Assembly: GCF_030930995.1 (NCBI RefSeq)
Contig: NZ_CP133217.1
Coordinates: 1,302,001 to 1,366,000 of the forward strand
Direction: 5' to 3'
From: Thiothrix subterranea
GTDB lineage: Bacteria > Pseudomonadota > Gammaproteobacteria > Thiotrichales > Thiotrichaceae
DNA length: 64,000 nt
Shown here: positions 1 through 64,000 of the stretch, piece by piece
How the letters are laid out: the number at the start of each line of letters is the position of its first letter
Numbering within the stretch: position 1 is the first letter of the stretch
The notes under the pieces: model-generated
Seen by the model: only the letters and a program-made list of their open reading frames with translations
Told to the model about the DNA's origin: nothing
Database searches by the model: none
Program-made: the position numbers and the translations under genes

Positions 1-198
1 TTCAAGCATTTGCTGTTTGATCAACGTTTCGAGTTCGGTGTTGTTAGCCGCTTGTTTCAACGCCGGTTTATTGGCGCTGGTGGCTGGGGGCGTTGTATTG
101 CCGGGGTTGACGGCAGTATTGCTGGAACTGCCCCCGCCACAGGCGCTGAGTAACAACGCGATGGAAATGCTTAATCCCAATGAATGCAGATTTTTCAT
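1..198 (-). CDS. Putative lipoprotein, N-terminal part only
   Basis: Reading the minus strand from an ATG at 198 gives a signal sequence MKNLHSLGLSISIALLLSAC, with a lipobox LSAC followed by Gly/Ser-rich residues. This is a typical lipoprotein signal peptide with Cys20 as the lipidated residue. A GGAGG ribosome binding site lies seven bases before the ATG. The mature part seen here is a Ser/Thr/Pro/Ala-rich linker, and the gene runs off the window start after 66 codons, so no functional domain is visible. It is divergent from the downstream nucleotidase gene and shares about 50 bp of promoter space with it. The lipoprotein call is firm; the function is unknown. Confidence 0.75.
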   Translation of the reverse strand, partial: MKNLHSLGLSISIALLLSACGGGSSSNTAVNPGNTTPPATSANKPALKQAANNTELETLIKQQMLE

Positions 199-248
199 AA
201 TGCCCTCCGGTATGATGCGATTTTTAGTGGTAGGTGGAAGCCCATAAA

Positions 249-917
249 ATGAATTATAGCGCAATCAATTTAGACTGGCATGAGATTAACACGGTGTTTT
301 TGGACATGGATGGCACGTTGTTGGATTTGCATTTCGACAACCATTTCTGGCTGGAACATTTGCCGGTGCGTTTAGCCGAACAACGCGGTGCTACGCCGGA
401 TGAAATTCGCGCCTATTTGCACGAGCGTTATACCGAAATGGAAGGCACGTTAGATTGGTATTGCCTTGATTTCTGGCAGAATCATCTGGGCACAGACTTG
501 GTGGCGCTCAAACACGAAATCGCGGATCGAATTGCGATTCGGGCGCACGTCGAACGCTTTCTCGAATCCCTGCGCGAACGTGGCAAGCGGGTGGTGTTGC
601 TTACCAATGCGCACCAGAAAAGCGTGGGAATGAAATTCGGCTATGTGGCATTAGCGCATTATTTTGATGAAATTATTACGTCGCATTCCTTGGGTTTGCC
701 GAAAGAGCATCCCGAATTCTGGCAAAAATTGAGTACGGTGGAGGTGTTTGATCCGGCACATTCCTTATTCATTGATGACAATTTGCACGTATTACGCGCC
801 GCACACGCGCACGGGGTGAAGTATTTGCTGGCAATCCACCAACCGGATTCGCAACAACCGCCGAAAGATACCGCTGAATTTACGGCAGTGGCGTGTTACA
901 CGCAGTTGCTGGGCTGA
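249..917 (+). CDS. yrfG: HAD-family nucleotidase, YrfG-like (GMP/IMP nucleotidase)
   Basis: A 222-residue haloacid dehalogenase hydrolase. HAD motif I is FLDMDGTLLDL near residue 18, motif II is VVLLTNA near residue 118, and the motif III/IV region carries Lys in GLPKEHPEFW and the acidic pair in SLFIDDN. Length, the WLEHLP segment and the EMEGTLDWYCLDFW cap region fit the YrfG family, which dephosphorylates purine 5'-nucleotides such as GMP and IMP in the cytoplasm. The ATG at 249 is preferred over upstream in-frame starts because a GGAAG motif precedes it. Its 3' end overlaps the remnant of a hydrogenase protease on the other strand (stop at 896). Substrate assignment rests on family resemblance only. 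Confidence 0.85.
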   Translation: MNYSAINLDWHEINTVFLDMDGTLLDLHFDNHFWLEHLPVRLAEQRGATPDEIRAYLHERYTEMEGTLDWYCLDFWQNHLGTDLVALKHEIADRIAIRAHVERFLESLRERGKRVVLLTNAHQKSVGMKFGYVALAHYFDEIITSHSLGLPKEHPEFWQKLSTVEVFDPAHSLFIDDNLHVLRAAHAHGVKYLLAIHQPDSQQPPKDTAEFTAVACYTQLLG

Positions 918-1093
918 GCCACTACCACGCCCCACACCTCCAAACGTTTCGGCAATGTGCCCAAGACAGCACCCATTGCCAAGGCTTCGGCGACCCCAAA
1001 ACCGTGGGTCGAGGTGGGGAATTCGAGTCGTGCCAACTCATCCGGTTTGAGTTTGAGGATCAGGCCGGGTGAATGCTTGGGCGAAATGACCGC
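896..1093 (-). pseudogene. NiFe-hydrogenase maturation protease, C-terminal fragment
   Basis: On the minus strand 1093 to 896 one open frame reads SPGLILKLKPDELARL, then STHGFGVAEALAMGAVLGTL, then LEVWGVVV, ending at a stop at 896. STHGFG..EAL and the following hydrophobic strand are the C-terminal signature of HyaD/HybD/HoxW endopeptidases, which remove the C-terminal tail of the NiFe large subunit after metal insertion. It has no start of its own because a TnpB element is inserted immediately upstream at 1094. Joining it to the fragment that begins at 2576 restores VILIDAVISPK in frame. It is therefore the 3' half of an insertion-split gene. Confidence 0.85.
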
Positions 1094-1260
1094 TTGACAT
1101 CCTCCCCTCCCTGAAGGAAGGGGATTCCTACTGCATTCAGCTAGATAGCTGACTTACTTCGGCGAGTTCCTGCTTCATCGAGGCGCGTAATGCTCCATCT
1201 CCACAGGCTAACAAGCGGTGTCCCCGCTCTTTAACATTGATCGCGCCGACATGATCGGCG
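1094..1260 (-). ncRNA. Probable omega (reRNA) guide RNA scaffold of TnpB
   Basis: In IS605-type elements the guide RNA overlaps the 3' end of tnpB and extends through the right end. Here that region (minus strand) contains a hairpin built on TCAGCTA/TAGCTGA directly at the tnpB stop codon and the right-end stem CCCCTtCC..GGgAGGGG at 1123-1101. The last element base is 1094, so the guide would start at 1093 with GCGGTCATTTCGCCCA. The 5' limit given is approximate. The call is by family analogy plus visible hairpins; no transcript evidence. Confidence 0.5.
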
Positions 1261-2372
1261 TGATTTTCATAGTGACACTTCACGCACACAAACTTCGCTT
1301 GCGTTTGGCGGTTATCCGCCGAGACGTGATGGCATTCGGGGCATTCTTGGCTGGTATAATGGGCGGGAACAGCAAACAACATGCCGCCGTTCCATGCCAG
1401 TTTGTAGTCGAGTTGCCGCCGAAACTCACCCCAGCCTTGGTCGACAATGGCTTTGTTTAAGCCCGATTTTGCAGCCACGTTTTTGCCGGGGTTTTCTGCC
1501 GTGCCTGCCGCTGATCTGGACATATTGCCTACCTGCAAATCTTCGATGAACACGAGCGCGTGGTTTTGGCTGATCGTGGTCGTCGCTTTGTGCAGGAAAT
1601 CGCGGCGGGTATCGGCGATTTTTGTGTGGATTTTTTGAACCTTGGCTTTCGCTTTTTTCCAGTTGTTACTGAATTTCTGTTTATGCGCCATGCGCCGTTG
1701 GTATTTGGCGAGCTTGGCTTGTTGGGTTTTGAAGCTATTGAGCGGGGCAATGTAGCTGCCATCTGAGAAGGTGGCGAAACGGGCTATGCCCAAGTCAATG
1801 CCGATAGCCGTGGTAGCGGTGGATACGGGCTGTTCTATTTCCCGCTGGGTTTGAATGCTAATGTACCACTTGCCGTTTTTACCGGACACGGTGACATTGC
1901 GCAATTCCCCCAACACTTCGCGGCTGTTGCGGTAGCGTAACCAGCCCAGTTTAGGCAGGAAAACACGGTTGTTACGCTGATCGAGCTTGATTTGTTTGGG
2001 GTCTGGGTAGCGAAAGCTGTCGCCGCTACCCTTGCGCTTGAAACGGGGAAAACCTGCCCTGAGGGCAGCCGAAGGGTCGGCACGCTTGGCAAAGAAATTT
2101 TTGTAGGCTTTTTCCAAGTCCTTTAAAGCGTGTTGCAGCGGATGGACGGGGGAATCTTTCAGCCAAGAGGTTTCTGTGCCATTCCGCCATGCGGTCAGGT
2201 GTTTTGCCATTGCCACGTAACCGATGAATTTTTCACCCGCCTCATGATTGGCTTGCTGCAACGCTAACGCCCTGTTGTAAACAAACCGACACGACCCCGC
2301 GTAACGGCGAAGATTGTGCCGTTGTCCGCCGTCGGGCTTGAGTTCGTATTTAAAGGCTTGGAGTCGTTGCAT
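1137..2372 (-). CDS. tnpB: RNA-guided nuclease TnpB (IS200/IS605 accessory protein)
   Basis: About 411 residues. Features in order: an N-terminal HTH_OrfB-like segment (MQRLQAFKYELKPDG), RuvC-I motif GIDLGIARFA with the catalytic Asp, RuvC-II motif VFIEDLQVGNM with the catalytic Glu, a CPEC...CVKC zinc ribbon, and the C-terminal RuvC-III Asp in NHADHVGAINV. All three catalytic acids and four zinc Cys are present, so it looks intact. TnpB nucleases use an RNA made from the element's right end to cut DNA next to a TTGAT-like TAM and help retain the element. The start at 2372 fits the family N-terminus; an in-frame ATG further upstream (2450) would add 26 atypical residues. The only mobile gene in the element. 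Confidence 0.92.
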   Translation of the reverse strand: MQRLQAFKYELKPDGGQRHNLRRYAGSCRFVYNRALALQQANHEAGEKFIGYVAMAKHLTAWRNGTETSWLKDSPVHPLQHALKDLEKAYKNFFAKRADPSAALRAGFPRFKRKGSGDSFRYPDPKQIKLDQRNNRVFLPKLGWLRYRNSREVLGELRNVTVSGKNGKWYISIQTQREIEQPVSTATTAIGIDLGIARFATFSDGSYIAPLNSFKTQQAKLAKYQRRMAHKQKFSNNWKKAKAKVQKIHTKIADTRRDFLHKATTTISQNHALVFIEDLQVGNMSRSAAGTAENPGKNVAAKSGLNKAIVDQGWGEFRRQLDYKLAWNGGMLFAVPAHYTSQECPECHHVSADNRQTQAKFVCVKCHYENHADHVGAINVKERGHRLLACGDGALRASMKQELAEVSQLSS

Positions 2373-2575
2373 ACCCGTAGTATAGCTTGGGGGGAGGGCA
2401 ATTATCTGGGTGAACCGTCTTAAAGGCGTTTTTAGCCGGATGATACGCAAGAAAAATTATCCAGCATCCGTCATCCAGCAGCAGCAAACACCCCAACATC
2501 ACTCCGAACACAGGGAGGCTTCGCCTCCCGCGCTATCCTCCCCGCCCTGAAGGACGAGGTTTGCCGCGCAACCTG

Positions 2576-2645
2576 ATCAATCAGGATCACGTAGTCATAA
2601 TCAGCCAAGTATTTCAGCAAATCCGCGCCTGATTCTGGCTGGTGG
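2576..2645 (-). pseudogene. NiFe-hydrogenase maturation protease, N-terminal-side fragment
   Basis: Minus-strand frame reading [20 protein letters not shown] up to the TTGAT at which the TnpB element entered. The pattern LL..L..YDYVILID is the first conserved beta-strand/Asp motif of HyaD/HoxW-type proteases. The usual N-terminus (about 50-60 residues with the GNxxxxDDG motif) is missing. Instead the frame runs back into a remnant of the hydrogenase large subunit in another frame, which points to a deletion junction near 2640. It joins in frame to the C-terminal fragment at 896-1093 when the insertion is removed. Confidence 0.75.
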
Positions 2646-2757
2646 GCGGCACAATCCGTGCGGTTTTCACCGTGCCATCGGCATGAAAAGCGTAGCGATG
2701 CCACAACATTCCGCGTGGTGCTTCGGTGCAACCAAACCCGGTACTTTTCAAAACCCC
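2614..2757 (-). pseudogene. NiFe-hydrogenase large (alpha) subunit, internal fragment
   Basis: A minus-strand frame encodes [18 protein letters not shown] and [15 protein letters not shown], the EAPRG(x)L.H.Y and PT.QNQ blocks that all NiFe-hydrogenase large subunits share in their C-terminal third. Nothing of the N-terminal RxCGxC region or the C-terminal DPCxxC metal-binding region remains. It begins within a few bases of the gamma-subunit stop (2748), so the small subunit and about three quarters of the large subunit have been deleted. Its frame stops at 2614, inside the protease fragment. Non-functional remnant. Confidence 0.85.
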
Positions 2758-3584
2758 TTCACCCCTAACAGGTGGCTGATTTCTGGTAACGGGTAAACCG
2801 GGCCGTCTTTGCAGATAAAGCTGCCACCGAATTGGCAATGCCCGCAATGCCCGACGGCGCAGTGCATATTGCGTTCCATGCTCAACCAGATGTCATGGTC
2901 GGGCAAACCGCGTTCCTGCAACGCCTGGGCGGTGGCTCGCATCATCCCTTCAGGGCCACACAACATGGCAACCGCATTGGCGGGGTCGAATTGCGCTTGC
3001 GCAATCAATTGCGTGACTAGCCCAGTGTTGAACGGCCAGCCTTGCCCGGTTTGGTCAGCCGTGAGCAATACTTGGGTATTGGGAGCAGCCGCCCAGGTGT
3101 CGTATTGCCTGCGCCAAATCAAATCGTGCGTGTGTTTGACCCCTTGCATAATGATTAAACGGGCGTAATGGGCGCGTCGCCGCAATACGTAATGCACCAC
3201 CGATACCACCGGCGCACAACCCAAGCCGCCGGTAATCAGCAAGACATCACGCCCTTGCGCTGCTGCCATCGGCCACCCTCGCCCGAAGGGGCCGCGCAAC
3301 CCCAAATAATCACCTGTTTGCAATTGCGCCAGTGCCTTGGTGACACGCCCCACAACCCGCACGGTATGATCAATCAAATGCGTATCTTTCGGGTCAGAGG
3401 CAATCGAAATCGCGACTTCGCCGACCCCGTGCAGGTACAGCATATTGAATTGCCCCGCATCAAAATGGTAACGCGCATGGTGGGCAAGATCGGTGAAGCG
3501 CAGCCGTAGGGTGAAAATATCCGGGGCTTCCTGCACCCGTGCCACGATTTGCACTTCGTGTGGTAAGTAATCATTGGATTTCAT
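2748..3584 (-). CDS. hydG: Sulfhydrogenase gamma subunit-like FAD/NAD(P)-binding oxidoreductase with [2Fe-2S] site
   Basis: 278 residues. An N-terminal FAD-binding barrel of the ferredoxin reductase family (residues 10-100) is followed by a nucleotide-binding domain with [16 protein letters not shown] near residue 115 and CGPEGMM near 210. The C-terminal Cys cluster [12 protein letters not shown]...FICKDGPV near 240-262 matches the [2Fe-2S] site of HydG/PyrK-type subunits. It normally passes electrons between NAD(P)H and the hydrogenase. Its ATG overlaps the stop of the beta subunit gene by four bases, so the two are translationally coupled. The last residues (GVKGF) sit on a deletion junction, and the catalytic subunits downstream are destroyed. 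Whether the protein still has a partner is unknown. Confidence 0.85.
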
Positions 3585-4654
3585 CCCAGTTGTTCCACCT
3601 CAGCGGTCAAATCAATCCCCGCCGGACACCAGCTAATGCAGCGCCCGCAACCCGTGCAGCCACTGCGCCCGAATTGCTCATGCCAGCCTGCGAGTTTGTG
3701 CGTCAGCCATTGGCGGTAATAGTCGGTGGCATTGCTGCGAATTTGCCAGCCGTGGATGTAGCTGTGACCGGGTTGAAAACACGAATCCCAGCGGCGTTCA
3801 TGACGGCTGGTGTCACCGTCCAGATCCGGGATTTCCAGCGCTTGATGGCAGAAACAGGTGGGGCAAACACTGGTGCAGTTGCCACAAGCCAGACAGCGTG
3901 CGCCAACGGTTTGCCAGTGCGGGTGGTTAAGATGTGCAAACAAGGGCGGTTTAGCGGGCAAGTGGCGTTGCTGCTGGGTCGCGGCTTGCATCCGCTGCTG
4001 GGCGGTGTGTTGTTGCGCATCACTGGCGGGGGTAAGCGGCAATTGGGCGGCAAGGGTCGCGCCCGCCGTAGAGCCGCTACTCAGCAAAAAACCTGCCGCA
4101 ATTTCGCTTAATAACAGGTCGTAAGGTTGGCGAATCTCAGGGCCATCGCCGGTTGATACGCAAAAACAGGTGGCAGCGGCGTGGGTACAATTTACCCCGA
4201 TTAGCAGCAAGCTCTCCCGCCGTGCTTGGTAATACGGGTCGACATGCTTGCCGTGTAAAAAATGCTGATCTTGCAGCGTGAGTGCGGCAAGGTCACAGGC
4301 ACGTACCCCGATGATGGCAGTTTTTTGCGGTTGTGGCAGGGTGGCTTGAAAGCGCAAGCGCCCGCTCTGGTCGCGTTGCACTGCCCACAGGTTTTCTTGC
4401 GGGGCAAAGGTATACGGTTTAATGGCGGATGCACCATTGCTCCAATCGAACCAATAAGGCGAATCGGTTTGCTGTAAGCGGTAATGCGCCGGTTGTTGCT
4501 CATCCTGAAAGCCTTGGGGCAGTTGCGTGACGCTGTGTAAGTGGTCGAACACGATTGCGCCTTGGCGGATTTGCGGGCCGACACAATCGTACCCCGCTTG
4601 TGTTAATGCACGTAGCAGGTGGGGGAAGTCTTCCCGCGCAAGAAAATGATTCAT
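3581..4654 (-). CDS. hydB: Sulfhydrogenase beta subunit-like 4Fe-4S dicluster protein
   Basis: 357 residues of the HydB / anaerobic sulfite reductase A-like family. Near residue 255 there is a CLACGNC..VCPTCFC cluster and near residue 335 a [15 protein letters not shown] cluster, each a ferredoxin-type [4Fe-4S] set. An upstream Cys-rich segment ([21 protein letters not shown]) is also family-typical. In group 3b hydrogenases this subunit wires the gamma flavoprotein to the small subunit. It lies 72 bp downstream of cbbO on the same strand, with no clear terminator between, so it may be read through from the carboxysome operon or from a small AT-rich promoter at 4655-4726. The hydrogenase catalytic genes that should follow are deleted. 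Confidence 0.85.
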
Positions 4655-4726
4655 GACTACACATGCTCAATTTGAGTCTTCCACTGAGTTTAGTGTGTTT
4701 GCTCTAAAATTGTTATTAATGATGCG

Positions 4727-7063
4727 TCATTTCGTCATACCCAAGTACAACGCAGGCAATTTCTCCGGCAAGCGCGTGATATTGTCCAGCACCAGATAAT
4801 GCTTTGCGCCAAAAATGCGCTCCACGTACTGGTCAGCGTGTGGGTCAAGCGTCATGCAGAAGGTGCGGATACCGCGCCGTGCCAATTCTTCCACTGCCCG
4901 CCGGGTGTCGTGACGCAAATATTGCGGGTCACGCACATCATTATCCGCCGGTTCGCCATCGGTGAGCAGCAGGATCAGCTTTTTCTGACTGGCGCGTTGG
5001 GATAGTAACTGTCCGGCATGGCGCAATGCCGCCCCCATGCGGGTGGAAAGCTTGCCACCCATCGCGGCTAGTCGCCCCTTTACGGTGTCGTTGTAGGGCG
5101 CATCAAAATCCTTGAAGCGGTAATATTCCACGTCATGCCGCCCGTTGGAATCAAAGCCGTGAATCGCAAACGGGTCGCCAATTTTGTGTAACGCTTCTGC
5201 GAGTAAAGCCGTGGCTTCGCGGGCAAGGTCAATCACTTTCACGCCTTCGGCAGCGCCCCGTGCTTGATCATTGGTGGATTCCGACAAATCAATCAGCAAT
5301 AGCACCGATAAATCACGGATTTGCAAACGGGTGCGGATATTAATACGCGGGTTGGGTTGCTTGCCCATGCGAATATCCACCATCGCCTGCACAGCGGCGT
5401 TCAGGTCAATGGTGTCGCCGTCTTCGACATTGCGCTGGCGGATCACGCCTTGCGGTTGCGCGGCTTCGATCAAGCGTTTCAGGCGTTGGATAATCGGTTT
5501 GTGCTTTTCTACCGCTTGCTCAATGAGGTCGGTATCACCGCGTTTGGGGCGTTTTTCCAACACTGTTACCCAGTTGGGGCGTTCCAATTGCGTCTGGTAA
5601 TCCCATTCGGGGTAATGCACCGGCGATGCCACCGGCTCTTTGCCCTCTTTTTCATTAAGGGTCGTGCCGTCGTCGTGGAAGAATTCGGTTTCCAGCACCC
5701 AAATTTCTTGTGCGTCATCGCCTGCGTATTCCACGTCCAGCCCCATGACCATTTCCATCATGCTGACGTATTTGCGCACCTGCTGGGTTTGCCCTGGCAA
5801 TAACACGGTATTTTCGGCATCGTCGGGGGATTGCCACAGGTAGCGGTTGTCGTCACGGTACGGGTTGGTGGGCTGATCCTGGCGCGGGTTGTATTTGAAA
5901 TCCAAGGCTTTGGCCTGTTTCGCCAGTTGCAACCCGATGTCCAACGCCAAGGTTTGGTCGTTTAAACGCTCGGTGTGTTGCGCAAACAAGGCAGTGGCTG
6001 CTTCCACCAGCGGGTGATCATCTTGGCGGTAATCCTTATCCAGCAAGGCACGCGCCATGCGCCCCAACACACTGGCGGCACTGTTGTCTTGCGGGTCAGC
6101 CGGTAACAGGTTTTTCCACAAGGTCAGCAAGCCGGGGAAATCCTTCACCGCCAGCGTTTCCACTCGTGCGTCTTCCACCACGCCGACCATGGCTTGTTGC
6201 AACGGGGTCAAACCTTGGGCATCGTCATAATAACGGGAATACACGATATGCGCGGCAGCATGAGCCGCCGCCGCACGGTACACATCCATGCCCTTGGCCT
6301 TCTCGCCATTGGGCAGGGTGAAATCGTCAAACGCATCCGGTAGGTGGATGAAATTCGCCTCGATATACGGGCGGTAGCCTTCGCGGGTTTCAAAGTCGCC
6401 GGAGGTTGGGCGCAGGAAAAAGTCACGCCCCCACAAGGCGCGTAAATACATGATCAGGCGGCGTTGCACATCGACGAACAAGACCCCGCGCTGCTCTTTC
6501 TTCAGCACGTTCATGGCGGAATCGTTTTTCAACCCGAAATATTCCGCCTGCCCGTTAAAATCGTTGCGGTAAGCGGAAATACCCCACATTGCCCAGCGGC
6601 GCAAGCCGCCCAGCGTCAGGTGCGCCAATAACACATCGAGCTTTTCCAGCATCGGGCGCAAAGCACGCGGGGCTTGCGCCAGCAAATGGTTTAACAGGCT
6701 CAGGTAGCCTTTGAACAGTTCGAGTTCGCCCATCCGCGCTGCCGCGGTGGGTGCGGTGGAAAACAGCAGCACCAAGACACTGGCACTGGTTTTGGAGAAC
6801 ATCTGAATGGCTGCGGATAACAGTTCGGAAACGGCTTGTTCGCCCACTTCTCTGGCAACCAGTGGCGCAGCTTCTAAGAAAGATTCAACCAAATCCGTGC
6901 CGCGCCCCAGCGATTTCAGCCCAGCAGCACCACGCAAATAGGTATCCAGCCCACGTGGGGAAAACACCCGTGCGGCTTCTTGCCAGTTGGCTTCCAGCAC
7001 TTCTTTGGTGGTATCGCCCAAATCATCAATAATGTCCTGATAATCGCTGAGTTGTAACGCCAT
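4727..7063 (-). CDS. cbbO: CbbO-type RuBisCO activation protein (VWA domain)
   Basis: 778 residues, the usual length of CbbO. A long helical N-terminal half with HAAAHIVYSRYY near residue 270 precedes a C-terminal von Willebrand A domain with the MIDAS motif LLIDLSESTND near residue 591 and LLLTDGEPADN further on. CbbO works as the adaptor of a CbbQ AAA+ ring that removes inhibitory sugar phosphates from RuBisCO. It is in the carboxysome operon, 22 bp after a 65-residue ORF. The striking absence is cbbQ, which normally sits next to cbbO; no AAA+ CbbQ gene is found anywhere in the window. Confidence 0.9.
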   Translation of the reverse strand: MALQLSDYQDIIDDLGDTTKEVLEANWQEAARVFSPRGLDTYLRGAAGLKSLGRGTDLVESFLEAAPLVAREVGEQAVSELLSAAIQMFSKTSASVLVLLFSTAPTAAARMGELELFKGYLSLLNHLLAQAPRALRPMLEKLDVLLAHLTLGGLRRWAMWGISAYRNDFNGQAEYFGLKNDSAMNVLKKEQRGVLFVDVQRRLIMYLRALWGRDFFLRPTSGDFETREGYRPYIEANFIHLPDAFDDFTLPNGEKAKGMDVYRAAAAHAAAHIVYSRYYDDAQGLTPLQQAMVGVVEDARVETLAVKDFPGLLTLWKNLLPADPQDNSAASVLGRMARALLDKDYRQDDHPLVEAATALFAQHTERLNDQTLALDIGLQLAKQAKALDFKYNPRQDQPTNPYRDDNRYLWQSPDDAENTVLLPGQTQQVRKYVSMMEMVMGLDVEYAGDDAQEIWVLETEFFHDDGTTLNEKEGKEPVASPVHYPEWDYQTQLERPNWVTVLEKRPKRGDTDLIEQAVEKHKPIIQRLKRLIEAAQPQGVIRQRNVEDGDTIDLNAAVQAMVDIRMGKQPNPRINIRTRLQIRDLSVLLLIDLSESTNDQARGAAEGVKVIDLAREATALLAEALHKIGDPFAIHGFDSNGRHDVEYYRFKDFDAPYNDTVKGRLAAMGGKLSTRMGAALRHAGQLLSQRASQKKLILLLTDGEPADNDVRDPQYLRHDTRRAVEELARRGIRTFCMTLDPHADQYVERIFGAKHYLVLDNITRLPEKLPALYLGMTK

Positions 7064-7084
7064 CGAAGTGCTCCTTTTGCTAGG

Positions 7085-7282
7085 TTAATCAGGCCAGATA
7101 CGCTCAGGGTGCAGCGGGAAACCCGGTTGGTTTAAATCGGCTGCACGCGGCACGGCGGGTGCTGGCGACAGTGTTTCGCTAGGCGTTGCGGTGTCTGCGG
7201 GCACGGTTGGTGTTTCAGGCACGGCGGGCGCTTCGCTGATAGCGGGTTTTACCGCTTTCGGTTTGTTTTTTATTGGTGACAT
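7085..7282 (-). CDS. Small Pro/Ala-rich protein in the carboxysome operon, unknown
   Basis: 65 residues: a basic N-terminus (MSPIKNKPKAVK), a Pro/Ala/Thr/Glu-rich middle that is probably disordered, and a less biased C-terminal stretch LNQPGFPLHPERIWPD that looks like a short linear motif. No domain is recognised. A GAGGG motif precedes the ATG and the gene sits 10 bp after acRAF and 22 bp before cbbO on the same strand, so it is very likely translated as part of the operon. By its position and disorder it could be a carboxysome-binding or CbbO-binding tail, but that is speculation. Confidence 0.65.
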   Translation of the reverse strand: MSPIKNKPKAVKPAISEAPAVPETPTVPADTATPSETLSPAPAVPRAADLNQPGFPLHPERIWPD

Positions 7283-7292
7283 GTGCTCACCC

Positions 7293-7553
7293 TCACCGTT
7301 GCGCTAAATGGTCAGCTTCAGCCGCAAAGGTGTATTCCACATCACCTAGGGTTTCACCGTCCGCGTTGATGCTGACGCTCACGTGGTTACGGGCGAAATT
7401 CAGGTTGGGGTGATAACCCGTGCGTTCGGACAGTGCCGCGAGTTGATCCAAAAACGTGCGGGTTTCGCTGTAAGACGCGAAATCATAACGGCGGGTCATT
7501 GCCGCTGGGCGTTGCTGGATATGCCATGCAGCGCTGGGTTGGGTTGCGGTCAT
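7293..7553 (-). CDS. acRAF, pterin-dehydratase-like RuBisCO assembly factor
   Basis: 86 residues of the pterin-4a-carbinolamine dehydratase fold. The segment TGYHPNLNFARNHVSVSIN carries the family pattern HxPxxxxxxxxVxVxx. In alpha-carboxysome operons this paralogue (acRAF) is a RuBisCO assembly chaperone rather than a pterin enzyme. It follows the csoS1 genes in the same order as in other cso operons. The start at 7553 has an AGGAG motif 6-8 bp upstream. Confidence 0.82.
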   Translation of the reverse strand: MTATQPSAAWHIQQRPAAMTRRYDFASYSETRTFLDQLAALSERTGYHPNLNFARNHVSVSINADGETLGDVEYTFAAEADHLAQR

Positions 7554-7626
7554 GATGTGGCTCCTGTTTAACTCCCTTCACCCCTTGCGGGAGAAGGGTT
7601 GGGGATGGGGGGAAGGAAATACCTTC

Positions 7627-7917
7627 TTACTCCGACTTCGGCAAAATGCTTTCGACTTCAGAGTGGACGCGGGCAATAATGTGCGCCGCGACCAAACCGT
7701 CACCCACGCGCTCACAAGCGTCAGCACCCGCACGTACCGCTGCGTTGACCGCACCCGTTTCGCCGCGAACCAACACCGTCACATAACCACCGCCAACGAA
7801 TTGACGACCGATCAGCTTGACTTCAGCCGCTTTGGTCATGGCATCGGCGGCTTCGATAGCCGGAACGAGACCCCGTGTTTCAATCATGCCTAACGCAACA
7901 CCTGTTACTTGTGCCAT
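7627..7917 (-). CDS. csoS1: Carboxysome shell hexamer protein CsoS1 (copy 2)
   Basis: 96 residues, a single BMC domain. It has the canonical [18 protein letters not shown] start, the central [13 protein letters not shown] strand and [14 protein letters not shown], and ends ILPKSE. It forms the cyclic hexamers tiling the facets of the alpha-carboxysome shell, with pores for bicarbonate and RuBP. It differs from the neighbouring upstream copy by only about four residues over the shared 94, so the two arose by duplication or are kept alike by gene conversion. An AAGGAG ribosome binding site precedes the ATG. Confidence 0.95.
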   Translation of the reverse strand: MAQVTGVALGMIETRGLVPAIEAADAMTKAAEVKLIGRQFVGGGYVTVLVRGETGAVNAAVRAGADACERVGDGLVAAHIIARVHSEVESILPKSE

Positions 7918-7945
7918 GTGTATTCTCCTTATAAACGCTTAACCA

Positions 7946-8263
7946 TTAACCAATTACTGCATTGTCAACCGGCTGACCGGCTTTCGGCAGGATGCTTTCG
8001 ACTTCAGAGTGGACGCGGGCAATAATGTGCGCTGCCACCAGACCGTCACCCACGCGCTCACACGCATCCGCGCCTGCCCGCACCGCTGCATTCACAGCAC
8101 CGGTTTCACCACGTACCAGCACGGTTACGTAACCGCCGCCCACGAATTGGCGACCTACCAAACGTACTTCAGCCGCTTTGGTCATGGCGTCGGCGGCTTC
8201 AATAGCCGGTACCAGACCGCGTGTTTCAATCATGCCTAAGGCAATACCAGTTACTTCAGCCAT
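7946..8263 (-). CDS. csoS1: Carboxysome shell hexamer protein CsoS1 (copy 1)
   Basis: 105 residues, a single BMC domain nearly identical to the next gene, with a short C-terminal extension ([12 protein letters not shown]). The ATG at 8263 is chosen because it has GAGAGG upstream and aligns with the neighbour's MAQVTG start; an in-frame ATG at 8293 would add ten non-homologous residues. It builds the hexagonal facets of the shell. The last 40 or so coding bases of the conserved part are identical in DNA to the second copy, which suggests recent exchange. Confidence 0.95.
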
Positions 8264-8311
8264 TTGAATATCCTCTCGTAAAAAATCAGTCATTACTCAA
8301 CACAGCGGCGG

Positions 8312-8557
8312 TCATTCTTCCCAATGGTCGATGATTCCGGCGATGGTCAAATCCGTTAGCACCTTGGGATCAGTGAGCGCGTAACGCGCCGCTGATCCGC
8401 TGATGGTGAAAACCCACGCTCCGGGCGGTGCGCCCACCGGATCGCAAGCCACATTTTGATTCCCCTTGCTGTCCACCAATACCCGCAAGGACATGTTCTT
8501 CAAGCCGGGTACGCGCTGGGTGGCGACCAAATCAGACTGTACCCGCATGATTTCCAT
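8312..8557 (-). CDS. csoS4B: Carboxysome vertex pentamer protein CsoS4B
   Basis: 81 residues of the CcmL/EutN/CsoS4 family: MEIMRVQSDLVATQRVPGL, then VACDPVGAPPGAWVFTISGSAAR and DLTIAGIIDHWEE. Pentamers of these proteins cap the twelve vertices of the shell. The start at 8557 follows AAGGAGCAGCAC; an upstream in-frame start at 8665 would overlap csoS4A by about 100 bp. It is the second of two adjacent vertex genes, the usual arrangement in alpha-carboxysome operons. Confidence 0.93.
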   Translation of the reverse strand: MEIMRVQSDLVATQRVPGLKNMSLRVLVDSKGNQNVACDPVGAPPGAWVFTISGSAARYALTDPKVLTDLTIAGIIDHWEE

Positions 8558-8567
8558 GTGCTGCTCC

Positions 8568-8819
8568 TTATTCCCCGTTCCAGCGGTCGATAATGCCGAC
8601 GATGGTGAGATCGGAAGGGTATTCCTTACTGCCAGCGGCTTCGCGGGCAGCAGAAGAACCCACACAAATTACCCAGTCACCGGGGAGACAACCGATGGCA
8701 TCCACTGCCACTTGCCGCGCTCCACCGACTTTTTCCTGTACCACCAACAAGCCCTTGTGCCCCAGTTCGGCAAGGCGGTTAGTGGATACCAGCGTTTTTT
8801 CTACGCGCATGATCTTCAT
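8568..8819 (-). CDS. csoS4A: Carboxysome vertex pentamer protein CsoS4A
   Basis: 83 residues, CcmL/EutN fold: MKIMRVEKTLVSTNRLAELG, VAVDAIGCLPGDWVICVGSSAAR and DLTIVGIIDRWNGE. Its ATG overlaps the csoSCA stop by four bases (8816-8819), implying translational coupling, and csoS4B follows after 10 bp. It forms shell vertices together with CsoS4B. Length and motifs are normal. Confidence 0.93.
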   Translation of the reverse strand: MKIMRVEKTLVSTNRLAELGHKGLLVVQEKVGGARQVAVDAIGCLPGDWVICVGSSAAREAAGSKEYPSDLTIVGIIDRWNGE

Positions 8820-10372
8820 GCTACATCCTCCACGACTTCGACCGGGCTACCTGTCGGCGTGTCCTGCACTGACAAATGGCACAGTAACAAACCCTGTTCC
8901 ACCAATGCCGCGTAACGGCTGCGGATGGCAGCGGCAACCCGCTGGGCTTTCGCCACTGTGCGTTCGCGTGACCCCGGTACGCGGGCATCGTAACGGTAGT
9001 GAATCGCGACCGGCACAGGCAGACCGTGATTCACGTTCAAGCCTTTGAAAATCTTGATGCCAACATCCATGTCTGCCACGCCTTCTTCCAGCGTGTGCAG
9101 GTGGGCGTAATACGCCACATTGCGGATTTGCACTTCCTCGAAGCCATCCCCAACGCTGATGTAGCGTTCGGCGTGCCCGATGTCGGCGTATTGCCCGTTG
9201 TGCAAATCCATCACGTAATCCATCTGTGACAGGTTATTGATCAGCAGGTTCGTCACCAGCCGTCGCATCCCATCATGCGGTGCGCCTTTGCCGCTTCCCC
9301 AGCCATGCTGGTTAATCGCGGCTTCGACCGCCTCATGTACTGCCAAACCTGCTTGATCTGCTGACAAACCCAGCGTGGCATGGAACAGCACTTTGTTATC
9401 CACAAAACGTTGCGGGGAAAGCTCACCGTTGCCATCGGGAATATGTACCCGGATGGCATCGGTGTCGGTATCAACCCCGATCAACAAAATATCTGTGCTG
9501 GCACCACAACAGAACGAATTCTCAATAGCCTGGCGGAACTGGTTTAGGCGATCCAGTGCCGCTGCCACCGCTTGATGGTCGTTACTCCCGTGGGCAGCAC
9601 ATCCCTCATGGCAGGGGGAACTGCTACTGGTGTGATACACCGCGATTTTCAGGTAACGAGTCCCTGCATCGACGGTGGTTGGCACACCTTCGCGGAAACG
9701 GCGTAATTCGGTTGCCATCCAGTGGCGCACGTCCGTTTCCACGTCGAATAATGCTCCGGCATACGCCTTGCGCCGGGTAAACGAGGTCAAAGGCAGGCGC
9801 AAAATGTAGCGCATCAGACCTTTGAGGCGACCATCGGCACAGGGGCTGATGTCCACCGCGTGAAAGCCACAGTCGAGGAAGAAGTTGCGGGTATCCTGCA
9901 CCGCTTCCACCTGTTGGCGTAAATCGTTGGCAAACTGTTCGGTTGCCAATTTCAATGCCTGAAACGCGCAATACGCATACAGGGCTTTCATGTCGACACC
10001 GCTAACCCAGGCATCGTTGAGGATGCGTTCTGGCAAGCAGTAGCCCAGTTGGGCTTGTGCAATCGCTTGTGCCTGTGCGCTGAAACCGTCCCCCAGATGC
10101 AAACCAGCGATGGCTTGCAGTGCCGGGATGATGGCTTCAAACCGCCCTTTGACCGTTTCCTCACAGTGCGCCAAGCGGGCATTGGCGTGTTGGTTAGCCA
10201 GCGGGTGGCGGGGCGAACCCGCCGCCGCTGTGTTGACGGGGGTTAAGCGCGTTCCCGTTTCTACCCTTAACGCCACTGGCGTTGCGGGGTGTGTCACTTT
10301 GCGCGGCGTGAGTCCCTTGCCTTGGGTTTGGCGGGTCACACGCAGTGCTTGTTGCGCTTGACGGCTATTCAC
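8816..10372 (-). CDS. csoSCA: Carboxysomal carbonic anhydrase CsoSCA (CsoS3)
   Basis: 518 residues, the normal size. After a disordered, basic N-terminal arm (residues 1-60, used in other systems to bind RuBisCO), the catalytic domain carries CADGR (C178-D180-R182), the CxDxR motif of beta-type carbonic anhydrases. His247 in AVYHTSSSS and Cys258 in CHEGC complete the zinc ligand set. The spacing equals that of the characterised Halothiobacillus enzyme shifted by five residues. It converts bicarbonate to CO2 inside the shell. It is placed between csoS2 and csoS4A as usual. Confidence 0.95.
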   Translation of the reverse strand: MNSRQAQQALRVTRQTQGKGLTPRKVTHPATPVALRVETGTRLTPVNTAAAGSPRHPLANQHANARLAHCEETVKGRFEAIIPALQAIAGLHLGDGFSAQAQAIAQAQLGYCLPERILNDAWVSGVDMKALYAYCAFQALKLATEQFANDLRQQVEAVQDTRNFFLDCGFHAVDISPCADGRLKGLMRYILRLPLTSFTRRKAYAGALFDVETDVRHWMATELRRFREGVPTTVDAGTRYLKIAVYHTSSSSPCHEGCAAHGSNDHQAVAAALDRLNQFRQAIENSFCCGASTDILLIGVDTDTDAIRVHIPDGNGELSPQRFVDNKVLFHATLGLSADQAGLAVHEAVEAAINQHGWGSGKGAPHDGMRRLVTNLLINNLSQMDYVMDLHNGQYADIGHAERYISVGDGFEEVQIRNVAYYAHLHTLEEGVADMDVGIKIFKGLNVNHGLPVPVAIHYRYDARVPGSRERTVAKAQRVAAAIRSRYAALVEQGLLLCHLSVQDTPTGSPVEVVEDVA

Positions 10373-10384
10373 TTAATGACCCTC

Positions 10385-12907
10385 CTAACCTCTTGCCCCA
10401 CCGGAAACGGTGATGAGCGCACCTTTACCACTGTTGCCACTGCTGCCGGTCACGTTAGCGATAGGCGGCGCTTCGGGGCGTTCCAGTGACTTGTTGGCGT
10501 GTGCATTCACCATGGCCATCGCTGGTTGCATTCCACGTAAGGTCGGGTTGCGGTTTTGCGCCCACCGCCCTTCCGTACCGGTCATGCGTTGGCTACGACC
10601 CCAGTCGTCACCCGTGATGCGCAGGTTGTCACGCCCGTCGCCGGTCACACGCGAGGCGGCTGGTTCGGCACTGGTCGCTACCGGTTCGCTGGCAACAGTG
10701 GCTGCTGCTGGCTGCTGGTAACGAAACTCCGGTGTGCCGGAAACCACTTGGTTGCCACGATTGCCAGGGCCGGTAATGCGCCCCGCACCTTCGTAGGCAT
10801 TGCCTGTTACGCGTCCCAGTGCGGCTTGTGCCGGTGATTGAATGCTGAAACTCGCTGCCGCTTGTTGGGCTGCTTGTTTCGCTTCTGCAACAGCACTGTC
10901 AGCACAGCCGTGGCACATCACCGGCGGCGGTGGCAACATGCGCCGTGCCTGCGCCACTTTCACTTTCAGTAAATGATCGGCTGCGCACTCATCACAGCAA
11001 AAGCCGTGTTCACCGTCACCGTGATCATGGTGGTGTGGTGCCTGCTCAACGACGCTCAGGTACGGTGTACCACTGACGTGTTGTTGTGCGCCGTATTCAT
11101 TTCCCGTGACATGCTTGGACGTCATCAGCGAAATGCCGGAGACGGTTTGCCCTTGCTGGGTCATGCCTACGTGCACTTTGGCAGGGACAGGTGGCGGTTC
11201 GCTTGCACAATACCCGGCAAAATGTTCCTTGCCGTAGTATTCAGTACCGGTGACGGGCAAGCAGCCGCCACGATCATCACCGGTGAGCTTTGGGCTGTGA
11301 TCCACCCGATTGCCTGTCAGACTGCGCCCCGCAAGGGTTTGCATCGGATACGCTTTCGGTGGCGCACGATTTGCCACTTGGCTGTCGCCATACTGTGAAC
11401 CGGTTACTTTACCCACTGCTGTTGCCTCGTTTCCTGTGACTTTTTCAGTACGATTGACGAGATTGCCGGTAATACGCTGTCCTTTCTGGCTGTTATCCTC
11501 ACCCACTTTGGCAGAACGTGCGGGTGCTTGCGTCTTGCAAATGGATTGGAATTGCTCGCTGGACACGTATTCCGTTCCCGTTACCGGGCGGCAACTGCCG
11601 TATTCATCACCCGTTACCTTGAGCGAACGCCCGACTTCTGTCCCTGTCACTTCACGACCCGCGACGGTGTGCGTTAAGGCAACCTTCTGCGGCCCATTAA
11701 TGGTCAGGCGTGAAGCACCGGCATCCGAATATTGCGAACCGGTAATGCTGCGTCCCGCCCCCGGCTCATTACCGGTGACAGGTTGCAGGCGGGCTTCATC
11801 AACACCTGTTACCATTAGCTGCTTGCGTGCCGTTGTCCCAGCCACTACCTTGGGAGCGCGAGTCGTTAAGCCTTTGTTTTCACAAAACGCTGAGAACTGC
11901 TCCAGCCCTAGGTACTCCGTGCCAGTGACGGCGCGGCAACTGCCCACTTCATCACCGGTCACTTTGCCGGAACGACCGACTTCCGTGCCAGAAACTGCCA
12001 GACCGCCACCCGTTACCGTTAACCCGACTTTCGGCGGATTCGGTTCGGGACGTGTCCCGCAAATGGTGTCGAAATGGTCAGTACCCAGGTATTCCGTGCC
12101 TGTCACGGCGCGGCAAGTACCAGCTTCGCCCCCCGTTACCGTATTAGCGGTAACACGACTCACCTGTGTGCCGGTCACGGCGTTTCCCAACAGGGTCTCG
12201 TCAACCTCGACCTTGGGGGGAACCCGTTGCGGGCGCATCCGCCCAGTGGGGCGTGGTGCGGCGGGTGCATCGGGGCGTTGCCCACGTGCCGCTTGTACAC
12301 GGTGCTGGCGAGCAGCATCACGTCCTTGCGGGACAATACCCATGCGTGGGTTACGCCCGTTAGGACGGCTACCGGGACGACGAGGTGTGGCGGACTTGCC
12401 TTGCACTGCCAGTTGTTGGCGACGGTTACGGCAAATGGCGCGGACACTGTTGCCACTGACACCTAAAGCGTTCGGGTCAGCGTCGACCATTTCGCACAAT
12501 GCATCCATCGCTTCTTCTGTCACCGGCTCACTGCCAAACAGACTGCCCAGATTGTTTTCCAAAGCAGTGCTGCTGGGGTAAGCGGCAACCGCTGGTGCGG
12601 GCGCTACTACCGGTTGTGAACGCTGTCGGGTTTGTGCACCACTGCGTTGGGCGGCGATGCGGCGGCGTTCAGCCGCTTCCCGCGCTTTGTTCGCACTGGC
12701 ATTGATGGCAACAACAGACGTGGACGAGGCTGTATCTGCTACCACGGGGGTAGCTGCTACAGGCTCAGGTTGGGCGGATGCCACGGGCGCTGCTTTGACA
12801 ACAGTGACCGGGCGTGACTGACCGGCACTGCGCTGGGCAGCAGCCCGCCGACGAGCGGCGGCTGCTTCGCGGGCTTTATCCGCGCTGTTTGCAGGTTGTG
12901 CTGGCAT
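10385..12907 (-). CDS. csoS2: Carboxysome scaffold protein CsoS2
   Basis: 840 residues, disordered and repetitive. About four basic N-repeats are visible (for example KAREAAERRRIAAQRSG near residue 75), which bind RuBisCO. Roughly seven M-repeats follow between residues 235 and 620, built on VTGTE / VTGDE / ITG motifs; four of them contain the paired Cys of GSCR..TGTEYLG..QF...C. The C-terminal region ends in the conserved peptide KGALITVSGGARG, which contacts the shell. Unusual is a His/Cys-rich block at residues about 625-668 (HHHDHGDGEHGFCCDEC...MCHGC) between the M and C regions. CsoS2 condenses RuBisCO and links it to CsoS1. Some CsoS2 genes use programmed frameshifting; I could not establish a slippery site here. 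Confidence 0.95.
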   Translation of the reverse strand: MPAQPANSADKAREAAAARRRAAAQRSAGQSRPVTVVKAAPVASAQPEPVAATPVVADTASSTSVVAINASANKAREAAERRRIAAQRSGAQTRQRSQPVVAPAPAVAAYPSSTALENNLGSLFGSEPVTEEAMDALCEMVDADPNALGVSGNSVRAICRNRRQQLAVQGKSATPRRPGSRPNGRNPRMGIVPQGRDAARQHRVQAARGQRPDAPAAPRPTGRMRPQRVPPKVEVDETLLGNAVTGTQVSRVTANTVTGGEAGTCRAVTGTEYLGTDHFDTICGTRPEPNPPKVGLTVTGGGLAVSGTEVGRSGKVTGDEVGSCRAVTGTEYLGLEQFSAFCENKGLTTRAPKVVAGTTARKQLMVTGVDEARLQPVTGNEPGAGRSITGSQYSDAGASRLTINGPQKVALTHTVAGREVTGTEVGRSLKVTGDEYGSCRPVTGTEYVSSEQFQSICKTQAPARSAKVGEDNSQKGQRITGNLVNRTEKVTGNEATAVGKVTGSQYGDSQVANRAPPKAYPMQTLAGRSLTGNRVDHSPKLTGDDRGGCLPVTGTEYYGKEHFAGYCASEPPPVPAKVHVGMTQQGQTVSGISLMTSKHVTGNEYGAQQHVSGTPYLSVVEQAPHHHDHGDGEHGFCCDECAADHLLKVKVAQARRMLPPPPVMCHGCADSAVAEAKQAAQQAAASFSIQSPAQAALGRVTGNAYEGAGRITGPGNRGNQVVSGTPEFRYQQPAAATVASEPVATSAEPAASRVTGDGRDNLRITGDDWGRSQRMTGTEGRWAQNRNPTLRGMQPAMAMVNAHANKSLERPEAPPIANVTGSSGNSGKGALITVSGGARG

Positions 12908-12929
12908 GGTGTCTCCTCCCTGTCAGTCG

Positions 12930-13259
12930 TTAGGCGCGGTACACAACAAAGGATGTGCCTTGGCTTTGGGTGTAGTTGTCGTAACCGATCAGACGCACGT
13001 GGTGGTTGGGGTATTCCCGATGGCACGCTTCGATCTCTGACAGGATGCGGTCAACGCTTTGCTCACCGAACATGGGCAGCTTCCACATGAACCAGTAGTA
13101 CTTGTGGGATCTGGCAGGTTCCACGTGTTCGATAGCTGGGTTCCAGCCCTGTGACACGATGTATTGAATTTGCTGGCGGGTTTGGTCTGCCGTCAGCGCA
13201 GGCAAGTAAGAAAAGGTTTCGTACTTGACGGTTTGTTTGTAATCCTGAAAATCAGCCAT
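12930..13259 (-). CDS. cbbS: RuBisCO form IA small subunit
   Basis: 109 residues. [20 protein letters not shown] at the N-terminus, [22 protein letters not shown] in the centre and [22 protein letters not shown] at the end are all diagnostic for the small subunit. The ATG at 13259 has AGGAG 9 bp upstream; a TTG three codons earlier is less likely. It lies 18 bp after cbbL and forms the L8S8 enzyme packaged in the carboxysome. Confidence 0.96.
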
Positions 13260-13277
13260 GGTTTGCAACTCCTGTGA

Positions 13278-14696
13278 TTAGCGGTTCTGAACATCAAGTT
13301 TGTCAACGGTGTCGAACTCGAACTTGATTTCTTTCCATGTTTCCATGGCGATCTTGAGTTCAGGGCTAGACTGTGCCGCTTTGGTGAGGATTTCCTTACC
13401 GTTACGCTCCAGTTCAACACCACGGTTACGGGCTTCAACGCACGCTTCCAGTGCTACACGATTAGCCGCCGCACCTGCTGCGTTGCCCCACGGATGCCCT
13501 AATGTACCGCCGCCGAATTGCAAAACAGACTCATCACCGAAGATGTTTACCAGTGCAGGCATGTGCCAGACGTGGATACCACCGGAGGCGACCGCGAATG
13601 CACCCGGCATTGAACCCCAGTCTTGGTCGAAGAAAATGCCGCGTGAACGGTCTTCGGGTACGTAAGATTCACGTAACAGGTCAATCCAGCCCAGTGTAGA
13701 AGCGCGGTCGCCTTCCAGCTTGCCCACCACCGTACCGGTATGCAGGTGATCGCCACCCGACAAACGCAGTGCTTTGGTCAGTACCCGGAAGTGGATACCG
13801 TGGTGCGGGTTACGGTCGAGTACCGCGTGCATCGCCCGGTGGATGTGCAGCAACATGCCGTTTTTACGGCACCAGCGAGCCAGACCGGTGTTAGCTGTCA
13901 TACCGCCAGTCAGGAAGTCGTGCATGATAATCGGTGAACCGATTTCTTTGGCAAATTCAGCACGCTCATACATTTCTTCAGGGGAAGGTGCAGTCACGTT
14001 CAGGTAGTGACCTTTGCGTTCGCCGGTTTGCGCTTCTGAGGTTTCAATCGCGTCCTGCACGAACAGGAAGCGGTCACGCCAGCGCATGAACGGCTGTGAG
14101 TTGATGTTTTCGTCGTCTTTGGTGAAGTCCAAGCCACCGCGCAAGCATTCGTATACCGCACGACCGTAGTTCTTCGCAGACAAACCCAGCTTAGGCTTGA
14201 TGGTGCAACCCAGCATTGGGCGACCGTATTTGTTCATTTTGTCACGTTCAACCTGGATGCCGTGTGGTGGGCCATTACAGGTTTTTACGTAAGCAATCGG
14301 GAAGCGCACGTCTTCAAGACGCAAAGCGCGGATTGCTTTAAAGCCGAATACGTTACCCACCAATGAGGTGAAGACGTTGACTACCGAACCTTCTTCAAAC
14401 AGGTCAATCGGGTAAGCGATGAAGGCATAGAAACAGGCATCGTCGCCCGGTACATCTTCGATCATGTACGCACGACCACGGTAGTAATCCATGTCGGTCA
14501 GCAAGTCTGTCCACACGGTCGTCCAAGTACCCGTGGAAGATTCTGCTGCGACTGCCGCCGCCGCTTCTTCACGGTCAATACCCGGTTGCGGGGTGATTTT
14601 AAAGCACGCCAGAATATCCGTATCCAACGGGATATAGTCAGGCTGCCAATAGGTTTGCCGGTATTCCTTCACCCCGGCTTCGTATTTCTTTGCCAT
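13278..14696 (-). CDS. cbbL: RuBisCO form IA large subunit
   Basis: 472 residues. [20 protein letters not shown], the catalytic lysines in [10 protein letters not shown], and the carbamylated Lys in [17 protein letters not shown] are all present, as are loop 6 [10 protein letters not shown] and the [16 protein letters not shown]-terminal motif. Form IA is indicated by its carboxysome context and by the C-terminal sequence. Two tandem ATGs exist (14699 and 14696); the second has the better spacing from AGGAG. It catalyses carboxylation of ribulose 1,5-bisphosphate. First gene of the cso operon, with a CbbR-type promoter region upstream. Confidence 0.97.
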
Positions 14697-14761
14697 CATC
14701 TTCTCCTTGCAGAAGTTGCTCTAGGGAATCTTGCTCTGACCTCGGTGCGTCAGATGGAGCA

Positions 14762-14796
14762 ACTATAAGCAAGGCAAACGATCAACTAAAGTTAAT
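14762..14796 (-). promoter_or_regulatory. Putative cbbL promoter with CbbR-type operator
   Basis: The minus strand carries -35-like TTTAGT (14790-14785), a 17 bp spacer and -10-like TATAGT (14767-14762), about 65 bp before cbbL. The -35 lies inside the inverted repeat ATCAACTAAAGTTAAT (14781-14796). The same sixteen bases with the same promoter geometry occur upstream of the cbbR-divergent gene at 18419-18453. LysR-type CbbR proteins bind such AT-rich dyads next to cbb promoters. The rest of the 331 bp intergenic stretch 14700-15030 is AT-rich, with TAAGTAAttGTAAATG at 14813-14828 also echoed near 18477; I see no ORF in it. Confidence 0.6.
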
Positions 14797-15030
14797 TGTA
14801 AAAATTGTTTTCATAAGTAATTGTAAATGATTATGCCAAGTATTAAGCAGAGTAAATGGTAGAAATGGAGTTAACCAATGACTCGGTGAAGAAGTGGGTA
14901 GCTTTAGTTTTTCCGAGATGGTGTTAGGGTATTTTCTATCACATAAGTATAATGTATGATAGAAGTACCATTGCGATGAGTTGATTTGGACTCAAATACC
15001 TATTCTAAATAATTTATTTAAAAGGAAATT

Positions 15031-15837
15031 ATGAAACTAGCCACTCTATTTTGCAGTATCTTGGTCATTGCGCACATGTCAATGGCTCACGCCGCCAGCT
15101 TCGATTGTGACAAAGCATCCACGCCCATTGAGAAGACTTTGTGCCAAGATGATTCCTTGAGTGAGTACGATGAAATCATGGCGTATGCCTACCAACAGCT
15201 TCGGACACTTGATAAAAGTAATGCAGCAGAACACAAAAGCCAGCAACAACAATGGATAGAAAAACGCAATTATGAATGCATGGATGGTGATGCTGATTGC
15301 TTGCTCAAGCTGTACCCTGACCGCATCCGAGATCTGGAGAATGCTGTTGTCGGTTTAAACTCGCGGGGTAAATCATGCGATGGTATTTACCAATATCAGC
15401 ATTCCGCCAGCTTGGATGGTGACGATACACCCGGTCAAGTCACTGATGCTTTAATTACCAGCCCGCTTGACCAAGAGCACCGGACATTTAGCTTAGGCAT
15501 TCAAGGCAGCAATGGGCATAGCTGTACCTTCAGGGGGATTGCTCGCCGTACCGCAGAGGGGTTTAACTGGTCAACCTACTTACCGGATGTTGGTAATGGT
15601 AAGTCGCCAGAGTGTGAATTGGATTTCAAGACCTCAGCCGATAAGCAAACGGTCAGCCTGACAACACCACGGGGTAATGATCCGACAGACCCGGAATACG
15701 GCAACGCTTGCCATGCTTATTTTTGCGGTCAACGCGCAGGATTACCACCTGACGGCAGTGTATTCCAAGCGGCAAAAGGGCAGGATTGTGAATCTATCCG
15801 CAATGGTATTTTAGATGGGCAGGAAATACCCGATTGA
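15031..15837 (+). CDS. Secreted protein with LprI-like (DUF1311) N-terminal domain
   Basis: 268 residues with a clear signal peptide (MKLATLFCSILVIAHMSMAHAA) followed by FDCDKASTPIEKTLCQDDSLSEYDEIMAYAY. That is the Cys-flanked pattern of the LprI/DUF1311 family, some members of which inhibit lysozyme. A second Cys pair is at YECMDGDADCLLKLY. The C-terminal 150 residues contain several further Cys and no domain I know. AAAGGAAA precedes the ATG. It is divergent from cbbL and heads a run of three exported proteins. The periplasmic location is well supported; a lysozyme-inhibitor role is only a family-level guess. Confidence 0.8.
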   Translation: MKLATLFCSILVIAHMSMAHAASFDCDKASTPIEKTLCQDDSLSEYDEIMAYAYQQLRTLDKSNAAEHKSQQQQWIEKRNYECMDGDADCLLKLYPDRIRDLENAVVGLNSRGKSCDGIYQYQHSASLDGDDTPGQVTDALITSPLDQEHRTFSLGIQGSNGHSCTFRGIARRTAEGFNWSTYLPDVGNGKSPECELDFKTSADKQTVSLTTPRGNDPTDPEYGNACHAYFCGQRAGLPPDGSVFQAAKGQDCESIRNGILDGQEIPD

Positions 15838-15883
15838 TTGCATTAAATAAACCATTAACAGCAACTTATTTTAAGGATTGGCA

Positions 15884-16348
15884 ATGAAATTAGTACATCG
15901 TATCGCAACTATGCTTGTTTTGGTTCCACTTATGTCGGCTTGTCAGGCAGAAGAGATTCCGACATTTTCCGGGGCAATTAAAACGGATGATGAACGCTCG
16001 GCTGAATCATTGGCGTTAGCGCAGGAGTTTAATGCTTTCATGATGAAAAATGATGGCAAAACCGTGAAGCTGGATATTTCCAATTATTACGATTTTGGCG
16101 ATGAGGATTTAAAACGCGATGAGAGCGGTTTCCCTGATCCGCGTGAGTTTATCGTAACGGATGATTGTGAAACCCTGCCCATGTGTACAGGCACGTCCTA
16201 CACGATTGATGCCGATCTCAGCAAGCTTGACTATGACCCTAGCCATTCTTCGCGCTCTATTCGTGGGGTGTTTGAGGTGGCTGTTGCTGGCATGGGGCAA
16301 GGCTCATGGGCGATCAACCTAAAGCATTTACCAGATGCTGAAAAATAA
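15884..16348 (+). CDS. Putative lipoprotein, unknown function
   Basis: 154 residues. MKLVHRIATMLVLVPLMSAC is a lipoprotein signal with lipobox MSAC. The mature part is acidic, with FVTDDCETLPMCTGTSY-like Cys pairing (Cys in DDCETLPMCTG) and a C-terminal beta-rich stretch VFEVAVAGMGQGSWAINLKHL. No recognised domain. The ATG at 15884 has AAGGA upstream and gives a clean signal peptide; the longer TTG-started frame does not. It is in a plus-strand run between the LprI-like protein and the next secreted protein. Confidence 0.7.
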   Translation: MKLVHRIATMLVLVPLMSACQAEEIPTFSGAIKTDDERSAESLALAQEFNAFMMKNDGKTVKLDISNYYDFGDEDLKRDESGFPDPREFIVTDDCETLPMCTGTSYTIDADLSKLDYDPSHSSRSIRGVFEVAVAGMGQGSWAINLKHLPDAEK

Positions 16349-16384
16349 TATTGCTTTAAAACTATTTATTGAAAGGAAAATACC

Positions 16385-16948
16385 GTGTTTAAGTTATTGA
16401 ATGCCCTAGCATTGTTATTGTTATCGAGCCAGGTGATGGCAGGCGACCATTACGTCATAACGCATACCCTGAATACCCAAAAAGAGGCGCAAGAAAAGGC
16501 TGCCCTTGATGGCGGCTGGGTTCTGAACACCAATTTGTATTCTGATTTGAAAAAAGACTTGTTCGCTGTTGTCAGGGGGCCGTTCTCGACACAAGAGATG
16601 GCGAAAAGTGAATTGGATAGTATTTCGGAAGGTGGGAGTCATCCGGGTGCTTACGTTAAGGATGCAGGCAATCTTTTGATTACAAAAGAAATGAGCGGGC
16701 AAGTTGATCCCGTCATTATTGCCATGCTACTGGGGGAGGTGAGAATTGATATTGCGCATGAGCAAGGTTCTGACCACCCTTGTGAGCCCTCAACCCCCTA
16801 TGACGGTATTTCATTAAACTATGTGTCGGTGGGAATCAATGCCGCTAGTAACGATATGGAAACCGAAGAAATTACCTTGGATTTTGGTCAGTCTGCCAAA
16901 ATCCAAGAAACTGGCGAACTGCAACGCCAGAGAAGGTGTCTGGAATAA
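16385..16948 (+). CDS. Secreted SPOR-like domain protein
   Basis: 187 residues beginning with GTG after AAAGGAAA. A signal peptide ending ...SSQVMAGD is followed by a SPOR-like alternation of strands and helices: HYVITHTLNTQKEAQEKAA, LFAVVRGPFSTQEMAKSEL and GAYVKDAG. The rest (residues 105-187) contains two or three Cys and no known domain. SPOR domains bind denuded glycan strands of peptidoglycan, so together with the LprI-like neighbour a cell-wall role is possible. The domain assignment is by pattern only. Confidence 0.65.
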   Translation: MFKLLNALALLLLSSQVMAGDHYVITHTLNTQKEAQEKAALDGGWVLNTNLYSDLKKDLFAVVRGPFSTQEMAKSELDSISEGGSHPGAYVKDAGNLLITKEMSGQVDPVIIAMLLGEVRIDIAHEQGSDHPCEPSTPYDGISLNYVSVGINAASNDMETEEITLDFGQSAKIQETGELQRQRRCLE

Positions 16949-17009
16949 GCCTGATACCAAGCAGCGACAAAAAGTTAAAGCTTGCAGTCATCTGAATTTA
17001 CTGTTTTTC

Positions 17010-17093
17010 GCTAACTGTGCTGTAAACTTGTTACAATCCGCACCGCTTACAAATTCTCCGACTCCTCCAAGGTTTGTAAGCACCACAGTTAGC
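17010..17093. repeat. Nested inverted repeat (possible MITE-like or structured RNA element)
   Basis: Outer arms GCTAACTGTG (17010-17019) and CACAGTTAGC (17084-17093) are perfectly complementary. Inner arms GCTTACAAA (17045-17053) and TTTGTAAGC (17073-17081) are also perfect. The intervening bases are unpaired, giving a long two-stem cruciform or hairpin of 84 bp in a 230 bp non-coding gap. No ORF is inside. It could be a small mobile palindromic unit or part of a transcript end. Confidence 0.55.
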
Positions 17094-17096
17094 CAG

Positions 17097-17123
17097 CCAA
17101 TGGGTATAAACTCTCCCCATTGG
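17097..17123 (+). terminator. Possible rho-independent terminator
   Basis: Stem CCAATGGG (17097-17104) with CCCATTGG (17116-17123) and an 11-base loop, followed by a T-rich run (GGTTGGTTATTTTTC). It lies after the SPOR-like gene and before the zinc-ribbon gene, directly next to the large inverted repeat. Confidence 0.5.
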
Positions 17124-17178
17124 TTGGTTATTTTTCTATACTTCTGTGCCTTGCGAGAAACGATAAGGCTATCCAATC

Positions 17179-17319
17179 ATGTCCAGACCAAACGTGACCA
17201 CCTGCCCACGTTGCGGCGCACGCGCCCACAGAACCCGCCCCAGTTGGTGGAAACGCTTATGGCTGGGCAGGCTGAGCCAGTATTTCTGCGCTGCCTGTCA
17301 TCACCGCTTCAACCGCTAA
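17179..17319 (+). CDS. 46-residue zinc-ribbon protein
   Basis: A short ORF, MSRPNVTTCPRCGARAHRTR onward, ending YFCAACHHRFNR. CPRC...CAAC forms a four-Cys zinc ribbon with a basic Trp-containing middle (PSWWKRLWLGR). It ends 2 bp before the next ATG, which suggests an operon with the small membrane protein. No strong ribosome binding site is visible. The clean Cys spacing argues that it is a real gene; the function is unknown. Confidence 0.55.
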   Translation: MSRPNVTTCPRCGARAHRTRPSWWKRLWLGRLSQYFCAACHHRFNR

Positions 17320-17321
17320 CA

Positions 17322-17552
17322 ATGGCAAGTAAACCCAAACGGGTGGTCATCACCAAAACCCAAAAGAAACCTGTCACACCACCAAAAACGACGAAACCTC
17401 GCCGTAAACGCCAGACTCGGCGGGCTTGGTGGGATGTACTGTTGGATTACTTGGGAAACTTCATCTTGCTGCTGCTGGTTTCTGCCCTGATCTTGGGTGT
17501 TGCGCACCTGTTCCTAGACTTTGCTCAATACACTAAAGCCATTACCAACTGA
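17322..17552 (+). CDS. Small basic single-pass membrane protein, unknown
   Basis: 76 residues: a very basic, Pro/Thr/Lys-rich N-terminal half (KKPVTPPKTTKPRRKRQTRR), then WWDVLLDYLGNF and one hydrophobic helix ILLLLVSALILGVAHLFL, and a short tail. The basic N-terminus should stay in the cytoplasm by the positive-inside rule. It starts 2 bp after the zinc-ribbon ORF and converges on tsaC 17 bp later. No family recognised. Confidence 0.55.
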   Translation: MASKPKRVVITKTQKKPVTPPKTTKPRRKRQTRRAWWDVLLDYLGNFILLLLVSALILGVAHLFLDFAQYTKAITN

Positions 17553-17569
17553 GCCAGCCCAACAGCCCA

Positions 17570-18136
17570 TTAACTGGCTCGAATCACCTGCCCGGTACGC
17601 CCGTCGCGAATTTGGGTCGGCTGTAATTGCCCGCCCAAGGGCGCATCCAAGACAAATCCCAATTGCTGGTCAAATTGCTGGAGGATTTCTGCCACGTTGC
17701 GGGCGGGTTCTTGCCCATTCAAATTGGCACTGGTGGAAATGAGCGGATGCCCCAGACATTGGCACAATTCCCGGCAAACAGGATGCGCTGTGACCCGCAC
17801 CGCCAGTGTGTCGTGTTCGCCTCGAATGAGCGGGGAAACCTCAGGGCGCACGGGTAACAACCACGTCACCGCCCCCGGCCAAGTGGGTAAGATTTGTTGC
17901 AGTAACGCCGCTTCGAGCGGTAACAACCAAGGGGCAAGCTGTTGCAAGTCGGCAGCAATCAGAATCAGCCCTTTGTGTGCAGGGCGTTGTTTAAGCGTAA
18001 GAATACGCTGCACCGCCTCAAGATTAGCCGGGTCACAGCCTAAGCCAAACACCGCTTCGGTTGGGTAAGCAATCACTTTACCCTGTTGCACTGCTTGGCA
18101 GGCCGCTGCAATGTTATTGCTTACAAAATGGTGCAA
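17570..18136 (-). CDS. tsaC: Threonylcarbamoyl-AMP synthase (TsaC/YrdC family)
   Basis: 188 residues, the standard length for TsaC. GKVIAYPTEAVFGLGCDP near residue 20 is the Sua5/YciO/YrdC signature, followed by KGLILIAADLQQL, WPGAVTWLLP and HPLISTSANLNGQEPARN, which line the ATP/threonine pocket. It makes the L-threonylcarbamoyl-AMP used for t6A37 modification of ANN-decoding tRNAs. Translation most likely begins at TTG (18136), preceded by GAGGAA at good spacing, because no ATG gives the family N-terminus. A short 21 bp gap separates it from the upstream 78-residue ORF on the same strand, so they may be cotranscribed. Confidence 0.9.
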   Translation of the reverse strand: MHHFVSNNIAAACQAVQQGKVIAYPTEAVFGLGCDPANLEAVQRILTLKQRPAHKGLILIAADLQQLAPWLLPLEAALLQQILPTWPGAVTWLLPVRPEVSPLIRGEHDTLAVRVTAHPVCRELCQCLGHPLISTSANLNGQEPARNVAEILQQFDQQLGFVLDAPLGGQLQPTQIRDGRTGQVIRAS

Positions 18137-18157
18137 GGCGATTTCCTCGTGTTGGCG

Positions 18158-18394
18158 TTAGCGTTTTTCCCGGTGTCGATCATACCAAAGAACTCCCCAG
18201 CGGATGGCTAAACCCACCACGGTCGCCCCAACAATCAATGGCCATGCACTGGGTAACAGCGCAGAAAAGAACAATACAAATACCAATAAAATCGCCAATA
18301 CAGCGGGGTCACAGCTTAAGATCGACTGCTTGGGTGGGGATGTATGTTCCATCGGTTTTGCCTCGTGTTGATCATCGTGCTGTGGTTGCGACAT
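18158..18394 (-). CDS. 78-residue membrane protein under a CbbR-type promoter
   Basis: A His/Glu/Gln-rich soluble N-terminus (MSQPQHDDQHEAKPMEHTSP) is followed by two hydrophobic helices (AVLAILLVFVLFFSALLPS and LIVGATVVGLAIRWGVLWY) and a basic tail DRHREKR. GAGGAA precedes the ATG at 18394. The gene is divergent from cbbR and its promoter copies the cbbL promoter and operator almost exactly, so coregulation with the carboxysome operon is likely. No family is recognised; a role connected with inorganic-carbon use is an inference from regulation alone. Confidence 0.65.
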   Translation of the reverse strand: MSQPQHDDQHEAKPMEHTSPPKQSILSCDPAVLAILLVFVLFFSALLPSAWPLIVGATVVGLAIRWGVLWYDRHREKR

Positions 18395-18418
18395 AGTAAA
18401 TTCCTCGAATTGAGGCGC

Positions 18419-18481
18419 ACTATAAATTAGCTTGACAATCAACTAAAGTTAATCATTAATATTACTTAGATTAACCTAAGT
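18419..18481. promoter_or_regulatory. cbbR intergenic operator region, copy of the cbbL control site
   Basis: ATCAACTAAAGTTAAT (18438-18453) is identical to the dyad upstream of cbbL. On the minus strand TTTAGT (18447-18442), a 17 bp spacer and TATAGT (18424-18419) reproduce the cbbL promoter geometry and drive the 78-residue ORF. A second dyad, ACTTAG-ATTAAC-CTAAGT (18464-18481), lies on the cbbR side and could be the autoregulatory half-site. Confidence 0.6.
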
Positions 18482-18512
18482 AAATGTAAATGCTCTTGAT
18501 AAAGCGGACTTA

Positions 18513-19502
18513 ATGATGAACCTGCGCCACATTACCCTGCACCAGTTGCGCCTGTTTTACAGCGTAGGCAAGCATTTGTCGTTTACGCGGGCAGCGGAGG
18601 AATTGCACCTGACCCAACCGGCGGTGTCTATCCAGATTAAACGCTTGGAGGAAAGTGTCGGCATCCCGCTGACGGAACAAATCGGCAAACGTTTATTCCT
18701 CACCGAAGCCGGGCGTGAACTGTTTGAGGCATGTCGCGATGTCTTAGACCGTTTGCGGGTGCTCAACGACGACATGATTGGTATGGAAGGGGGCGTCAAA
18801 GGCCCTTTGAATATTTCAGCGATTACCACCGCGAAGTATTTCATGCCGCATTTGCTTGGCACGTTCCTCAAGGATTATCCACGGGTAGAGCCACGCCTCA
18901 CCATTACCAATCAAGCTAAAGTGATCCGCCGCTTGGAAGATAATCTGGATGACTTGGTGATCATGGGGACGGTTCCCACCAGCGGTAATCTGGAACTCGC
19001 CGCTGAATATTTCCTTGATAACCCCATTGTGGTGATTGCCCCGCCTAATCACCCCTTGGTTGGGGAACGCAACATTACCTTGGAACGCATTGCCCAAGAA
19101 CGCTTTTTGTCACGTGAAGAGGGTTCTGGCACACGTGCAGCCCGCATCCGGCTGTTTGCCGAACACGGGCTGGAAGCCAATATCTACATGGAACTTGGCA
19201 GCAGCGAAGCCATCAAGCAAGCGGTCATGGCCGGGTTGGGCATTTCGGTATTGTCGTTTCACAATTTGCGCCTCGAATTGGAAGCGGGCTTGCTCGCTGT
19301 CTTGGATGTGCAACATTTTCCGCTCATGCGCCGTTGGCACGCGGTGCATTTGAAGGGGAAAAAGCTGTCCAATACCTCCAAACGCTTTCTCGATTTTCTG
19401 TTGCAAGACGGGGCGCGGATGTGGGAAGACATCAACGTTAAGCGCTTACATTTACCCGCCCACCATTTGCAGCCGCTACCTGAGCCTGATGCCCATGAAT
19501 AA
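18513..19502 (+). CDS. cbbR: LysR-type transcriptional regulator CbbR
   Basis: 329 residues (327 if the second ATG is used). The N-terminal winged helix [43 protein letters not shown] is characteristic of CbbR. The effector domain runs from about residue 95 and includes MGTVPTSG and [11 protein letters not shown], typical of CbbR ligand-binding folds. CbbR activates cbb and cso operons in response to Calvin-cycle metabolites. It is 3.8 kb from cbbL, not directly divergent, but its upstream region carries the same operator as cbbL. Its stop codon overlaps the start of csoS1D, so the two are coupled. Confidence 0.92.
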
Positions 19503-20124
19503 TGTAACCCTACGTGTGTATTCTTTTATTGATTCGTTGCAACCCCAGCTTGCGTCGTATTTGGCGACCTCCTCGCAAGGTTTTTTGCCGATTCCCGGCG
19601 ATGCCTGTTTGTGGATTGAAGTGGCTCCGGGTATGGCAGTCCACCGCCTCAGTGACATTGCGCTCAAAGCCACCAATGTGCGCCTCGGTCAACAGGTGGT
19701 AGAACGTGCCTTCGGTTCGATGGAGGTTCACTACCGCAACCAAAGTGAAGTCACCTCGGCGGGCGAAGCGATATTGCGTGAAATTTATGCTGATGTCGAA
19801 AACCGCATGGCATGTCGGGTGGCATGGAAAGAAATTATCCGTGCCATTACCCCCGATCATGCGACCCTGATCAACCGTCAATTGCGGCACGGTTCGATGT
19901 TGTTACCGGGCAAAAGCATGTTTATTTTTGAAACCGAACCCGCCGGTTACATTGTGTACGCTGCCAACGAAGCCGAAAAAGCCGCGCACGTCACCTTGGT
20001 GGATGTGAAAGCTTACGGCGCATTCGGGCGGTTGATTATGATGGGCAGTGAGGCGGAAACCGCACAAGCCATGCAAGCAGCAGAACGCGCCATTGCCAGC
20101 ATTAATGCGAGGGCGACGGCGTAA
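19495..20124 (+). CDS. csoS1D: Carboxysome shell protein CsoS1D (tandem BMC)
   Basis: 209 residues with two BMC folds. The first is [20 protein letters not shown]...[33 protein letters not shown]..., the second is RRQLRHGS-like [22 protein letters not shown]...[17 protein letters not shown]. This matches CsoS1D, whose trimers stack and gate a large pore in the alpha-carboxysome shell. The ATG at 19495 overlaps the end of cbbR; an ATG at 19489 is also possible. In many genomes csoS1D is outside the main cso operon, as here. Confidence 0.88.
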
Positions 20125-20148
20125 TACGGATGAATACAGAGGAATACC

Positions 20149-20448
20149 ATGAGCGGAAAATACGAAGGTTTGCATAACGATAAACAATTTGGCATGAGTC
20201 CGGTCGGGCGACTGATTCGCGATGCGTGGGTGTTTGGTTTACTGCCCGATACCGAACAGTGCGCAGGCTGGAGTGCTGGAATGCTGCAAAACCTGTATGA
20301 AAAAGTCCACGCGGAGTGGATGAAATACGGGCATTTGCCCAGCCGTTTGCCACCGGAATTGCAGCAGCGGCACAGCGAATTGCATAGTCATGCGATTAGC
20401 GAAGCGAAAGCCAAGGGCTGGGATGCGGAGTTGGGCGAAGGCGATTAA
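20149..20448 (+). CDS. 99-residue conserved-looking protein between csoS1D and an LCIB-like gene
   Basis: 99 residues, soluble, no signal peptide or membrane segment. MSPVGRLIRDAWVFGLLPDTEQCAGW and LQNLYEKVHAEWMKYGHLPSRLPPELQQRHSELH look like a small helical domain. I do not recognise the family. The ATG at 20149 follows GAGGAATACC and the gene sits 24 bp after csoS1D and 67 bp before the carbonic-anhydrase-like gene on the same strand. The context suggests a carboxysome or inorganic-carbon accessory role, not shown by sequence. Confidence 0.7.
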   Translation: MSGKYEGLHNDKQFGMSPVGRLIRDAWVFGLLPDTEQCAGWSAGMLQNLYEKVHAEWMKYGHLPSRLPPELQQRHSELHSHAISEAKAKGWDAELGEGD

Positions 20449-20515
20449 GTATTTTTTTGGGTGAAGGCAATATATCATCGGCCTATTGATAACCTGTAAC
20501 CAATGGAAGCTTTTC

Positions 20516-21667
20516 ATGTACAACGTCCGTGACAATGTGCAAGCCAGTTTGGGGCATTTTCGCATGGAAAATTACTGGTTTCGTTACAGTAATTTCGTGC
20601 CGCGCTTGTTTAACTGGTGTGTTGAACTGGGGTTTGAGCCGGGAAAAATCATGCCCTCACGGGCGTTTTGTTCGGATGAGAGTCAAGGCTACCCGGTGAT
20701 TTTGCTGGCAAAACATTTTGGGATATTTCCATTCAATCACGGGCAAGTGGGCGGGATTATGGCGTGTGACAGGCATGGCCCACACGCACATCACGGTAAA
20801 GATTTGGTAATTGTGCATTCCAGCCACGTCGGTTATGACCCCGAAGCCATGACCTTTGGTTCCTATCGGCGCATTCAGACGGCGAATCATCGCTGTTCCA
20901 GTAACTGCGGCAAAATCCACGCCACGCTGGAATGGTATTTGCGCGAATACGAATTTGCTTGCCAAAACATTTTCGTGGATATGCGGGCGGATCATTGCCG
21001 CTTGACCTTGGACAACCAATATTTGTCGCGTAGCCGGGAACGCAGTTTGGTGTTGCATCTGGAAAAAATGGTGGAACACCAGCATGACGGTGAAATGTTA
21101 CCGATTGCCATGCAAAGCACGTCGCGCACGTTCATGGCGACCGACGCTTTTTTTCAGCACATGCGCTGGTTTTTCAACGAAGGCACTGGCAAGCAGCCGC
21201 TTGGCGATGCCTTGTTGCCGGAATATTTCACCTACCACACCCGCTTGCGGGAAGACACCGACGGGTCGCGCCAATTGGAGCAAAACCTAATCGGCGCAAT
21301 GCCTTGGATTGTGACGTCCGCTGAGCCAATGCTGACGGCAGCGCAAGCCAATACGCAAGCCGAATTCGACCGTGCTTACCGCAGCATTTCACAAGATAGC
21401 GCGTATCGGGGGCGTAATTTGCTCTACATTGCAGGCTTGCATGTGGATATTTCACCGTCGCCGGAACAGGCGTTTGTGTTAACCAAATTCATTCCGTGGG
21501 CAGCTTATGTGCAATTGAAAAACGGTGAGCGCTATGTGCTGGAACAAGAAGCGCTGTTTGCGCGTTTGCAGGCGTGTAGCGCGGATAACCCGCAGCAATT
21601 GGGCTTGGATGCGGCGATTCAGATGATGGAAGACGAGGAAGAGATTTACCTGCATTTGCCTTATTAG
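20516..21667 (+). CDS. LCIB-like (theta-type) carbonic anhydrase family protein
   Basis: 383 residues, cytoplasmic. The central segment LVIVHSSHVGYDPE (His104), ...FGSYRRIQTANH and CSSNCGK (Cys127, Cys131) parallels the GPHVG...RxGQ...CGA block of LCIB-type proteins. An upstream FCSDES (Cys52, Asp54) could be the CxD element; C52/H104/C131 would be the zinc ligands. The Arg of the usual CxDxR dyad is not in the expected place (Ser56). Family members are carbonic anhydrases or inactive CO2-recapture proteins of carbon-concentrating mechanisms. The ATG at 20516 has GGAAG upstream; the longer TTG frame is unlikely. The family call is by motif only. Confidence 0.55.
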   Translation: MYNVRDNVQASLGHFRMENYWFRYSNFVPRLFNWCVELGFEPGKIMPSRAFCSDESQGYPVILLAKHFGIFPFNHGQVGGIMACDRHGPHAHHGKDLVIVHSSHVGYDPEAMTFGSYRRIQTANHRCSSNCGKIHATLEWYLREYEFACQNIFVDMRADHCRLTLDNQYLSRSRERSLVLHLEKMVEHQHDGEMLPIAMQSTSRTFMATDAFFQHMRWFFNEGTGKQPLGDALLPEYFTYHTRLREDTDGSRQLEQNLIGAMPWIVTSAEPMLTAAQANTQAEFDRAYRSISQDSAYRGRNLLYIAGLHVDISPSPEQAFVLTKFIPWAAYVQLKNGERYVLEQEALFARLQACSADNPQQLGLDAAIQMMEDEEEIYLHLPY

Positions 21668-21830
21668 TGTTATCCGCATAAGGCAATCGTGTTGCTTTAA
21701 CTAAGCCAATGCGGTTTGTCAAGACAGTTAAGCAATCTTACGTAAATTAGCGGCTATTCAATACGTTTACTATATTAATCCCATTCTTGATTGTTTTTGT
21801 AGGAAATAATCCAGCAAAGGGTGACATGTT

Positions 21831-22319
21831 ATGCCGTTGGTTATCATCGTATTTATATTGTTGCTGACGCTTTGGTTATTATTGACCAGTGGTGATCTCG
21901 GTTCTTTGCTGGTCGGGTTGCCGTTCATTATGCTGGCGCTGTGGAGTTATCGGTTGCAGCGCCATGCCCCTTATCCGTTAACGTTTTCATTCCTTGGTGC
22001 ATTGCGCTTTGTGGGATTTTTCCTACGCGAATCTTTGCGTGGTGGTTTGGATATTGCGTTGCGGGTGTGGCAACCGCGCGTGTCATTGTCTGTCGCGTTC
22101 TATGAATACCGTCTTATTTTTCCTCAAGGGCCAATCCGCTCGTTTTTTATGTATTGCATCAGTTTGTTACCCGGAACTTTGAGTGTGTGCGTGTCAGAAA
22201 ATGGCAAGTTGCGCTTGCATGTACTCGATGATCGCGGCGCGGTAGCGGAGGATTTAGCCCGTTTGGAACAGCGGGTTTGTGATTTGTTTGCATTGCCTTG
22301 TTACAAGGGGGCGCTATGA
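21831..22319 (+). CDS. mrpE: Mrp-type antiporter subunit E
   Basis: 162 residues: two N-terminal hydrophobic helices (residues 1-45), a third around GALRFVGFFLRESLRGGLDIALRVW, and a soluble C-terminus with FMYCISLLPGTLSV and the LHVLDDRG motif typical of MnhE/MrpE. It is a structural subunit of multi-subunit cation/proton antiporters. It opens an eight-gene operon whose neighbours overlap by 1 to 14 bases, so all are probably made together. Confidence 0.88.
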   Translation: MPLVIIVFILLLTLWLLLTSGDLGSLLVGLPFIMLALWSYRLQRHAPYPLTFSFLGALRFVGFFLRESLRGGLDIALRVWQPRVSLSVAFYEYRLIFPQGPIRSFFMYCISLLPGTLSVCVSENGKLRLHVLDDRGAVAEDLARLEQRVCDLFALPCYKGAL

Positions 22320-22576
22320 ATACGGTGCTATTGGCGGTAGTGGTGGTATTGGCGCTGGTGTTACTCATCAGTTTACTGATTATTTTATCGCGGGCGTGGT
22401 TGACTGACCGCTTGTTGGCGGTGCAATTGCTGGGAACCTTGGGTGTCGCTATTTTGTTGGTGCTGGCAGTGGTGATGCAGCAACGGGCGTTTTTGGATAC
22501 TGCCTTGATTCTGGTGTTGTTGGCGGTCGTGGTGACAGCAGTCTTTACCCACCGGCAGCGGGGAGGCAAATCATGA
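22316..22576 (+). CDS. mrpF: Mrp-type antiporter subunit F
   Basis: 86 residues, three transmembrane helices, with RAWLTDRLLAVQLLGT in the first loop, matching the (G/P)xxxxDR(V/L)(L/V)A signature of MnhF. Its ATG overlaps the mrpE stop by four bases. It is a small membrane subunit of the antiporter complex. Confidence 0.87.
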   Translation: MNTVLLAVVVVLALVLLISLLIILSRAWLTDRLLAVQLLGTLGVAILLVLAVVMQQRAFLDTALILVLLAVVVTAVFTHRQRGGKS

Positions 22577-22872
22577 TCTTTGACGCGCTTTCCGTGCTAT
22601 TGCTGTTGCTGGGCTTGTTTTTCTTCGTGTCCGGTTTGTTGGGGTTATGGCGGTTTCCCGATACGTTTGCGCGGCTTCATGCCCTGACGAAGGCGGATAA
22701 TTTGGGCTTGGGGTTGGTGATGACAGGCTTGCTATTCCAAGTACCCGATGTGTTGTGGGCGATTAAATTCGTCTTGGTGTGGTTGCTGGCATTGGTGGCG
22801 AGTGCGGTGAATGCGCATTTGATTGCGGTATTCCTGCACCGGCAACAGGAGGGACACGATGAATCTGCTTGA
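22573..22872 (+). CDS. mrpG: Mrp-type antiporter subunit G
   Basis: 99 residues, three helices. GLLGLWRFPDTFARLHALTKADNLGLG is the conserved MnhG/PhaG signature (RxPDxxxRxHAxTKxxTLG). It overlaps mrpF by four bases and mrpB by 14. Confidence 0.9.
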   Translation: MIFDALSVLLLLLGLFFFVSGLLGLWRFPDTFARLHALTKADNLGLGLVMTGLLFQVPDVLWAIKFVLVWLLALVASAVNAHLIAVFLHRQQEGHDESA

Positions 22873-23797
22873 TGGCTTATGGGGCATTTTGGATCTGTTG
22901 CTGGTGGCGGTGTTGTTGTTATTGGCAATGGCGGCGGTACTGAGCAGTGATCGGCGGCGTAGCATGATGCTGTTTATCGTGTTTGGTTTGGTATTGGCGT
23001 TGGTGTGGGCGCGGTTACACGCCCCGGATATTGCACTGGCGGAAGCCGCAATTGGGGCGGGGTTGGGTGGGGCGTTGTTAATGGCAACCTTGCGGCGCGA
23101 TACGCATCAGCAAACCGATCAGTTTCCACAACACCCTGTGGTGTTATGGGGTGCGGGCGTGTTGGTAATGGTACTGGGAACGATGATTGCGTGGGGCTTG
23201 TTCTCGGTATTGCCCACGGTGGAACAAACCTGGCGCAAAGGCGCGGCGGTGGATGCGCAATTGGCATTTAGCGGGGTTAGCCACCCGGTAACGGCGGTGT
23301 TATTGAATTTTCGGGCGTGGGATACCTTGTTGGAATTGGCGGTGTTGTTGGCGGCCATTTTGGGGATTCGTGCCTTGGGGTATGTGCGTTCGGCGTATGT
23401 GACGGAAGTCGCGTTCAGCCAATTGGCGGTGTGGTTAGTGCCCTTATTGATTCTAATGGCGGGTTATGTGCTGTGGGCGGGAGCGCATTCGCCGGGTGGG
23501 GCGTTTCAGGCGGGGGCATTGCTGGCAGGCGCGGGCATTTTGCTGCGCTTGGCGGGGTATTCCCATGCGGGGTTGCCGACGACACGTTGGTTGGTACGTT
23601 TGGGCTTGGTGGTGGGAACGGGTGTGTTTTTGCTGGTGGGTTTGGGGCTGTTGGGATGGGGACAGGGTTTCCTGCATTACCCGGTCGCTTATGCAAAATG
23701 GTGGATATTATTGATTGAAATGCTGGCTACGGTGTCGATTGGGATGACGCTGACGTTGGCTTTCATGGGCGGGATACCGCAGAAGGAGGCAGCGTGA
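22859..23797 (+). CDS. mrpB: Mrp antiporter MrpB-like subunit with MrpA C-terminal (DUF4040) domain
   Basis: 312 residues, about eight helices. The N-terminal part (LVWARLHAPDIALAEAAIGAGL) is the DUF4040 region that in canonical Mrp systems lies at the C-terminus of MrpA. The C-terminal part (YVLWAGAHSPGGAFQAGALLAGAGIL) is the MnhB domain. The fusion explains why no 800-residue MrpA is present. The ATG at 22859 is used because the 12 residues upstream are out of family. Confidence 0.85.
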   Translation: MNLLDGLWGILDLLLVAVLLLLAMAAVLSSDRRRSMMLFIVFGLVLALVWARLHAPDIALAEAAIGAGLGGALLMATLRRDTHQQTDQFPQHPVVLWGAGVLVMVLGTMIAWGLFSVLPTVEQTWRKGAAVDAQLAFSGVSHPVTAVLLNFRAWDTLLELAVLLAAILGIRALGYVRSAYVTEVAFSQLAVWLVPLLILMAGYVLWAGAHSPGGAFQAGALLAGAGILLRLAGYSHAGLPTTRWLVRLGLVVGTGVFLLVGLGLLGWGQGFLHYPVAYAKWWILLIEMLATVSIGMTLTLAFMGGIPQKEAA

Positions 23798-24096
23798 TGG
23801 TAGGGTTAAGTGCAATCAATCCGCAGTTTTTGTATGGGTGCGCTGGCATTTTCCTGTTCGCCATTGGTTTGTGGGGAACTTGGTTACATGCCCATTATGT
23901 GCGCAAAATTATTAGCTTGAATGTGATGGGTGCGGGGGTGTTTCTGACGCTGATCGCGGTGGCGTATCGCGGTGAAAATCTGCCCCCAGACCCTGTGCCT
24001 CATGCCTTGGTTTTGACCGGCATTGTGGTGGCTGTCAGTGCGACGGCGCTGGCATTGGTGATTATCCGCCGTTTGGAGGATGCAGCCAATGAATGA
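23797..24096 (+). CDS. mrpC: Mrp-type antiporter subunit C (NuoK-like)
   Basis: 99 residues, three helices, with LHAHYVRKIISLNVMGAGVFL and DPVPHALVLTGIVVAVSATALAL, the MnhC/NuoK signature including DPVPxALVLTxIVI. AAGGAGG precedes tandem GTG-ATG codons; the ATG at 23797 is taken. It overlaps mrpB by one base. Confidence 0.9.
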   Translation: MVGLSAINPQFLYGCAGIFLFAIGLWGTWLHAHYVRKIISLNVMGAGVFLTLIAVAYRGENLPPDPVPHALVLTGIVVAVSATALALVIIRRLEDAANE

Positions 24097-25543
24097 AGCC
24101 GCGAGTGTCGTTTGGGTAATTAGCCTGCCGTTGCTGGGCGCATTGCTGGCAACCGTGTGGCGGCAACGCGCGGCGACGATTGGTTGGGTTAGCAGCGCGT
24201 TAACGGCGGGGTGTGCGGTCTGGCTGTTGTGGGTGGTGCAACACGCTGGAGTGCAAGAGCTGGCGCTGGGTGGCTGGGAAATCGGTCTGGGCATCAGTTT
24301 GTATGCGGATGGCTTGGCGGCTGTCATGGTGCTGATGAGCAATCTGGTGGTGTTGGGTTGCAGTGTGTATGCGCGGCACTATTTTCGGGCGCAGCGTCAG
24401 CATGAATTGTTTTGGCCGTTGTGGTTGTTGTTAGCCACGGCGTTGAATGCATTGTTTCTGGCGGGTGATTTGTTCAATGTGTATGTCACCTTGGAATTGT
24501 TGGGAATTTCAGCGTCGGCACTCACCGCGTTAGGGGCGAAACGGGCGGCATTACGGGCAGCCCTACGCTATCTAGTGGTGGGGTTATTGGGGTCGATGCT
24601 GTATCTAATGGCTATTACCTTGCTGTATGCCGCGTATGGCACACTGAACGCTGTGCAAATTGCCGAGGCATTGCACGTTAACCCCTTGGGCTGGGCAGCA
24701 CTGTTGCTGATGTTGGCAGGGTTGGCGTTGAAAATGGCGTTATTTCCGCTGCATTTCTGGTTGCCTCCGGCGCATTCCAATGCGCCCGCCCCGGTGAGTG
24801 CGGCATTGTCGGCGTTGGTGGTGAAAGCGGCATTTTACTTGGTGGTACGGCTGTGGTTTGAAGTGTTTGCACCGTTGACAACGCCGCTGCTGGCGAATGT
24901 TTTGGGCGCATTGGGCGCGATGGCGGTGTTGTGGGGGTCTTGGTCAGCGTTGCGGGCAGAACGCTTGAAATTATTGGCGGCGTATTCCAGTGTGGCGCAA
25001 TTGGGCTATTTGGTGATGTTTTTCCCGCTGTTGATGGTGTTGGAAGGCGAAGCACGGCACTGGTTGTTCGGGGCAATGGTGTTGTTTGCGCTGTCTCATG
25101 CGTTTGCGAAATCGGCATTGTTTTTGGCAGCGGGGATTTTGCTGCAATACGCCGGGCATGACCGTATCCGCGAGTTAAGTGGGACGACGCAAGCCTTGCC
25201 ATTGACCACGTTTGTGATTGCGTTGGCGGGCATTGCCTTGGTGGGTTTGCCGCCGAGTGGGGCGTTTCTGGGGAAGTGGTATTTGTTGGATGCGGCGTTT
25301 AAGACGGGGCAATGGTGGTGGGTGCTGGTCTTGGTGGCGGGGTCGTTATTGGCAACCGCTTATGTGTTCCGTTTGTTGGGGCACGCTTTCGGGCATTTGC
25401 CAGCGGTCAAGCGCCCAGTCGTGGCGGCTACGCAGGAAATACCTGCCTTGGCGTTAGCATTGCTGGCAACTTTTGGGCTGGGCTTAGGGGCAATGAGTTT
25501 GTGGTCATGGTTGGCGCAGACTGGCACGGGGGCAGGGCTATGA
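24089..25543 (+). CDS. mrpD: Mrp/NuoN-M-type proton-translocating subunit D (first of three)
   Basis: 484 residues, about 14 helices. LFNVYVTLELLGISASALTALG carries the conserved transmembrane Glu, and KMALFPLHFWLPPAHSNAPAPVSAALSALVVKAAFYLVVRL is the proton-antiporter family core with its Lys residues. It overlaps mrpC by eight bases. Subunits of this family move protons (or Na+) through membrane half-channels. Confidence 0.9.
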   Translation: MNEAASVVWVISLPLLGALLATVWRQRAATIGWVSSALTAGCAVWLLWVVQHAGVQELALGGWEIGLGISLYADGLAAVMVLMSNLVVLGCSVYARHYFRAQRQHELFWPLWLLLATALNALFLAGDLFNVYVTLELLGISASALTALGAKRAALRAALRYLVVGLLGSMLYLMAITLLYAAYGTLNAVQIAEALHVNPLGWAALLLMLAGLALKMALFPLHFWLPPAHSNAPAPVSAALSALVVKAAFYLVVRLWFEVFAPLTTPLLANVLGALGAMAVLWGSWSALRAERLKLLAAYSSVAQLGYLVMFFPLLMVLEGEARHWLFGAMVLFALSHAFAKSALFLAAGILLQYAGHDRIRELSGTTQALPLTTFVIALAGIALVGLPPSGAFLGKWYLLDAAFKTGQWWWVLVLVAGSLLATAYVFRLLGHAFGHLPAVKRPVVAATQEIPALALALLATFGLGLGAMSLWSWLAQTGTGAGL

Positions 25544-27063
25544 ACGAGTTATTGAATGTTCTCACCGACGCATTGGGGGAGAATTTACCGCTGTGGATTG
25601 TGCTGAGTTCGTTTAGCGTCGGTTTGGTGATTTTCTTTGTGCAAGAAAGCAGCCATCGCTTGCGTACTACCTTGAATTTGCTGGCGGCAGTGGTGAAGTT
25701 GGCATTGGTTGGTGTCTTGCTGTGGGGGGTGTATCACGGGCAGGTGTACGAAGTGCGCTGGGTGATTGCGCCCAATCTGGAATTGCTGTTACACGCCGAT
25801 GCGCTGTCGATGTTGTTTGTGACCTTATCTGCCTTGCTGTGGTTGGTGACAACGGTTTATGCGATTGGGTATCTGGAGCATTCCCCGCACCGCAGCCGCT
25901 TCTTTGGGTTTTTTAGCTTGTGCGTGTCGGCAACCGTGGGCTTGGCGTTGGCGGGCAATCTGGTGACGTTTGTGATGTTTTACGAGTTTTTGACCTTGGC
26001 GACTTACCCCTTGGTGGCGCACAAAGGCTCGCATGAAGCCCGTAAAGCCGCGCGTTTGTATCTGGCTTACACCTTCACGGGTGGATTGCTGTTGCTGGTG
26101 GCAGTGGTGTGGTTGAAGTCGATTGCCGGGCCGTTGACGTTTGTGCAAGGGGGGATTCTGGATACCTTGCCAGCGGAAACGCACAGCGCCTTGCGTTGGA
26201 TTTTCTTGCTGATGATCGTGGGTCTGGGGGTCAAGGCCGCTTTGGTTCCTTTGCATGGTTGGTTGCCCAAAGCAATGGTTGCGCCCGCGCCGGTCAGCGC
26301 TTTATTGCACGCGGTGGCGGTGGTGAAAGCGGGGGCATTTGGGATTGTGCGTGTGGTTTACGATGTGTATGGGGTGGAATTTGCCGCTGTTTTGGGCGTA
26401 TTAGTGCCATTAGGAATAGTGGCGGCGTTCACGATTGTGTACGGCTCGACCTTGGCATTGTTTCAGGACGGGTTGAAAAAACGCTTGGCGTATTCGACGG
26501 TGAGTCAGGTGTCTTACATTGTGTTGGGAACGGCAATCCTAGGCCCGCTGGCAACCGTGGGCGGTATTGTGCATTTGGTACACCAAGGCATTATGAAAAT
26601 CACCTTGTTCTTTGCTGCCGGTAATTACGCGGAAACCTTGGGGATTCATCGCGTCAGTCAGATGAACGGGGTGGGCAAACGAATGCCGTTAACCACGCTG
26701 GCGTTTACCTTGGGGGCGTTGGGAATGATCGGGATTCCACCAATGGCGGGGTTTATTTCCAAATGGTATTTGGGGTTGGGGGCGTTGGAAGCGGGCGTAT
26801 TGCTGTGGGTAATGCCAGTGTTGATTGCCAGTAGCTTGCTGAATGCGGCGTATTTTCTGCCCATTTTGTACCGCGCGTGGTTTTTGCCTGCTGACCCTTG
26901 GCCAGACGAACACATTAAGGCGCAGCGTTGGGAAACGCATGGCATGTTGTTGTGGCCGCCCGTCATTACCGCGAGTTTGGCATTGTTGGCGGGCTTGCTC
27001 GCGTCCGCACCGTTTAGTCCGTTGGAGTGGGCGCAATTGATCACCGCTAGGGAGTACAAATAA
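25540..27063 (+). CDS. Mrp/NuoL-type proton-translocating subunit (second of three)
   Basis: 507 residues, about 14 helices, with MFYEFLTLATYPLVAHKG (conserved Glu) and KAALVPLHGWLPKAMVAPAPVSALLHAVAVVKAGAFGI, the NuoL/MrpA-N/MrpD signature. The ATG at 25540 overlaps the previous stop by four bases; a longer upstream frame is a read-through of the neighbouring gene in another frame. It may stand in for the N-terminal part of MrpA, the DUF4040 part of which is in the mrpB-like gene. Confidence 0.87.
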   Translation: MNELLNVLTDALGENLPLWIVLSSFSVGLVIFFVQESSHRLRTTLNLLAAVVKLALVGVLLWGVYHGQVYEVRWVIAPNLELLLHADALSMLFVTLSALLWLVTTVYAIGYLEHSPHRSRFFGFFSLCVSATVGLALAGNLVTFVMFYEFLTLATYPLVAHKGSHEARKAARLYLAYTFTGGLLLLVAVVWLKSIAGPLTFVQGGILDTLPAETHSALRWIFLLMIVGLGVKAALVPLHGWLPKAMVAPAPVSALLHAVAVVKAGAFGIVRVVYDVYGVEFAAVLGVLVPLGIVAAFTIVYGSTLALFQDGLKKRLAYSTVSQVSYIVLGTAILGPLATVGGIVHLVHQGIMKITLFFAAGNYAETLGIHRVSQMNGVGKRMPLTTLAFTLGALGMIGIPPMAGFISKWYLGLGALEAGVLLWVMPVLIASSLLNAAYFLPILYRAWFLPADPWPDEHIKAQRWETHGMLLWPPVITASLALLAGLLASAPFSPLEWAQLITAREYK

Positions 27064-28589
27064 TGCTGCAACCCGTGCTGCTGGAGTTACCGTTTTTATT
27101 GCTGTTAGCACCCTTGTTACCGCTGTGCTTTGCCTTGGTGGGGAATGACCGTATTGGGCAATGGCTCTTGCCTGTGGCTGCATTGCCTGCGTTAGTCGCA
27201 GCATTTGTGTTGCCAGTGGGAACGTCAGTGGCGTTGCCTTGGGTATTATTGGGGGTGCAATGGGGGATTGATTCCACGGGGCAGGTATTTTTACTGGTGA
27301 CAGCACTATTGTGGCTGTTGGCGGGCTTGTACAGTGTGAGTGGCACGCCAGCGGGGGCAAGTCGGTGGCGTTTTCGGGTGTTTTTCCTGTTGACCTTGAG
27401 CGGCAATGTGTTGTTGGTGATTGCGCAGGACATGGGGAGCTTTTTTCTGGGTTTTGCCTTAATGGGGTTGGCAGCGTATGGGTTAATTGCGCAACAGGCG
27501 TCGGTGACGACACGCCGTGCCGGGCGCATTTACCTGATTTGGACGGTGTTGGGTGAGGTGTTGCTGTTTGCCGGTGCAGTGTTCACGGCAAGTGCGGTCG
27601 GGAGTGTGTATTTCAGTGAGGTGGTGGGCAAGGAGTTGCCTCTCGCTGCGGTGATATTGGTGACGCTGGGCTTGGGAATTAAGGTGGCATTGCCGGGCTT
27701 GCATGTGTGGTTGCCGATTGCGCACGGTGCAGCCCCTCCAGCAGTGTCGGCATTGTTGAGCGGCGTGATGGTGAAAGCGGGGATACTGGGTTTGGTACGC
27801 TTTCTGCCAGCGGGTGCAGCCAGCACCGTGTGGGTGGCAGAGTGGTTGGTGTGGCTGGGATTGGTGGGCGCGTTTTACGGGGTGGTGTTTGGCTTGCGGC
27901 AAACCGCGCCGAAAGTGATTCTGGCGTATTCGACCATGAGTCAGTTGGGGGTATTGACCTTAGTGACGGGCTTGGGTTTGCAAGCCCCTGCGGATGCGGC
28001 GTTGGCAGTGGCGTTGTTATTGTATGTGGCACACCATGCTTGGGTGAAAGGGGCATTATTCCTTGGGGTGGGCTTGTTTAAGCAAACCTTGTCTTGGTGG
28101 TTGTTGGGCGTGCTGGTGGTCTTGGCGTTGGTATTGATAGGCGTGCCATTGACCAGTGGTGCGTTTGCAAAAGGCAGTGTGAAAGCGGCATTGCCAGCCG
28201 ATTGGCAGCACTTGGCGCTGGGTTTATGGTTGAGTAGCTTGGCAACCACCTTGCTGATGGGGCGCTTTGTGTGGAGTTTGTGGCGTTATCGCCGCCAGCA
28301 TGGGGGAGCTTCCAGCCATCACACCAGCACTTCCCCCGGTCTGACGCAATGGTTGGGGTGGGCTATTTTAGTGGAATGGGTGTTGTGGTGGCCGTTTCTG
28401 TTTGCGCTACCGGCGTTTAAGTGGTGGGATGTCGTGCCGATTTTGCTGGGTGTGGGGATGATTGCCTTGGCGTTATTGCCGCGTATTCCAGCGGGGGATG
28501 TGCCGGTGTTGTTGGCGCACGCTGGCTACCGTGGGTGGCATTGGGTGCGGGAATGGTGGCGTAAACATAGGCGTTGTTTATCCACTTAA
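27063..28589 (+). CDS. Mrp/NuoM-type proton-translocating subunit (third of three)
   Basis: 508 residues, about 14 helices; KVALPGLHVWLPIAHGAAPPAVSALLSGVMVKAGILGLVRF is the family core. The match is more divergent than in the two upstream paralogues, notably in the segment after residue 350. It begins on the last base of the previous stop and ends the operon. Three different large antiporter-type subunits together suggest a specialised ion pump or a module able to couple to another enzyme. Confidence 0.82.
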   Translation: MLQPVLLELPFLLLLAPLLPLCFALVGNDRIGQWLLPVAALPALVAAFVLPVGTSVALPWVLLGVQWGIDSTGQVFLLVTALLWLLAGLYSVSGTPAGASRWRFRVFFLLTLSGNVLLVIAQDMGSFFLGFALMGLAAYGLIAQQASVTTRRAGRIYLIWTVLGEVLLFAGAVFTASAVGSVYFSEVVGKELPLAAVILVTLGLGIKVALPGLHVWLPIAHGAAPPAVSALLSGVMVKAGILGLVRFLPAGAASTVWVAEWLVWLGLVGAFYGVVFGLRQTAPKVILAYSTMSQLGVLTLVTGLGLQAPADAALAVALLLYVAHHAWVKGALFLGVGLFKQTLSWWLLGVLVVLALVLIGVPLTSGAFAKGSVKAALPADWQHLALGLWLSSLATTLLMGRFVWSLWRYRRQHGGASSHHTSTSPGLTQWLGWAILVEWVLWWPFLFALPAFKWWDVVPILLGVGMIALALLPRIPAGDVPVLLAHAGYRGWHWVREWWRKHRRCLST

Positions 28590-28695
28590 CGTAATCTTTA
28601 ATGCGTTTACTCTGGATGGTGTGGAAACCTAGCGTTTAGGGCGATATGCTACGTGCTGTTACCCATTACAATCATAAGCACTGCTAGGGAACTGC

Positions 28696-31323
28696 ATGAA
28701 TTGTTATTCAGATACTCACGCCGCAGCGTTATTGGCGGTGGATGATTTGCCCGCTGATCCGCACGCCTTGCGGGTATTGTTGGCGCAAACACGTCAGGCA
28801 CTCCGGTGCAGCGAGGAACGTTACCAGACCTTGGTATCGTCAATGAGTGACCTGATATTCCTAATAGATGCCGAAGATTGCTTAGTAGATGTTCAGTGCC
28901 GCTCCCCAGAACTGTTACTGATGCTGCCTGAGGTATTCCTCGACAAACCCATTACAGCAGTGTTGCCGTCTGATGTCTGTGAGCCTTACTTGGAATGCGC
29001 CGACTATGTGCGCCGCACCGGGGAAAACCGTCGTTACGAATATCCGTTAGTGCTTCAGGGTGAAACGCGCTGGTTCATGGCTTCACTGAACCGTCATGAA
29101 GATGGCTGTAAATTGGTGGTTGATGTACGCGACATTACTAAACGTAAACAGGCTGAAGCAGAAGCCCGCGAGCAAACCCGCCTGTTCAATTTGATTACCG
29201 AGAACATGCACGACTACATCGGCGTGCTCAATCTCGATATGAGTGTGTTGTATGCTACGCCCTCGCTGTATCAGCGCACGGGCTATAGTGCGGAGGAGTT
29301 TCGTTGTCTCCCCTTTGATGATTTGATGACCCCCGAATCCCTGACGCGACTCCAGCAATTGGTGGCGGAGAATTTAACCCCAGAGAAATTAGCCGACCCG
29401 CAGTGTGAGATTGCCTTCGAGGTGAATCTTGATGTTATCCGCAAAAACGGTTCGCACTATTGGTGTAATAGCAGTCACCGCCTGATTCGGGATGCGCAAG
29501 GGCGACCCGAATACATTCTCGAAACCGGGCGCGATATTACTGAACGCAAACAAGCGGAAGAGTTATTGCTGCGCAAGGATGCCTTGTTTGAAGCGGTGGC
29601 GATTGCGATGCAGGCATTGTTATTTGAACCCTGCATCAATGAAGCCATGCAACAGGCATTGGCTGCGGTGGGGAATGCTACCAAACAGGATCGGGTGTAT
29701 TTATTTGAATACCACGTTGACCCACTTACGGGTGAACGTTTCATGAGCCAGCGTTACGAATGGGTGCGCAACGGCATTAGCATCCAAATCGATAACCCTG
29801 AGTTACAATACTTGTCGTTTGACGGCTTGTTTCCGCGTTGGTTTGACTCGCTGTCAGAAGGGCGAGCTATATCGGGTTTAGTGGCTACGTTTCCTGAGAC
29901 GGAACGCGCCATTCTCGAACCACAAGATATTGTGTCATTGATGGTTGTCCCCGTGAACGTGGAGGGGCGTTTTTGGGGCTTTATCGGTTTTGATAACTGC
30001 TACATTGATTACCAATGGGGGCTGGAAGATCAGGCAATCCTCACGTCGATGGCAGCATCGGTCGGCGCGGCGGTGATACGGCATCGCTCGGAAGTGGCGT
30101 TGCGTGAAACCAATCTGAAGCTGGCGCAAGCTACCGAACATTCCCTAGCGATGGCGGCGAAAGCGGAAGAAGCCAGCAAAGCCAAAAGCTTATTTCTCGC
30201 CAATATGAGTCACGAAATCCGCACCCCCATGAATGCGATTATTGGCATGAGTCATTTGGCACTGGGCAGTAACCTCAACCAGCGGCAGCACGATTACGTG
30301 GTTGAAATACAGCACGCGGCACAATCGTTGTTACGTATCATCAATGACATCCTCGACTTTTCCAAGATCGAAGCGGGTAAGTTGACTCTGGAAATGACCC
30401 CTTTCCGTTTGGAAGATCTGGTAAATAATGCGCTAACGTTGCAGCGTCAACACGCGCAGGAAAAAAACATTGGGTTGTTATTCGAGTTACGCAGCCCGCA
30501 TCTGGAGGGGGAGCAGGGCTTTTTCTTAGGCGATGCCTTGCGTTTGGAACAAATACTCACCAATTTACTCACCAACGGCGTGAAATTTACCAGCCAAGGC
30601 CATGTGGCGTTGTACATTGATGAATTGGAACGCGGGGCAAGCAGCAGCCGTTTACGCTTTTGCATCGAAGATACCGGCATCGGCATGGATAGCGTGGCGG
30701 TGAATGGCTTGTTTCAGGAGTTTTCGCAGGCGGATGATTCGACCACGCGCCGTTACGGTGGCACGGGTTTGGGCTTAAGCATTGCCAAGCGCTTGCTGGA
30801 TTTGATGGGTGGTGAAATCACGGTAAGCAGTGAACCGGGGCAGGGTTCGCGTTTCACCGTTACGCTTACCTTGGCACATGCGCTGTCGCCTGCGGTTAGC
30901 CAAACACATGCGCTAGAAGCCACCCGCCCGACTGTCGCGCTACCGTTACGGGATAAGCGTATCTTGGTGGTGGAAGATAATCCGATTAACCAATTGATTG
31001 CTTTTGAGATTCTCACGCAATACGGGGCGGTAGTGGAATGCGCGGATAACGGTCAGGAGGGTGTGGATAAAATCTTTTCCAGCGCACCACCCGCGTATGA
31101 TGTGGTATTGATGGATATTCAAATGCCGGTGATGGATGGTTACGAAGCCGCCCGCATGATTCGTGCGGATGCCCGTTACGCTGCCATGCCGATTATCGCA
31201 CTGACGGCAAATGCCATGAGCGAAGAAAGAGAACGTTGTTTGGCGGTGGGGATGAATGCGCATCTAGCGAAACCGTTTGAACCCAATGCCTTATTGCAAA
31301 CCCTCATTGACTTGATTGAATAA
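28696..31323 (+). CDS. Hybrid sensor histidine kinase (PAS-PAS-GAF-HisKA-HATPase-REC)
   Basis: 875 residues without transmembrane helices, so cytoplasmic. PAS domains at about 40-155 and 165-290 (each followed by DITKRKQAE / DITERKQAE), a GAF domain at about 300-465 (VPVNVEGRFWGFIGFDN), and a dimerisation domain with phosphoacceptor His506 in ANMSHEIRTPMNAIIGM. The ATPase has N-, G1 and G2 boxes (LLTNGVKFT, IEDTGIGM, YGGTGLGLSI). The C-terminal receiver has phospho-acceptor Asp807 in VLMDIQMPVMDG. It senses a soluble signal, possibly redox or light, and passes phosphate to an unidentified partner; no response regulator is adjacent. Confidence 0.93.
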   Translation: MNCYSDTHAAALLAVDDLPADPHALRVLLAQTRQALRCSEERYQTLVSSMSDLIFLIDAEDCLVDVQCRSPELLLMLPEVFLDKPITAVLPSDVCEPYLECADYVRRTGENRRYEYPLVLQGETRWFMASLNRHEDGCKLVVDVRDITKRKQAEAEAREQTRLFNLITENMHDYIGVLNLDMSVLYATPSLYQRTGYSAEEFRCLPFDDLMTPESLTRLQQLVAENLTPEKLADPQCEIAFEVNLDVIRKNGSHYWCNSSHRLIRDAQGRPEYILETGRDITERKQAEELLLRKDALFEAVAIAMQALLFEPCINEAMQQALAAVGNATKQDRVYLFEYHVDPLTGERFMSQRYEWVRNGISIQIDNPELQYLSFDGLFPRWFDSLSEGRAISGLVATFPETERAILEPQDIVSLMVVPVNVEGRFWGFIGFDNCYIDYQWGLEDQAILTSMAASVGAAVIRHRSEVALRETNLKLAQATEHSLAMAAKAEEASKAKSLFLANMSHEIRTPMNAIIGMSHLALGSNLNQRQHDYVVEIQHAAQSLLRIINDILDFSKIEAGKLTLEMTPFRLEDLVNNALTLQRQHAQEKNIGLLFELRSPHLEGEQGFFLGDALRLEQILTNLLTNGVKFTSQGHVALYIDELERGASSSRLRFCIEDTGIGMDSVAVNGLFQEFSQADDSTTRRYGGTGLGLSIAKRLLDLMGGEITVSSEPGQGSRFTVTLTLAHALSPAVSQTHALEATRPTVALPLRDKRILVVEDNPINQLIAFEILTQYGAVVECADNGQEGVDKIFSSAPPAYDVVLMDIQMPVMDGYEAARMIRADARYAAMPIIALTANAMSEERERCLAVGMNAHLAKPFEPNALLQTLIDLIE

Positions 31324-31451
31324 ACCGAATGTGATGTTAGAAACAATCCACTATGAAATCCATCAGCATCTGCTTATACTGCGCCCATTCCAATCAGTTT
31401 TATAGATTGTTAAGTAATTGTTAAATTGTTTTTTCTCAAAAGGAGACTCCC

Positions 31452-32186
31452 ATGTTTGAAAATAAAGAAGGTCAGCGTATTCCTAGCGTGACATTCCGCA
31501 CTCGCCAAAACCACGAGTGGGTTGATGTATCCAGCGACGCACTGTTCGCGGGCAAGACTGTCATCGTTTTCTCACTGCCGGGCGCGTTTACCCCAACTTG
31601 TTCGTCTACCCATGTACCGCGTTACAACCAGTTGGCTGACACTTTCAAGAAATACGGTGTGGATGAAATTATCTGCATGTCCGTCAACGATACTTTCGTC
31701 ATGAACGAGTGGAAAGTTGACCAGAAAGCCGACAAAATCACCTTTATCCCAGACGGTAACGGTGACTTCACTGACGGCATGGGTTTGCTGGTTGACAAAA
31801 ACGACCTCGGTTTCGGCAAGCGTTCATGGCGTTATTCCATGCTGGTCAAAGACGGCGTGGTTGATAAAATGTTCATCGAACCGAACAAGCCGGGCGACCC
31901 GTTTGAAGTATCCGATGCGGATACCATGCTGGCTTACATTGCCCCGAATGCCAAAGCACCATTGGATGTAACCGTATTCACCCGTCAAGGTTGCCCATTC
32001 TGTGCAAAAGCCAAAGGCATGTTGCACGATGCAGAAATTGATTTTGACGAATTGGAATTGAACCGCGATTATACCAATCGCAGCCTGCGTGCTATCGCCG
32101 GTGTGGATATGGTTCCGCAAGTGTTCATCAACGGTGAACTGATCGGCGGTTCGGATAAATTGGAAGCGTGGTTGAGCGCACGCTAG
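31452..32186 (+). CDS. Peroxiredoxin-glutaredoxin fusion (Prx5-Grx hybrid)
   Basis: 244 residues. The Prx5 domain (1-165) contains [16 protein letters not shown] with the peroxidatic Cys. The C-terminal Grx domain has [15 protein letters not shown] (CPFC active site) and [15 protein letters not shown]. Such hybrids reduce peroxides with glutathione, taking electrons from GSH through the fused glutaredoxin. Glutathione reductase is the next gene, giving a complete peroxide-reduction pathway. AAAGGAGA precedes the ATG. Confidence 0.95.
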
Positions 32187-32188
32187 GC

Positions 32189-32246
32189 TTCGGCTACGCT
32201 CAGCCAACGGCTACGTTCAGGGTCTCGTTCCCTGAGCGAAGTCGAA
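32189..32246. repeat. Imperfect inverted repeat between prx-grx and gor
   Basis: TTCGGCTACGCTCAG (32189-32203) and CTGAGCGAAGTCGAA (32232-32246) are complementary with two mismatches around a short spacer that itself contains CAGGG/CCCTG. This kind of CTGAGCGNAGNCGAAGGG palindrome is a widely dispersed intergenic repeat in bacteria. It lies between two genes on the same strand and may attenuate transcription. Confidence 0.55.
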
Positions 32247-32274
32247 GGGAATATTCAGAACAACGGAGAACAGC

Positions 32275-33639
32275 ATGAGCCAACATTACGATTTAATCGC
32301 CATCGGCGCGGGCAGCGGTGGTTTGTCAGTGGTCGAAAAGGCTGCGAAACATGGCGCGAAGTGCGCAGTCGTGGAAGTCAATGACGACCTCGGCGGTACG
32401 TGCGTCAATCGGGGTTGCGTCCCCAAAAAAGTGATGTGGTTTGCCGCGAACTTGGCTCATGCCCAGCACGACGCACAGGATTACGGTTTCGCCACCGTCC
32501 CCGGCAAGCTCGATTGGGGCAAGCTGGTGAACAAGCGCGACAATATGATCGGCGGCATTACCGACTGGTACATGGATAGCTTTTTGTCCGAAGCGGGCAT
32601 TGACCTGATTCAAGGGCAGGCGCGTTTTGTTGATGCGAAAACGCTGGACGTGAACGGCGAAACTTACACCTCTGATCACATTGTGATTTCCACGGGTGGT
32701 CGCCCGATTGTGCCAACGGATATTCCGGGGGCAGAACACGGCATCAGTTCCGACGGCTTTTTCGAGCTGGAAGAGCAGCCTGCGAAAGTCGCAGTCGTCG
32801 GCGGCGGTTACATTGCGCTGGAACTGGCGGGCGTGTTGAATGCCCTCGGTTCAGAAACGCACATGTTGCACCAAGGTTTCCCCGTGTTGATCGGTTTCGA
32901 TAGCTTGATGCAGAAAACCCTGCGCACGCAAATGGAACATGACGGCATTGTGTTCAATGACACGGCGAAAATTGCCAGCGTGGAAAAACAAGCCGACGGT
33001 AAACTTACCGTGAATTACACCGACGGCAGTGTGCTGGCTGATCTGGATCAGTTGTTGTGGGCGATTGGTCGTAAGACCAATACCGACGATATTGGTTTGG
33101 AAAACATTGGTTTGCCACTCGCGCCCGGTGGTTTCATCGACGTTAATGACTATCAGGAAACCAGCGTTCCCGGTGTTTACGCGATTGGTGACATTATCAA
33201 CAAGCGTGGCGTGCAATTGACGCCGGTAGCCATTGCCGCCGGTCGTCGCCTCGGTGATCGTTTATTTGGTGGCATGAAAGACCGTAAAGTCGATTACAGC
33301 CTGATTCCAACGGTCATGTTTACGCATCCGCCGATTGGCACGATTGGCTTGTCGGAAGAAGCGGCGCGGGAAAAATACGGCGACGCGGTGAAGGTGTACA
33401 GCACCGAATTTACCCCGATGTATTATTCCTTCGTTAAGCAAAAAGCCAAGACCGCGATGAAGCTTGTCGTGGTCGGCGAAGACGAAAAGATAGTCGGTTG
33501 CCATGCGATTGGTTTGGGTGTGGATGAAATGATGCAAGGTTTCGCCGTTGCTATCCGTATGGGTGCAACCAAGCAAGACTTTGACGACACCATCGCGATT
33601 CACCCCGTTAGTGCCGAAGAAATGGTGACGATGAAATAA
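32275..33639 (+). CDS. gor: Glutathione reductase
   Basis: 454 residues, standard length. FAD-binding [14 protein letters not shown], redox-active disulfide [16 protein letters not shown], and NADP-binding [17 protein letters not shown]. The C-terminal interface has [14 protein letters not shown] and the catalytic His-Glu in [12 protein letters not shown]...[13 protein letters not shown]. It regenerates GSH for the Prx-Grx protein encoded just upstream. A GGAGAA motif precedes the ATG. Confidence 0.95.
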
Positions 33640-33648
33640 CGTTTGGAA

Positions 33649-33708
33649 GAGGGCGTATGCAATACGCCCCTACAGGGATCTGCGTAGGGGCGTATTGCAT
33701 ACGCCCTC
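33649..33708. repeat. Paired inverted GAGGGCG...CGCCCCTAC palindromes between convergent genes
   Basis: Two copies of a 25 bp palindromic unit (33649-33673 and 33684-33708) in inverted orientation around a 10 bp spacer. Each begins GAGGGCG and ends CGCCCCTAC, with an internal core based on TATGCAATA. The ends are the same as in the palindromes of the nif region (55-61 kb), while the core differs. The structure lies between the convergent gor and eamA genes and can form a long hairpin that would act as a two-way terminator. Confidence 0.75.
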
Positions 33709-33723
33709 TTCACCTTTGCCAGA

Positions 33724-34614
33724 TTATTTCCGCAGCAAACTCACGCCACCCATCACCAACGCCATCCCCACCAAGTGAAACCAGCCAAACGGTTCACCCA
33801 ATAACCACACCGCCAGTAAAATCGTCAATACGGGGCCAACCGTACCCACAATGCTGGTTTTCGCCGCGCCAATCCGGTGAATCGCTTCACTCACCATAAA
33901 ACTTGGCAATAAGGTGCTGAAAATCGCCAGCAATACCGCATAACCCCATACCGGCAAGGGCAGCTTTCCCAAATCGGCTAACGCATGTGTCAGCAGAAAT
34001 TGCACAAAGATAAACCCTGTTGACATTAACATGGCGATGCTGGTGAACAATAAACTGCCCAATTTGCTAATCAAGCGCTTGCTGAATACCACGTAAAATG
34101 CAAACGTCAATGCGGCGAATGTCACCAAGCTTACGCCCAGTGCGGCATTATTCGTGTTCCATGCCGCTTCGTGCGCGTACAGCAATAAAATGCCACCGTA
34201 AGTTAGCACCAACGCACTCACAATTTGCCAAGTGATTTTTTCCCGCAAAAACAACCAACCCAGTAAGGTGGTCATGATCGGGTAGGTATACAGCGTTAAA
34301 CGTTCGAGTTGCGCGGAAATGTATTGCAAACCTTCCATGTCCAGCCAAGAAGCGAGGTAATAGCCCATGAAACCCAAACCGATCAGCATGAGCAGTTCCT
34401 GTGGTACGGGTTTGACCACATCCGCTTGGCGTAACAGCCACAGCAGTATTCCGGCGTAAAATGGCAGCGCAATCAACATGCGCAAGGTTAGCAAAGTAGT
34501 GGTATCCACCCCGTGTGCGTAAGCCAACTTGATGAAAATCGACTTGAGCGCAAACAAGGCGGTGCCGACAATCGCCAGCGTTAAACCAAATTGCGTGGTA
34601 TTTTTTTGCATCAT
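33724..34614 (-). CDS. EamA-family (DMT) transporter
   Basis: 296 residues, ten predicted helices in two EamA repeats. The first half is FGLTLAIVGTALFALKSIFIKLAY, and the second half contains GVSLVTFAALTFAFYVVFSKRLI, LLPSFMVSEAIHRIGAAKTSIVGTVGPVLT and LGEPFGWFHLVGMALVMGGV. Such transporters export or import metabolites; the substrate cannot be told. The start at 34614 (tandem ATGs after GGAG) removes an unlikely ten-residue extension. Divergent from the SLT-like gene. Confidence 0.85.
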   Translation of the reverse strand: MMQKNTTQFGLTLAIVGTALFALKSIFIKLAYAHGVDTTTLLTLRMLIALPFYAGILLWLLRQADVVKPVPQELLMLIGLGFMGYYLASWLDMEGLQYISAQLERLTLYTYPIMTTLLGWLFLREKITWQIVSALVLTYGGILLLYAHEAAWNTNNAALGVSLVTFAALTFAFYVVFSKRLISKLGSLLFTSIAMLMSTGFIFVQFLLTHALADLGKLPLPVWGYAVLLAIFSTLLPSFMVSEAIHRIGAAKTSIVGTVGPVLTILLAVWLLGEPFGWFHLVGMALVMGGVSLLRK

Positions 34615-34695
34615 CCACTCCGAAGTCAAAAATAATCCATGCACTGCGCATGGAGCTGGCTAAAATACTCCAATCGCGTTACTGACAGGAATTTT

Positions 34696-35514
34696 ATGTT
34701 GTGGCTAAAACCAACGTTTGCGGGTGTGTGCTTGTGCTTGATGGCTGGTTTCACCTCGGTGGCACGCGCTGAAACCCCCGCATGGCACAAAGTGGCTTAC
34801 CAAGTGCCAGCGGAATCGTCCAGCGCACAATTGGCGCATAAACATTACGATTTGTTTGCGTTTTTTCTGAGCAATGCGCTGCATGGCGAGGGCAAAACCA
34901 CCTTCTTGCAAGTGAGCGAACAGGTGCGCAATAAAATTCAGTGGCGCGACGATAACGGCAAGAATGATTATTTGCAGGCGTTTATTCGCTCGTATCCGTT
35001 TGTGAAAAAAGCCGATTTGCAGGGGATGCCGGATAGCATTTTGTTGATTGCGTATCTGGAGTCGCAGTGGCATGGCAAAAAAGGTAAAAAATCCGCCGAT
35101 TACGGCTATTGGCAATTAACCCCGGAAGTCTTGAAAGAAATTCAGACACTGGATTATGTCAGCGATGCCATTAAAACCACGGGCATCAATAAATTACGCT
35201 CAAATGCCAGCTTGAGTACGCAGGCGGCGCAGGTGCATTTGCATCGCTACCATTTCTATTTTGCGGATGTGGCAGGCTTTGCGGAAAGCGATGCCTGGTT
35301 ATTGACGTTTACCGCGTATAACTGGGGTTCGGGCAATGTCAAACGTCTGATTGCGGACATGGAAAGTCGCGGAATAGCGTTGAATTTTGCCAATTTTTAC
35401 CATGAGCTTTATGCGCAACACCTCAAGCAGCCGAGCGATAGATCCTTGAAAGCGGCCGTGGAATACGTGCCGAGTTTGTGGAATATCGCGCAACTGCTCA
35501 AAGATGCGCATTAA
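34696..35514 (+). CDS. Lytic transglycosylase-like secreted protein
   Basis: 272 residues with a signal peptide ending AGFTSVARAET. The SLT-type core is DSILLIAYLESQWHGKKGKKSADYGYWQLTP (catalytic Glu in the LESQ motif, and the ADYGYWQLTP counterpart of the G(L/I)MQ(L/I)xP block) and FTAYNWGSGNVKRL. This fold cleaves peptidoglycan glycan strands. The LESQWHG start differs somewhat from the canonical ESxxxxxAxSxxGAxGLMQ, so activity is not certain. The ATG at 34696 is chosen because it begins the signal peptide. Confidence 0.75.
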   Translation: MLWLKPTFAGVCLCLMAGFTSVARAETPAWHKVAYQVPAESSSAQLAHKHYDLFAFFLSNALHGEGKTTFLQVSEQVRNKIQWRDDNGKNDYLQAFIRSYPFVKKADLQGMPDSILLIAYLESQWHGKKGKKSADYGYWQLTPEVLKEIQTLDYVSDAIKTTGINKLRSNASLSTQAAQVHLHRYHFYFADVAGFAESDAWLLTFTAYNWGSGNVKRLIADMESRGIALNFANFYHELYAQHLKQPSDRSLKAAVEYVPSLWNIAQLLKDAH

Positions 35515-35519
35515 ACCGT

Positions 35520-36743
35520 TTAAGCCGTGTACAGCAAAAATGGCTCACGGGTGGCTTCCCATGCTTGTTCGTCGGGCAGGGTGAGCGCATCCAAATCCGC
35601 TGGGGTGGCTTGCGGGTCATCCACCCATTCGCGCAGCAAGGTGGAGCCGTTGATCACGTCAATTGCCAGCTTGCCGAATTCGTATTCGTAAGGGAAATCC
35701 CGCCACAGCGGATAATCAGGGTACAACTGACGGATGGCTTTGAACGCCAACGCTTGCACGCGCCAAGGGCGGAACGCGGCGTGGTCGTAATGCGGCGCTT
35801 CGACGTGGATTTGCACCCCCGCACACAGTTTGCCCGCGTGTTTGTGGAAGGTGGGTTCAAACCAGCATTCGCGCAGGATACAGCCCTGTAACCATTGCGG
35901 AGCCAGAGCTTGCATGGTTTTGATAACTGCTCGTGCATCCATATCCGGTGCGCCGAAGAGTTCTAACGGGCGGGTCGTACCGCGTCCTTCCGAGAGGGTT
36001 GTGCCTTCCAGCATGACGGTTCCGGCGTAACAACGCGCCATCGACAGGTTCGGGGCATTGGGGCTGGGGTTGATCCATTCACGCTCACCCAGTGGCCAGC
36101 CGTAGCCGTTTGCCCGTTCTGGTTGCCAGCCTTCCATGCCGATCACGCGGTATTCGAGATTGAGTTTGAGTTCGTGGATAAACCATAAGCCCAGTTCGCC
36201 CATCGTTAAGCCGTGACGCATGGGCATTGCGCCTGCGCCGACGAAACTTTCCCAGCCAGCACGCAAGGTTAAGCCTTCGACGGGGCGACCGGCAGGGTTG
36301 GGGCGATCGAGTACCCACACGCTGTTGCCGTGTTGTTCGGCAGCTTCCAGCACGTAACGTAAGGTGGTGATGAAGGTGTAAATGCGGCAACCCAAGTCCT
36401 GCAAATCCACCAGCAAGACGTCAAAGGTATCCATCATCGCGGCGGTCGGGCGGCGCACCTCCCCGTACAGGCTGAAAATCGGAATACCGTGTTGCGGGTC
36501 GATGACATCGGGCGATTCCATCATATTGTCTTGCTTGTCGCCTTTAATGCCGTGTTGCGGGCCGAACGCGGCGGTGAGGTGAATGTCCGGCAACGCGGCG
36601 AGTGCATCCAGCGAATGGGTCAAGTCGGTGGTGACAGAGGCAGGGTGCGCGAGCAGGGCAACCCGTTTGCCGTGCAAGGGGGCGCGAAGGCTGGCATCGT
36701 TTAGAAAGCGGTCAAGACCAAATTGCATGTACAAATCCGTCAT
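35520..36743 (-). CDS. namZ: DUF1343 / NamZ-type exo-beta-N-acetylmuramidase
   Basis: 407 residues. RVALLAHPASVT, AAFGPQHGIKGDKQDNM, VDLQDLGCRIYTFITTLRYVLEAA, VWVLDRPNPAGRPVEG and TLSEGRGTTRPLELFGAP are the hallmark motifs of the DUF1343 family, now known as NamZ exo-muramidases that release MurNAc in peptidoglycan recycling. No signal peptide, so cytoplasmic here. Starts at 36743 or 36728; it overlaps the DOMON-like gene upstream. Likely in one transcript with it. Confidence 0.88.
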   Translation of the reverse strand: MTDLYMQFGLDRFLNDASLRAPLHGKRVALLAHPASVTTDLTHSLDALAALPDIHLTAAFGPQHGIKGDKQDNMMESPDVIDPQHGIPIFSLYGEVRRPTAAMMDTFDVLLVDLQDLGCRIYTFITTLRYVLEAAEQHGNSVWVLDRPNPAGRPVEGLTLRAGWESFVGAGAMPMRHGLTMGELGLWFIHELKLNLEYRVIGMEGWQPERANGYGWPLGEREWINPSPNAPNLSMARCYAGTVMLEGTTLSEGRGTTRPLELFGAPDMDARAVIKTMQALAPQWLQGCILRECWFEPTFHKHAGKLCAGVQIHVEAPHYDHAAFRPWRVQALAFKAIRQLYPDYPLWRDFPYEYEFGKLAIDVINGSTLLREWVDDPQATPADLDALTLPDEQAWEATREPFLLYTA

Positions 36744-37269
36744 TATGGTGAAAGTCCGGGCGCGTGGCGGGATGCTGCAATGCCCAGTAGGACTTTTCGC
36801 CGCTGGTGGTTTCCAGCACCGCTGTTATCCCCAGTTGCCAAGGCTGTTGGGCGCAATTGTCGGGTAAATCAGCGCTGGTAAGCAAGGTTTCCAACACGAA
36901 TTCATTGCCGTGTACTGCGGTACTGATCACGGGCGGCTGTTGTGCTTGCCATGCCAACCGTTCCCGATAAGCACTGAATGCATACGCTGCCCATTGGCTC
37001 GAAGGCGAAAAGTTGAACTCATGATAATGGTTTTCACCCAATACGCGAATGAATGTTTCAAAGCAGGTGTGTTCCCACAAGCCATCGGTGGCGGTCGGGG
37101 CTTGCGGGCGGGGAATGTTGAGTGCGGTGAGTGTGCCGCTGAGGGTGTAGCGCAGGTGTAAACAGCTTGCGCTGGGTGTTATTTGCACCTGCAAGGCATC
37201 GACGGCAGGGCAGGGGGTGCTGGGGTGGCAATGCAGGCTTAGCACGGCGGGCAACTCAGGCGAATGCAA
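36712..37269 (-). CDS. DOMON-like domain protein
   Basis: 185 residues. LHLRYTLSGTLTALNIPRP, GLWEHTCFETFIRVLGENHYHEFNFSPSSQWAAYAF is the signature of the DOMON-like beta-sandwich family. No signal peptide is evident. Related proteins may bind haem or sugars, but no ligand residue can be assigned here. It overlaps the hemerythrin gene upstream by 14 bp and the NamZ gene downstream by 32 bp or less, so the three form a minus-strand operon. Confidence 0.78.
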   Translation of the reverse strand: MHSPELPAVLSLHCHPSTPCPAVDALQVQITPSASCLHLRYTLSGTLTALNIPRPQAPTATDGLWEHTCFETFIRVLGENHYHEFNFSPSSQWAAYAFSAYRERLAWQAQQPPVISTAVHGNEFVLETLLTSADLPDNCAQQPWQLGITAVLETTSGEKSYWALQHPATRPDFHHNDGFVHAIWS

Positions 37270-37690
37270 GCACGCCGCCTTTGTCCTGATGCATTTTCAG
37301 GAAACGCGCGGTGATCATGTCCATCGTGGCAATGTGTTGTTGCAACCAAGCGGGCAATTCGGTTTCGAGATAATGGCGTAAGGCGGGCAGGTCGCGGCTG
37401 GCTTTCCAGTGGTCGAACGCGCTGGTCATGGCGCTGAGGGCGAGGTCGTGTTCATCTTTGTGTACCGGGTAAGGGCGGAATTCGATGATCAGCATATTGC
37501 GGTTTTTTTGCTCGAAATGCGCGGTGGTGTGGTGGAGCAGTGCGTCGAGGTGTGCGTCGATGCTGGCGGTATCCGGCGTTGCCTGTGCCAGCAAGTTGTA
37601 AAGATTGTTGAGCATGACCCGCTCTTCTTCGTGGAGTTGGGTCATGGCGGGGATTTCCTGTGGCATGAAAGCGTTGTCAGCAATGTGCAT
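37256..37690 (-). CDS. Hemerythrin-like protein
   Basis: 144 residues, helical. HLDALLHHTTAHFEQKNRNML supplies HxxxH...E ligands; HKDEHDLALSAM and LPAWLQQHIATMD supply the remaining His/Asp pattern (HxxxH, HxxxxD) of an O2-binding non-haem diiron four-helix bundle. The start at 37690 has AGGAA upstream; the longer frame adds an out-of-family stretch. It may bind O2 or act as an iron/redox sensor; the role is unknown. Confidence 0.8.
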   Translation of the reverse strand: MHIADNAFMPQEIPAMTQLHEEERVMLNNLYNLLAQATPDTASIDAHLDALLHHTTAHFEQKNRNMLIIEFRPYPVHKDEHDLALSAMTSAFDHWKASRDLPALRHYLETELPAWLQQHIATMDMITARFLKMHQDKGGVLAFA

Positions 37691-37882
37691 GGTGAGGTTG
37701 TTCCTGATAAAGCGATGGACGCAAAGTGTGATGTAGCGGGATGGGAATTTCAATTATCCTTAATTTGCCGATTGCGCTAATGTTAAAATCGCGGATTAAC
37801 TACTTTGCAAATCGCGGAACTTTTATTGTCAAAATCGCGGGTGGTCTATGGTATAAAGTCTAAAAGACTCAGGATACTCACT

Positions 37883-39142
37883 ATGCCCCAGTTTCAATAT
37901 TCCCGCTGGCAACAACACATCATCAGTAAAGCGCTGCAATCCCGCCGTGTGCTGGTATTAGCTGGCTCGCGCCAATGTGGGAAAACCACGCTTGCCCGCG
38001 CGATTGCTACCGATGTAACGGTTTACCGCACTCTGGACGACACCACATTGCTGGCAGCTGCGCTAAGCGACCCGCACGGTTTTGTCCGGCACGGCGATAA
38101 TCTGATGATTATTGACGAGGTGCAAAAAGCCCCCGTGCTATTGCCAGCCATTAAGCAGGATGTGGATGTTCAGCAATTGCCGGGGCGCTTCCTGCTGACT
38201 GGCTCTGCCAATATCCAAGCATTACCCGGTGTTTCTGAATCACTGGCGGGGCGGATACGCAAAATCCGCTTACGTCCGCTGGCGCAGGGTGAAATCAAAG
38301 GTGTGCCAGCGCATTTTCTGCCTAACGCTTTTGCAGAAACCTTTCTGCCCGATAGCAGCTTGCAGGCAACTGGGGAATATTCGCTGAAAGATCGCTATAT
38401 CCTGCTGGCATTGCGTGGTGGCTACCCGGAGGTGGTGCGCCAATCGGAGGAGCGCGAAGCGCGGCGCTGGCTGAACGATTACCTTAATGCTTTGCTAGAC
38501 CGTGATTTGCAGGACATTATTAATATCCGGCGGCGTGACAGCATGGTATTGCTGGTGGAAGTCTTGGCAGCATGGTCGAGCAAATTCATGGATATTGCGG
38601 GCATTGGCACGGGGTTAGCACTGGCTCGCGCCACTATCCAAACGTACATCAATGCGCTGGAAGCCTTATATTTGGTGGAACGGGTACGCCCTTGGACAAA
38701 AACGGATTACGAGCGCGTCAGCAAACAAGACAAACTGTTCATGACTGATACGGGCTTGATGGCGGCGGTATTACGCTGGCGTTTCGATAAGGTGCGGTTG
38801 GATGGTGAGAAAAACGGCAAGCTGCTTGAAACGTTTGTTTTCACCCAACTGGCAGCACAACGGGATGCGCAAGAAGACGACTATCAGCTTTACCATTACC
38901 GCGACCGCGAACAGCGCGAGGTCGATTTCATTGTCGAAAACGAAGACGGCGATTTGTTGGGTATTGAGGTTAAGGCGGGGTCAGCCGTCAGCAAGGACAG
39001 TTTCAAACACTTGTATTGGTTTCGTGATCATATGGCGAAAAGTAAGCGGTTTGTTGGGGTGGTGATGTATACGGGGGAGCATGTGGTGCCGTTTGGGGCG
39101 GGGATGTGGGCAGTGCCGATTAGTGTGTTGTGGGGAGCGTAA
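37883..39142 (+). CDS. DUF4143 AAA ATPase
   Basis: 419 residues. N-terminal AAA_14 domain with Walker A SRQCGKTTLARA near residue 36 and Walker B LMIIDEVQKAP; C-terminal DUF4143 with a PD-(D/E)XK-like segment (EVDFIVENEDGDLLGIEVKAG). These widespread single-gene ATPases are of unknown function and often lie in accessory regions with toxin-antitoxin genes, as here. The ATG at 37883 is selected over an upstream frame that adds 26 non-homologous residues. The 3' end overlaps convergent hipA by 23 bp. Confidence 0.85.
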   Translation: MPQFQYSRWQQHIISKALQSRRVLVLAGSRQCGKTTLARAIATDVTVYRTLDDTTLLAAALSDPHGFVRHGDNLMIIDEVQKAPVLLPAIKQDVDVQQLPGRFLLTGSANIQALPGVSESLAGRIRKIRLRPLAQGEIKGVPAHFLPNAFAETFLPDSSLQATGEYSLKDRYILLALRGGYPEVVRQSEEREARRWLNDYLNALLDRDLQDIINIRRRDSMVLLVEVLAAWSSKFMDIAGIGTGLALARATIQTYINALEALYLVERVRPWTKTDYERVSKQDKLFMTDTGLMAAVLRWRFDKVRLDGEKNGKLLETFVFTQLAAQRDAQEDDYQLYHYRDREQREVDFIVENEDGDLLGIEVKAGSAVSKDSFKHLYWFRDHMAKSKRFVGVVMYTGEHVVPFGAGMWAVPISVLWGA

Positions 39143-40328
39143 TCAGCAACGCATACAAGCGTTCCGCAATCGGCTCAAACCCCGCATATTGCTGCTGAAA
39201 ACGCTCCAACAGCGGCAGGTTTTGCTGAATAGCTTGTTCCACGGCTGCATCACTCGCCTCAATTTGTTGCGTATCAAGCAGGCAATGGTGGCGGGCAAAC
39301 GTGTGCAACACCTTACGTTTAGGCCAGCGTTTCGAGCCGGTCAGGGTCAATGCCATCGTGTCGTGCGGCAAATACGGAACGGTGCTAACCAGATCAAATA
39401 CCGGCGCTAGTGTGCGCGTCATCGCGGGTATTTCACCCACACGAAAATCTTGCAGCCGTGAATAAAGTACTCCAAGGTTTTTCAGATGCGCATCGCCATT
39501 TCTGATCCTGACATTGAGATAAGTGAGTTTGTAGAGGTCATGCAAGGCTTGCGCTTGGTGTGCGGCGGACACGAATTGACGGATGGTGTTGGCGCAACTT
39601 TCCAGCGAACTGTCGTACTTTTGTTTGGTGCTTTTGGCTTGCAGCACACAAAAATCTTCAAAGCCCAAGGCTTCGCCGTTGCTGTCAATGTCGAAACGCT
39701 GACTGATCAGCAGCTTGGCGTTGTCGCTGAGGTAACACACCGGTACGGTCAAGCCAGCATCTTTGGCAATGCTCATGCACAAGTATTCGTTGCAACCTAG
39801 GTGCGGGTAATCCTCCCCCCAGCTTTTGACGATGTAGTGTTCCAGCGGCAAAGTCAGATGCCCTTGCAGGTCGAGCAAGACTTTGGGTTGTACCCCAGCA
39901 ACACCGGATTGTTGGGCGTAACGTTGCAATAATTCACTGAATAGGTTGGCATCGGGGTTGTTCAGCAAGGCTTGCAGGGTTAAGGGCTGGTCAGTGGGAT
40001 GGTGCAAGGGCTGGTCGGCGAGTGCGTAAGCCATGCGCCCGATTTGGTGTGTGCCGAGAATGGTGAGCAGGGTCAGGTCGTCGCTGCCGTATTGCTTGGC
40101 GGTCATGCGCTCCAATGCTTCGCGCAATGCGCCTTCGGGCAGGTTCATCTGGAAAATGGGGTGCAATTGTGCGTAGCTGTAGCTTTCGTGGCGTAACGGC
40201 ATGGTCAGCGACAGCGCTTCGCGAGCATCGTGGCGGTAGCTGAAAACGTGGTGTTGCTGGCTGGCACTCAAGCGTCCGGTGGGTGCCGGTTGCGAACCGT
40301 GTCCGGTGTAAACGTCGACTTCAGCCAT
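39120..40328 (-). CDS. hipA: HipA-type serine/threonine kinase toxin
   Basis: 402 residues. MAEVDVYTG start, FQMNLPEGALREAL and ILGTHQIGRMAYA in the N-subdomain, and VQPKVLLDLQG / HYIVKSWGEDYPHLGCNEYLCM and ISQRFDID with the catalytic core YLNVRIRNGDAHLKNLGVLYS (Asp of the HipA kinase loop). HipA phosphorylates a translation factor and is neutralised by HipB. hipB overlaps the start by eight bases. Bacterial persistence type module. Confidence 0.9.
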   Translation of the reverse strand: MAEVDVYTGHGSQPAPTGRLSASQQHHVFSYRHDAREALSLTMPLRHESYSYAQLHPIFQMNLPEGALREALERMTAKQYGSDDLTLLTILGTHQIGRMAYALADQPLHHPTDQPLTLQALLNNPDANLFSELLQRYAQQSGVAGVQPKVLLDLQGHLTLPLEHYIVKSWGEDYPHLGCNEYLCMSIAKDAGLTVPVCYLSDNAKLLISQRFDIDSNGEALGFEDFCVLQAKSTKQKYDSSLESCANTIRQFVSAAHQAQALHDLYKLTYLNVRIRNGDAHLKNLGVLYSRLQDFRVGEIPAMTRTLAPVFDLVSTVPYLPHDTMALTLTGSKRWPKRKVLHTFARHHCLLDTQQIEASDAAVEQAIQQNLPLLERFQQQYAGFEPIAERLYALLITLPTTH

Positions 40329-40578
40329 GTTGTTGTGCCTTTAAATCGTCGAGCGTGGGTAAGCCGACATCTTTGGTGGTGAGGGTTTTGCCCAGCACCA
40401 TCAATACGCGCTCGACTTTGCGGATGCCAAGGTCGTTGAAATCGTTGCGTTCGAGTGCGCCGATGGTGGTGCGGTCGAGATGGCACAGGTCGGCAAGTTG
40501 TTGCTGGCTCCAGCCGCGTGCTTTGCGGGCGGAGCGGATGGTTTCACCGATGGCTGCTAACATGATGGTTATACTCAT
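40321..40578 (-). CDS. hipB: HipB-type antitoxin (HTH_XRE)
   Basis: 85 residues with a Cro/CI helix-turn-helix: IGETIRSARKARGWSQQQLADLCHLDRTTIGALERNDFNDLGIRKVERVL. It represses its operon and binds HipA. Two in-frame ATGs (40578, 40563) are possible and neither has a strong ribosome binding site. It overlaps hipA, as expected for a type II toxin-antitoxin pair. Confidence 0.88.
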   Translation of the reverse strand: MSITIMLAAIGETIRSARKARGWSQQQLADLCHLDRTTIGALERNDFNDLGIRKVERVLMVLGKTLTTKDVGLPTLDDLKAQQHG

Positions 40579-40631
40579 CAAAATAGGGATTTTTAGGATT
40601 ATTGATGAATATTTACATCTTTTCAAGCATG

Positions 40632-41093
40632 TTAAGAACTTGGGCTGTAGCTGGCTTGATCTTCGTGAATCGTATTCCCCTGCAACGCATACGGGCTGAT
40701 CAGCCTCACACCGGGAACGCCCTTGAAATCATCAACATTGGTAGTCAGGATGCTATAACCCTGCACCAACGCCGTCGCCGCAATTTGCAGGTCATGCACA
40801 TTCAAATTACTACGCCGCTGTTGCCCCAAGGCTTGCGCATACAATTCCGTATAGGTGCGTGCTACCTCGGTATCAAAATCCAGCACCGGAATGGTGTTGA
40901 GGATGCTTTCGGCGTAGGCGTGCCGGTGCATGTATTCCTCCGGGGTTTTGGCAAGCTTAACCCCGGCAAGCAGTTCTGATACCGTGATTGCCGCAATAAA
41001 CACCGGCTCGGTTTGCAACACCGGGATTGCTCCCAATTCCAGCCGCCCATTTTCAGCGTCAATGAAAACATTGGTGTCGATGATCAATCCCAT
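40632..41093 (-). CDS. vapC: VapC-type PIN-domain ribonuclease toxin
   Basis: 153 residues. The PIN acidic residues are visible in LIIDTNVFIDAENG, ITVSELLAGV, and LQIAATALVQGYSILTTNVDDF. Such proteins cut RNA, often tRNA or rRNA. Overlaps the antitoxin gene by 10 bp. A second TA module only about 10 bp from hipBA. Confidence 0.9.
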   Translation of the reverse strand: MGLIIDTNVFIDAENGRLELGAIPVLQTEPVFIAAITVSELLAGVKLAKTPEEYMHRHAYAESILNTIPVLDFDTEVARTYTELYAQALGQQRRSNLNVHDLQIAATALVQGYSILTTNVDDFKGVPGVRLISPYALQGNTIHEDQASYSPSS

Positions 41094-41365
41094 GCTGATG
41101 TCGGCAACGTTGCCGCCTCACGGATGGTGCGCAGGTCTTGGCTGAATGCGCGTTTTTCTTCCTGACTGAGACTATGGCGTTTCAACAACCTGTCCAAATC
41201 TGCCAAAGTTGCGCCATTGCTGATCACGGGAACAAGCTGCGCAACGTCTTGATTGCTGCGTGTAATGATCAGACGAGAGCGGGATACGCGCACCTGATCA
41301 ATGGCGGAAGCGAGATTCCGCGCCAGTTCGGTGGCCGAAATCCGGGGAGTGAGTAGGTTTGCCAT
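41084..41365 (-). CDS. Phd/YefM-type antitoxin
   Basis: 93 residues. TPRISATELARNLASAIDQVRVSRSRLIITRSNQDVAQLVPV is the Phd/YefM fold that binds operator DNA; the C-terminus (SQEEKRAFSQDLRTIREAATL) would bind the PIN toxin. The promoter is probably the AT-rich stretch at 41375-41415. Pairs with the PIN toxin that overlaps it. Confidence 0.85.
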   Translation of the reverse strand: MANLLTPRISATELARNLASAIDQVRVSRSRLIITRSNQDVAQLVPVISNGATLADLDRLLKRHSLSQEEKRAFSQDLRTIREAATLPTSAWD

Positions 41366-41472
41366 AGCGTTACCTCGAATACTGATTATTTGTATTATAC
41401 ATAAAATATGTATTTTGACGAGTAGGAATAATGTTCTTGCTCATGCCACTATTCAGCGCACACCTACCCGTC

Positions 41473-41492
41473 ATGGTGCAACCCCGCACCAT
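41473..41492. repeat. Small inverted repeat in the nqr upstream region
   Basis: ATGGTGC and GCACCAT flank six bases. It lies about 150 bp before nqrA in the 279 bp gap between the toxin-antitoxin genes and nqrA, and might be an operator or a terminator remnant. Nothing else with a clear signature is seen in that gap apart from AT-rich promoter-like sequence. Confidence 0.35.
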
Positions 41493-41644
41493 TAAAGTGC
41501 TGACACTATTTACGAAAAACCCCAAAAAACCGCATTATTTCCCATGTGCGCTTGCAACATTGTCGACATTTATTGATAATCCACCACTTCTAGCGTCTGC
41601 TTAGGGTGCGGGCGCATTTCCCCTCAAGAGCGTTGTTGCAGCAC

Positions 41645-42985
41645 ATGAAAATCACAAAAGGTCTGGATTTGCCCATTACGGGTAAGCCGGAACAAGCGGT
41701 TTATGCACACCCTGCCCCCCAGACGGTTGCCGTGTTGGGGCGTGACTTCCACGACTTGCGCCCTGCTTTGCAAGTTCAGGAAGGGGATCGGGTAAAACGT
41801 GGACAAGTTCTGTTCACTGACCGCAAGAGTCCGGGCGTTAATTTCACTTCACCGGGCGGCGGTGTCATCAAGGCGATTAACCGTGGGGCGAAGCGGGTGC
41901 TGAACTCGGTCGTCATTCAGTTGGATGCGCAGGAAGAGGCGGTCAGTTTTCCCGCTTATTCCCCTGAGCAATTGTCGACACTGGATGCCGATACCATCCG
42001 CCAGCAATTGCTGGATTCCGGGCAGTGGATTGCGTTCCGTACCCGGCCTTACAGCAAAGTCCCTAAAGCGGACAGCATTCCCACCGCTATTTTCGTGACC
42101 GCGATTGATACCTACGCGATGGCAGCCGACCCCTTGATCGTGATTAACGAACAGGCCGAAGCGTTTCGCAGTGGCTTGCAAGTGATTGCCAAACTCGCGC
42201 CACAAGTGTTTGTTAATCATGCGGAAGGGGCAACAATACCGCGTGTTGAAGCCAACCATATCCGTTACAACGGTTGGTCGGGGCCGCACCCGGCGGGTTT
42301 ACCCGGTACGCACATCCATTTCCTTGATCCGGTCAGTGAACACAAAACCGTGTGGCACATCGGCTATCAGGATGTGATTGCGATTGGCAAGCTTTTCACC
42401 ACCGGCAAGCTGTACGTGGAACGTATTATTTCGCTGGCAGGCCCCACCGTGTTAAAGCCACGTTTGCTGCGTACCCGTTTGGGCGCAAGCACCGACGATA
42501 TTGTGGAAGGGCAACTCGATTGCCAGCAATGCCGCGTGATTGCCGGTTCGTTGTTGGCGGGGTTCCGTGCAGCGGGTTGGAGCGCGTATCTGGGGCGTTA
42601 CACCGTGCAAGTGGCGGTGATTGCCGAAGGGCAGCCACGTTTATTCCTGCATTGGTTGAATCCGTTGCTCAAGCAGTTTTCCATCCTCAATGTGTTTTTG
42701 CGCCCGGATGTGCGGCACGCCAGTTTTGCGATGACGACCACGCAACACGGCAGTCACCGTGCGATGGTGCCGATTGGCAATTACGAAGAGGTCATGCCGC
42801 TGGATATTTTACCGACGCAATTGCTGCGTTCCTTGCTGGTACGCGACACGGTAATGGCGCAACAACTCGGCGCATTGGAACTCGATGAAGATGACCTCGC
42901 CCTGTGTACTTTCGTGTGTCACAGCAAATACGAATACGGCCCCGCGTTACGCGACTGCCTGCGGCTGCTGGAAAAGGGGGAATAA
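41645..42985 (+). CDS. nqrA: Na+-translocating NADH:quinone reductase subunit A
   Basis: 446 residues, the normal size. [20 protein letters not shown], the barrel-hybrid segment [32 protein letters not shown] and [18 protein letters not shown] fit NqrA, the peripheral subunit near the quinone-binding site. The ATG at 41645 begins the family N-terminus; the longer frame is not supported. First of six genes that oxidise NADH and pump Na+ across the membrane. Confidence 0.96.
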
Positions 42986-42988
42986 GCG

Positions 42989-44209
42989 ATGACGGATAAA
43001 TTACGCCGCCTGCTCGACAAGGTTGAGCCGAAATTCACTAAAGGCGGTAAATATCACAAGTATTACGGCCTGTTTGAAATGGTCGATACGCTGCTGTACA
43101 GCCCGCCGAACCGCACCATTGGCGCACCGCATGTACGCGACGCGCTCGATTTGAAGCGGGTGATGGGCTATGTGTGGCTAGCAACCTTTCCCGTGATGTT
43201 CATGGCGTGTTTCAACACCGGCTATCAGGCGAATCTGGCGATGCAAGGCATGGGGCTGGAACACGCGGAAGGCTGGCGCGGCACGCTCATGGACATGATT
43301 GGCTACGACCCGAAAAGCTTTTTCGATAACTTTTTCCACGGCTTGCTGTATTTCCTGCCCGTTTACATGACCACGTTTATTGTGGGCGGGATTGCGGAAG
43401 TGGTGTTCGCGCTGGTGCGTGGGCATGAAGTCAATGAAGGTTTCTTTGTCACCTCTATCCTGTATTCACTGGTAATGCCGCCGGATATTCCGTTGTGGAT
43501 GGTGGGCTTGGGCATTTTGTTCGGGGTGATTATTGGCAAGGAAGTGTTTGGCGGTACGGGTAAAAACTTTATCAATCCGGCACTGGCGGGGCGGGCGTTC
43601 CTGTTCTTTGCGTACCCCGCGTTTATGTCCGGCGATGCGGTGTGGGTAGCGGTTGACGGTTATTCCGGCGCAACCACCTTGTCTGCGGCAGCGGCGGGTG
43701 GAGTGCAGGCGGTAACGGTGAGCTGGTGGGATGCGTTTATCGGGTTTGAACCCGGTTCTTTGGGTGAAACCTCCACATTGGCAATCCTGATTGGCGGGGC
43801 GTTTTTGCTGTTCACCAAGATTGCGAGTTGGCGCATTGTATCGGGCGTGATGTTCGGCATGGTCATGATGACGATTTTGCTGAATACCATTGGTAGCGAT
43901 ACCAACCCGATGTTTGCGATGCCTTGGTATTGGCATTTGGTCACGGGTGGCTTTGCGTTCGGGATGATCTTTATGGCAACGGATCCGGTGACAGCGGCGC
44001 ATACCGACACCGGACGTTGGTGGTACGGCGTGCTGATCGGGGTAATGGTCATCCTGATTCGCGTGGTGAATCCGGCATTCCCCGAAGGCATGATGCTGGC
44101 AATTTTGTTTGCGAATATGTTCGCGCCGCTGATGGATTACGGGGTGATGAAAGCCAATATCAAACGCCGCCTGAAGCGTCAAGCAGCCAATGCGGGGGCT
44201 AAATCATGA
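42989..44209 (+). CDS. nqrB: Na+-NQR subunit B
   Basis: 406 residues, membrane protein. [20 protein letters not shown] at the N-terminus; [20 protein letters not shown]; and [13 protein letters not shown], with the SGAT threonine that carries covalently bound FMN. It contains the riboflavin and quinone-binding regions of the pump. Starts 3 bp after nqrA. Confidence 0.96.
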
Positions 44210-45006
44210 AACTCGTGCGTCAATTTTTAGACTTACCCAATGACAGCAAAGTGAAAACCTACGGAGTAGCGTTATTGCTGTGTCTGGTGTGTTCGGTCGC
44301 CGTTTCCGCTGCTGCCGTGGCCTTAAAGCCCGTGCAAGACGAAAACAAGCTGCTGGACAAGAAAAAGAACATTCTGCAAATCGCTGGGTTAGCCAAACCG
44401 GGGCAATCGGTGGAAGATGCTTTCAAACAGGTGGAAGCCAAAGTGGTTGACCTGCAAACCGGCGCATACGTGGAAGGGATTGATGCCAACACCTTCGATG
44501 CGCGTGCGGCCTCTGTCGACCCCAAACAAAACCTGGTGCTGACGAAGGAGCAAGACATTGCCTCCATCAAACGCCGCGCCAAATACGCCACAGTGTATCT
44601 GGTGAAAGACCCGCAAGGTCAGGTGCAGAAAATTATCCTGCCGATCTACGGCTACGGTTTGTGGTCAACCCTGTACGGTTTTGTCGCGCTGAAAGGCGAT
44701 GCCAATACCGTAGTCGGTTTGGGTTTCTATGAACACGCCGAAACGCCGGGCTTGGGTGGCGAAGTCGATAACCCGCAGTGGAAGGACAAGTGGCCGGGCA
44801 AGCAGGTATTTGATGCCAACGGTAACGTTGCTATCCGCGTCACCAAGATGGCAGCGACGGAAGGCGAAAAAGCCACGCACGAAATTGATGCTCTTTCCGG
44901 TGCCACGCTTACCAGCAACGGTGTCAATAACCTCGTTAAATTCTGGATGGGTGCTGACGGTTTTGGCCCCTACCTGCAAAAATTCCGTAAGGGAGGTGAC
45001 GCATGA
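44206..45006 (+). CDS. nqrC: Na+-NQR subunit C
   Basis: 266 residues: an N-terminal membrane anchor and a periplasmic FMN-binding domain with [14 protein letters not shown], the SGAT-T motif for covalent FMN attachment, near residue 225. [18 protein letters not shown] is also conserved. The ATG overlaps the nqrB stop by four bases. Confidence 0.95.
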
Positions 45007-45665
45007 AATCTGAAACCAGCAAGGTTATTACGACCCCTTTGGTCGCCAATAACCCGATTACCCTACAAATCCTCGGCATCTGTTCCGCCTTGGCTGTCAC
45101 TAGCTCACTGAAAACGGCGTTGTTGATGGCGGTCGCGTTGACCACGGTAACGGCGTTTTCCAATGCTTCTATCAGTGCCATCCGCAACCACATTCCCAGC
45201 AGTATCCGCATTATTGTGCAAATGACCATTATCGCGTCACTGGTTATTGTGGTGGATCAGTTGATGAAGGCTTACGCCTTTAGCACTGCCAAGCAATTGT
45301 CGGTATTCGTCGGTTTGATCATTACCAACTGTATCGTCATGGGGCGGGCAGAGGCTTACGCCATGCAAAATCCGCCGGGGATGAGTTTCCTTGACGGGAT
45401 TGGCAATGGTCTGGGTTACAGCCTGATACTGATTATTGTGGCAGTCATCCGCGAATTGTCTGGTTCAGGGTCACTGCTGGGGTATGAAATTTTCACGCTG
45501 GTCAAAAATGGTGGGTGGTACGAACCCAACGGCTTGATGCTGTTGCCGCCGAGTGCGTTCTTTATCATCGGTATGTTGATTTGGGTTATCCGCACCCGAT
45601 ACCCGGAACAGTGCGAAGTTCACGACTTCAAGATTCATGAGAAACACGGACTGGGGAATCGCTGA
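45003..45665 (+). CDS. nqrD: Na+-NQR subunit D
   Basis: 220 residues, six helices. [20 protein letters not shown] carries the conserved Cys pair half (TNC) for the intramembrane Fe site shared with NqrE. ATGA overlap with nqrC. Homologous to RnfE, but the neighbouring genes identify the Nqr complex. Confidence 0.95.
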
Positions 45666-45666
45666 T

Positions 45667-46263
45667 ATGGAAGCCATGTTAAGTCTGTTTGTCAAAGCCG
45701 TGTTCATTGAGAACATGGCACTCACCTTCTTTTTGGGAATGTGTACCTTCATCGCCATTTCCAAAAAGATTGAAACGGCGGTGGGGTTGGGGATTGCGGT
45801 GGTGATTGTGCAAGCGATTACCGTACCTGCCAACAACCTGATCCTCAATGTCTTTTTAAAAGACAGTGCCTTATTGCAAGGTGTCGACCTGCGCTTTTTG
45901 GGCTTGATCAGCTACATCGCGGTGATTGCGGCGATTGTACAGGTGCTGGAAATGGTGCTGGATAAATTCGTGCCATCGCTGTACCAAGCCTTGGGGGTGT
46001 TCCTGCCACTGATTACGGTTAACTGCGCGATTTTGGGCGGGGCGTTATTCATGGTGGAACGCGATTACACCTTTGCTGAAAGCGTGGTCTACGGTTTCGG
46101 CAGCGGTTTTAGCTGGATGCTGGCCATTGTAGTGCTGGCGGGTGTACGCGAACGCCTGAAATACAGCGATGTCCCCGCCGGTTTACAAGGGTTGGGGATA
46201 ATTTTTATTACAGTCGGGCTGATGTCGTTGGGCTTTATGTCCTTCTCCGGCATTCAGTTATAA
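45667..46263 (+). CDS. nqrE: Na+-NQR subunit E
   Basis: 198 residues, six helices. [26 protein letters not shown] and [19 protein letters not shown] carry the two Cys that with NqrD bind the intramembrane iron centre. The ATG at 45667 lies right after the nqrD stop; a longer in-frame start is not used. Confidence 0.95.
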
Positions 46264-46276
46264 GGGGTAACACGCA

Positions 46277-47497
46277 ATGACAACCGTTATTTTGGGCGTA
46301 GCCCTGTTTACCCTGATGATTATTGGCTTGGTGTACGGCATTTTGTTTGCGCGTTCCAAACTGGTGGCAACGGGCGATATTCGCATTCTGGTAAATGGCG
46401 AAAAAGAACTGATCGTGAAACCCGGCACGAAATTGCTGGGCGCATTAGCGGAAAAAGGCTTGTTCGTGTCGTCTGCCTGTGGCGGTGGCGGTACGTGTGC
46501 GCAATGCCGCGTAAAAGTGCTGGAAGGCGGCGGTACATTACTGGCGACCGAAGAAGGTCACATTAACCGCCGTCAAGCAGCCGAAGGCGAGCGTTTAGCC
46601 TGCCAGGTTGCCGTCAAGCAGGACATGAAAATCGAAGTGCCTGAAGACGTATTCGGCGTGAAAAAGTGGGAATGCACGGTACGCTCCAACGACAATAAGG
46701 CCACCTTTATCAAGGAATTGGTGGTGGAATTGCCGAAGGGCGAAAAGATCGACTTCCGTGCCGGGGGTTATATTCAGATCGAATGCCCGCCGCACGATTT
46801 GAAGTATTCCAGCTTTGATATTCCACCCAAGTTCCGCGACGATTGGGACAAATACAAGCTGTGGGATATTGAATCGCATGTCGAAGAACCGGTATTGCGT
46901 GCTTATTCAATGGCAAGTTACCCCGAAGAAGACGACATTGTGATGCTCAATGTGCGCATTGCGACCCCGCCACCGGGCAAAAATGACATTCCGGCGGGCA
47001 AAATGTCCTCGTTCATTTTTAACCTGAAACCGGGCGATAAAGTGGTGGTGTCGGGGCCATTCGGTGAATTCTTTGCACGTGAAACCGGTAATGAAATGGT
47101 GTTTATCGGCGGTGGCGCGGGCATGGCGCCGATGCGTTCGCACATTTACGACCAGTTACGCCGCTTGAAAAGTACCCGCAAAATGTCATTCTGGTACGGG
47201 GCGCGGAGTTTGCGGGAAGCGTTTTACGTGGATGAATTTGATACGTTGGCGGCAGAAAACCCGAACTTTACTTGGCACATGGGTTTATCTGAGCCGCAGC
47301 CGGAAGATAATTGGACGGGGTACGTCGGGTTTATTCACGATGTACTTTATAAAAATTATTTGAAAGATCATGCTGCACCAGAAGAGTGCGAATATTATTT
47401 GTGTGGGCCGCCAATGATGAATGCCGCTGTCGTTAGAATGCTATTGGATATTGGCGTGGAGCGCGAAAACATTTTGTTGGATGATTTTGGCGGTTAA
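46277..47497 (+). CDS. nqrF: Na+-NQR subunit F (NADH dehydrogenase)
   Basis: 406 residues. N-terminal membrane helix ([20 protein letters not shown]), a [2Fe-2S] ferredoxin domain with [16 protein letters not shown] and LACQV, the FAD site [10 protein letters not shown] and the NADH-binding [17 protein letters not shown] / [16 protein letters not shown]. It takes electrons from NADH into the pump. Last gene of the contiguous nqr operon. Confidence 0.96.
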
Positions 47498-47554
47498 TGT
47501 TATTTGCTGAATAGCATTGATGTGGGTTAAGTTGTTGATTGGTATGTAAAGAGC

Positions 47555-47608
47555 GGGGTGGACATCCACCCCGAACCGCTAGGAGGAAATGGGTTAGTTG
47601 CCTAACCC
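47555..47608 (+). terminator. Two stem-loops after nqrF
   Basis: GGGGTGG-ACAT-CCACCCC (47555-47572) and GGGTTAG...CTAACCC (47591-47608) lie in the 204 bp gap after nqrF. Neither has a long T-run, so termination may be rho-dependent or partial, leaving some transcription into nqrM. Confidence 0.45.
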
Positions 47609-47701
47609 AAGGCAATAGTAGCGTAAAATTCGTAAACGTGAAATGTTTTTGCAGTGCAGCATGATAATATTCTGAATTACTAAGATTAACGGTAAATCCT
47701 G

Positions 47702-47935
47702 ATGAAAATTTTTCTATTAACGTTTCTTATTTTTGGGTTAGCAATTATTGGTTTAGCTTTGGGCTGGATTTTGAATCAGCGTAGCTTAAAAGGCAGTTGT
47801 GGCGGCTTAGCGGCGATTCCGGGTATAGAAAAGAGTGACTGTTCCTGTTCTAATCCTTGTGAGAAACGCAAACAAAAAATGGCACAAGAACAACGCGAAG
47901 CCGTAATGAAGCGGCATGATATTTTAAAATCTTGA
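47702..47935 (+). CDS. nqrM: NqrM, Nqr maturation factor (DUF539)
   Basis: 77 residues: one N-terminal helix (FLLTFLIFGLAIIGLALGWIL), then a Cys-rich tail KGSCGGL...KSDCSCSNPCEKRKQKM. Four Cys are conserved in NqrM, which delivers iron to the NqrDE site. ApbE, which inserts FMN in NqrB and NqrC and often lies next to nqrM, is not in this window. Confidence 0.88.
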   Translation: MKIFLLTFLIFGLAIIGLALGWILNQRSLKGSCGGLAAIPGIEKSDCSCSNPCEKRKQKMAQEQREAVMKRHDILKS

Positions 47936-47955
47936 ATAAGCTGGAGGAGTGGATT

Positions 47956-48372
47956 ATGGCGGATGTTTCATTGTCGGTGCGTCATTACATGTCAAACCGT
48001 CTCGCGACCCTGTACGAGCGTCAGGATATTCGCGAAGCGGTGAAAGTGTTTACGGAGCGCAATCTGTTTGGCGGCGCGGTGTTGGACAATGTGGGCAATC
48101 TGGTCGGTATTTTGTCGGTCACTGACTGCATTGATGCGGCGCTGCGCTCTGGCTACCATTCCGGCTGGCGCGGCACGGTGGGGGATAAAATGTCACGGGA
48201 CATTCGCACCGTGGATGCCGAAGACAGCATTCTCGATGTAGCAAAAATGTTCATGGATGACCATTACCGCCGTTACCCCGTGCTGGATGACAACCGCGTC
48301 GTCGGGGTGATTACGCGCTTGGATGTGCTGAAAGCCTTACGCACCATTGGTGATTCCGGCTTTCCGGTGTAA
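47956..48372 (+). CDS. CBS-domain pair protein
   Basis: 138 residues, two CBS motifs: LSVRHYMSNRLATLYERQDIREAVKVF...NLVGILSVTDCI and DKMSRDIRTVDAEDSILDVAKMF...RRYPVLDDNRVVGVITRLDVLKAL. CBS pairs bind adenine nucleotides as energy sensors. GGAGG before the ATG at 47956. Whether it regulates Nqr is unknown. Confidence 0.82.
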   Translation: MADVSLSVRHYMSNRLATLYERQDIREAVKVFTERNLFGGAVLDNVGNLVGILSVTDCIDAALRSGYHSGWRGTVGDKMSRDIRTVDAEDSILDVAKMFMDDHYRRYPVLDDNRVVGVITRLDVLKALRTIGDSGFPV

Positions 48373-48382
48373 GCATAAGCAA

Positions 48383-48946
48383 TTAGGCGGCTGGGGTTTT
48401 GCGCACTAACAGCCATGCAACCAAGCCGCCCGCGACCCCACCAAGCAAATGCCCATCCCACGATACACCCGCTTGCCAAGGCGAAATCCCCGTGAGTAAG
48501 GTTGTGCCATAAGTGAAGGCCACGAAAGCACTGACGAGTAGTGGCACAACGCGCCGCTCCAATGCGCCGGAGACGATTAAAAACACCGCCAGCCCAAACA
48601 CCAGCCCGCTTGCGCCAATGTGCAGCGAATGCCCGCGCCCAAACAGCCACAACAATACCCCGCCCACGACCGCCACCAGCACCACTGCCGCGCGTGAATC
48701 GGTGCGTGAACCCGCGAGTAACGTCAGCAATACCGCCAGCGGCACAGTGTTATTCAGCAAATGCGTGAAGTTGGAATGCAGAAACGGCATGGTCACAATG
48801 CCGATCAAGCCACCGAAATCACGCGGAATCAGCCCCAAGCGTTCCAGCGGCAGGATGCGATCCAACAAAAATACGCCCCAAATGGTGGCAAGAAACAGGA
48901 GAACCAGCGGTAATTCTTCGCGGATACGGTGGATGTGGCTTTTCAT
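48383..48946 (-). CDS. Rhomboid-family intramembrane serine protease
   Basis: 187 residues, six helices. Catalytic Ser in HIGASGLVFGLAVF and His in SWDGHLLGGVAGG; HSNFTHLLNNTVPL matches the conserved H-N motif. Small proteobacterial rhomboid, likely inner membrane. It overlaps the DUF1415 gene's stop by four bases. Confidence 0.87.
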   Translation of the reverse strand: MKSHIHRIREELPLVLLFLATIWGVFLLDRILPLERLGLIPRDFGGLIGIVTMPFLHSNFTHLLNNTVPLAVLLTLLAGSRTDSRAAVVLVAVVGGVLLWLFGRGHSLHIGASGLVFGLAVFLIVSGALERRVVPLLVSAFVAFTYGTTLLTGISPWQAGVSWDGHLLGGVAGGLVAWLLVRKTPAA

Positions 48947-49515
48947 TCAGGCTCTTTTTTGGTTTGCAAACAGGTTTCTAGCACTTGACGGTGGTGTGCG
49001 GTGCCGAGCGCGTTCATGGTTTCGATATTGCGCTCAGGAATCGCATCGACATCAGGATAACTGTCCACGGCTTGCGCTAGGCTGTCCTCACGGATTAAGT
49101 GCAGCATTGGCCAGGGCGAACGGTTGGTGAAGTTTTCCGCGTCATTCGGGCGTGTACCCTCGAATTGATAGTCGGGGTGGAAACTCGCCACTTGGAATTC
49201 GCCTTCAAAGCCGCCGTCTTCCAAGAGCGCATCGACCATATCGAGGAAGTCGTTGTATTCCATGAAATCTTCCAGCGTGCCGGGGTGAATCAGCAGGGTG
49301 GTTTCGACTTCGCTCACGGGCGTGGCGCGGAGTTGTTCGAGTTCGTGCTGCAAATCTTCCAGCAAAAATTCGGGGCGGGCGGAATCGGTGACGACAAAGC
49401 GGATTTGCCCGCCTTTGAACGGCTTGTGCGCAAACGGGCAGAGGTTGTGTTTGAGGACAACGTTTTCCAACCAGCAACGGGTTTGGGCGATGTAAGTGGC
49501 GTTGGAATGTTTCAT
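48943..49515 (-). CDS. DUF1415 family protein
   Basis: 190 residues, cytoplasmic. CWLENVVLKHNLCPFAHKPF, TTLLIHPGTLEDFMEYNDFLD and HPDYQFEGTRPNDAENFTNRSPWPMLHLIRE match the DUF1415 family, whose function is unknown. Cys/His in the NLCPFA and HPDY motifs are family-conserved. Sits 3 bp after slpA on the same strand. Confidence 0.85.
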   Translation of the reverse strand: MKHSNATYIAQTRCWLENVVLKHNLCPFAHKPFKGGQIRFVVTDSARPEFLLEDLQHELEQLRATPVSEVETTLLIHPGTLEDFMEYNDFLDMVDALLEDGGFEGEFQVASFHPDYQFEGTRPNDAENFTNRSPWPMLHLIREDSLAQAVDSYPDVDAIPERNIETMNALGTAHHRQVLETCLQTKKEPE

Positions 49516-49518
49516 GGC

Positions 49519-49956
49519 TTAGGCTTCCAAAATGTCGAGGATTTCCAATTCAAAGGTGATGTTATGCCCAGCCAGCGGATGGTTGAAATCGACGACCACG
49601 CTGTCAGCACCGATGTCGCGCACTTTGCCGGGGATTTCTTGCCCTGACGGTAGCGCAAAGCTGATGATTTGCCCGACGTTTAGTTGCCAATCGGCGGGGA
49701 ATTCATCGCGTGCCAAGGTTTGGATGGCATCAGGGTCGGGATAGCCAAAGGCTTGATCCGCCATAATAATCAGGCGGATGCGTTCGCCTTGGGGCAAACC
49801 AATCAGAGCGCTTTCCAGATTGGGGTGAATGTCACCTTTCCCCAGTTGCAAAATGTCGCCAGCCGGGTCTTCGCTGGCTTCCACTTTATGCCCCTCGGCG
49901 AGGAATAACTGGTAACGCCAGCGAATGCGGCTATTGGCTTGAACGGTATTACTCAT
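49519..49956 (-). CDS. slpA: FKBP-type peptidyl-prolyl isomerase (SlpA-like)
   Basis: 145 residues. GDILQLGKGDIHPNLESALIGLPQGERIRLIIMADQAFGYPDPDAIQTL, then FNHPLAGHNITFELEILDI: the SlyD/SlpA-type FKBP with the IF (insert in flap) chaperone domain. No His-rich metal-binding tail, so closer to SlpA than SlyD. A cytoplasmic folding helper. Confidence 0.9.
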   Translation of the reverse strand: MSNTVQANSRIRWRYQLFLAEGHKVEASEDPAGDILQLGKGDIHPNLESALIGLPQGERIRLIIMADQAFGYPDPDAIQTLARDEFPADWQLNVGQIISFALPSGQEIPGKVRDIGADSVVVDFNHPLAGHNITFELEILDILEA

Positions 49957-50001
49957 GGTGATCGCTTGTGGCTGGAGAAAACCGTGAGGATACCAGAGTG
50001 T

Positions 50002-50340
50002 TCAAGCCAGTGGCATTAGGTGGCGTACATTCAGGTAACAAGCGGGGCGTGGCTCGATACGGGGGTAAACGTGCAGCCAGTAATTTTCGCCTTGTTGCAC
50101 CATGCTGCCTTGTGGCGATACCAACTCAACTTGTTGGTGATCGCGCAGGTGGAGGACAGCGGGCGAGGTTGCATCGGGTAAGCGATAACAGGGGACAGCA
50201 TCCGTGTCGGTGTGTACGGCGTACAAAGTGGCAATCACGCGGCTGGCGGGTAACGTGACCGCTGAAGGGTGTGTTTTTTGCCCGCATCCCATTAATGCGG
50301 CGGCGATGAGCAAGCATCCATAGTAACAATAGTGATTCAT
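50002..50340 (-). CDS. Small lipoprotein, possible SH3-like domain
   Basis: 112 residues. MNHYCYYGCLLIAAALMGCG is a signal with lipobox LMGC. The mature part has HLRDHQQVELVSPQGSMVQQGENYWLHVYP, which resembles a bacterial SH3-type beta-barrel. Only weak support for the domain. It is followed by slpA on the same strand. Confidence 0.65.
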   Translation of the reverse strand: MNHYCYYGCLLIAAALMGCGQKTHPSAVTLPASRVIATLYAVHTDTDAVPCYRLPDATSPAVLHLRDHQQVELVSPQGSMVQQGENYWLHVYPRIEPRPACYLNVRHLMPLA

Positions 50341-50470
50341 ATCCCGGCTATTCCTTATATGCGCGGTGTTTCCGGCCTCAACTTACTGACAATTAAACGC
50401 ATGAACGCTTGAAACGGCTACCTAATCCCGCTTTAATGGTGCGTTTTTCAGGATGCAACGGGAGTAACAC

Positions 50471-51760
50471 ATGAAAGTGCTGGTAGTAGGCGGCGGTGGG
50501 CGTGAACATGCGCTGGCATGGAAAATTGCACAGTCTGGGCGGGTAAGCGAGGTGCTGGTTGCTCCCGGTAATGCGGGTACGGCGTTAGAACCCAATATGC
50601 GCAATGTGCCGATTGCGGCGGAAGAGGTGGATGCATTGCTGGCATACGCGCAGCAACACGCGATTGAGTTGACGGTGGTTGGCCCCGAAGCACCGCTTTC
50701 CAAAGGCATTGTGGATAAATTCCGTGCGGCAGGTTTGCGTTGTTTTGGCCCCACCCAACAAGCGGCACAATTGGAATCGTCGAAAGCTTTCGCCAAGGAT
50801 TTTCTGGCGCGGCATCACATTGCCACCGCCGAATACGCGAATTTTACCGAGGTTGAACCGGCGATTGCCTACATCCGCAAAATGGGTGCACCGATTGTGG
50901 TGAAGGCCGACGGGTTGGCGGCGGGCAAGGGCGTGATTCTGGCGCAAACCGAAGACGAGGCGATTGCAGCGGTGCAGGATATGCTGGCAGGCAATGCCTT
51001 TGGTGCGGCGGGCAGTCGCGTGGTAATCGAGGAATTTTTGCTGGGCGAAGAAGCCAGTTTCATCGTGATGGTGGATGGTGAACACGTGCTGGCAATGGCG
51101 AGTTCGCAAGACCACAAAGCCCGTGATAATGGCGATAAAGGCCCGAATACTGGCGGTATGGGGGCGTATTCCCCCGCACCCGTTGTTACCCCGGCGATGC
51201 ACGAGCGCATTATGCAGGAAGTGATTTACCCCACCGTGCGCGGCATGGCGGCGGATGGCATTCCCTACACCGGCTTTTTGTACGCGGGTGTGATGATTAA
51301 TGCGCAAGGTGTGCCGAAAGTGCTGGAATTCAATTGCCGCTTTGGCGACCCCGAAACCCAGCCGATTATGGTGCGCTTGCAGTCCGATTTCGTCGGCTTG
51401 CTGGAAGCGGCGTTGGATGCGCGTTTGGATAAAGTGACCGCAGAGTGGGATAGTCGTGCGTCATTGGGCGTGGTGTTGGCTGCGGGTGGCTACCCGGATG
51501 CGTATCACAAGGGTGATGTGATTGCGGGGTTGGAAGTGGCGGCAATCCTCGATGGCAAGGTGTTTCATGCGGGTACGGCGTTCCAAGATGACAAGGTTGT
51601 TACCAGCGGTGGGCGGGTGTTGTGTGCGGTGGGTTTGGGCAATAACGTGACCGAAGCGCAAGCGGCAGCTTACCGGTTGGTGCAAGCGATTGATTGGGAT
51701 AAGGTGTATTACCGCACAGATATTGGACATCGGGCGATTGCTCGCGAAAAAATGAGCTGA
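50471..51760 (+). CDS. purD: Phosphoribosylamine-glycine ligase
   Basis: 429 residues. MKVLVVGGGGREHALAWKIA, FGPTQQAAQLESSKAFAKDF, APIVVKADGLAAGKGVI, VIEEFLLGEEASFIVMVDG, HKARDNGDKGPNTGGMGAYSP and EFNCRFGDPETQ are the classical GARS motifs of the ATP-grasp fold. It makes glycinamide ribonucleotide in purine synthesis. No adjacent purH. Confidence 0.97.
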   Translation: MKVLVVGGGGREHALAWKIAQSGRVSEVLVAPGNAGTALEPNMRNVPIAAEEVDALLAYAQQHAIELTVVGPEAPLSKGIVDKFRAAGLRCFGPTQQAAQLESSKAFAKDFLARHHIATAEYANFTEVEPAIAYIRKMGAPIVVKADGLAAGKGVILAQTEDEAIAAVQDMLAGNAFGAAGSRVVIEEFLLGEEASFIVMVDGEHVLAMASSQDHKARDNGDKGPNTGGMGAYSPAPVVTPAMHERIMQEVIYPTVRGMAADGIPYTGFLYAGVMINAQGVPKVLEFNCRFGDPETQPIMVRLQSDFVGLLEAALDARLDKVTAEWDSRASLGVVLAAGGYPDAYHKGDVIAGLEVAAILDGKVFHAGTAFQDDKVVTSGGRVLCAVGLGNNVTEAQAAAYRLVQAIDWDKVYYRTDIGHRAIAREKMS

Positions 51761-51915
51761 TGCGGGCGGCGGTGCGTTGATTTTACTGGCGGTGGCGTGA
51801 GTGATTAGATTTTAGTAATTGCCACCACTCTGCGCTAATTAACAGCAGGGCAATCATTCTCACCGCTGGGTTTTACTGCTACAGTTTCGTTATCGTGTAT
51901 TACGGTATGACAATC

Positions 51916-52173
51916 ATGACAATTTCTGTACGACTTCCACCGGAAGAGCAGCACATGCTGGAAATAGCAGCGCGGCGCGTAGGGCGCAGCAAGAGTGATC
52001 TGATGCGGCAAGCAGTGCGTGAACTATGCCAACGATTGGCAACAGATAACCGCACGCCCTACAGTTTGGGGCAAGATTTGTTCGGTGCGGGTAGCCTTGC
52101 ATCTGCCCCGACTGATCCGCTGAAACGTCAAATCTGGGAGAAATTGCGTGCCAAACACAAGCGCGTGGGTTGA
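51916..52173 (+). CDS. Ribbon-helix-helix antitoxin of a PIN toxin pair
   Basis: 85 residues. TISVRLPPEEQHMLEIAARRVGRSKSDLMRQAVRELCQRL is a CopG/RHH DNA-binding motif. The start is uncertain (51907 or 51916) and no ribosome binding site is visible. Overlaps the PIN gene by 26 bp, so an antitoxin and autorepressor. Confidence 0.8.
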   Translation: MTISVRLPPEEQHMLEIAARRVGRSKSDLMRQAVRELCQRLATDNRTPYSLGQDLFGAGSLASAPTDPLKRQIWEKLRAKHKRVG

Positions 52174-52564
52174 TACCGGCTTTCTGGTCGCACTATTTGC
52201 CAAAAACGACAAACATCATGCTTCTGCCCAAGCGTTCTTGAGCAGCTTAGGGAAAATCGAATTGCATTCTATCTGGCCTGTGGTGGTGGAAGCCTGCTTT
52301 TTCCTCGATACCAATGGCAAACTTGCCCTGCTTCAGTGGATAGAACGCGGGGCATTGACGCTGCACGACATCAGCACACAAGATTTACCTATCGTTCGCA
52401 ACACGCTGGAAAAATACCAAAACCTTGAACCGGATTTCACCGATGCGGCGTTGGTGACATTAGCGGGCTTGCGCAAGATTAGGCATATCCTGACGGTGGA
52501 TGAGCGGGATTTTTCGATATATCGGCTGGCGGATGGGAGCTGTTTTGAACGGCTGTGGGTGTAA
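52148..52564 (+). CDS. PIN-domain toxin
   Basis: 138 residues, GTG start. WVDTGFLVALFAKNDKHH, PVVVEACFFLD and DFTDAALVTLAGLRKIRHILTVDERDF carry the PIN acidic residues. Toxin partner of the RHH antitoxin. Third toxin-antitoxin module of the window. Confidence 0.85.
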   Translation: MPNTSAWVDTGFLVALFAKNDKHHASAQAFLSSLGKIELHSIWPVVVEACFFLDTNGKLALLQWIERGALTLHDISTQDLPIVRNTLEKYQNLEPDFTDAALVTLAGLRKIRHILTVDERDFSIYRLADGSCFERLWV

Positions 52565-52658
52565 AAGTTGCCAGGCCTACCGTTTATACCTAACACCGCT
52601 TATACCAATGTAACTTCTGATAACATCATTCCTCATGGCAATAACGACAATATCACCC

Positions 52659-53297
52659 ATGAAAAACTACTGGTTCGCCACGTTACTACTATTAGCAGGC
52701 TGTGAAGATAAGAATCTGGCGCAAGTAATCCCTAACAATCCGCCACTGCTGAACCAGCACATGCAGGAAAATACGTCGGTATACCCGCACAACAGTGTGC
52801 AACTCGCAGTAGATCAAGGTATCAAAGCTATCACAGCCCCAATACAACAAGATTTGTTAGCGATTATGGGGACTGATTTGCAAAGTGTTGATACAAATTT
52901 CAACGGACAGCGTATCACTTTCCAATATCAGGCATGGAAAATTCAAAAACCATCGGTGTGTAGCCATGCACAACAAAATGCCATGCAATTTTCAGAATGT
53001 ACGCAAGCAGCTAAACAGCTCTTTCAATCCATGTGCGGTCAGCTACAGCAAGAAAAACAGCATATTCACCCGCGAAATCAACAGCTACAGCGCATGTATT
53101 GCCAAGCGGCGGTTGATTTCAAACCAACCATAGCACAAATTTCCCGTAGTGAGCCGCAAGGTGACGATAAGCTCCAATCCTTACGAAAAAATTGCAATGA
53201 CCTGATTTTCAAAGCAAAGATTTCAGAAGATGCTAAAGATGAACAAGCACGGGATCAAGTTTGCCAAGCCTACAAAAAAGCTGCCAATTTGAACTAA
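52659..53297 (+). CDS. Putative lipoprotein, unknown function
   Basis: 212 residues. MKNYWFATLLLLAGCEDK is a lipoprotein signal with lipobox LAGC. The mature part has six Cys (SVCSHAQQ, FSECTQAAK, SMCGQLQQ, MYCQAAV, KNCNDLIF, QVCQAYK), all spaced along helical segments, which suggests a helical disulfide-stabilised periplasmic protein. No family recognised. An upstream ATG at 52635 would add eight residues before the signal. Confidence 0.7.
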   Translation: MKNYWFATLLLLAGCEDKNLAQVIPNNPPLLNQHMQENTSVYPHNSVQLAVDQGIKAITAPIQQDLLAIMGTDLQSVDTNFNGQRITFQYQAWKIQKPSVCSHAQQNAMQFSECTQAAKQLFQSMCGQLQQEKQHIHPRNQQLQRMYCQAAVDFKPTIAQISRSEPQGDDKLQSLRKNCNDLIFKAKISEDAKDEQARDQVCQAYKKAANLN

Positions 53298-53371
53298 AAT
53301 TTATCGAAGGTATGTCCTACTCCTGTCATCTTCCCTACATCACATTCCCGACATTCCCCCTCCACCCCCTT

Positions 53372-53454
53372 TGTCGCACACCCAACAACAAAACCCCAAC
53401 CGATTGTAAATAAAAGAAAAATTACCAACAACCACCACTTGGCACGCAAATTGA
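53372..53454 (+). promoter_or_regulatory. nifB promoter: NifA site and sigma54 element
   Basis: A perfect NifA upstream site TGT-N10-ACA at 53372-53387 and a -24/-12 element TGGCAC-N5-TTGA at 53440-53454, 52 bp apart. The -12 has GA instead of the usual GC, so it may be weak. nifB starts about 50 bp downstream. Confidence 0.65.
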
Positions 53455-53505
53455 AATACCCATGCAAACACCCTCACGAAACCCATTTCGTCACGGAGAA
53501 TACGC

Positions 53506-55038
53506 ATGGAACTGACTGTTTTAGGGCAAAGCCAAACCGAAGCCTCTGCCGGGGGCTGCGCCTCCAGCGGTTGCGGGAGCAACGACGACCAACTCAACCA
53601 CCTGCCGGAACACATCCGCGCCAAGGTGCATAACCACCCGTGCTACTCCGAAGAGGCACACCACCATTACGCCCGGATGCACGTTGCAGTCGCCCCGGCC
53701 TGCAACATCCAGTGCCACTATTGCAACCGCAAATACGACTGTTCCAACGAATCGCGCCCCGGCGTAGTGTCCGAACTGCTCACCCCCGATCAGGCGGTGA
53801 AAAAGGTCATGACCGTCGCGGCGAACATCCCGCAAATGACCGTGCTGGGCATCGCAGGCCCCGGCGACCCACTCGCCAACCCGGAACGCACCTTCGACAC
53901 CTTCCGCCAACTGACCGAAAAAGCGCCGGACATCAAACTGTGCGTCTCCACCAACGGTCTGGCACTGCCGGAACTGGTCGACGAACTGTGCAAGCACAAT
54001 ATCGACCACGTAACCATGACCATCAACTGCGTTGACCCCGACATCGGCGCACAGATTTACCCGTGGATTTTCTGGAAAAACCGCCGCGTCTACGGGCGTA
54101 AAGGTGCAGAAATCCTCATCAAGCAGCAGCAAAAAGGGCTGCAAATGCTGGTCGATCGCGGCATCTTGGTCAAGGTCAACTCGGTGATGATCCCCGGTGT
54201 CAACGACAAGCATCTGGAAGAAGTCAGCAAGGCGGTCAAAGCCAAAGGCGCATTCTTGCACAACGTCATGCCGCTGATTGCCGAAGCCGAACACGGCACG
54301 TTCTACGGCGTGATGGGGCAACGCGGCCCGACCCACGACGAATTGCAGGAACTGCAAGATGCCTGTTCCGGCGACATGAACATGATGCGCCACTGCCGCC
54401 AATGCCGCGCCGATGCGGTCGGGATGCTGGGCGAAGACCGTGGTGACGAATTCACGATGGACAAAATCGAAGCCGTGGATGTCGACTACGCCGCCGCGAT
54501 GGTCAAACGCGCCGAAGTCCACGCCGCCATCGAAGCCACCCTCGCCGCCAAAGTAAAGGCCAAGGTAGAGACGCAAAATCTTGCGTCTCTACAAACTGCG
54601 TTCGTTTCTCTGTCTTCCCTGACGCTGCCGAAAAAGGAATCCCGCCCAGTCCTGATGGCAATCGCCACTTCTGGCGGCGGCATCATCAACCAGCACTTCG
54701 GTCATGCGCGTGAATTCCTGATCTACGAAGCCAATGCCCACGACGTGCGTTTTATCAGCCACCGCAAAACCGACCTGTATTGCAGCGGCGATGACACCTG
54801 CGGCGACGGCGAAAGTGTCCTGCAAAAAACCATCAACGCGCTGAAAGGCTGCGAAGTGGTGCTGTGTTCCAAGATCGGCTACGAGCCGTGGGGAATGCTG
54901 GAAGAAGCCGGAATCATGCCCAACGGTGAACACGCGCTGGAAGCCATTGAAGACGCAGTTGCTGCCGTCTACAAGGAAATGGGCGAAAAAGGCTTGCTCG
55001 ACAAGAAACCGGAAACCAAGCAACGCGCCACCGCGTAA
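53506..55038 (+). CDS. nifB: FeMo-cofactor biosynthesis radical SAM protein NifB
   Basis: 510 residues. Radical SAM core with CNIQCHYCNRKYDC near residue 66, GPGDPLANPERTF, and CSGDMNMMRHCRQCRADAVGML, the Cys that bind K-cluster precursors. C-terminal NifX-like domain from about 383 (VLMAIATSGGGIINQHFGHAREFLIYE). It makes NifB-co, the [8Fe-9S-C] core of the nitrogenase cofactor. Notable: the linker at residues about 354-363 (VETQNLASLQ) is encoded by a 28 bp palindrome that looks like an inserted repeat. Heads an operon with fdx. Confidence 0.96.
   Translation: MELTVLGQSQTEASAGGCASSGCGSNDDQLNHLPEHIRAKVHNHPCYSEEAHHHYARMHVAVAPACNIQCHYCNRKYDCSNESRPGVVSELLTPDQAVKKVMTVAANIPQMTVLGIAGPGDPLANPERTFDTFRQLTEKAPDIKLCVSTNGLALPELVDELCKHNIDHVTMTINCVDPDIGAQIYPWIFWKNRRVYGRKGAEILIKQQQKGLQMLVDRGILVKVNSVMIPGVNDKHLEEVSKAVKAKGAFLHNVMPLIAEAEHGTFYGVMGQRGPTHDELQELQDACSGDMNMMRHCRQCRADAVGMLGEDRGDEFTMDKIEAVDVDYAAAMVKRAEVHAAIEATLAAKVKAKVETQNLASLQTAFVSLSSLTLPKKESRPVLMAIATSGGGIINQHFGHAREFLIYEANAHDVRFISHRKTDLYCSGDDTCGDGESVLQKTINALKGCEVVLCSKIGYEPWGMLEEAGIMPNGEHALEAIEDAVAAVYKEMGEKGLLDKKPETKQRATA
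54565..54592. repeat. 28 bp palindrome inside the nifB coding sequence
   Basis: GTAGAGACGCAA (54565-54576) and TTGCGTCTCTAC (54581-54592) are perfect arms around AATC. This GTAGAGACGC-type palindrome belongs to a class of dispersed intergenic repeats seen in several genomes; here it lies in frame between the radical SAM and NifX domains of NifB. Confidence 0.8.
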
Positions 55039-55049
55039 GGAGCTGCATC

Positions 55050-55328
55050 ATGGCATTACAAATCGTTGACGGCTGCGTGAACTGCTGGGCGTGCGAACCG
55101 CTCTGCCCCAGCAAAGCCATTTACGCCGCGATCCCGCATTTCCTGATCGATGCCAAGAAATGCACCGAATGCGACGGCGACTACGCCGACAAGCAATGCG
55201 CCAGCATCTGCCCAGTCGAACAAGTGATCGTGGACAGTCAGGGTGAAGCCCTGAATCCACCGGGGTCGCTGACCGGGATTCCGCCGGAACGGTGGGAGCG
55301 GGTGCGGGCGGAGATACAGGCGCGGTAA
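55050..55328 (+). CDS. nif-associated 4Fe-4S ferredoxin
   Basis: 92 residues. CVNCWACEPLCP is a [4Fe-4S] motif and CTECDGDYADKQCASICP is the second with an eight-residue insertion, as in FdxN/FdxB-type ferredoxins next to nifB. It probably feeds electrons to NifB. Starts 11 bp after nifB with AAGGAG. Confidence 0.9.
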   Translation: MALQIVDGCVNCWACEPLCPSKAIYAAIPHFLIDAKKCTECDGDYADKQCASICPVEQVIVDSQGEALNPPGSLTGIPPERWERVRAEIQAR

Positions 55329-55350
55329 CAGGATTGGGGCGTGGTGCGAA

Positions 55351-55414
55351 GAGGGCGACCAGCCGGTCGCCCCTACGTAACATCCCTTGTAGGGGCGACC
55401 GGCTGGTCGCCCTC
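55351..55414. repeat. REPIN-like pair of palindromes
   Basis: Two inverted copies of the 26 bp unit (GAGGGCGACCAGCCGG...CCCCTAC, 55351-55376 and 55389-55414), each itself a palindrome of the form GGGCGACC..GGTCGCCC. The pair is separated by 12 bp and lies between fdx and the 51-residue ORF. Confidence 0.85.
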
Positions 55415-55445
55415 TTCTGTCGAAACCCAACACGAGGACACAGCC

Positions 55446-55601
55446 ATGCAATCACGTTTACTAAAATTCTTGCAGACCTTCCGCCGTCACGGACAGATCG
55501 ACCCGGCACTAAAACGCGCCTACCCGAACCTGCCCAACTGCCTGCTCAAACGCCATTCCGCGCTGCTGAGCATGAGTCTCGCAGGCAACCGTCATGGCTG
55601 A
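55446..55601 (+). CDS. 51-residue ORF between ferredoxin and flavodiiron genes
   Basis: MQSRLLKFLQTFRRHGQIDP then LPNCLLKRHSALLSMSLAGN: a short, basic, amphipathic helical protein. ATG with GAGGACACAG upstream, and its stop overlaps the next gene's start by eight bases, so it is probably translated and coupled. No family recognised. Confidence 0.55.
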   Translation: MQSRLLKFLQTFRRHGQIDPALKRAYPNLPNCLLKRHSALLSMSLAGNRHG

Positions 55602-56883
55602 CACCCCGCTCAACGTTTCGACATGGAAAGAAGCGGTCGAATTCGCCCCCGGTGTCCACTGGATCGGCGCACTCGACCCGACCTTGCGCACCTTCGACAT
55701 CATCCTCAAAACCGCCAACGGCACGACCTACAACTCGTATCTAGTGCGCGGCAGCAGCGGTGTCGCCATTATCGACACGGTGAAGGAAGGCTTTGAGGAC
55801 GAATTTTTCCATCGCCTCGAATCGGTAGCGCGTTACGACGAAATCAAGGTGATCGTGTTGAATCACCTCGAACCCGACCACAGCGGCGCGTTGCCGGAAC
55901 TGATGCGCCGCGCCCCCCAAGCACGGCTGTACATTTCCACGCGAGCAACTTCAATGCTCAAAGCACTGTTGCGCCCCAACCGCGAAGAGCCATTTGAATA
56001 CACCACCGTCACCACCAATGACCGGGTAAGCCTCGGCGACCGCCATTTGCGTTTCCTGCACACGCCGTTTTTGCACTGGCCGGATACGCAATGCACCTAT
56101 TTGGAAGAGGAACAGGTGCTGTTTTCCGGGGACATTTTCGGCTGCCATTACTGTGATGTGCGCCTGTTCAATGACCGGGTGGGCGATTTCCGCTTTTCGT
56201 TCGATTACTACTACGCGCACATTATGCGCCCGTTCAAGCAGTGGGTCATGGAAGCACTGGCGCTGATCGAGCCGCTGAAAATGAAAATAGTCGCGCCAAC
56301 GCATGGCCCGATTTTGCGCGAACGCCCACGCCGTTACGTGGCGCATTACCGCGAGCTGTCCACCTCCACCCTTAGCCGCGAAATCGGCGACACCAACAAG
56401 TCGTTGATCATTTTCTACATGAGTTCCTACGGTAATACGGCACGCATGGCAGAAGCGATTTACAGCGGCGCAGATACCGTCGAAGGCGTGCGCGTCTCGT
56501 TGTACGACCTCGAAGGTGGCGAAATTGACCCCTTCGTCGATTTGATTGAGGAAGCCGATGCGCTGCTGTTCGGTTCCCCCACCATCAATGGCGATGCGGT
56601 AAAGCCGGTATGGGATTTGCTCTCGTCGCTGGCAGTGGTGAACCTCAAGGGCAAGATCGGCGCTGCGTTCGGCTCGTATGGCTGGAGTGGCGAAGCAGTG
56701 CGCATGGTCGAAGACCGGATGCGTGGCTTGAAAATGCGCGTCCCGCGTGAAGGGTTGCGCGTCAAACTGATTCCAACACAAGAAGAATTGGATGAATGCA
56801 CAGGGTTGGGTAGAGAAATAGCCAACATTCTGATTGGTAAGGAAGTGCAGCGCGGGGTCATTGAATTCAGTGACCTCACCTGA
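55594..56883 (+). CDS. Flavodiiron protein (FprA-type O2/NO reductase)
   Basis: 429 residues. N-terminal metallo-beta-lactamase domain with diiron ligands HLEPDHSGALPEL, HTPFLHWPDT and GDIFGCHYCD; C-terminal flavodoxin domain with YMSSYGNTARMAEAI and SPTINGDAV. Flavodiiron proteins reduce O2 to water or NO to N2O with electrons from ferredoxin-type donors. In a nif cluster an O2-scavenging role that protects nitrogenase is likely. Followed by two [2Fe-2S] proteins. Confidence 0.92.
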   Translation: MADTPLNVSTWKEAVEFAPGVHWIGALDPTLRTFDIILKTANGTTYNSYLVRGSSGVAIIDTVKEGFEDEFFHRLESVARYDEIKVIVLNHLEPDHSGALPELMRRAPQARLYISTRATSMLKALLRPNREEPFEYTTVTTNDRVSLGDRHLRFLHTPFLHWPDTQCTYLEEEQVLFSGDIFGCHYCDVRLFNDRVGDFRFSFDYYYAHIMRPFKQWVMEALALIEPLKMKIVAPTHGPILRERPRRYVAHYRELSTSTLSREIGDTNKSLIIFYMSSYGNTARMAEAIYSGADTVEGVRVSLYDLEGGEIDPFVDLIEEADALLFGSPTINGDAVKPVWDLLSSLAVVNLKGKIGAAFGSYGWSGEAVRMVEDRMRGLKMRVPREGLRVKLIPTQEELDECTGLGREIANILIGKEVQRGVIEFSDLT

Positions 56884-56932
56884 ACACCGCGCCACCAGAC
56901 AACTTTTTAATTAACGATTCAAGGAAATAGAC

Positions 56933-57217
56933 ATGGCAAAGGCAAAAATTACCTTTGAAGACATTCACCAAACGGTCAATGTCCCTGCCGGAACGCGCAT
57001 TATCGAAATCTCCGAAAAGATCGGTGCGGGCGTTATTTACGGTTGCCGCGAAGGCGATTGCGGCACTTGCATGATGGAAGTCACCGAAGGCTGGAACAAC
57101 CTGACCGAACCTTCCGTGCTGGAAGAAAAAGTCCTGCGCGAAAACATGGCTGGTCGTCACAACCGCCTTGCTTGCCAAGCGCAAATCCTCGGCGACTGCA
57201 AAGTTAAACCCGCCTGA
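56933..57217 (+). CDS. [2Fe-2S] ferredoxin in the nif cluster
   Basis: 94 residues. Plant-type ferredoxin fold with YGCREGDCGTCMMEV (CxxxxCxxC) and RLACQAQ. Common next to nif genes and possibly donor to the flavodiiron protein or nitrogenase. AAGGAA precedes the ATG. Confidence 0.87.
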   Translation: MAKAKITFEDIHQTVNVPAGTRIIEISEKIGAGVIYGCREGDCGTCMMEVTEGWNNLTEPSVLEEKVLRENMAGRHNRLACQAQILGDCKVKPA

Positions 57218-57232
57218 TTCAAGGAGAACAAC

Positions 57233-57580
57233 ATGGCATTAATTACTTTTTCTAGCCCCGAATACAAGGACAAAACCGTGTACGCCGTGGCAGGCAGCTT
57301 CACCGAAACCGTGCTGAAAATTGCCAAGACCAACAAGATTCCGATCCAGTTTTCCTGTGGCGATGGCGAATGCGGCACTTGCGTGGTTAAGGTCACGCAA
57401 CTGGGCGACAAAGCACCAATGGGCTATCACCTGGAAGAGAAGGAAAAGACTGTCTTGCTGGAACTCGGCAAAATCACCAAAAGCGAGATGGAAGACATGA
57501 TCGTTAATGATTTGCCGAGCCAGTGGCGGTTGGCTTGCCAGTTCATCCCGCGTGATGAGGATGTTTTGGTCGAGTATTGA
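57233..57580 (+). CDS. FeSII (Shethna protein II)-like [2Fe-2S] protein
   Basis: 115 residues. MALITFSSPEYKDKTVYAVAG, FSCGDGECGTCVVKVTQL, RLACQFIPRDEDVLVEY and the charged loop LEEKEKTVLLELGKITKSEMEDM resemble FeSII of Azotobacter. In that organism FeSII binds oxidised nitrogenase and protects it from O2 (conformational protection). It follows the other ferredoxin by 15 bp. The identification is by similarity in memory; a proper search would confirm it. Confidence 0.85.
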   Translation: MALITFSSPEYKDKTVYAVAGSFTETVLKIAKTNKIPIQFSCGDGECGTCVVKVTQLGDKAPMGYHLEEKEKTVLLELGKITKSEMEDMIVNDLPSQWRLACQFIPRDEDVLVEY

Positions 57581-57600
57581 TTACCGACGTTGGGATGGGG

Positions 57601-57675
57601 GAGGGCGACCAGCCGGTCGCCCCTACATTGGTCTGTACGATTATCCCCCGTAGGGGCGACCGGCTGGTCGCCCTC
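57601..57675. repeat. REPIN-like pair of palindromes
   Basis: Units 57601-57626 (GAGGGCGACC...CCCCTAC) and 57650-57675 (its reverse complement) around a 23 bp spacer, located between fesII and the transposase gene (convergent). Confidence 0.85.
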
Positions 57676-57717
57676 CTCTTCGTTGCCCTATCCCTTCCAA
57701 TCCTCTCTCAATTTCCG

Positions 57718-58263
57718 CTATCGCACCGCAAACAACGAATCCTCTTTCCATCGAAACGGGTTATTCTCAATGTAAGTGCTGAATTCCAGCATGGAACGTT
57801 CGTCACGAATAATATGTTCCCAGTAATTACGTTGCCACACGGGTACTCTAGGAGTAGCGCGAAGCACATTGATCCGCTTGGTGACACTGGACTTAAAACC
57901 AGACATTAATGCGCCAATTGATGCGGACTTGGGACCTTTTACAGGGATATTGGTGTTAAGGATGGGGATTTGCGACGAGCCGGTTGCCCCAACGTTGATG
58001 AAGACGATAGCGTGGAAGTGATTGGGCATAACTACGAATTCGCCCAATTCTATTTCTGTACGAATGTGAGCAGACGCTTGCCATTCCGTCTGAACAATTT
58101 CTCCAAATTCGTTTAAACGCATGACTCCATCGCTAATTTCACCCAATAAGCATTCCCTGTGCTGGATGCAGAGCGTGAGAAAATAAGCTCCCTGTTGTGA
58201 ATAATCATAACCTTTCAGACGGATCGAACGTCGATGATGGATAGTCGGGTCGTAACGTAACAT
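57718..58263 (-). CDS. REP-associated tyrosine transposase (RAYT, Y1 HUH)
   Basis: 181 residues. HHRRSIRLKGYDYSQQGAYF and LCIQHRECLLGEI are typical N-terminal RAYT features; FVVMPNHFHAIVFI is the HUH motif and the active Tyr is probably in FSTYIENNPFRW. The start at 58263 (MLRYDP) matches the family; a longer upstream frame reads through palindromic repeats. It is flanked on both sides by the palindromic units that this class of enzyme is thought to mobilise. Intact in appearance. Confidence 0.9.
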   Translation of the reverse strand: MLRYDPTIHHRRSIRLKGYDYSQQGAYFLTLCIQHRECLLGEISDGVMRLNEFGEIVQTEWQASAHIRTEIELGEFVVMPNHFHAIVFINVGATGSSQIPILNTNIPVKGPKSASIGALMSGFKSSVTKRINVLRATPRVPVWQRNYWEHIIRDERSMLEFSTYIENNPFRWKEDSLFAVR

Positions 58264-58312
58264 TGGCTTGTTTTTATAAATGGTAGATTCGCCCATTCTA
58301 CCGAACCTCCCG

Positions 58313-58476
58313 AAAAAACCAACGTAGGGGCGACCGGCTGGTCGCCCTCTTTGGGTTTGAATCACCATGATTCTTCGCCCTCCAAAAAACCAACGTAGGG
58401 GCGACCGGCTGGTCGCCCTCTTTGGGTTTAAATCACCATATTGCAGAGAAGAGGGCGACCAACCGGTCGCCCCTAC
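58313..58476. repeat. Three single palindromic units upstream of the RAYT gene, two in a tandem duplication
   Basis: Units at 58324-58349 and 58395-58420 have the same orientation, and a third at 58451-58476 is inverted. The first two sit in a direct repeat of about 56 bp (58313-58369 and 58384-58440, period 71) that includes flanking ACCAACG and TTTGGGTTT.AATCACCAT. The whole 345 bp gap 58264-58608 is filled by these and by the nifQ promoter. Confidence 0.85.
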
Positions 58477-58478
58477 GT

Positions 58479-58573
58479 TGTGGGATTCACGACATTGTTC
58501 ACTGGGTGGTTAAGGAAATAGACAATAATTACAAGTGTTTACAAAAAAAATGATGGCTGGCTTATTTATTGCA
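58479..58573 (+). promoter_or_regulatory. nifQ promoter: NifA site and sigma54 element
   Basis: TGT-N10-ACA at 58479-58494 and TGGCTT-N5-TTGCA at 58558-58573 with GG/GC in register, 63 bp apart. The NifA site begins just three bases after the palindromic unit 58451-58476. Confidence 0.65.
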
Positions 58574-58608
58574 TATTTAGATTGAAACCGTATTGATAGG
58601 ATGCAGCC

Positions 58609-59178
58609 ATGACCACCATGCCCAAACCACCCAACCTCTTGCAAACCCACTACGCCTATCTCATGCAGCACCGCCGTGGTGAAACCAACGACCACCTGTT
58701 GGCAAGCATGTACGCTTCAACCCTGTGCGGACAAGGGGCAATGCCGTTGCACCTCGGTCTGCCACTAGACATCTTCCGCAGCATGATGGCGTACCATTTC
58801 CCAACCCTTCCACAATTACCGCTACCTGCTCACGTCGCATCGCTGGATTTTGCACGTCTGCCAGAACTTGATGACCTACGCATTCTTCTCCAACAAAACC
58901 TCAGCCAGCCCTCACCGATGGCAGGCTGGATGACCGAAATTGTTTGCGCTGGATGCACCGGCAATGACCACCTCTGGCAAGACCTCGGATTGTGGTCGCG
59001 CAAAGACTTGTCCGCCCTCATGCACGATAATTTCCGCCCACTGGCAGAACGGAACGACAAAGACATGAAGTGGAAAAAATTCCTCTACAAGCAAATGTGT
59101 ATCGGCGAAGGCATCTACGTATGCCGCGCTCCCTCCTGTGAAGTCTGTGTGGATTACGCCGCATGTTTCGGGGAATAG
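58609..59178 (+). CDS. nifQ: Molybdenum-incorporation protein NifQ
   Basis: 189 residues. The C-terminal KQMCIGEGIYVCRAPSCEVCVDYAACFG is the Cys motif of NifQ (Cx4CxxCx5C), which carries a [Mo-3Fe-4S] cluster and gives Mo to FeMo-co synthesis. The N-terminal half is helical. It overlaps draG by 16 bp. Confidence 0.92.
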   Translation: MTTMPKPPNLLQTHYAYLMQHRRGETNDHLLASMYASTLCGQGAMPLHLGLPLDIFRSMMAYHFPTLPQLPLPAHVASLDFARLPELDDLRILLQQNLSQPSPMAGWMTEIVCAGCTGNDHLWQDLGLWSRKDLSALMHDNFRPLAERNDKDMKWKKFLYKQMCIGEGIYVCRAPSCEVCVDYAACFGE

Positions 59179-60044
59179 CCGCCTACCTCGGCCTTGCCAT
59201 CGGTGATGGCTTGGGTGCAACGGTCGAATTCATGACCCCGGCTGAAATTCGCCACGAATACGGCACGCACAAGCAGATGATTGGCGGCGGCTGGCTAAAA
59301 CTCAAAGCGGGCGAGATTACCGACGACACCGAAATGAGCCTTGCTTTGGGCAACGCCATCCTCAGCGGAGGCAAAATCGAACCCGTAAGTGTCGCCGAAG
59401 CCTTCAGCAACTGGATGCGCAGCAAACCCAAAGACATCGGCAATACCGTGCGCCGTGGCATCGTCCAATACCGCCGCACCGGACAAACCACCATGCCAGC
59501 AAGCGAACACGACGCAGGCAATGGCGCGTGTATGCGCTGCCTACCTGTTGCCCTCGCCACCCTGCATTCGTCATGGACAGAGGTGCAAACCGCCTCGCGC
59601 CTGCAAGCCCATACCACCCACCATAACCCCGTATCCGACGCAGGCACAGAATGCATTATCCAGATGGTGCAAGCCGCCATTCTCGGCGAACCGCTGGCAG
59701 AACTCGAACTACTGGCACGCAAGCTGGTCATGGAATACCCCGTATTTGAATACCGCCAACGCCGCCGCGACAACCCCAGCGGCTACATCGTCGATACCCT
59801 GCAAGCCGTGTTCCAAGCACTGTTCAGCACCGACACCTTTGAAACCGCGCTGGTCGATGTGGTCAACCGGGGCGGCGATGCCGACACCACGGGCGCAATC
59901 CTAGGCATGGTCGCAGGCGCACTGTACGGCATAGACCACATCCCCACCCGCTGGCTGGAACGGCTCGACCCCAACATCCGCGCCCAATGCACCCAACAAG
60001 CCCGCGCCCTTTACCAACTGGCACAACAAGGACACACCCCATGA
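59163..60044 (+). CDS. draG: ADP-ribosylglycohydrolase, DraG-like
   Basis: 293 residues. GLAIGDGLGATVEFMTPAEI, GEITDDTEMSLALGNAIL and NRGGDADTTGAILGMVAGALYG are the metal-binding blocks of DraG, which reactivates dinitrogenase reductase by removing ADP-ribose. No draT is in the window. The start at 59163 overlaps nifQ; the family N-terminus supports it. Confidence 0.88.
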   Translation: MFRGIAAYLGLAIGDGLGATVEFMTPAEIRHEYGTHKQMIGGGWLKLKAGEITDDTEMSLALGNAILSGGKIEPVSVAEAFSNWMRSKPKDIGNTVRRGIVQYRRTGQTTMPASEHDAGNGACMRCLPVALATLHSSWTEVQTASRLQAHTTHHNPVSDAGTECIIQMVQAAILGEPLAELELLARKLVMEYPVFEYRQRRRDNPSGYIVDTLQAVFQALFSTDTFETALVDVVNRGGDADTTGAILGMVAGALYGIDHIPTRWLERLDPNIRAQCTQQARALYQLAQQGHTP

Positions 60045-60571
60045 GACTTTCCCGCAAAGACGAACACTCCATCACCGCGATGCTGTCACTGGCTGCCACT
60101 GACCGCTACGCCGCACCCGTGAGCCTCACCGAACTGTCGGAGTCGCTGGGCATTTCTACCTCGTATCTGGAACACATTTTCAGCGGTCTGCGCAAACACG
60201 GCTTGGTGGAAGGCTTGCGTGGCGTAGGCGGTGGCTATCGGCTGGCACGCCCTGCCACGCAAATCAGCATTGCCGACATCCTCCACGCCACCCACGCGCT
60301 GACGGATGAAGACACGCTGGAAAGCACCCTCGCAACCGTGGATACACGCGGGCTGGAAGCTGCCCAAGGGTGGGTGGAACTCAGCCGCCGTATCCGCGAC
60401 TTTCTCGGCGAAATCACCCTTGCCGATTTCGCCAGCACCAAACCCAGCAGCGTGTGGAAACAGCGTGAAGATTCCGTCAGCAATTACATCGCCACCATGT
60501 TTCCACCTCATTCTGGTCAGCTCATCGGTGAAAGAGAAAGAGGGCGACCAGCCGGTCGCCCCTACCTGTGA
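60041..60571 (+). CDS. Rrf2-family regulator with a repeat-encoded C-terminus
   Basis: 176 residues. N-terminal winged helix MRLSRKDEHSITAMLSLAAT and ISTSYLEHIFSGLRKHGLVEGLRGVGGGYRLARPATQISIADIL typical of Rrf2/IscR. The protein contains no Cys, so it cannot bind an Fe-S cluster through Cys as IscR or NsrR do. The last ten or so residues (RGRPAGRPYL) are encoded by a palindromic unit that also supplies the stop region. Overlaps draG by four bases. Its target is probably the nif/isc genes next to it. Confidence 0.85.
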   Translation: MRLSRKDEHSITAMLSLAATDRYAAPVSLTELSESLGISTSYLEHIFSGLRKHGLVEGLRGVGGGYRLARPATQISIADILHATHALTDEDTLESTLATVDTRGLEAAQGWVELSRRIRDFLGEITLADFASTKPSSVWKQREDSVSNYIATMFPPHSGQLIGERERGRPAGRPYL

Positions 60572-60602
60572 CCGTCGTAGGGGCGACCGGCTGGTCGCCC
60601 TC
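60540..60602. repeat. REPIN-like pair of palindromes overlapping the Rrf2 gene end
   Basis: Units 60540-60565 and 60577-60602, inverted, 11 bp apart. The first lies within the coding sequence of the Rrf2 gene (stop at 60569-60571). Confidence 0.85.
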
Positions 60603-60667
60603 TTCACTCCCTCTTCACCGATCGCAACGATAATGTTCACTTAACGACAATACCCATCTTCCTCCTC

Positions 60668-60750
60668 TGTACAGAATCCTACATTACAACCAATCATTAG
60701 AAATAAATCTTTAATAATCAACAATAAAACCACTTGGCACAGGCTTTGCA
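60668..60750 (+). promoter_or_regulatory. Promoter of nif-type iscA-nifUS: NifA site and consensus sigma54 element
   Basis: TGT-N10-ACA at 60668-60683 and a perfect TGGCAC-N5-TTGCA at 60735-60750. Spacing 51 bp. It begins about 65 bp after the last palindrome and 41 bp before the iscA ATG. Confidence 0.8.
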
Positions 60751-60790
60751 ATATTCCCATAAAGCACTTTACAACGGGAGATGACGAACC

Positions 60791-61114
60791 ATGATCATAC
60801 TGACTGACAACGCCCAGAAAGCCCTCGGACGTTTCATTGAAGGCGCAGACAAATCCATCGCTGGCCTGCGCATTGGCGTTTCCGGCGGCGGCTGTTCCGG
60901 CTTGCAATATTCCATGAGTCTGGTCGAAGCCAAAGCCGACGGCGATTTGGAAGTCCCATTCCCAGCACTGACCGTCTTCGTTGACCCCGAAAATGCCCCG
61001 AAACTGGCAGGCTTAACCGTGGATTTCATCGACGGTATCGACGGCAGCGGTTTCAAGTTTGAAAACCCCAATGCCACCAATAGCTGCGGTTGCGGCAAAT
61101 CATTCGCTGCCTGA
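60791..61114 (+). CDS. nif-type IscA/HesB iron-sulfur carrier
   Basis: 107 residues. GVSGGGCSGLQYSMSL and NSCGCGKSFAA provide the three conserved Cys of A-type carriers. Located upstream of nifU and under a consensus sigma54 promoter, so dedicated to nitrogenase maturation (the IscA-nif). Confidence 0.92.
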   Translation: MIILTDNAQKALGRFIEGADKSIAGLRIGVSGGGCSGLQYSMSLVEAKADGDLEVPFPALTVFVDPENAPKLAGLTVDFIDGIDGSGFKFENPNATNSCGCGKSFAA

Positions 61115-61147
61115 TTCACGACGCCACGCCAACAGGAGACCCAAGCC

Positions 61148-62029
61148 ATGTGGGATTATTCAGAAAAGGTACAAGACCATTTTTTCAACCCGCGTAACGC
61201 TGGTGCAGTCGCACAAGCCAATGCCACTGGCGATGTGGGTTCACTCAGTTGCGGCGACGCGCTACGCCTGACCCTCAAGGTCAACCCGGAAACCGACATT
61301 ATCGAAGAGGCGGGTTTTCAGACGTTTGGCTGTGGTTCGGCGGTCGCCTCCAGCTCTGCGCTGACCGAAATGGTCAAGGGCATGACGGTGGATGATGCGC
61401 TGAAAATTTCCAACCAAGACATCGCCGACTACCTCGATGGCTTGCCGCCGGAAAAGATGCACTGCTCGGTGATGGGGCGCGAAGCCCTGCAAGCCGCCGT
61501 CGCTAATTACCGTGGCGAAGAGTGGAAAGACGACCACGAAGAAGGTGCGTTAATCTGCAAATGCTTCGCAGTGGATGCGGTGCTGATCGAAGAAACCATC
61601 CGCGCCAATAACCTCAGCACGGTGGAAGAAGTCACGTTCTACACCAAAGCCGGTGGCGGCTGTTCCGCGTGTTTTGAAGGCATCGAAGAAATCCTCAACA
61701 AAGTCATGCTGGAACGCGATGAGGAAGAAGTCGTCGCACCTCCACCCGAACCCGTCAAACCTGCCAAAGCCCCGCTGACCAACCTGCAACGGATGCGCCG
61801 CATCGAACACACGCTGGAAGCGATCCGCCCGCAACTGCAAGCCGACCGTGGCGACATCGAACTGGTGGAAGTCGATTTCGACAAGAAAATCGCCTTCGTT
61901 AACCTCAGCGGTGCGTGTTCCGGTTGCCAGATGGCTGCGGCAACCTTGGGTGGCGTGCAACAGCGCGTCATGGAAGATTTGGGTGAATTCATCCGCGTAT
62001 TGCCTGCGACTGAAATGGGCAAGTTTTAA
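61148..62029 (+). CDS. nifU: Iron-sulfur scaffold protein NifU
   Basis: 293 residues, three domains: N-terminal IscU-like scaffold ([38 protein letters not shown]), central [2Fe-2S] ([25 protein letters not shown]), C-terminal NFU domain with [18 protein letters not shown]. It assembles clusters for the nitrogenase components with NifS. Confidence 0.96.
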
Positions 62030-62040
62030 GGAGTGGTGTT

Positions 62041-63258
62041 ATGAGTGAAGGTATTTATCTCGATAACAATGCGACTACGATGGTGTCGCCGGAAGTTGTG
62101 CAAGCCATGCTGCCGTATTTCACTGAGCAGTTCGGCAACCCGTCCTCCATCCACCAGTTCGGCAACAAGGTCGGGCTGGCGATTAAAGCTGCCCGCAAGC
62201 AAGTGCAAAAGCTGCTGGGTGCGGAACACGATTCCGAGATCGTTTTCACCTCCTGCGGCACGGAATCCGATTCCACCGCGATCCTCTCCGCCCTCAAGGC
62301 GCAGCCGGAACGCAAGGAAATCATCACCACCGTGGTTGAGCATCCTGCCATTCTGACCCTGTGCGAAAATCTGGAAAAAGACGGCTACACCGTGCATTAC
62401 CTCAAGGTAGACGGCAAAGGGCGGCTGGATCTGGATGAATACGCCAAGCTGCTTACCGACAATGTGGCGATTGTGTCGGCGATGTGGGCAAACAACGAAA
62501 GCGGCACGTATTTCCCGGTGGTGGAAATGGCTGAAATGGCGAACGCGGCGGGCATCATGTTCCACACCGATGCGGTGCAAGCCGTCGGCAAGATTCCGAT
62601 GAGCCTGAAAGATACCAAGATCGACATGCTGTCGGTGTCGGGGCATAAATTACACGCGCCCAAAGGTATTGGTGTGTTGTATTTGCGCCGAGGCACACGC
62701 TTCCGTCCGCTGCTGCGCGGTGGGCATCAGGAACGTGGGCGGCGTGCGGGGACGGAAAATGCCGCTTCCATCGTTGCGCTCGGCAAAGCGGCTGAAATGG
62801 CGATGGAACACATGGAGCACGAAAACATTTGTGTGCGTGCCATGCGTGACCGTTTGAAAGAAGGTTTGCTGGCTGCCATCCCCAACTGTTTCGTGACCGG
62901 CGACCCGGATAATTGCTTGCCGAATACGCTCAATATCGCGTTTGAATACATCGAAGGCGAAGCGATTTTGCTGATGCTCAACAAGCAAGGCATCGCGGCT
63001 TCCAGCGGTTCGGCGTGTACGTCTGGCTCGCTGGAACCGTCGCACGTGATGCGGGCAATGGGCATTCCTTACACCGCTGCACACGGCACGATCCGCTTTT
63101 CGCTGTCGCGCTACAACAATATGCCTGAGATCGAGAAAGTCATCGCCGCCGTTCCGCCGATTATTGCGCAACTGCGCAAGCTGTCGCCGTATTGGGATGC
63201 TGCTAATAATGTGCCAGTGGAAGAACCGGAAAAGGCGTTTGCTCCGGCGTATGCCTGA
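62041..63258 (+). CDS. nifS: Cysteine desulfurase NifS
   Basis: 405 residues. PLP lysine in SVSGHKLHAPKGIGVLYLRRG, substrate pocket GGHQERGRRAGTENAAS, catalytic Cys in ASSGSACTSGSLEPSHVM. Sulfur donor for NifU. 11 bp after nifU. Downstream 63259-63333 holds only a short CCCCCTCTcc..GAGGGGG type hairpin. Confidence 0.96.
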   Translation: MSEGIYLDNNATTMVSPEVVQAMLPYFTEQFGNPSSIHQFGNKVGLAIKAARKQVQKLLGAEHDSEIVFTSCGTESDSTAILSALKAQPERKEIITTVVEHPAILTLCENLEKDGYTVHYLKVDGKGRLDLDEYAKLLTDNVAIVSAMWANNESGTYFPVVEMAEMANAAGIMFHTDAVQAVGKIPMSLKDTKIDMLSVSGHKLHAPKGIGVLYLRRGTRFRPLLRGGHQERGRRAGTENAASIVALGKAAEMAMEHMEHENICVRAMRDRLKEGLLAAIPNCFVTGDPDNCLPNTLNIAFEYIEGEAILLMLNKQGIAASSGSACTSGSLEPSHVMRAMGIPYTAAHGTIRFSLSRYNNMPEIEKVIAAVPPIIAQLRKLSPYWDAANNVPVEEPEKAFAPAYA

Positions 63259-63333
63259 AGACTCCCTCACCCCCCAGCCCCCTCTCCCAGAGGTAGAGGG
63301 GGTGTAAGAGATTGTTTTTGTATCGGAGATGAC

Positions 63334-63585
63334 ATGGATATTGCTCAAATTCAACTGGGTGACATGGTGTTTGCTGCTGCCGACTTGTTCAGTGACGGCG
63401 AAATTCCGGGCTACGCCGAAGGTGCGCTGGTCGTCAAAGCGGGGACTCGCGGCGTGCTGATCAATACCGGGCATTATGAGGAATACCCGGATGTGGAGTT
63501 TTATTTGGTGCAGTTTGAGGATGAGAGCGGGACGTTGGGGCTTTCTCTGGGGTGTTGGGCGGAGGAGCTGGCTACCAACGCATAA
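63334..63585 (+). CDS. nifZ: NifZ-like protein
   Basis: 83 residues. LGDMVFAAADLFSDGEIPGY, LVVKAGTRGVLINTGHYEEYPDVEFYLVQFE is the NifZ pattern GD.V.A...L..DG..PG..........G..G...N.G. NifZ helps to mature the P-cluster of the MoFe protein. GGAG precedes the ATG. Shorter than the larger NifZ forms but a normal size for many. Confidence 0.82.
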   Translation: MDIAQIQLGDMVFAAADLFSDGEIPGYAEGALVVKAGTRGVLINTGHYEEYPDVEFYLVQFEDESGTLGLSLGCWAEELATNA

Positions 63586-63588
63586 CGC

Positions 63589-64000
63589 TTAGCAAACCTC
63601 CCACACCAACCGCTCAAACCCCAATGCCACCACCGCCAGACACCGCAACCGCTGCGGTTCACGGTACTTTGCCTCCAACACCTCGCGGTAATGCTGCAAT
63701 TGCTGCCGCGCTTCCTGCATGGCAGTTTGCACCGCAGGCAATGACGCCGATTCATCCCGCTGCTGGGAACGAACCTGTTCCCCAGTCAGCCCCAACTCTG
63801 CCAGCGGCAAGTATTTGAATTCCAGCACCATATCCAACAGCGCGTATTGGCGCATATTCGGGCGCACAATCAGGGTCAAATCGGAATAACGCCGCTGCAA
63901 TGCCGCTTCCGAATCCATAATGTAATAGGTGTCATTGAAGAGCAGGGTCAGGAACGCGGTTTTAACCGTCAGCTCATTACTCCAGCGGTAATCCCGGTTA
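63589..64000 (-). CDS. PD-(D/E)XK nuclease-type C-terminal fragment (DUF1703-like), partial
   Basis: The last 136 or so codons of a gene that begins outside the window. SNELTVKTAFLTLLFNDTYYIMDSE, RRYSDLTLIVRPN and YALLDMVLEFKYLPLAEL show the D...EFK pattern of the PD-(D/E)XK fold found at the C-terminus of AAA-ATPase-like (DUF1703) proteins. Convergent with nifZ with a 3 bp gap. It marks the boundary of the nif cluster with accessory DNA. Confidence 0.75.
   Translation of the reverse strand, partial: NRDYRWSNELTVKTAFLTLLFNDTYYIMDSEAALQRRYSDLTLIVRPNMRQYALLDMVLEFKYLPLAELGLTGEQVRSQQRDESASLPAVQTAMQEARQQLQHYREVLEAKYREPQRLRCLAVVALGFERLVWEVC

Follow-up and report, generated by a model that had tools for sequence, protein, structure and literature searches.

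What allows a tnpB gene to outlive the transposase gene of its element, and whether the element may still spread thereafter, are the questions raised by a 1,482-bp insertion in Thiothrix subterranea (genome G000; 4.41 Mb, two contigs), located in a stretch of 64,000 nt (the window). Retention of elements by TnpB has been proposed (PMC8612924), a TnpB gene drive has been shown on plasmids (PMC11870625), and decayed IS605 elements filed as IS1341 have been described (PMC7290912). A first-pass annotation of the window had described an autonomous-looking, tnpB-only element that interrupts a hydrogenase maturation protease gene and lends itself as a natural test of TnpB retention. We are highly confident that the insertion belongs to the IS605-type elements with a TTGAT (ISDra2-like) target, that it is decayed, and that it has kept TnpB together with a predicted omega RNA. 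As such it is an ordinary decayed IS605-type tnpB carrier, and a useful case because its sequence is young while its flanks are older.

Element ends and target site

The element occupies positions 1094–2575 on the minus strand, with its left end (LE) at 2575 and its right end (RE) at 1094; both ends are common to other copies of the family. Read on the minus strand, TTGAT is followed by CAGGTTGCG, and at the other end GGATGTCAA is followed by GCGGTC. The layout, as read in the sequence, is TTGAT, 1,482 bp, GTCAA, and the TTGAT target, or TAM (2576–2580, minus strand), is present without duplication. The locus combines a fixed short target, insertion 3' of it and lack of a duplication, as IS200/IS605 elements do.

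We surveyed the ends of the family at 46 loci. The search pattern recognised left ends at 33 of them, equivalent to 30 distinct sites, at which the bases 5' of the left end were TTGAT in 26 cases, CTGAT in 3 and GTCAA in 1. The ISDra2-like TTGAT target without duplication claimed in the first-pass annotation was thus borne out. The right end (...GTCAA) was detected by pattern at 37 of the 46 loci; the remaining nine comprise one GTCAT, one GTCAA missed by the pattern and seven right ends interrupted by another IS.

The family holds some further peculiarities. CTGAT precedes three copies in G006 (L195, L200, L201). The seven interrupted right ends also belong to G006 (L193–L196, L198, L202, L203; 7 of its 23 copies) and are all hit at the same CTATCTAG; the interrupting IS carries TGTCTGACC ends, concerns loci L243 and L244 as well, and in the two G006 copies with the far side read is about 1.8 kb long and lies in opposite orientations. 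At L137 (G006:C1:4021957), a TTTAT-type element lies with its right end (GTCAA) directly against the left end of the family copy, which looks like an insertion of the TTTAT-type element exactly at the junction. L213 and L214 (G009) are 354-bp miniature derivatives with both ends and TTGAT at the left that lack tnpB, and L246 (G002:C16, 55153–55372) is a fragment that retains the terminal 220 bp (the omega RNA region) at 93% identity.

Comparison of copies further delineated, at 2540–2563 (minus strand), a putative subterminal left-end hairpin preceded by CAAA, the presumed target guide. Copies following TTGAT read CAAACC before this hairpin, and sister-group copies following TTTAT read AAAACC, a correspondence that is expected if target choice works by base pairing, as is stated for IS608 (PMC5934647). 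The predicted single-strand DNA folds of LE and RE were no better than those of shuffled DNA; the RE hairpin showed two-sided pair changes in a 32-row alignment, counted without a shuffle control.

Empty sites in related genomes

The protease sequence without insertion aligned gap-free over the predicted junction in all five uninterrupted relatives (L146, L147, L148, L149 and L151 in genomes G002, G009, G006, G005 and G008, respectively). Two of the five, G002 and G009, carry TTGAT at the junction; in the remaining relatives the pentamer ends in GGAT, AGAT and CGAC. A pattern search for the junction gave six matches, only those in G002 and G009 falling inside the protease. There the junction reads CTGATTGAT followed by GCAGTCATTTCC, and the predicted one CTGATTGAT followed by GCGGTCATTTCG. 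The gap-free alignments, together with TTGAT in G002 and G009, place the junction to the base. No empty site of the same species was found, and the nearest relative, G013, is filled with the same insertion, so that the exact ancestral letters at the junction stay unread. The proposal that the empty site can be reconstructed to the base thus holds for the placement of the junction.

A second copy of the family occupies one site common to G000, G013 and G014. Its predicted 90-base empty site was recovered at 90 of 90 positions in G009, where the empty allele has TTGAT plus the identical guide, and is 94% alike in G002. For the third copy in the T. subterranea genome, the search for an empty site gave only partial matches outside G000. 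The shared ends of family copies, the uninterrupted relatives and the empty site of the second copy jointly confirm both ends of the element to the base.

The hydrogenase locus

The joined sequence has an open frame across the junction (VILID/AVISPK). To the RE side lies the C-terminal remnant of the hydrogenase maturation protease (893–1093, minus strand), assigned by alignment with relatives and by a HycI match of 19.5 bits that is below the Pfam cut-off of 23. To the LE side, all on the minus strand, follow an internal protease piece of 15 codons (2576–2620), 127 bp kept from the 3' part of the large-subunit gene of the hydrogenase (2621–2747), and the intact frames of a HydG-like FAD/NAD(P) subunit (2748–3584) and a HydB-like 4Fe-4S subunit (3581–4654). 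The subunit names derive from NCBIfam models that scored below their cut-offs, including HydG and HydB, and only the G002 protease exceeds one. Relative to G002, 1,665 bp are missing between the HydG-like gene and the large-subunit fragment, and 300 bp between this fragment and the protease piece. Judged by this comparison, the locus has lost the small subunit, the greater part of the large subunit and the N-terminus of the protease, and G013 has the same deleted state.

The element does lie inside protease sequence, as first annotated, but what hosts it is a hydrogenase remnant in which two other segments are deleted, and not merely an interrupted gene, so that interruption of a working protease cannot be asserted. 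Likewise, the restored maturation-protease frame is open, yet it joins only a 15-codon piece to the C-terminus. A membrane-bound hydrogenase has been placed in the Thiothrix core genome (PMC8570282); the main text of this pangenome paper makes no mention of IS200 or of insertion sequences. Elsewhere in the window (7627–8293) lie two adjacent, very similar small ORFs of 96 and 115 aa, which we take to resemble carboxysome shell proteins.

TnpB, predicted omega RNA and guide

The tnpB gene (1137–2372, minus strand) is an open frame of 411 aa with D193, E277 and D373 in RuvC motifs; these residues were placed by hand on an alignment with a solved TnpB, and the letters were verified in the sequence. 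The protein exceeds the Pfam cut-offs of OrfB_IS605, Cas12f1-like_TNB and HTH_OrfB_IS605 as well as the NCBIfam cut-off for guided_TnpB, and matches the solved TnpB chains 8bf8/8h1j with an E value of 2.4e-55. A TnpB with RuvC and Zn ribbon, as found here, is a feature of IS200/IS605. Its closest relatives are the TnpB proteins of T. fructosivorans and T. caldifontis. By its open frame and profile matches the nuclease looks intact, and a working transposase is lacking, just as the first-pass annotation had stated. TnpB is not always kept, however, since the tnpB frame is shortened in two of the three copies of G000. L154 and L155 (G000:C2:1486438 and 3642928) share the same 94-nt tnpB deletion at different sites, and the deletion is missing from the orthologous copies of L154 in G013 and G014; gene conversion within the genome is perhaps the source of this commonality.

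The predicted omega RNA scaffold (1094–1205, minus strand) comprises the 3' end of tnpB and the RE, folded into three hairpins. In an alignment of 32 rows, 12 of them from Thiothrix and the rest from other bacteria, each of the three has two-sided pair changes, by a count that had no shuffle control. Of 32 right ends collected from bacteria other than Thiothrix, those lacking a start motif were left out of the alignment, as was one truncated row (L052). These changes point to conserved RNA structure in the omega RNA region. Fourfold-site differences amounted to 0.131 in the last 50 codons versus 0.350 elsewhere, in 19 tnpB frames, all longer than 1,190 bases and with a start that fitted a single search pattern. 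This pattern excluded seven or more further long frames (e.g., L186, L188 and L189), the near-duplicates L120 and L158 were dropped, and the permutation ignores relatedness. The low 3' end of tnpB is not unique, as inner blocks are equally low (0.082 in codons 221–240 and 0.126 in codons 261–280). Rfam gave seven matches with E values up to 5, none of which reached its gathering score; HgcC (0.0033) and RAGATH-18 (0.027) ranked first and both lie at the right end.

The presumed 16-nt guide (1078–1093, minus strand) is the host flank adjoining the RE, its length being taken from PMC8612924. Searching the T. subterranea genome for TTGAT plus guide with up to 3 mismatches gave a single match, namely the filled locus itself, with GTCAA replacing the TAM.

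A tnpA relic and the missing transposase

Divergent from tnpB lies a tnpA relic of 18 codons (2410–2463, plus strand) encoding VNRLKGVFSRMIRKKNYP, with 15 of 18 residues identical to the TnpA of L167 in G006; QQQTP of the tnpA end survives at 2479–2493. Among the 23 G006 copies examined, L167 alone matches Y1 over the full length; the tnpB frame of L167 itself is shortened. The relic and the Y1 frame in L167 argue for descent from a tnpA-bearing element. According to the rule in PMC9956272, tnpA-derived DNA of more than 20 bp denotes decay of an IS605 element; the 54 bp retained here exceed this length and so assign the element to the decayed IS605-type class. The view of an autonomous-looking tnpB-only element was accordingly abandoned. 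Descent from a true IS1341-type lineage, without tnpA from the start, would fit the single gene and the typical length, but the same 54 bp inside the element conflict with an absence of tnpA-derived sequence over 20 bp (PMC9956272); we rejected this origin, which we consider highly improbable.

PF01797 (Y1) matches were obtained in 10 of 16 genomes, with none in G013 or G014. The sole Y1 transposase found in G000 is 31% identical to that of L167, and three short sequences taken from the ends of the element family are absent from the 4 kb around it; a cognate transposase was thus not found in G000. Excision is therefore unexpected, which makes the locus ill suited to testing TnpB retention against excision, contrary to what had been envisaged for it. 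It lends itself better to the study of persistence, and perhaps of same-site spread, after transposase loss.

Divergence of the element and its flanks

We compared all aligned bases, unfiltered, of the element and of 900 bp on each side, noting that Fisher tests assume independent sites. At the window site, G000 and G013 differ at 2 of 1,475 positions in the element versus 44 of 1,799 in the flanks. At the second site, the corresponding mismatches were 12/1,470 versus 93/1,800 for G013/G014, 11/1,376 versus 87/1,800 for G013/G000, and 4/1,376 versus 96/1,800 for G014/G000. A comparison site occupied by another TnpB family, with the TnpB frame broken in one genome, showed no difference (30/1,234 versus 43/1,799; Fisher 1.0). 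Synonymous differences in tnpB at the two shared sites were likewise far below those of the flanking frames (0/293 versus 88.5/856, 5/271 versus 119/636, 7/250 versus 146.5/795, and 2/251 versus 184.3/837), with a mild deficit at the comparison site as well (20/255 versus 99/776; Fisher 0.03). Flanking frames were picked automatically, dropping those with few synonymous sites, more than 10% protein-changing divergence or little synonymous excess, and the frameshifted second-site allele of G000 was counted on the reference frame. The tnpB of the window pair has a single change, so that dN/dS is uninformative, and other pairs of family copies have dS values of 0.11 to 0.63, which indicates that sites in the element are free to change.

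These counts indicate that at both shared sites the ancestor of the filled alleles is more recent than the surrounding DNA. They speak against simple vertical inheritance of a dead relic, a reading that would be in line with the failure to find a cognate transposase and with the position common to G000 and G013. Under such inheritance the element should match the divergence of its flanks, which it does not, and dS elsewhere in the family is as given above; we rejected this reading on the element versus flank divergence and regard it as unlikely.

At the window site, the flanks are free of differences for 349 bp beyond the LE and for 73 bp beyond the RE, and the low-divergence tract measures about 1.9 kb. 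The identical LE flank includes both hydrogenase deletion junctions, which lie 45 and 172 bp away from the element. Around the second copy, differences start again 54–78 bp from the element ends; the nearest 45 bp on each side are identical also in the empty G009 allele and are for this reason uninformative on a copied tract. The second-site flanks are about equally distant among five genomes.

The search for more shared sites, extended to other TnpBs in G000, G013, G002 and G009, gave at least 37 further loci. Those listed include a complex G000/G013 pair (L262/L268), left out of the comparison, and a G009/G002 pair (L256/L257) that holds only a right-end fragment. In a plasmid search, 1,718 records matched, 26 of them over at least 80% of the query; no plasmid vector was identified, the eight matches listed being 67–70% identical.

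Discussion

The sequence features outlined above are best explained by the following history. Single-strand transposition, at a time when TnpA was available, would have brought the element into the hydrogenase maturation protease gene on the 3' side of TTGAT, and most of tnpA has been deleted since. The remaining TnpB and omega RNA, if the latter is produced, would use the 16 nt of host sequence beside the right end as guide. TnpB would then cut any copy of the locus that reads TTGAT plus guide, in other words the empty allele, and if a filled copy served as repair template the element would be re-established.

As the search gave no Y1 transposase for either G013 or G014, same-site recombination is the simplest route by which the filled alleles could have been shared. 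Cutting of the empty allele by TnpB would drive such recombination, although ordinary recombination would suffice as well. In the first case, TnpB would cut the empty allele of a recipient, and recombination would copy in the element with short flanks (homing) in the absence of a transposase; this lateral spread adds to the decayed-IS605 explanation and does not replace it. The tract copied at the window site would have brought the hydrogenase deletions with it, in line with the position of both deletion junctions inside the identical 349 bp on the LE side. Homing would further account for the lower divergence of the element relative to its flanks at both shared sites but not, by unfiltered bases, at the comparison site, for the low synonymous differences in tnpB, and for the filled state of G013 and G014 despite the lack of a PF01797 match; a suitable target, the empty allele with TTGAT and the identical guide, exists in G009. 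The sample, on the other hand, comprises two sites of the element family, three genomes and one comparison site, the latter also being somewhat low by synonymous sites, and the second site has no clear co-conversion tract. The G000 allele at the second site is also young and yet has a frameshifted tnpB, which speaks against a need for TnpB; the frame may have been broken later. Ordinary recombination would give the same pattern. Taken together, we see in homing a serious possibility that falls somewhat short of an even chance.

Ordinary homologous recombination between lineages could have carried the filled allele with no role for TnpB. The roughly 1.9-kb tract of low divergence at the window site is of plausible length for this, and the near-equal distances among the five genomes in the second-site flanks suggest that this region may recombine often. 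At both sites, however, the young tract is nearly confined to the element, and chance breakpoints so close to both of its ends in several lineages seem unlikely; we thus regard ordinary recombination as possible, with a leaning against it. The young element in older flanks should, with two sites and one comparison, be taken as a lead.

The Thiothrix element resembles ISDra2 of Deinococcus radiodurans in its insertion 3' of a TTGAT target without duplication, in a right-end guide RNA, here predicted, that serves TnpB, and in the identity of TAM and target (PMC8612924, PMC2806898). Unlike ISDra2, it lacks a working tnpA and its relic is divergent from tnpB. Decayed IS605 copies in Halanaerobium hydrogeniformans likewise consist of ends and tnpB, with one intact tnpA, and partial tnpA led to their misfiling as IS1341 (PMC7290912), whereas the search of the Thiothrix host genome gave no cognate tnpA, and two of the sites are occupied in more than one species. 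In the plasmid TnpB gene drive, cutting of element-free copies by TnpB favours the element (PMC11870625); that system is experimental, and the Thiothrix case is a sequence signature on chromosomes only. Natural same-site spread of TnpB between species did not appear in the titles and abstract openings of the papers that our search retrieved, which does not prove its absence.

We tentatively propose, while holding the opposite to be the safer assumption, that TnpB-only elements may spread between Thiothrix species without a transposase by RNA-guided homing, in the present case also carrying deletions of hydrogenase catalytic genes. The locus bears on the question of why tnpB outlives tnpA, as it offers exact ends, an exact empty allele, genomes free of Y1 transposases by our search, and an element younger than its flanks. 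With these features of the window locus and the second site, the notions that TnpB guards against excision and that TnpB spreads by homing predict different outcomes.
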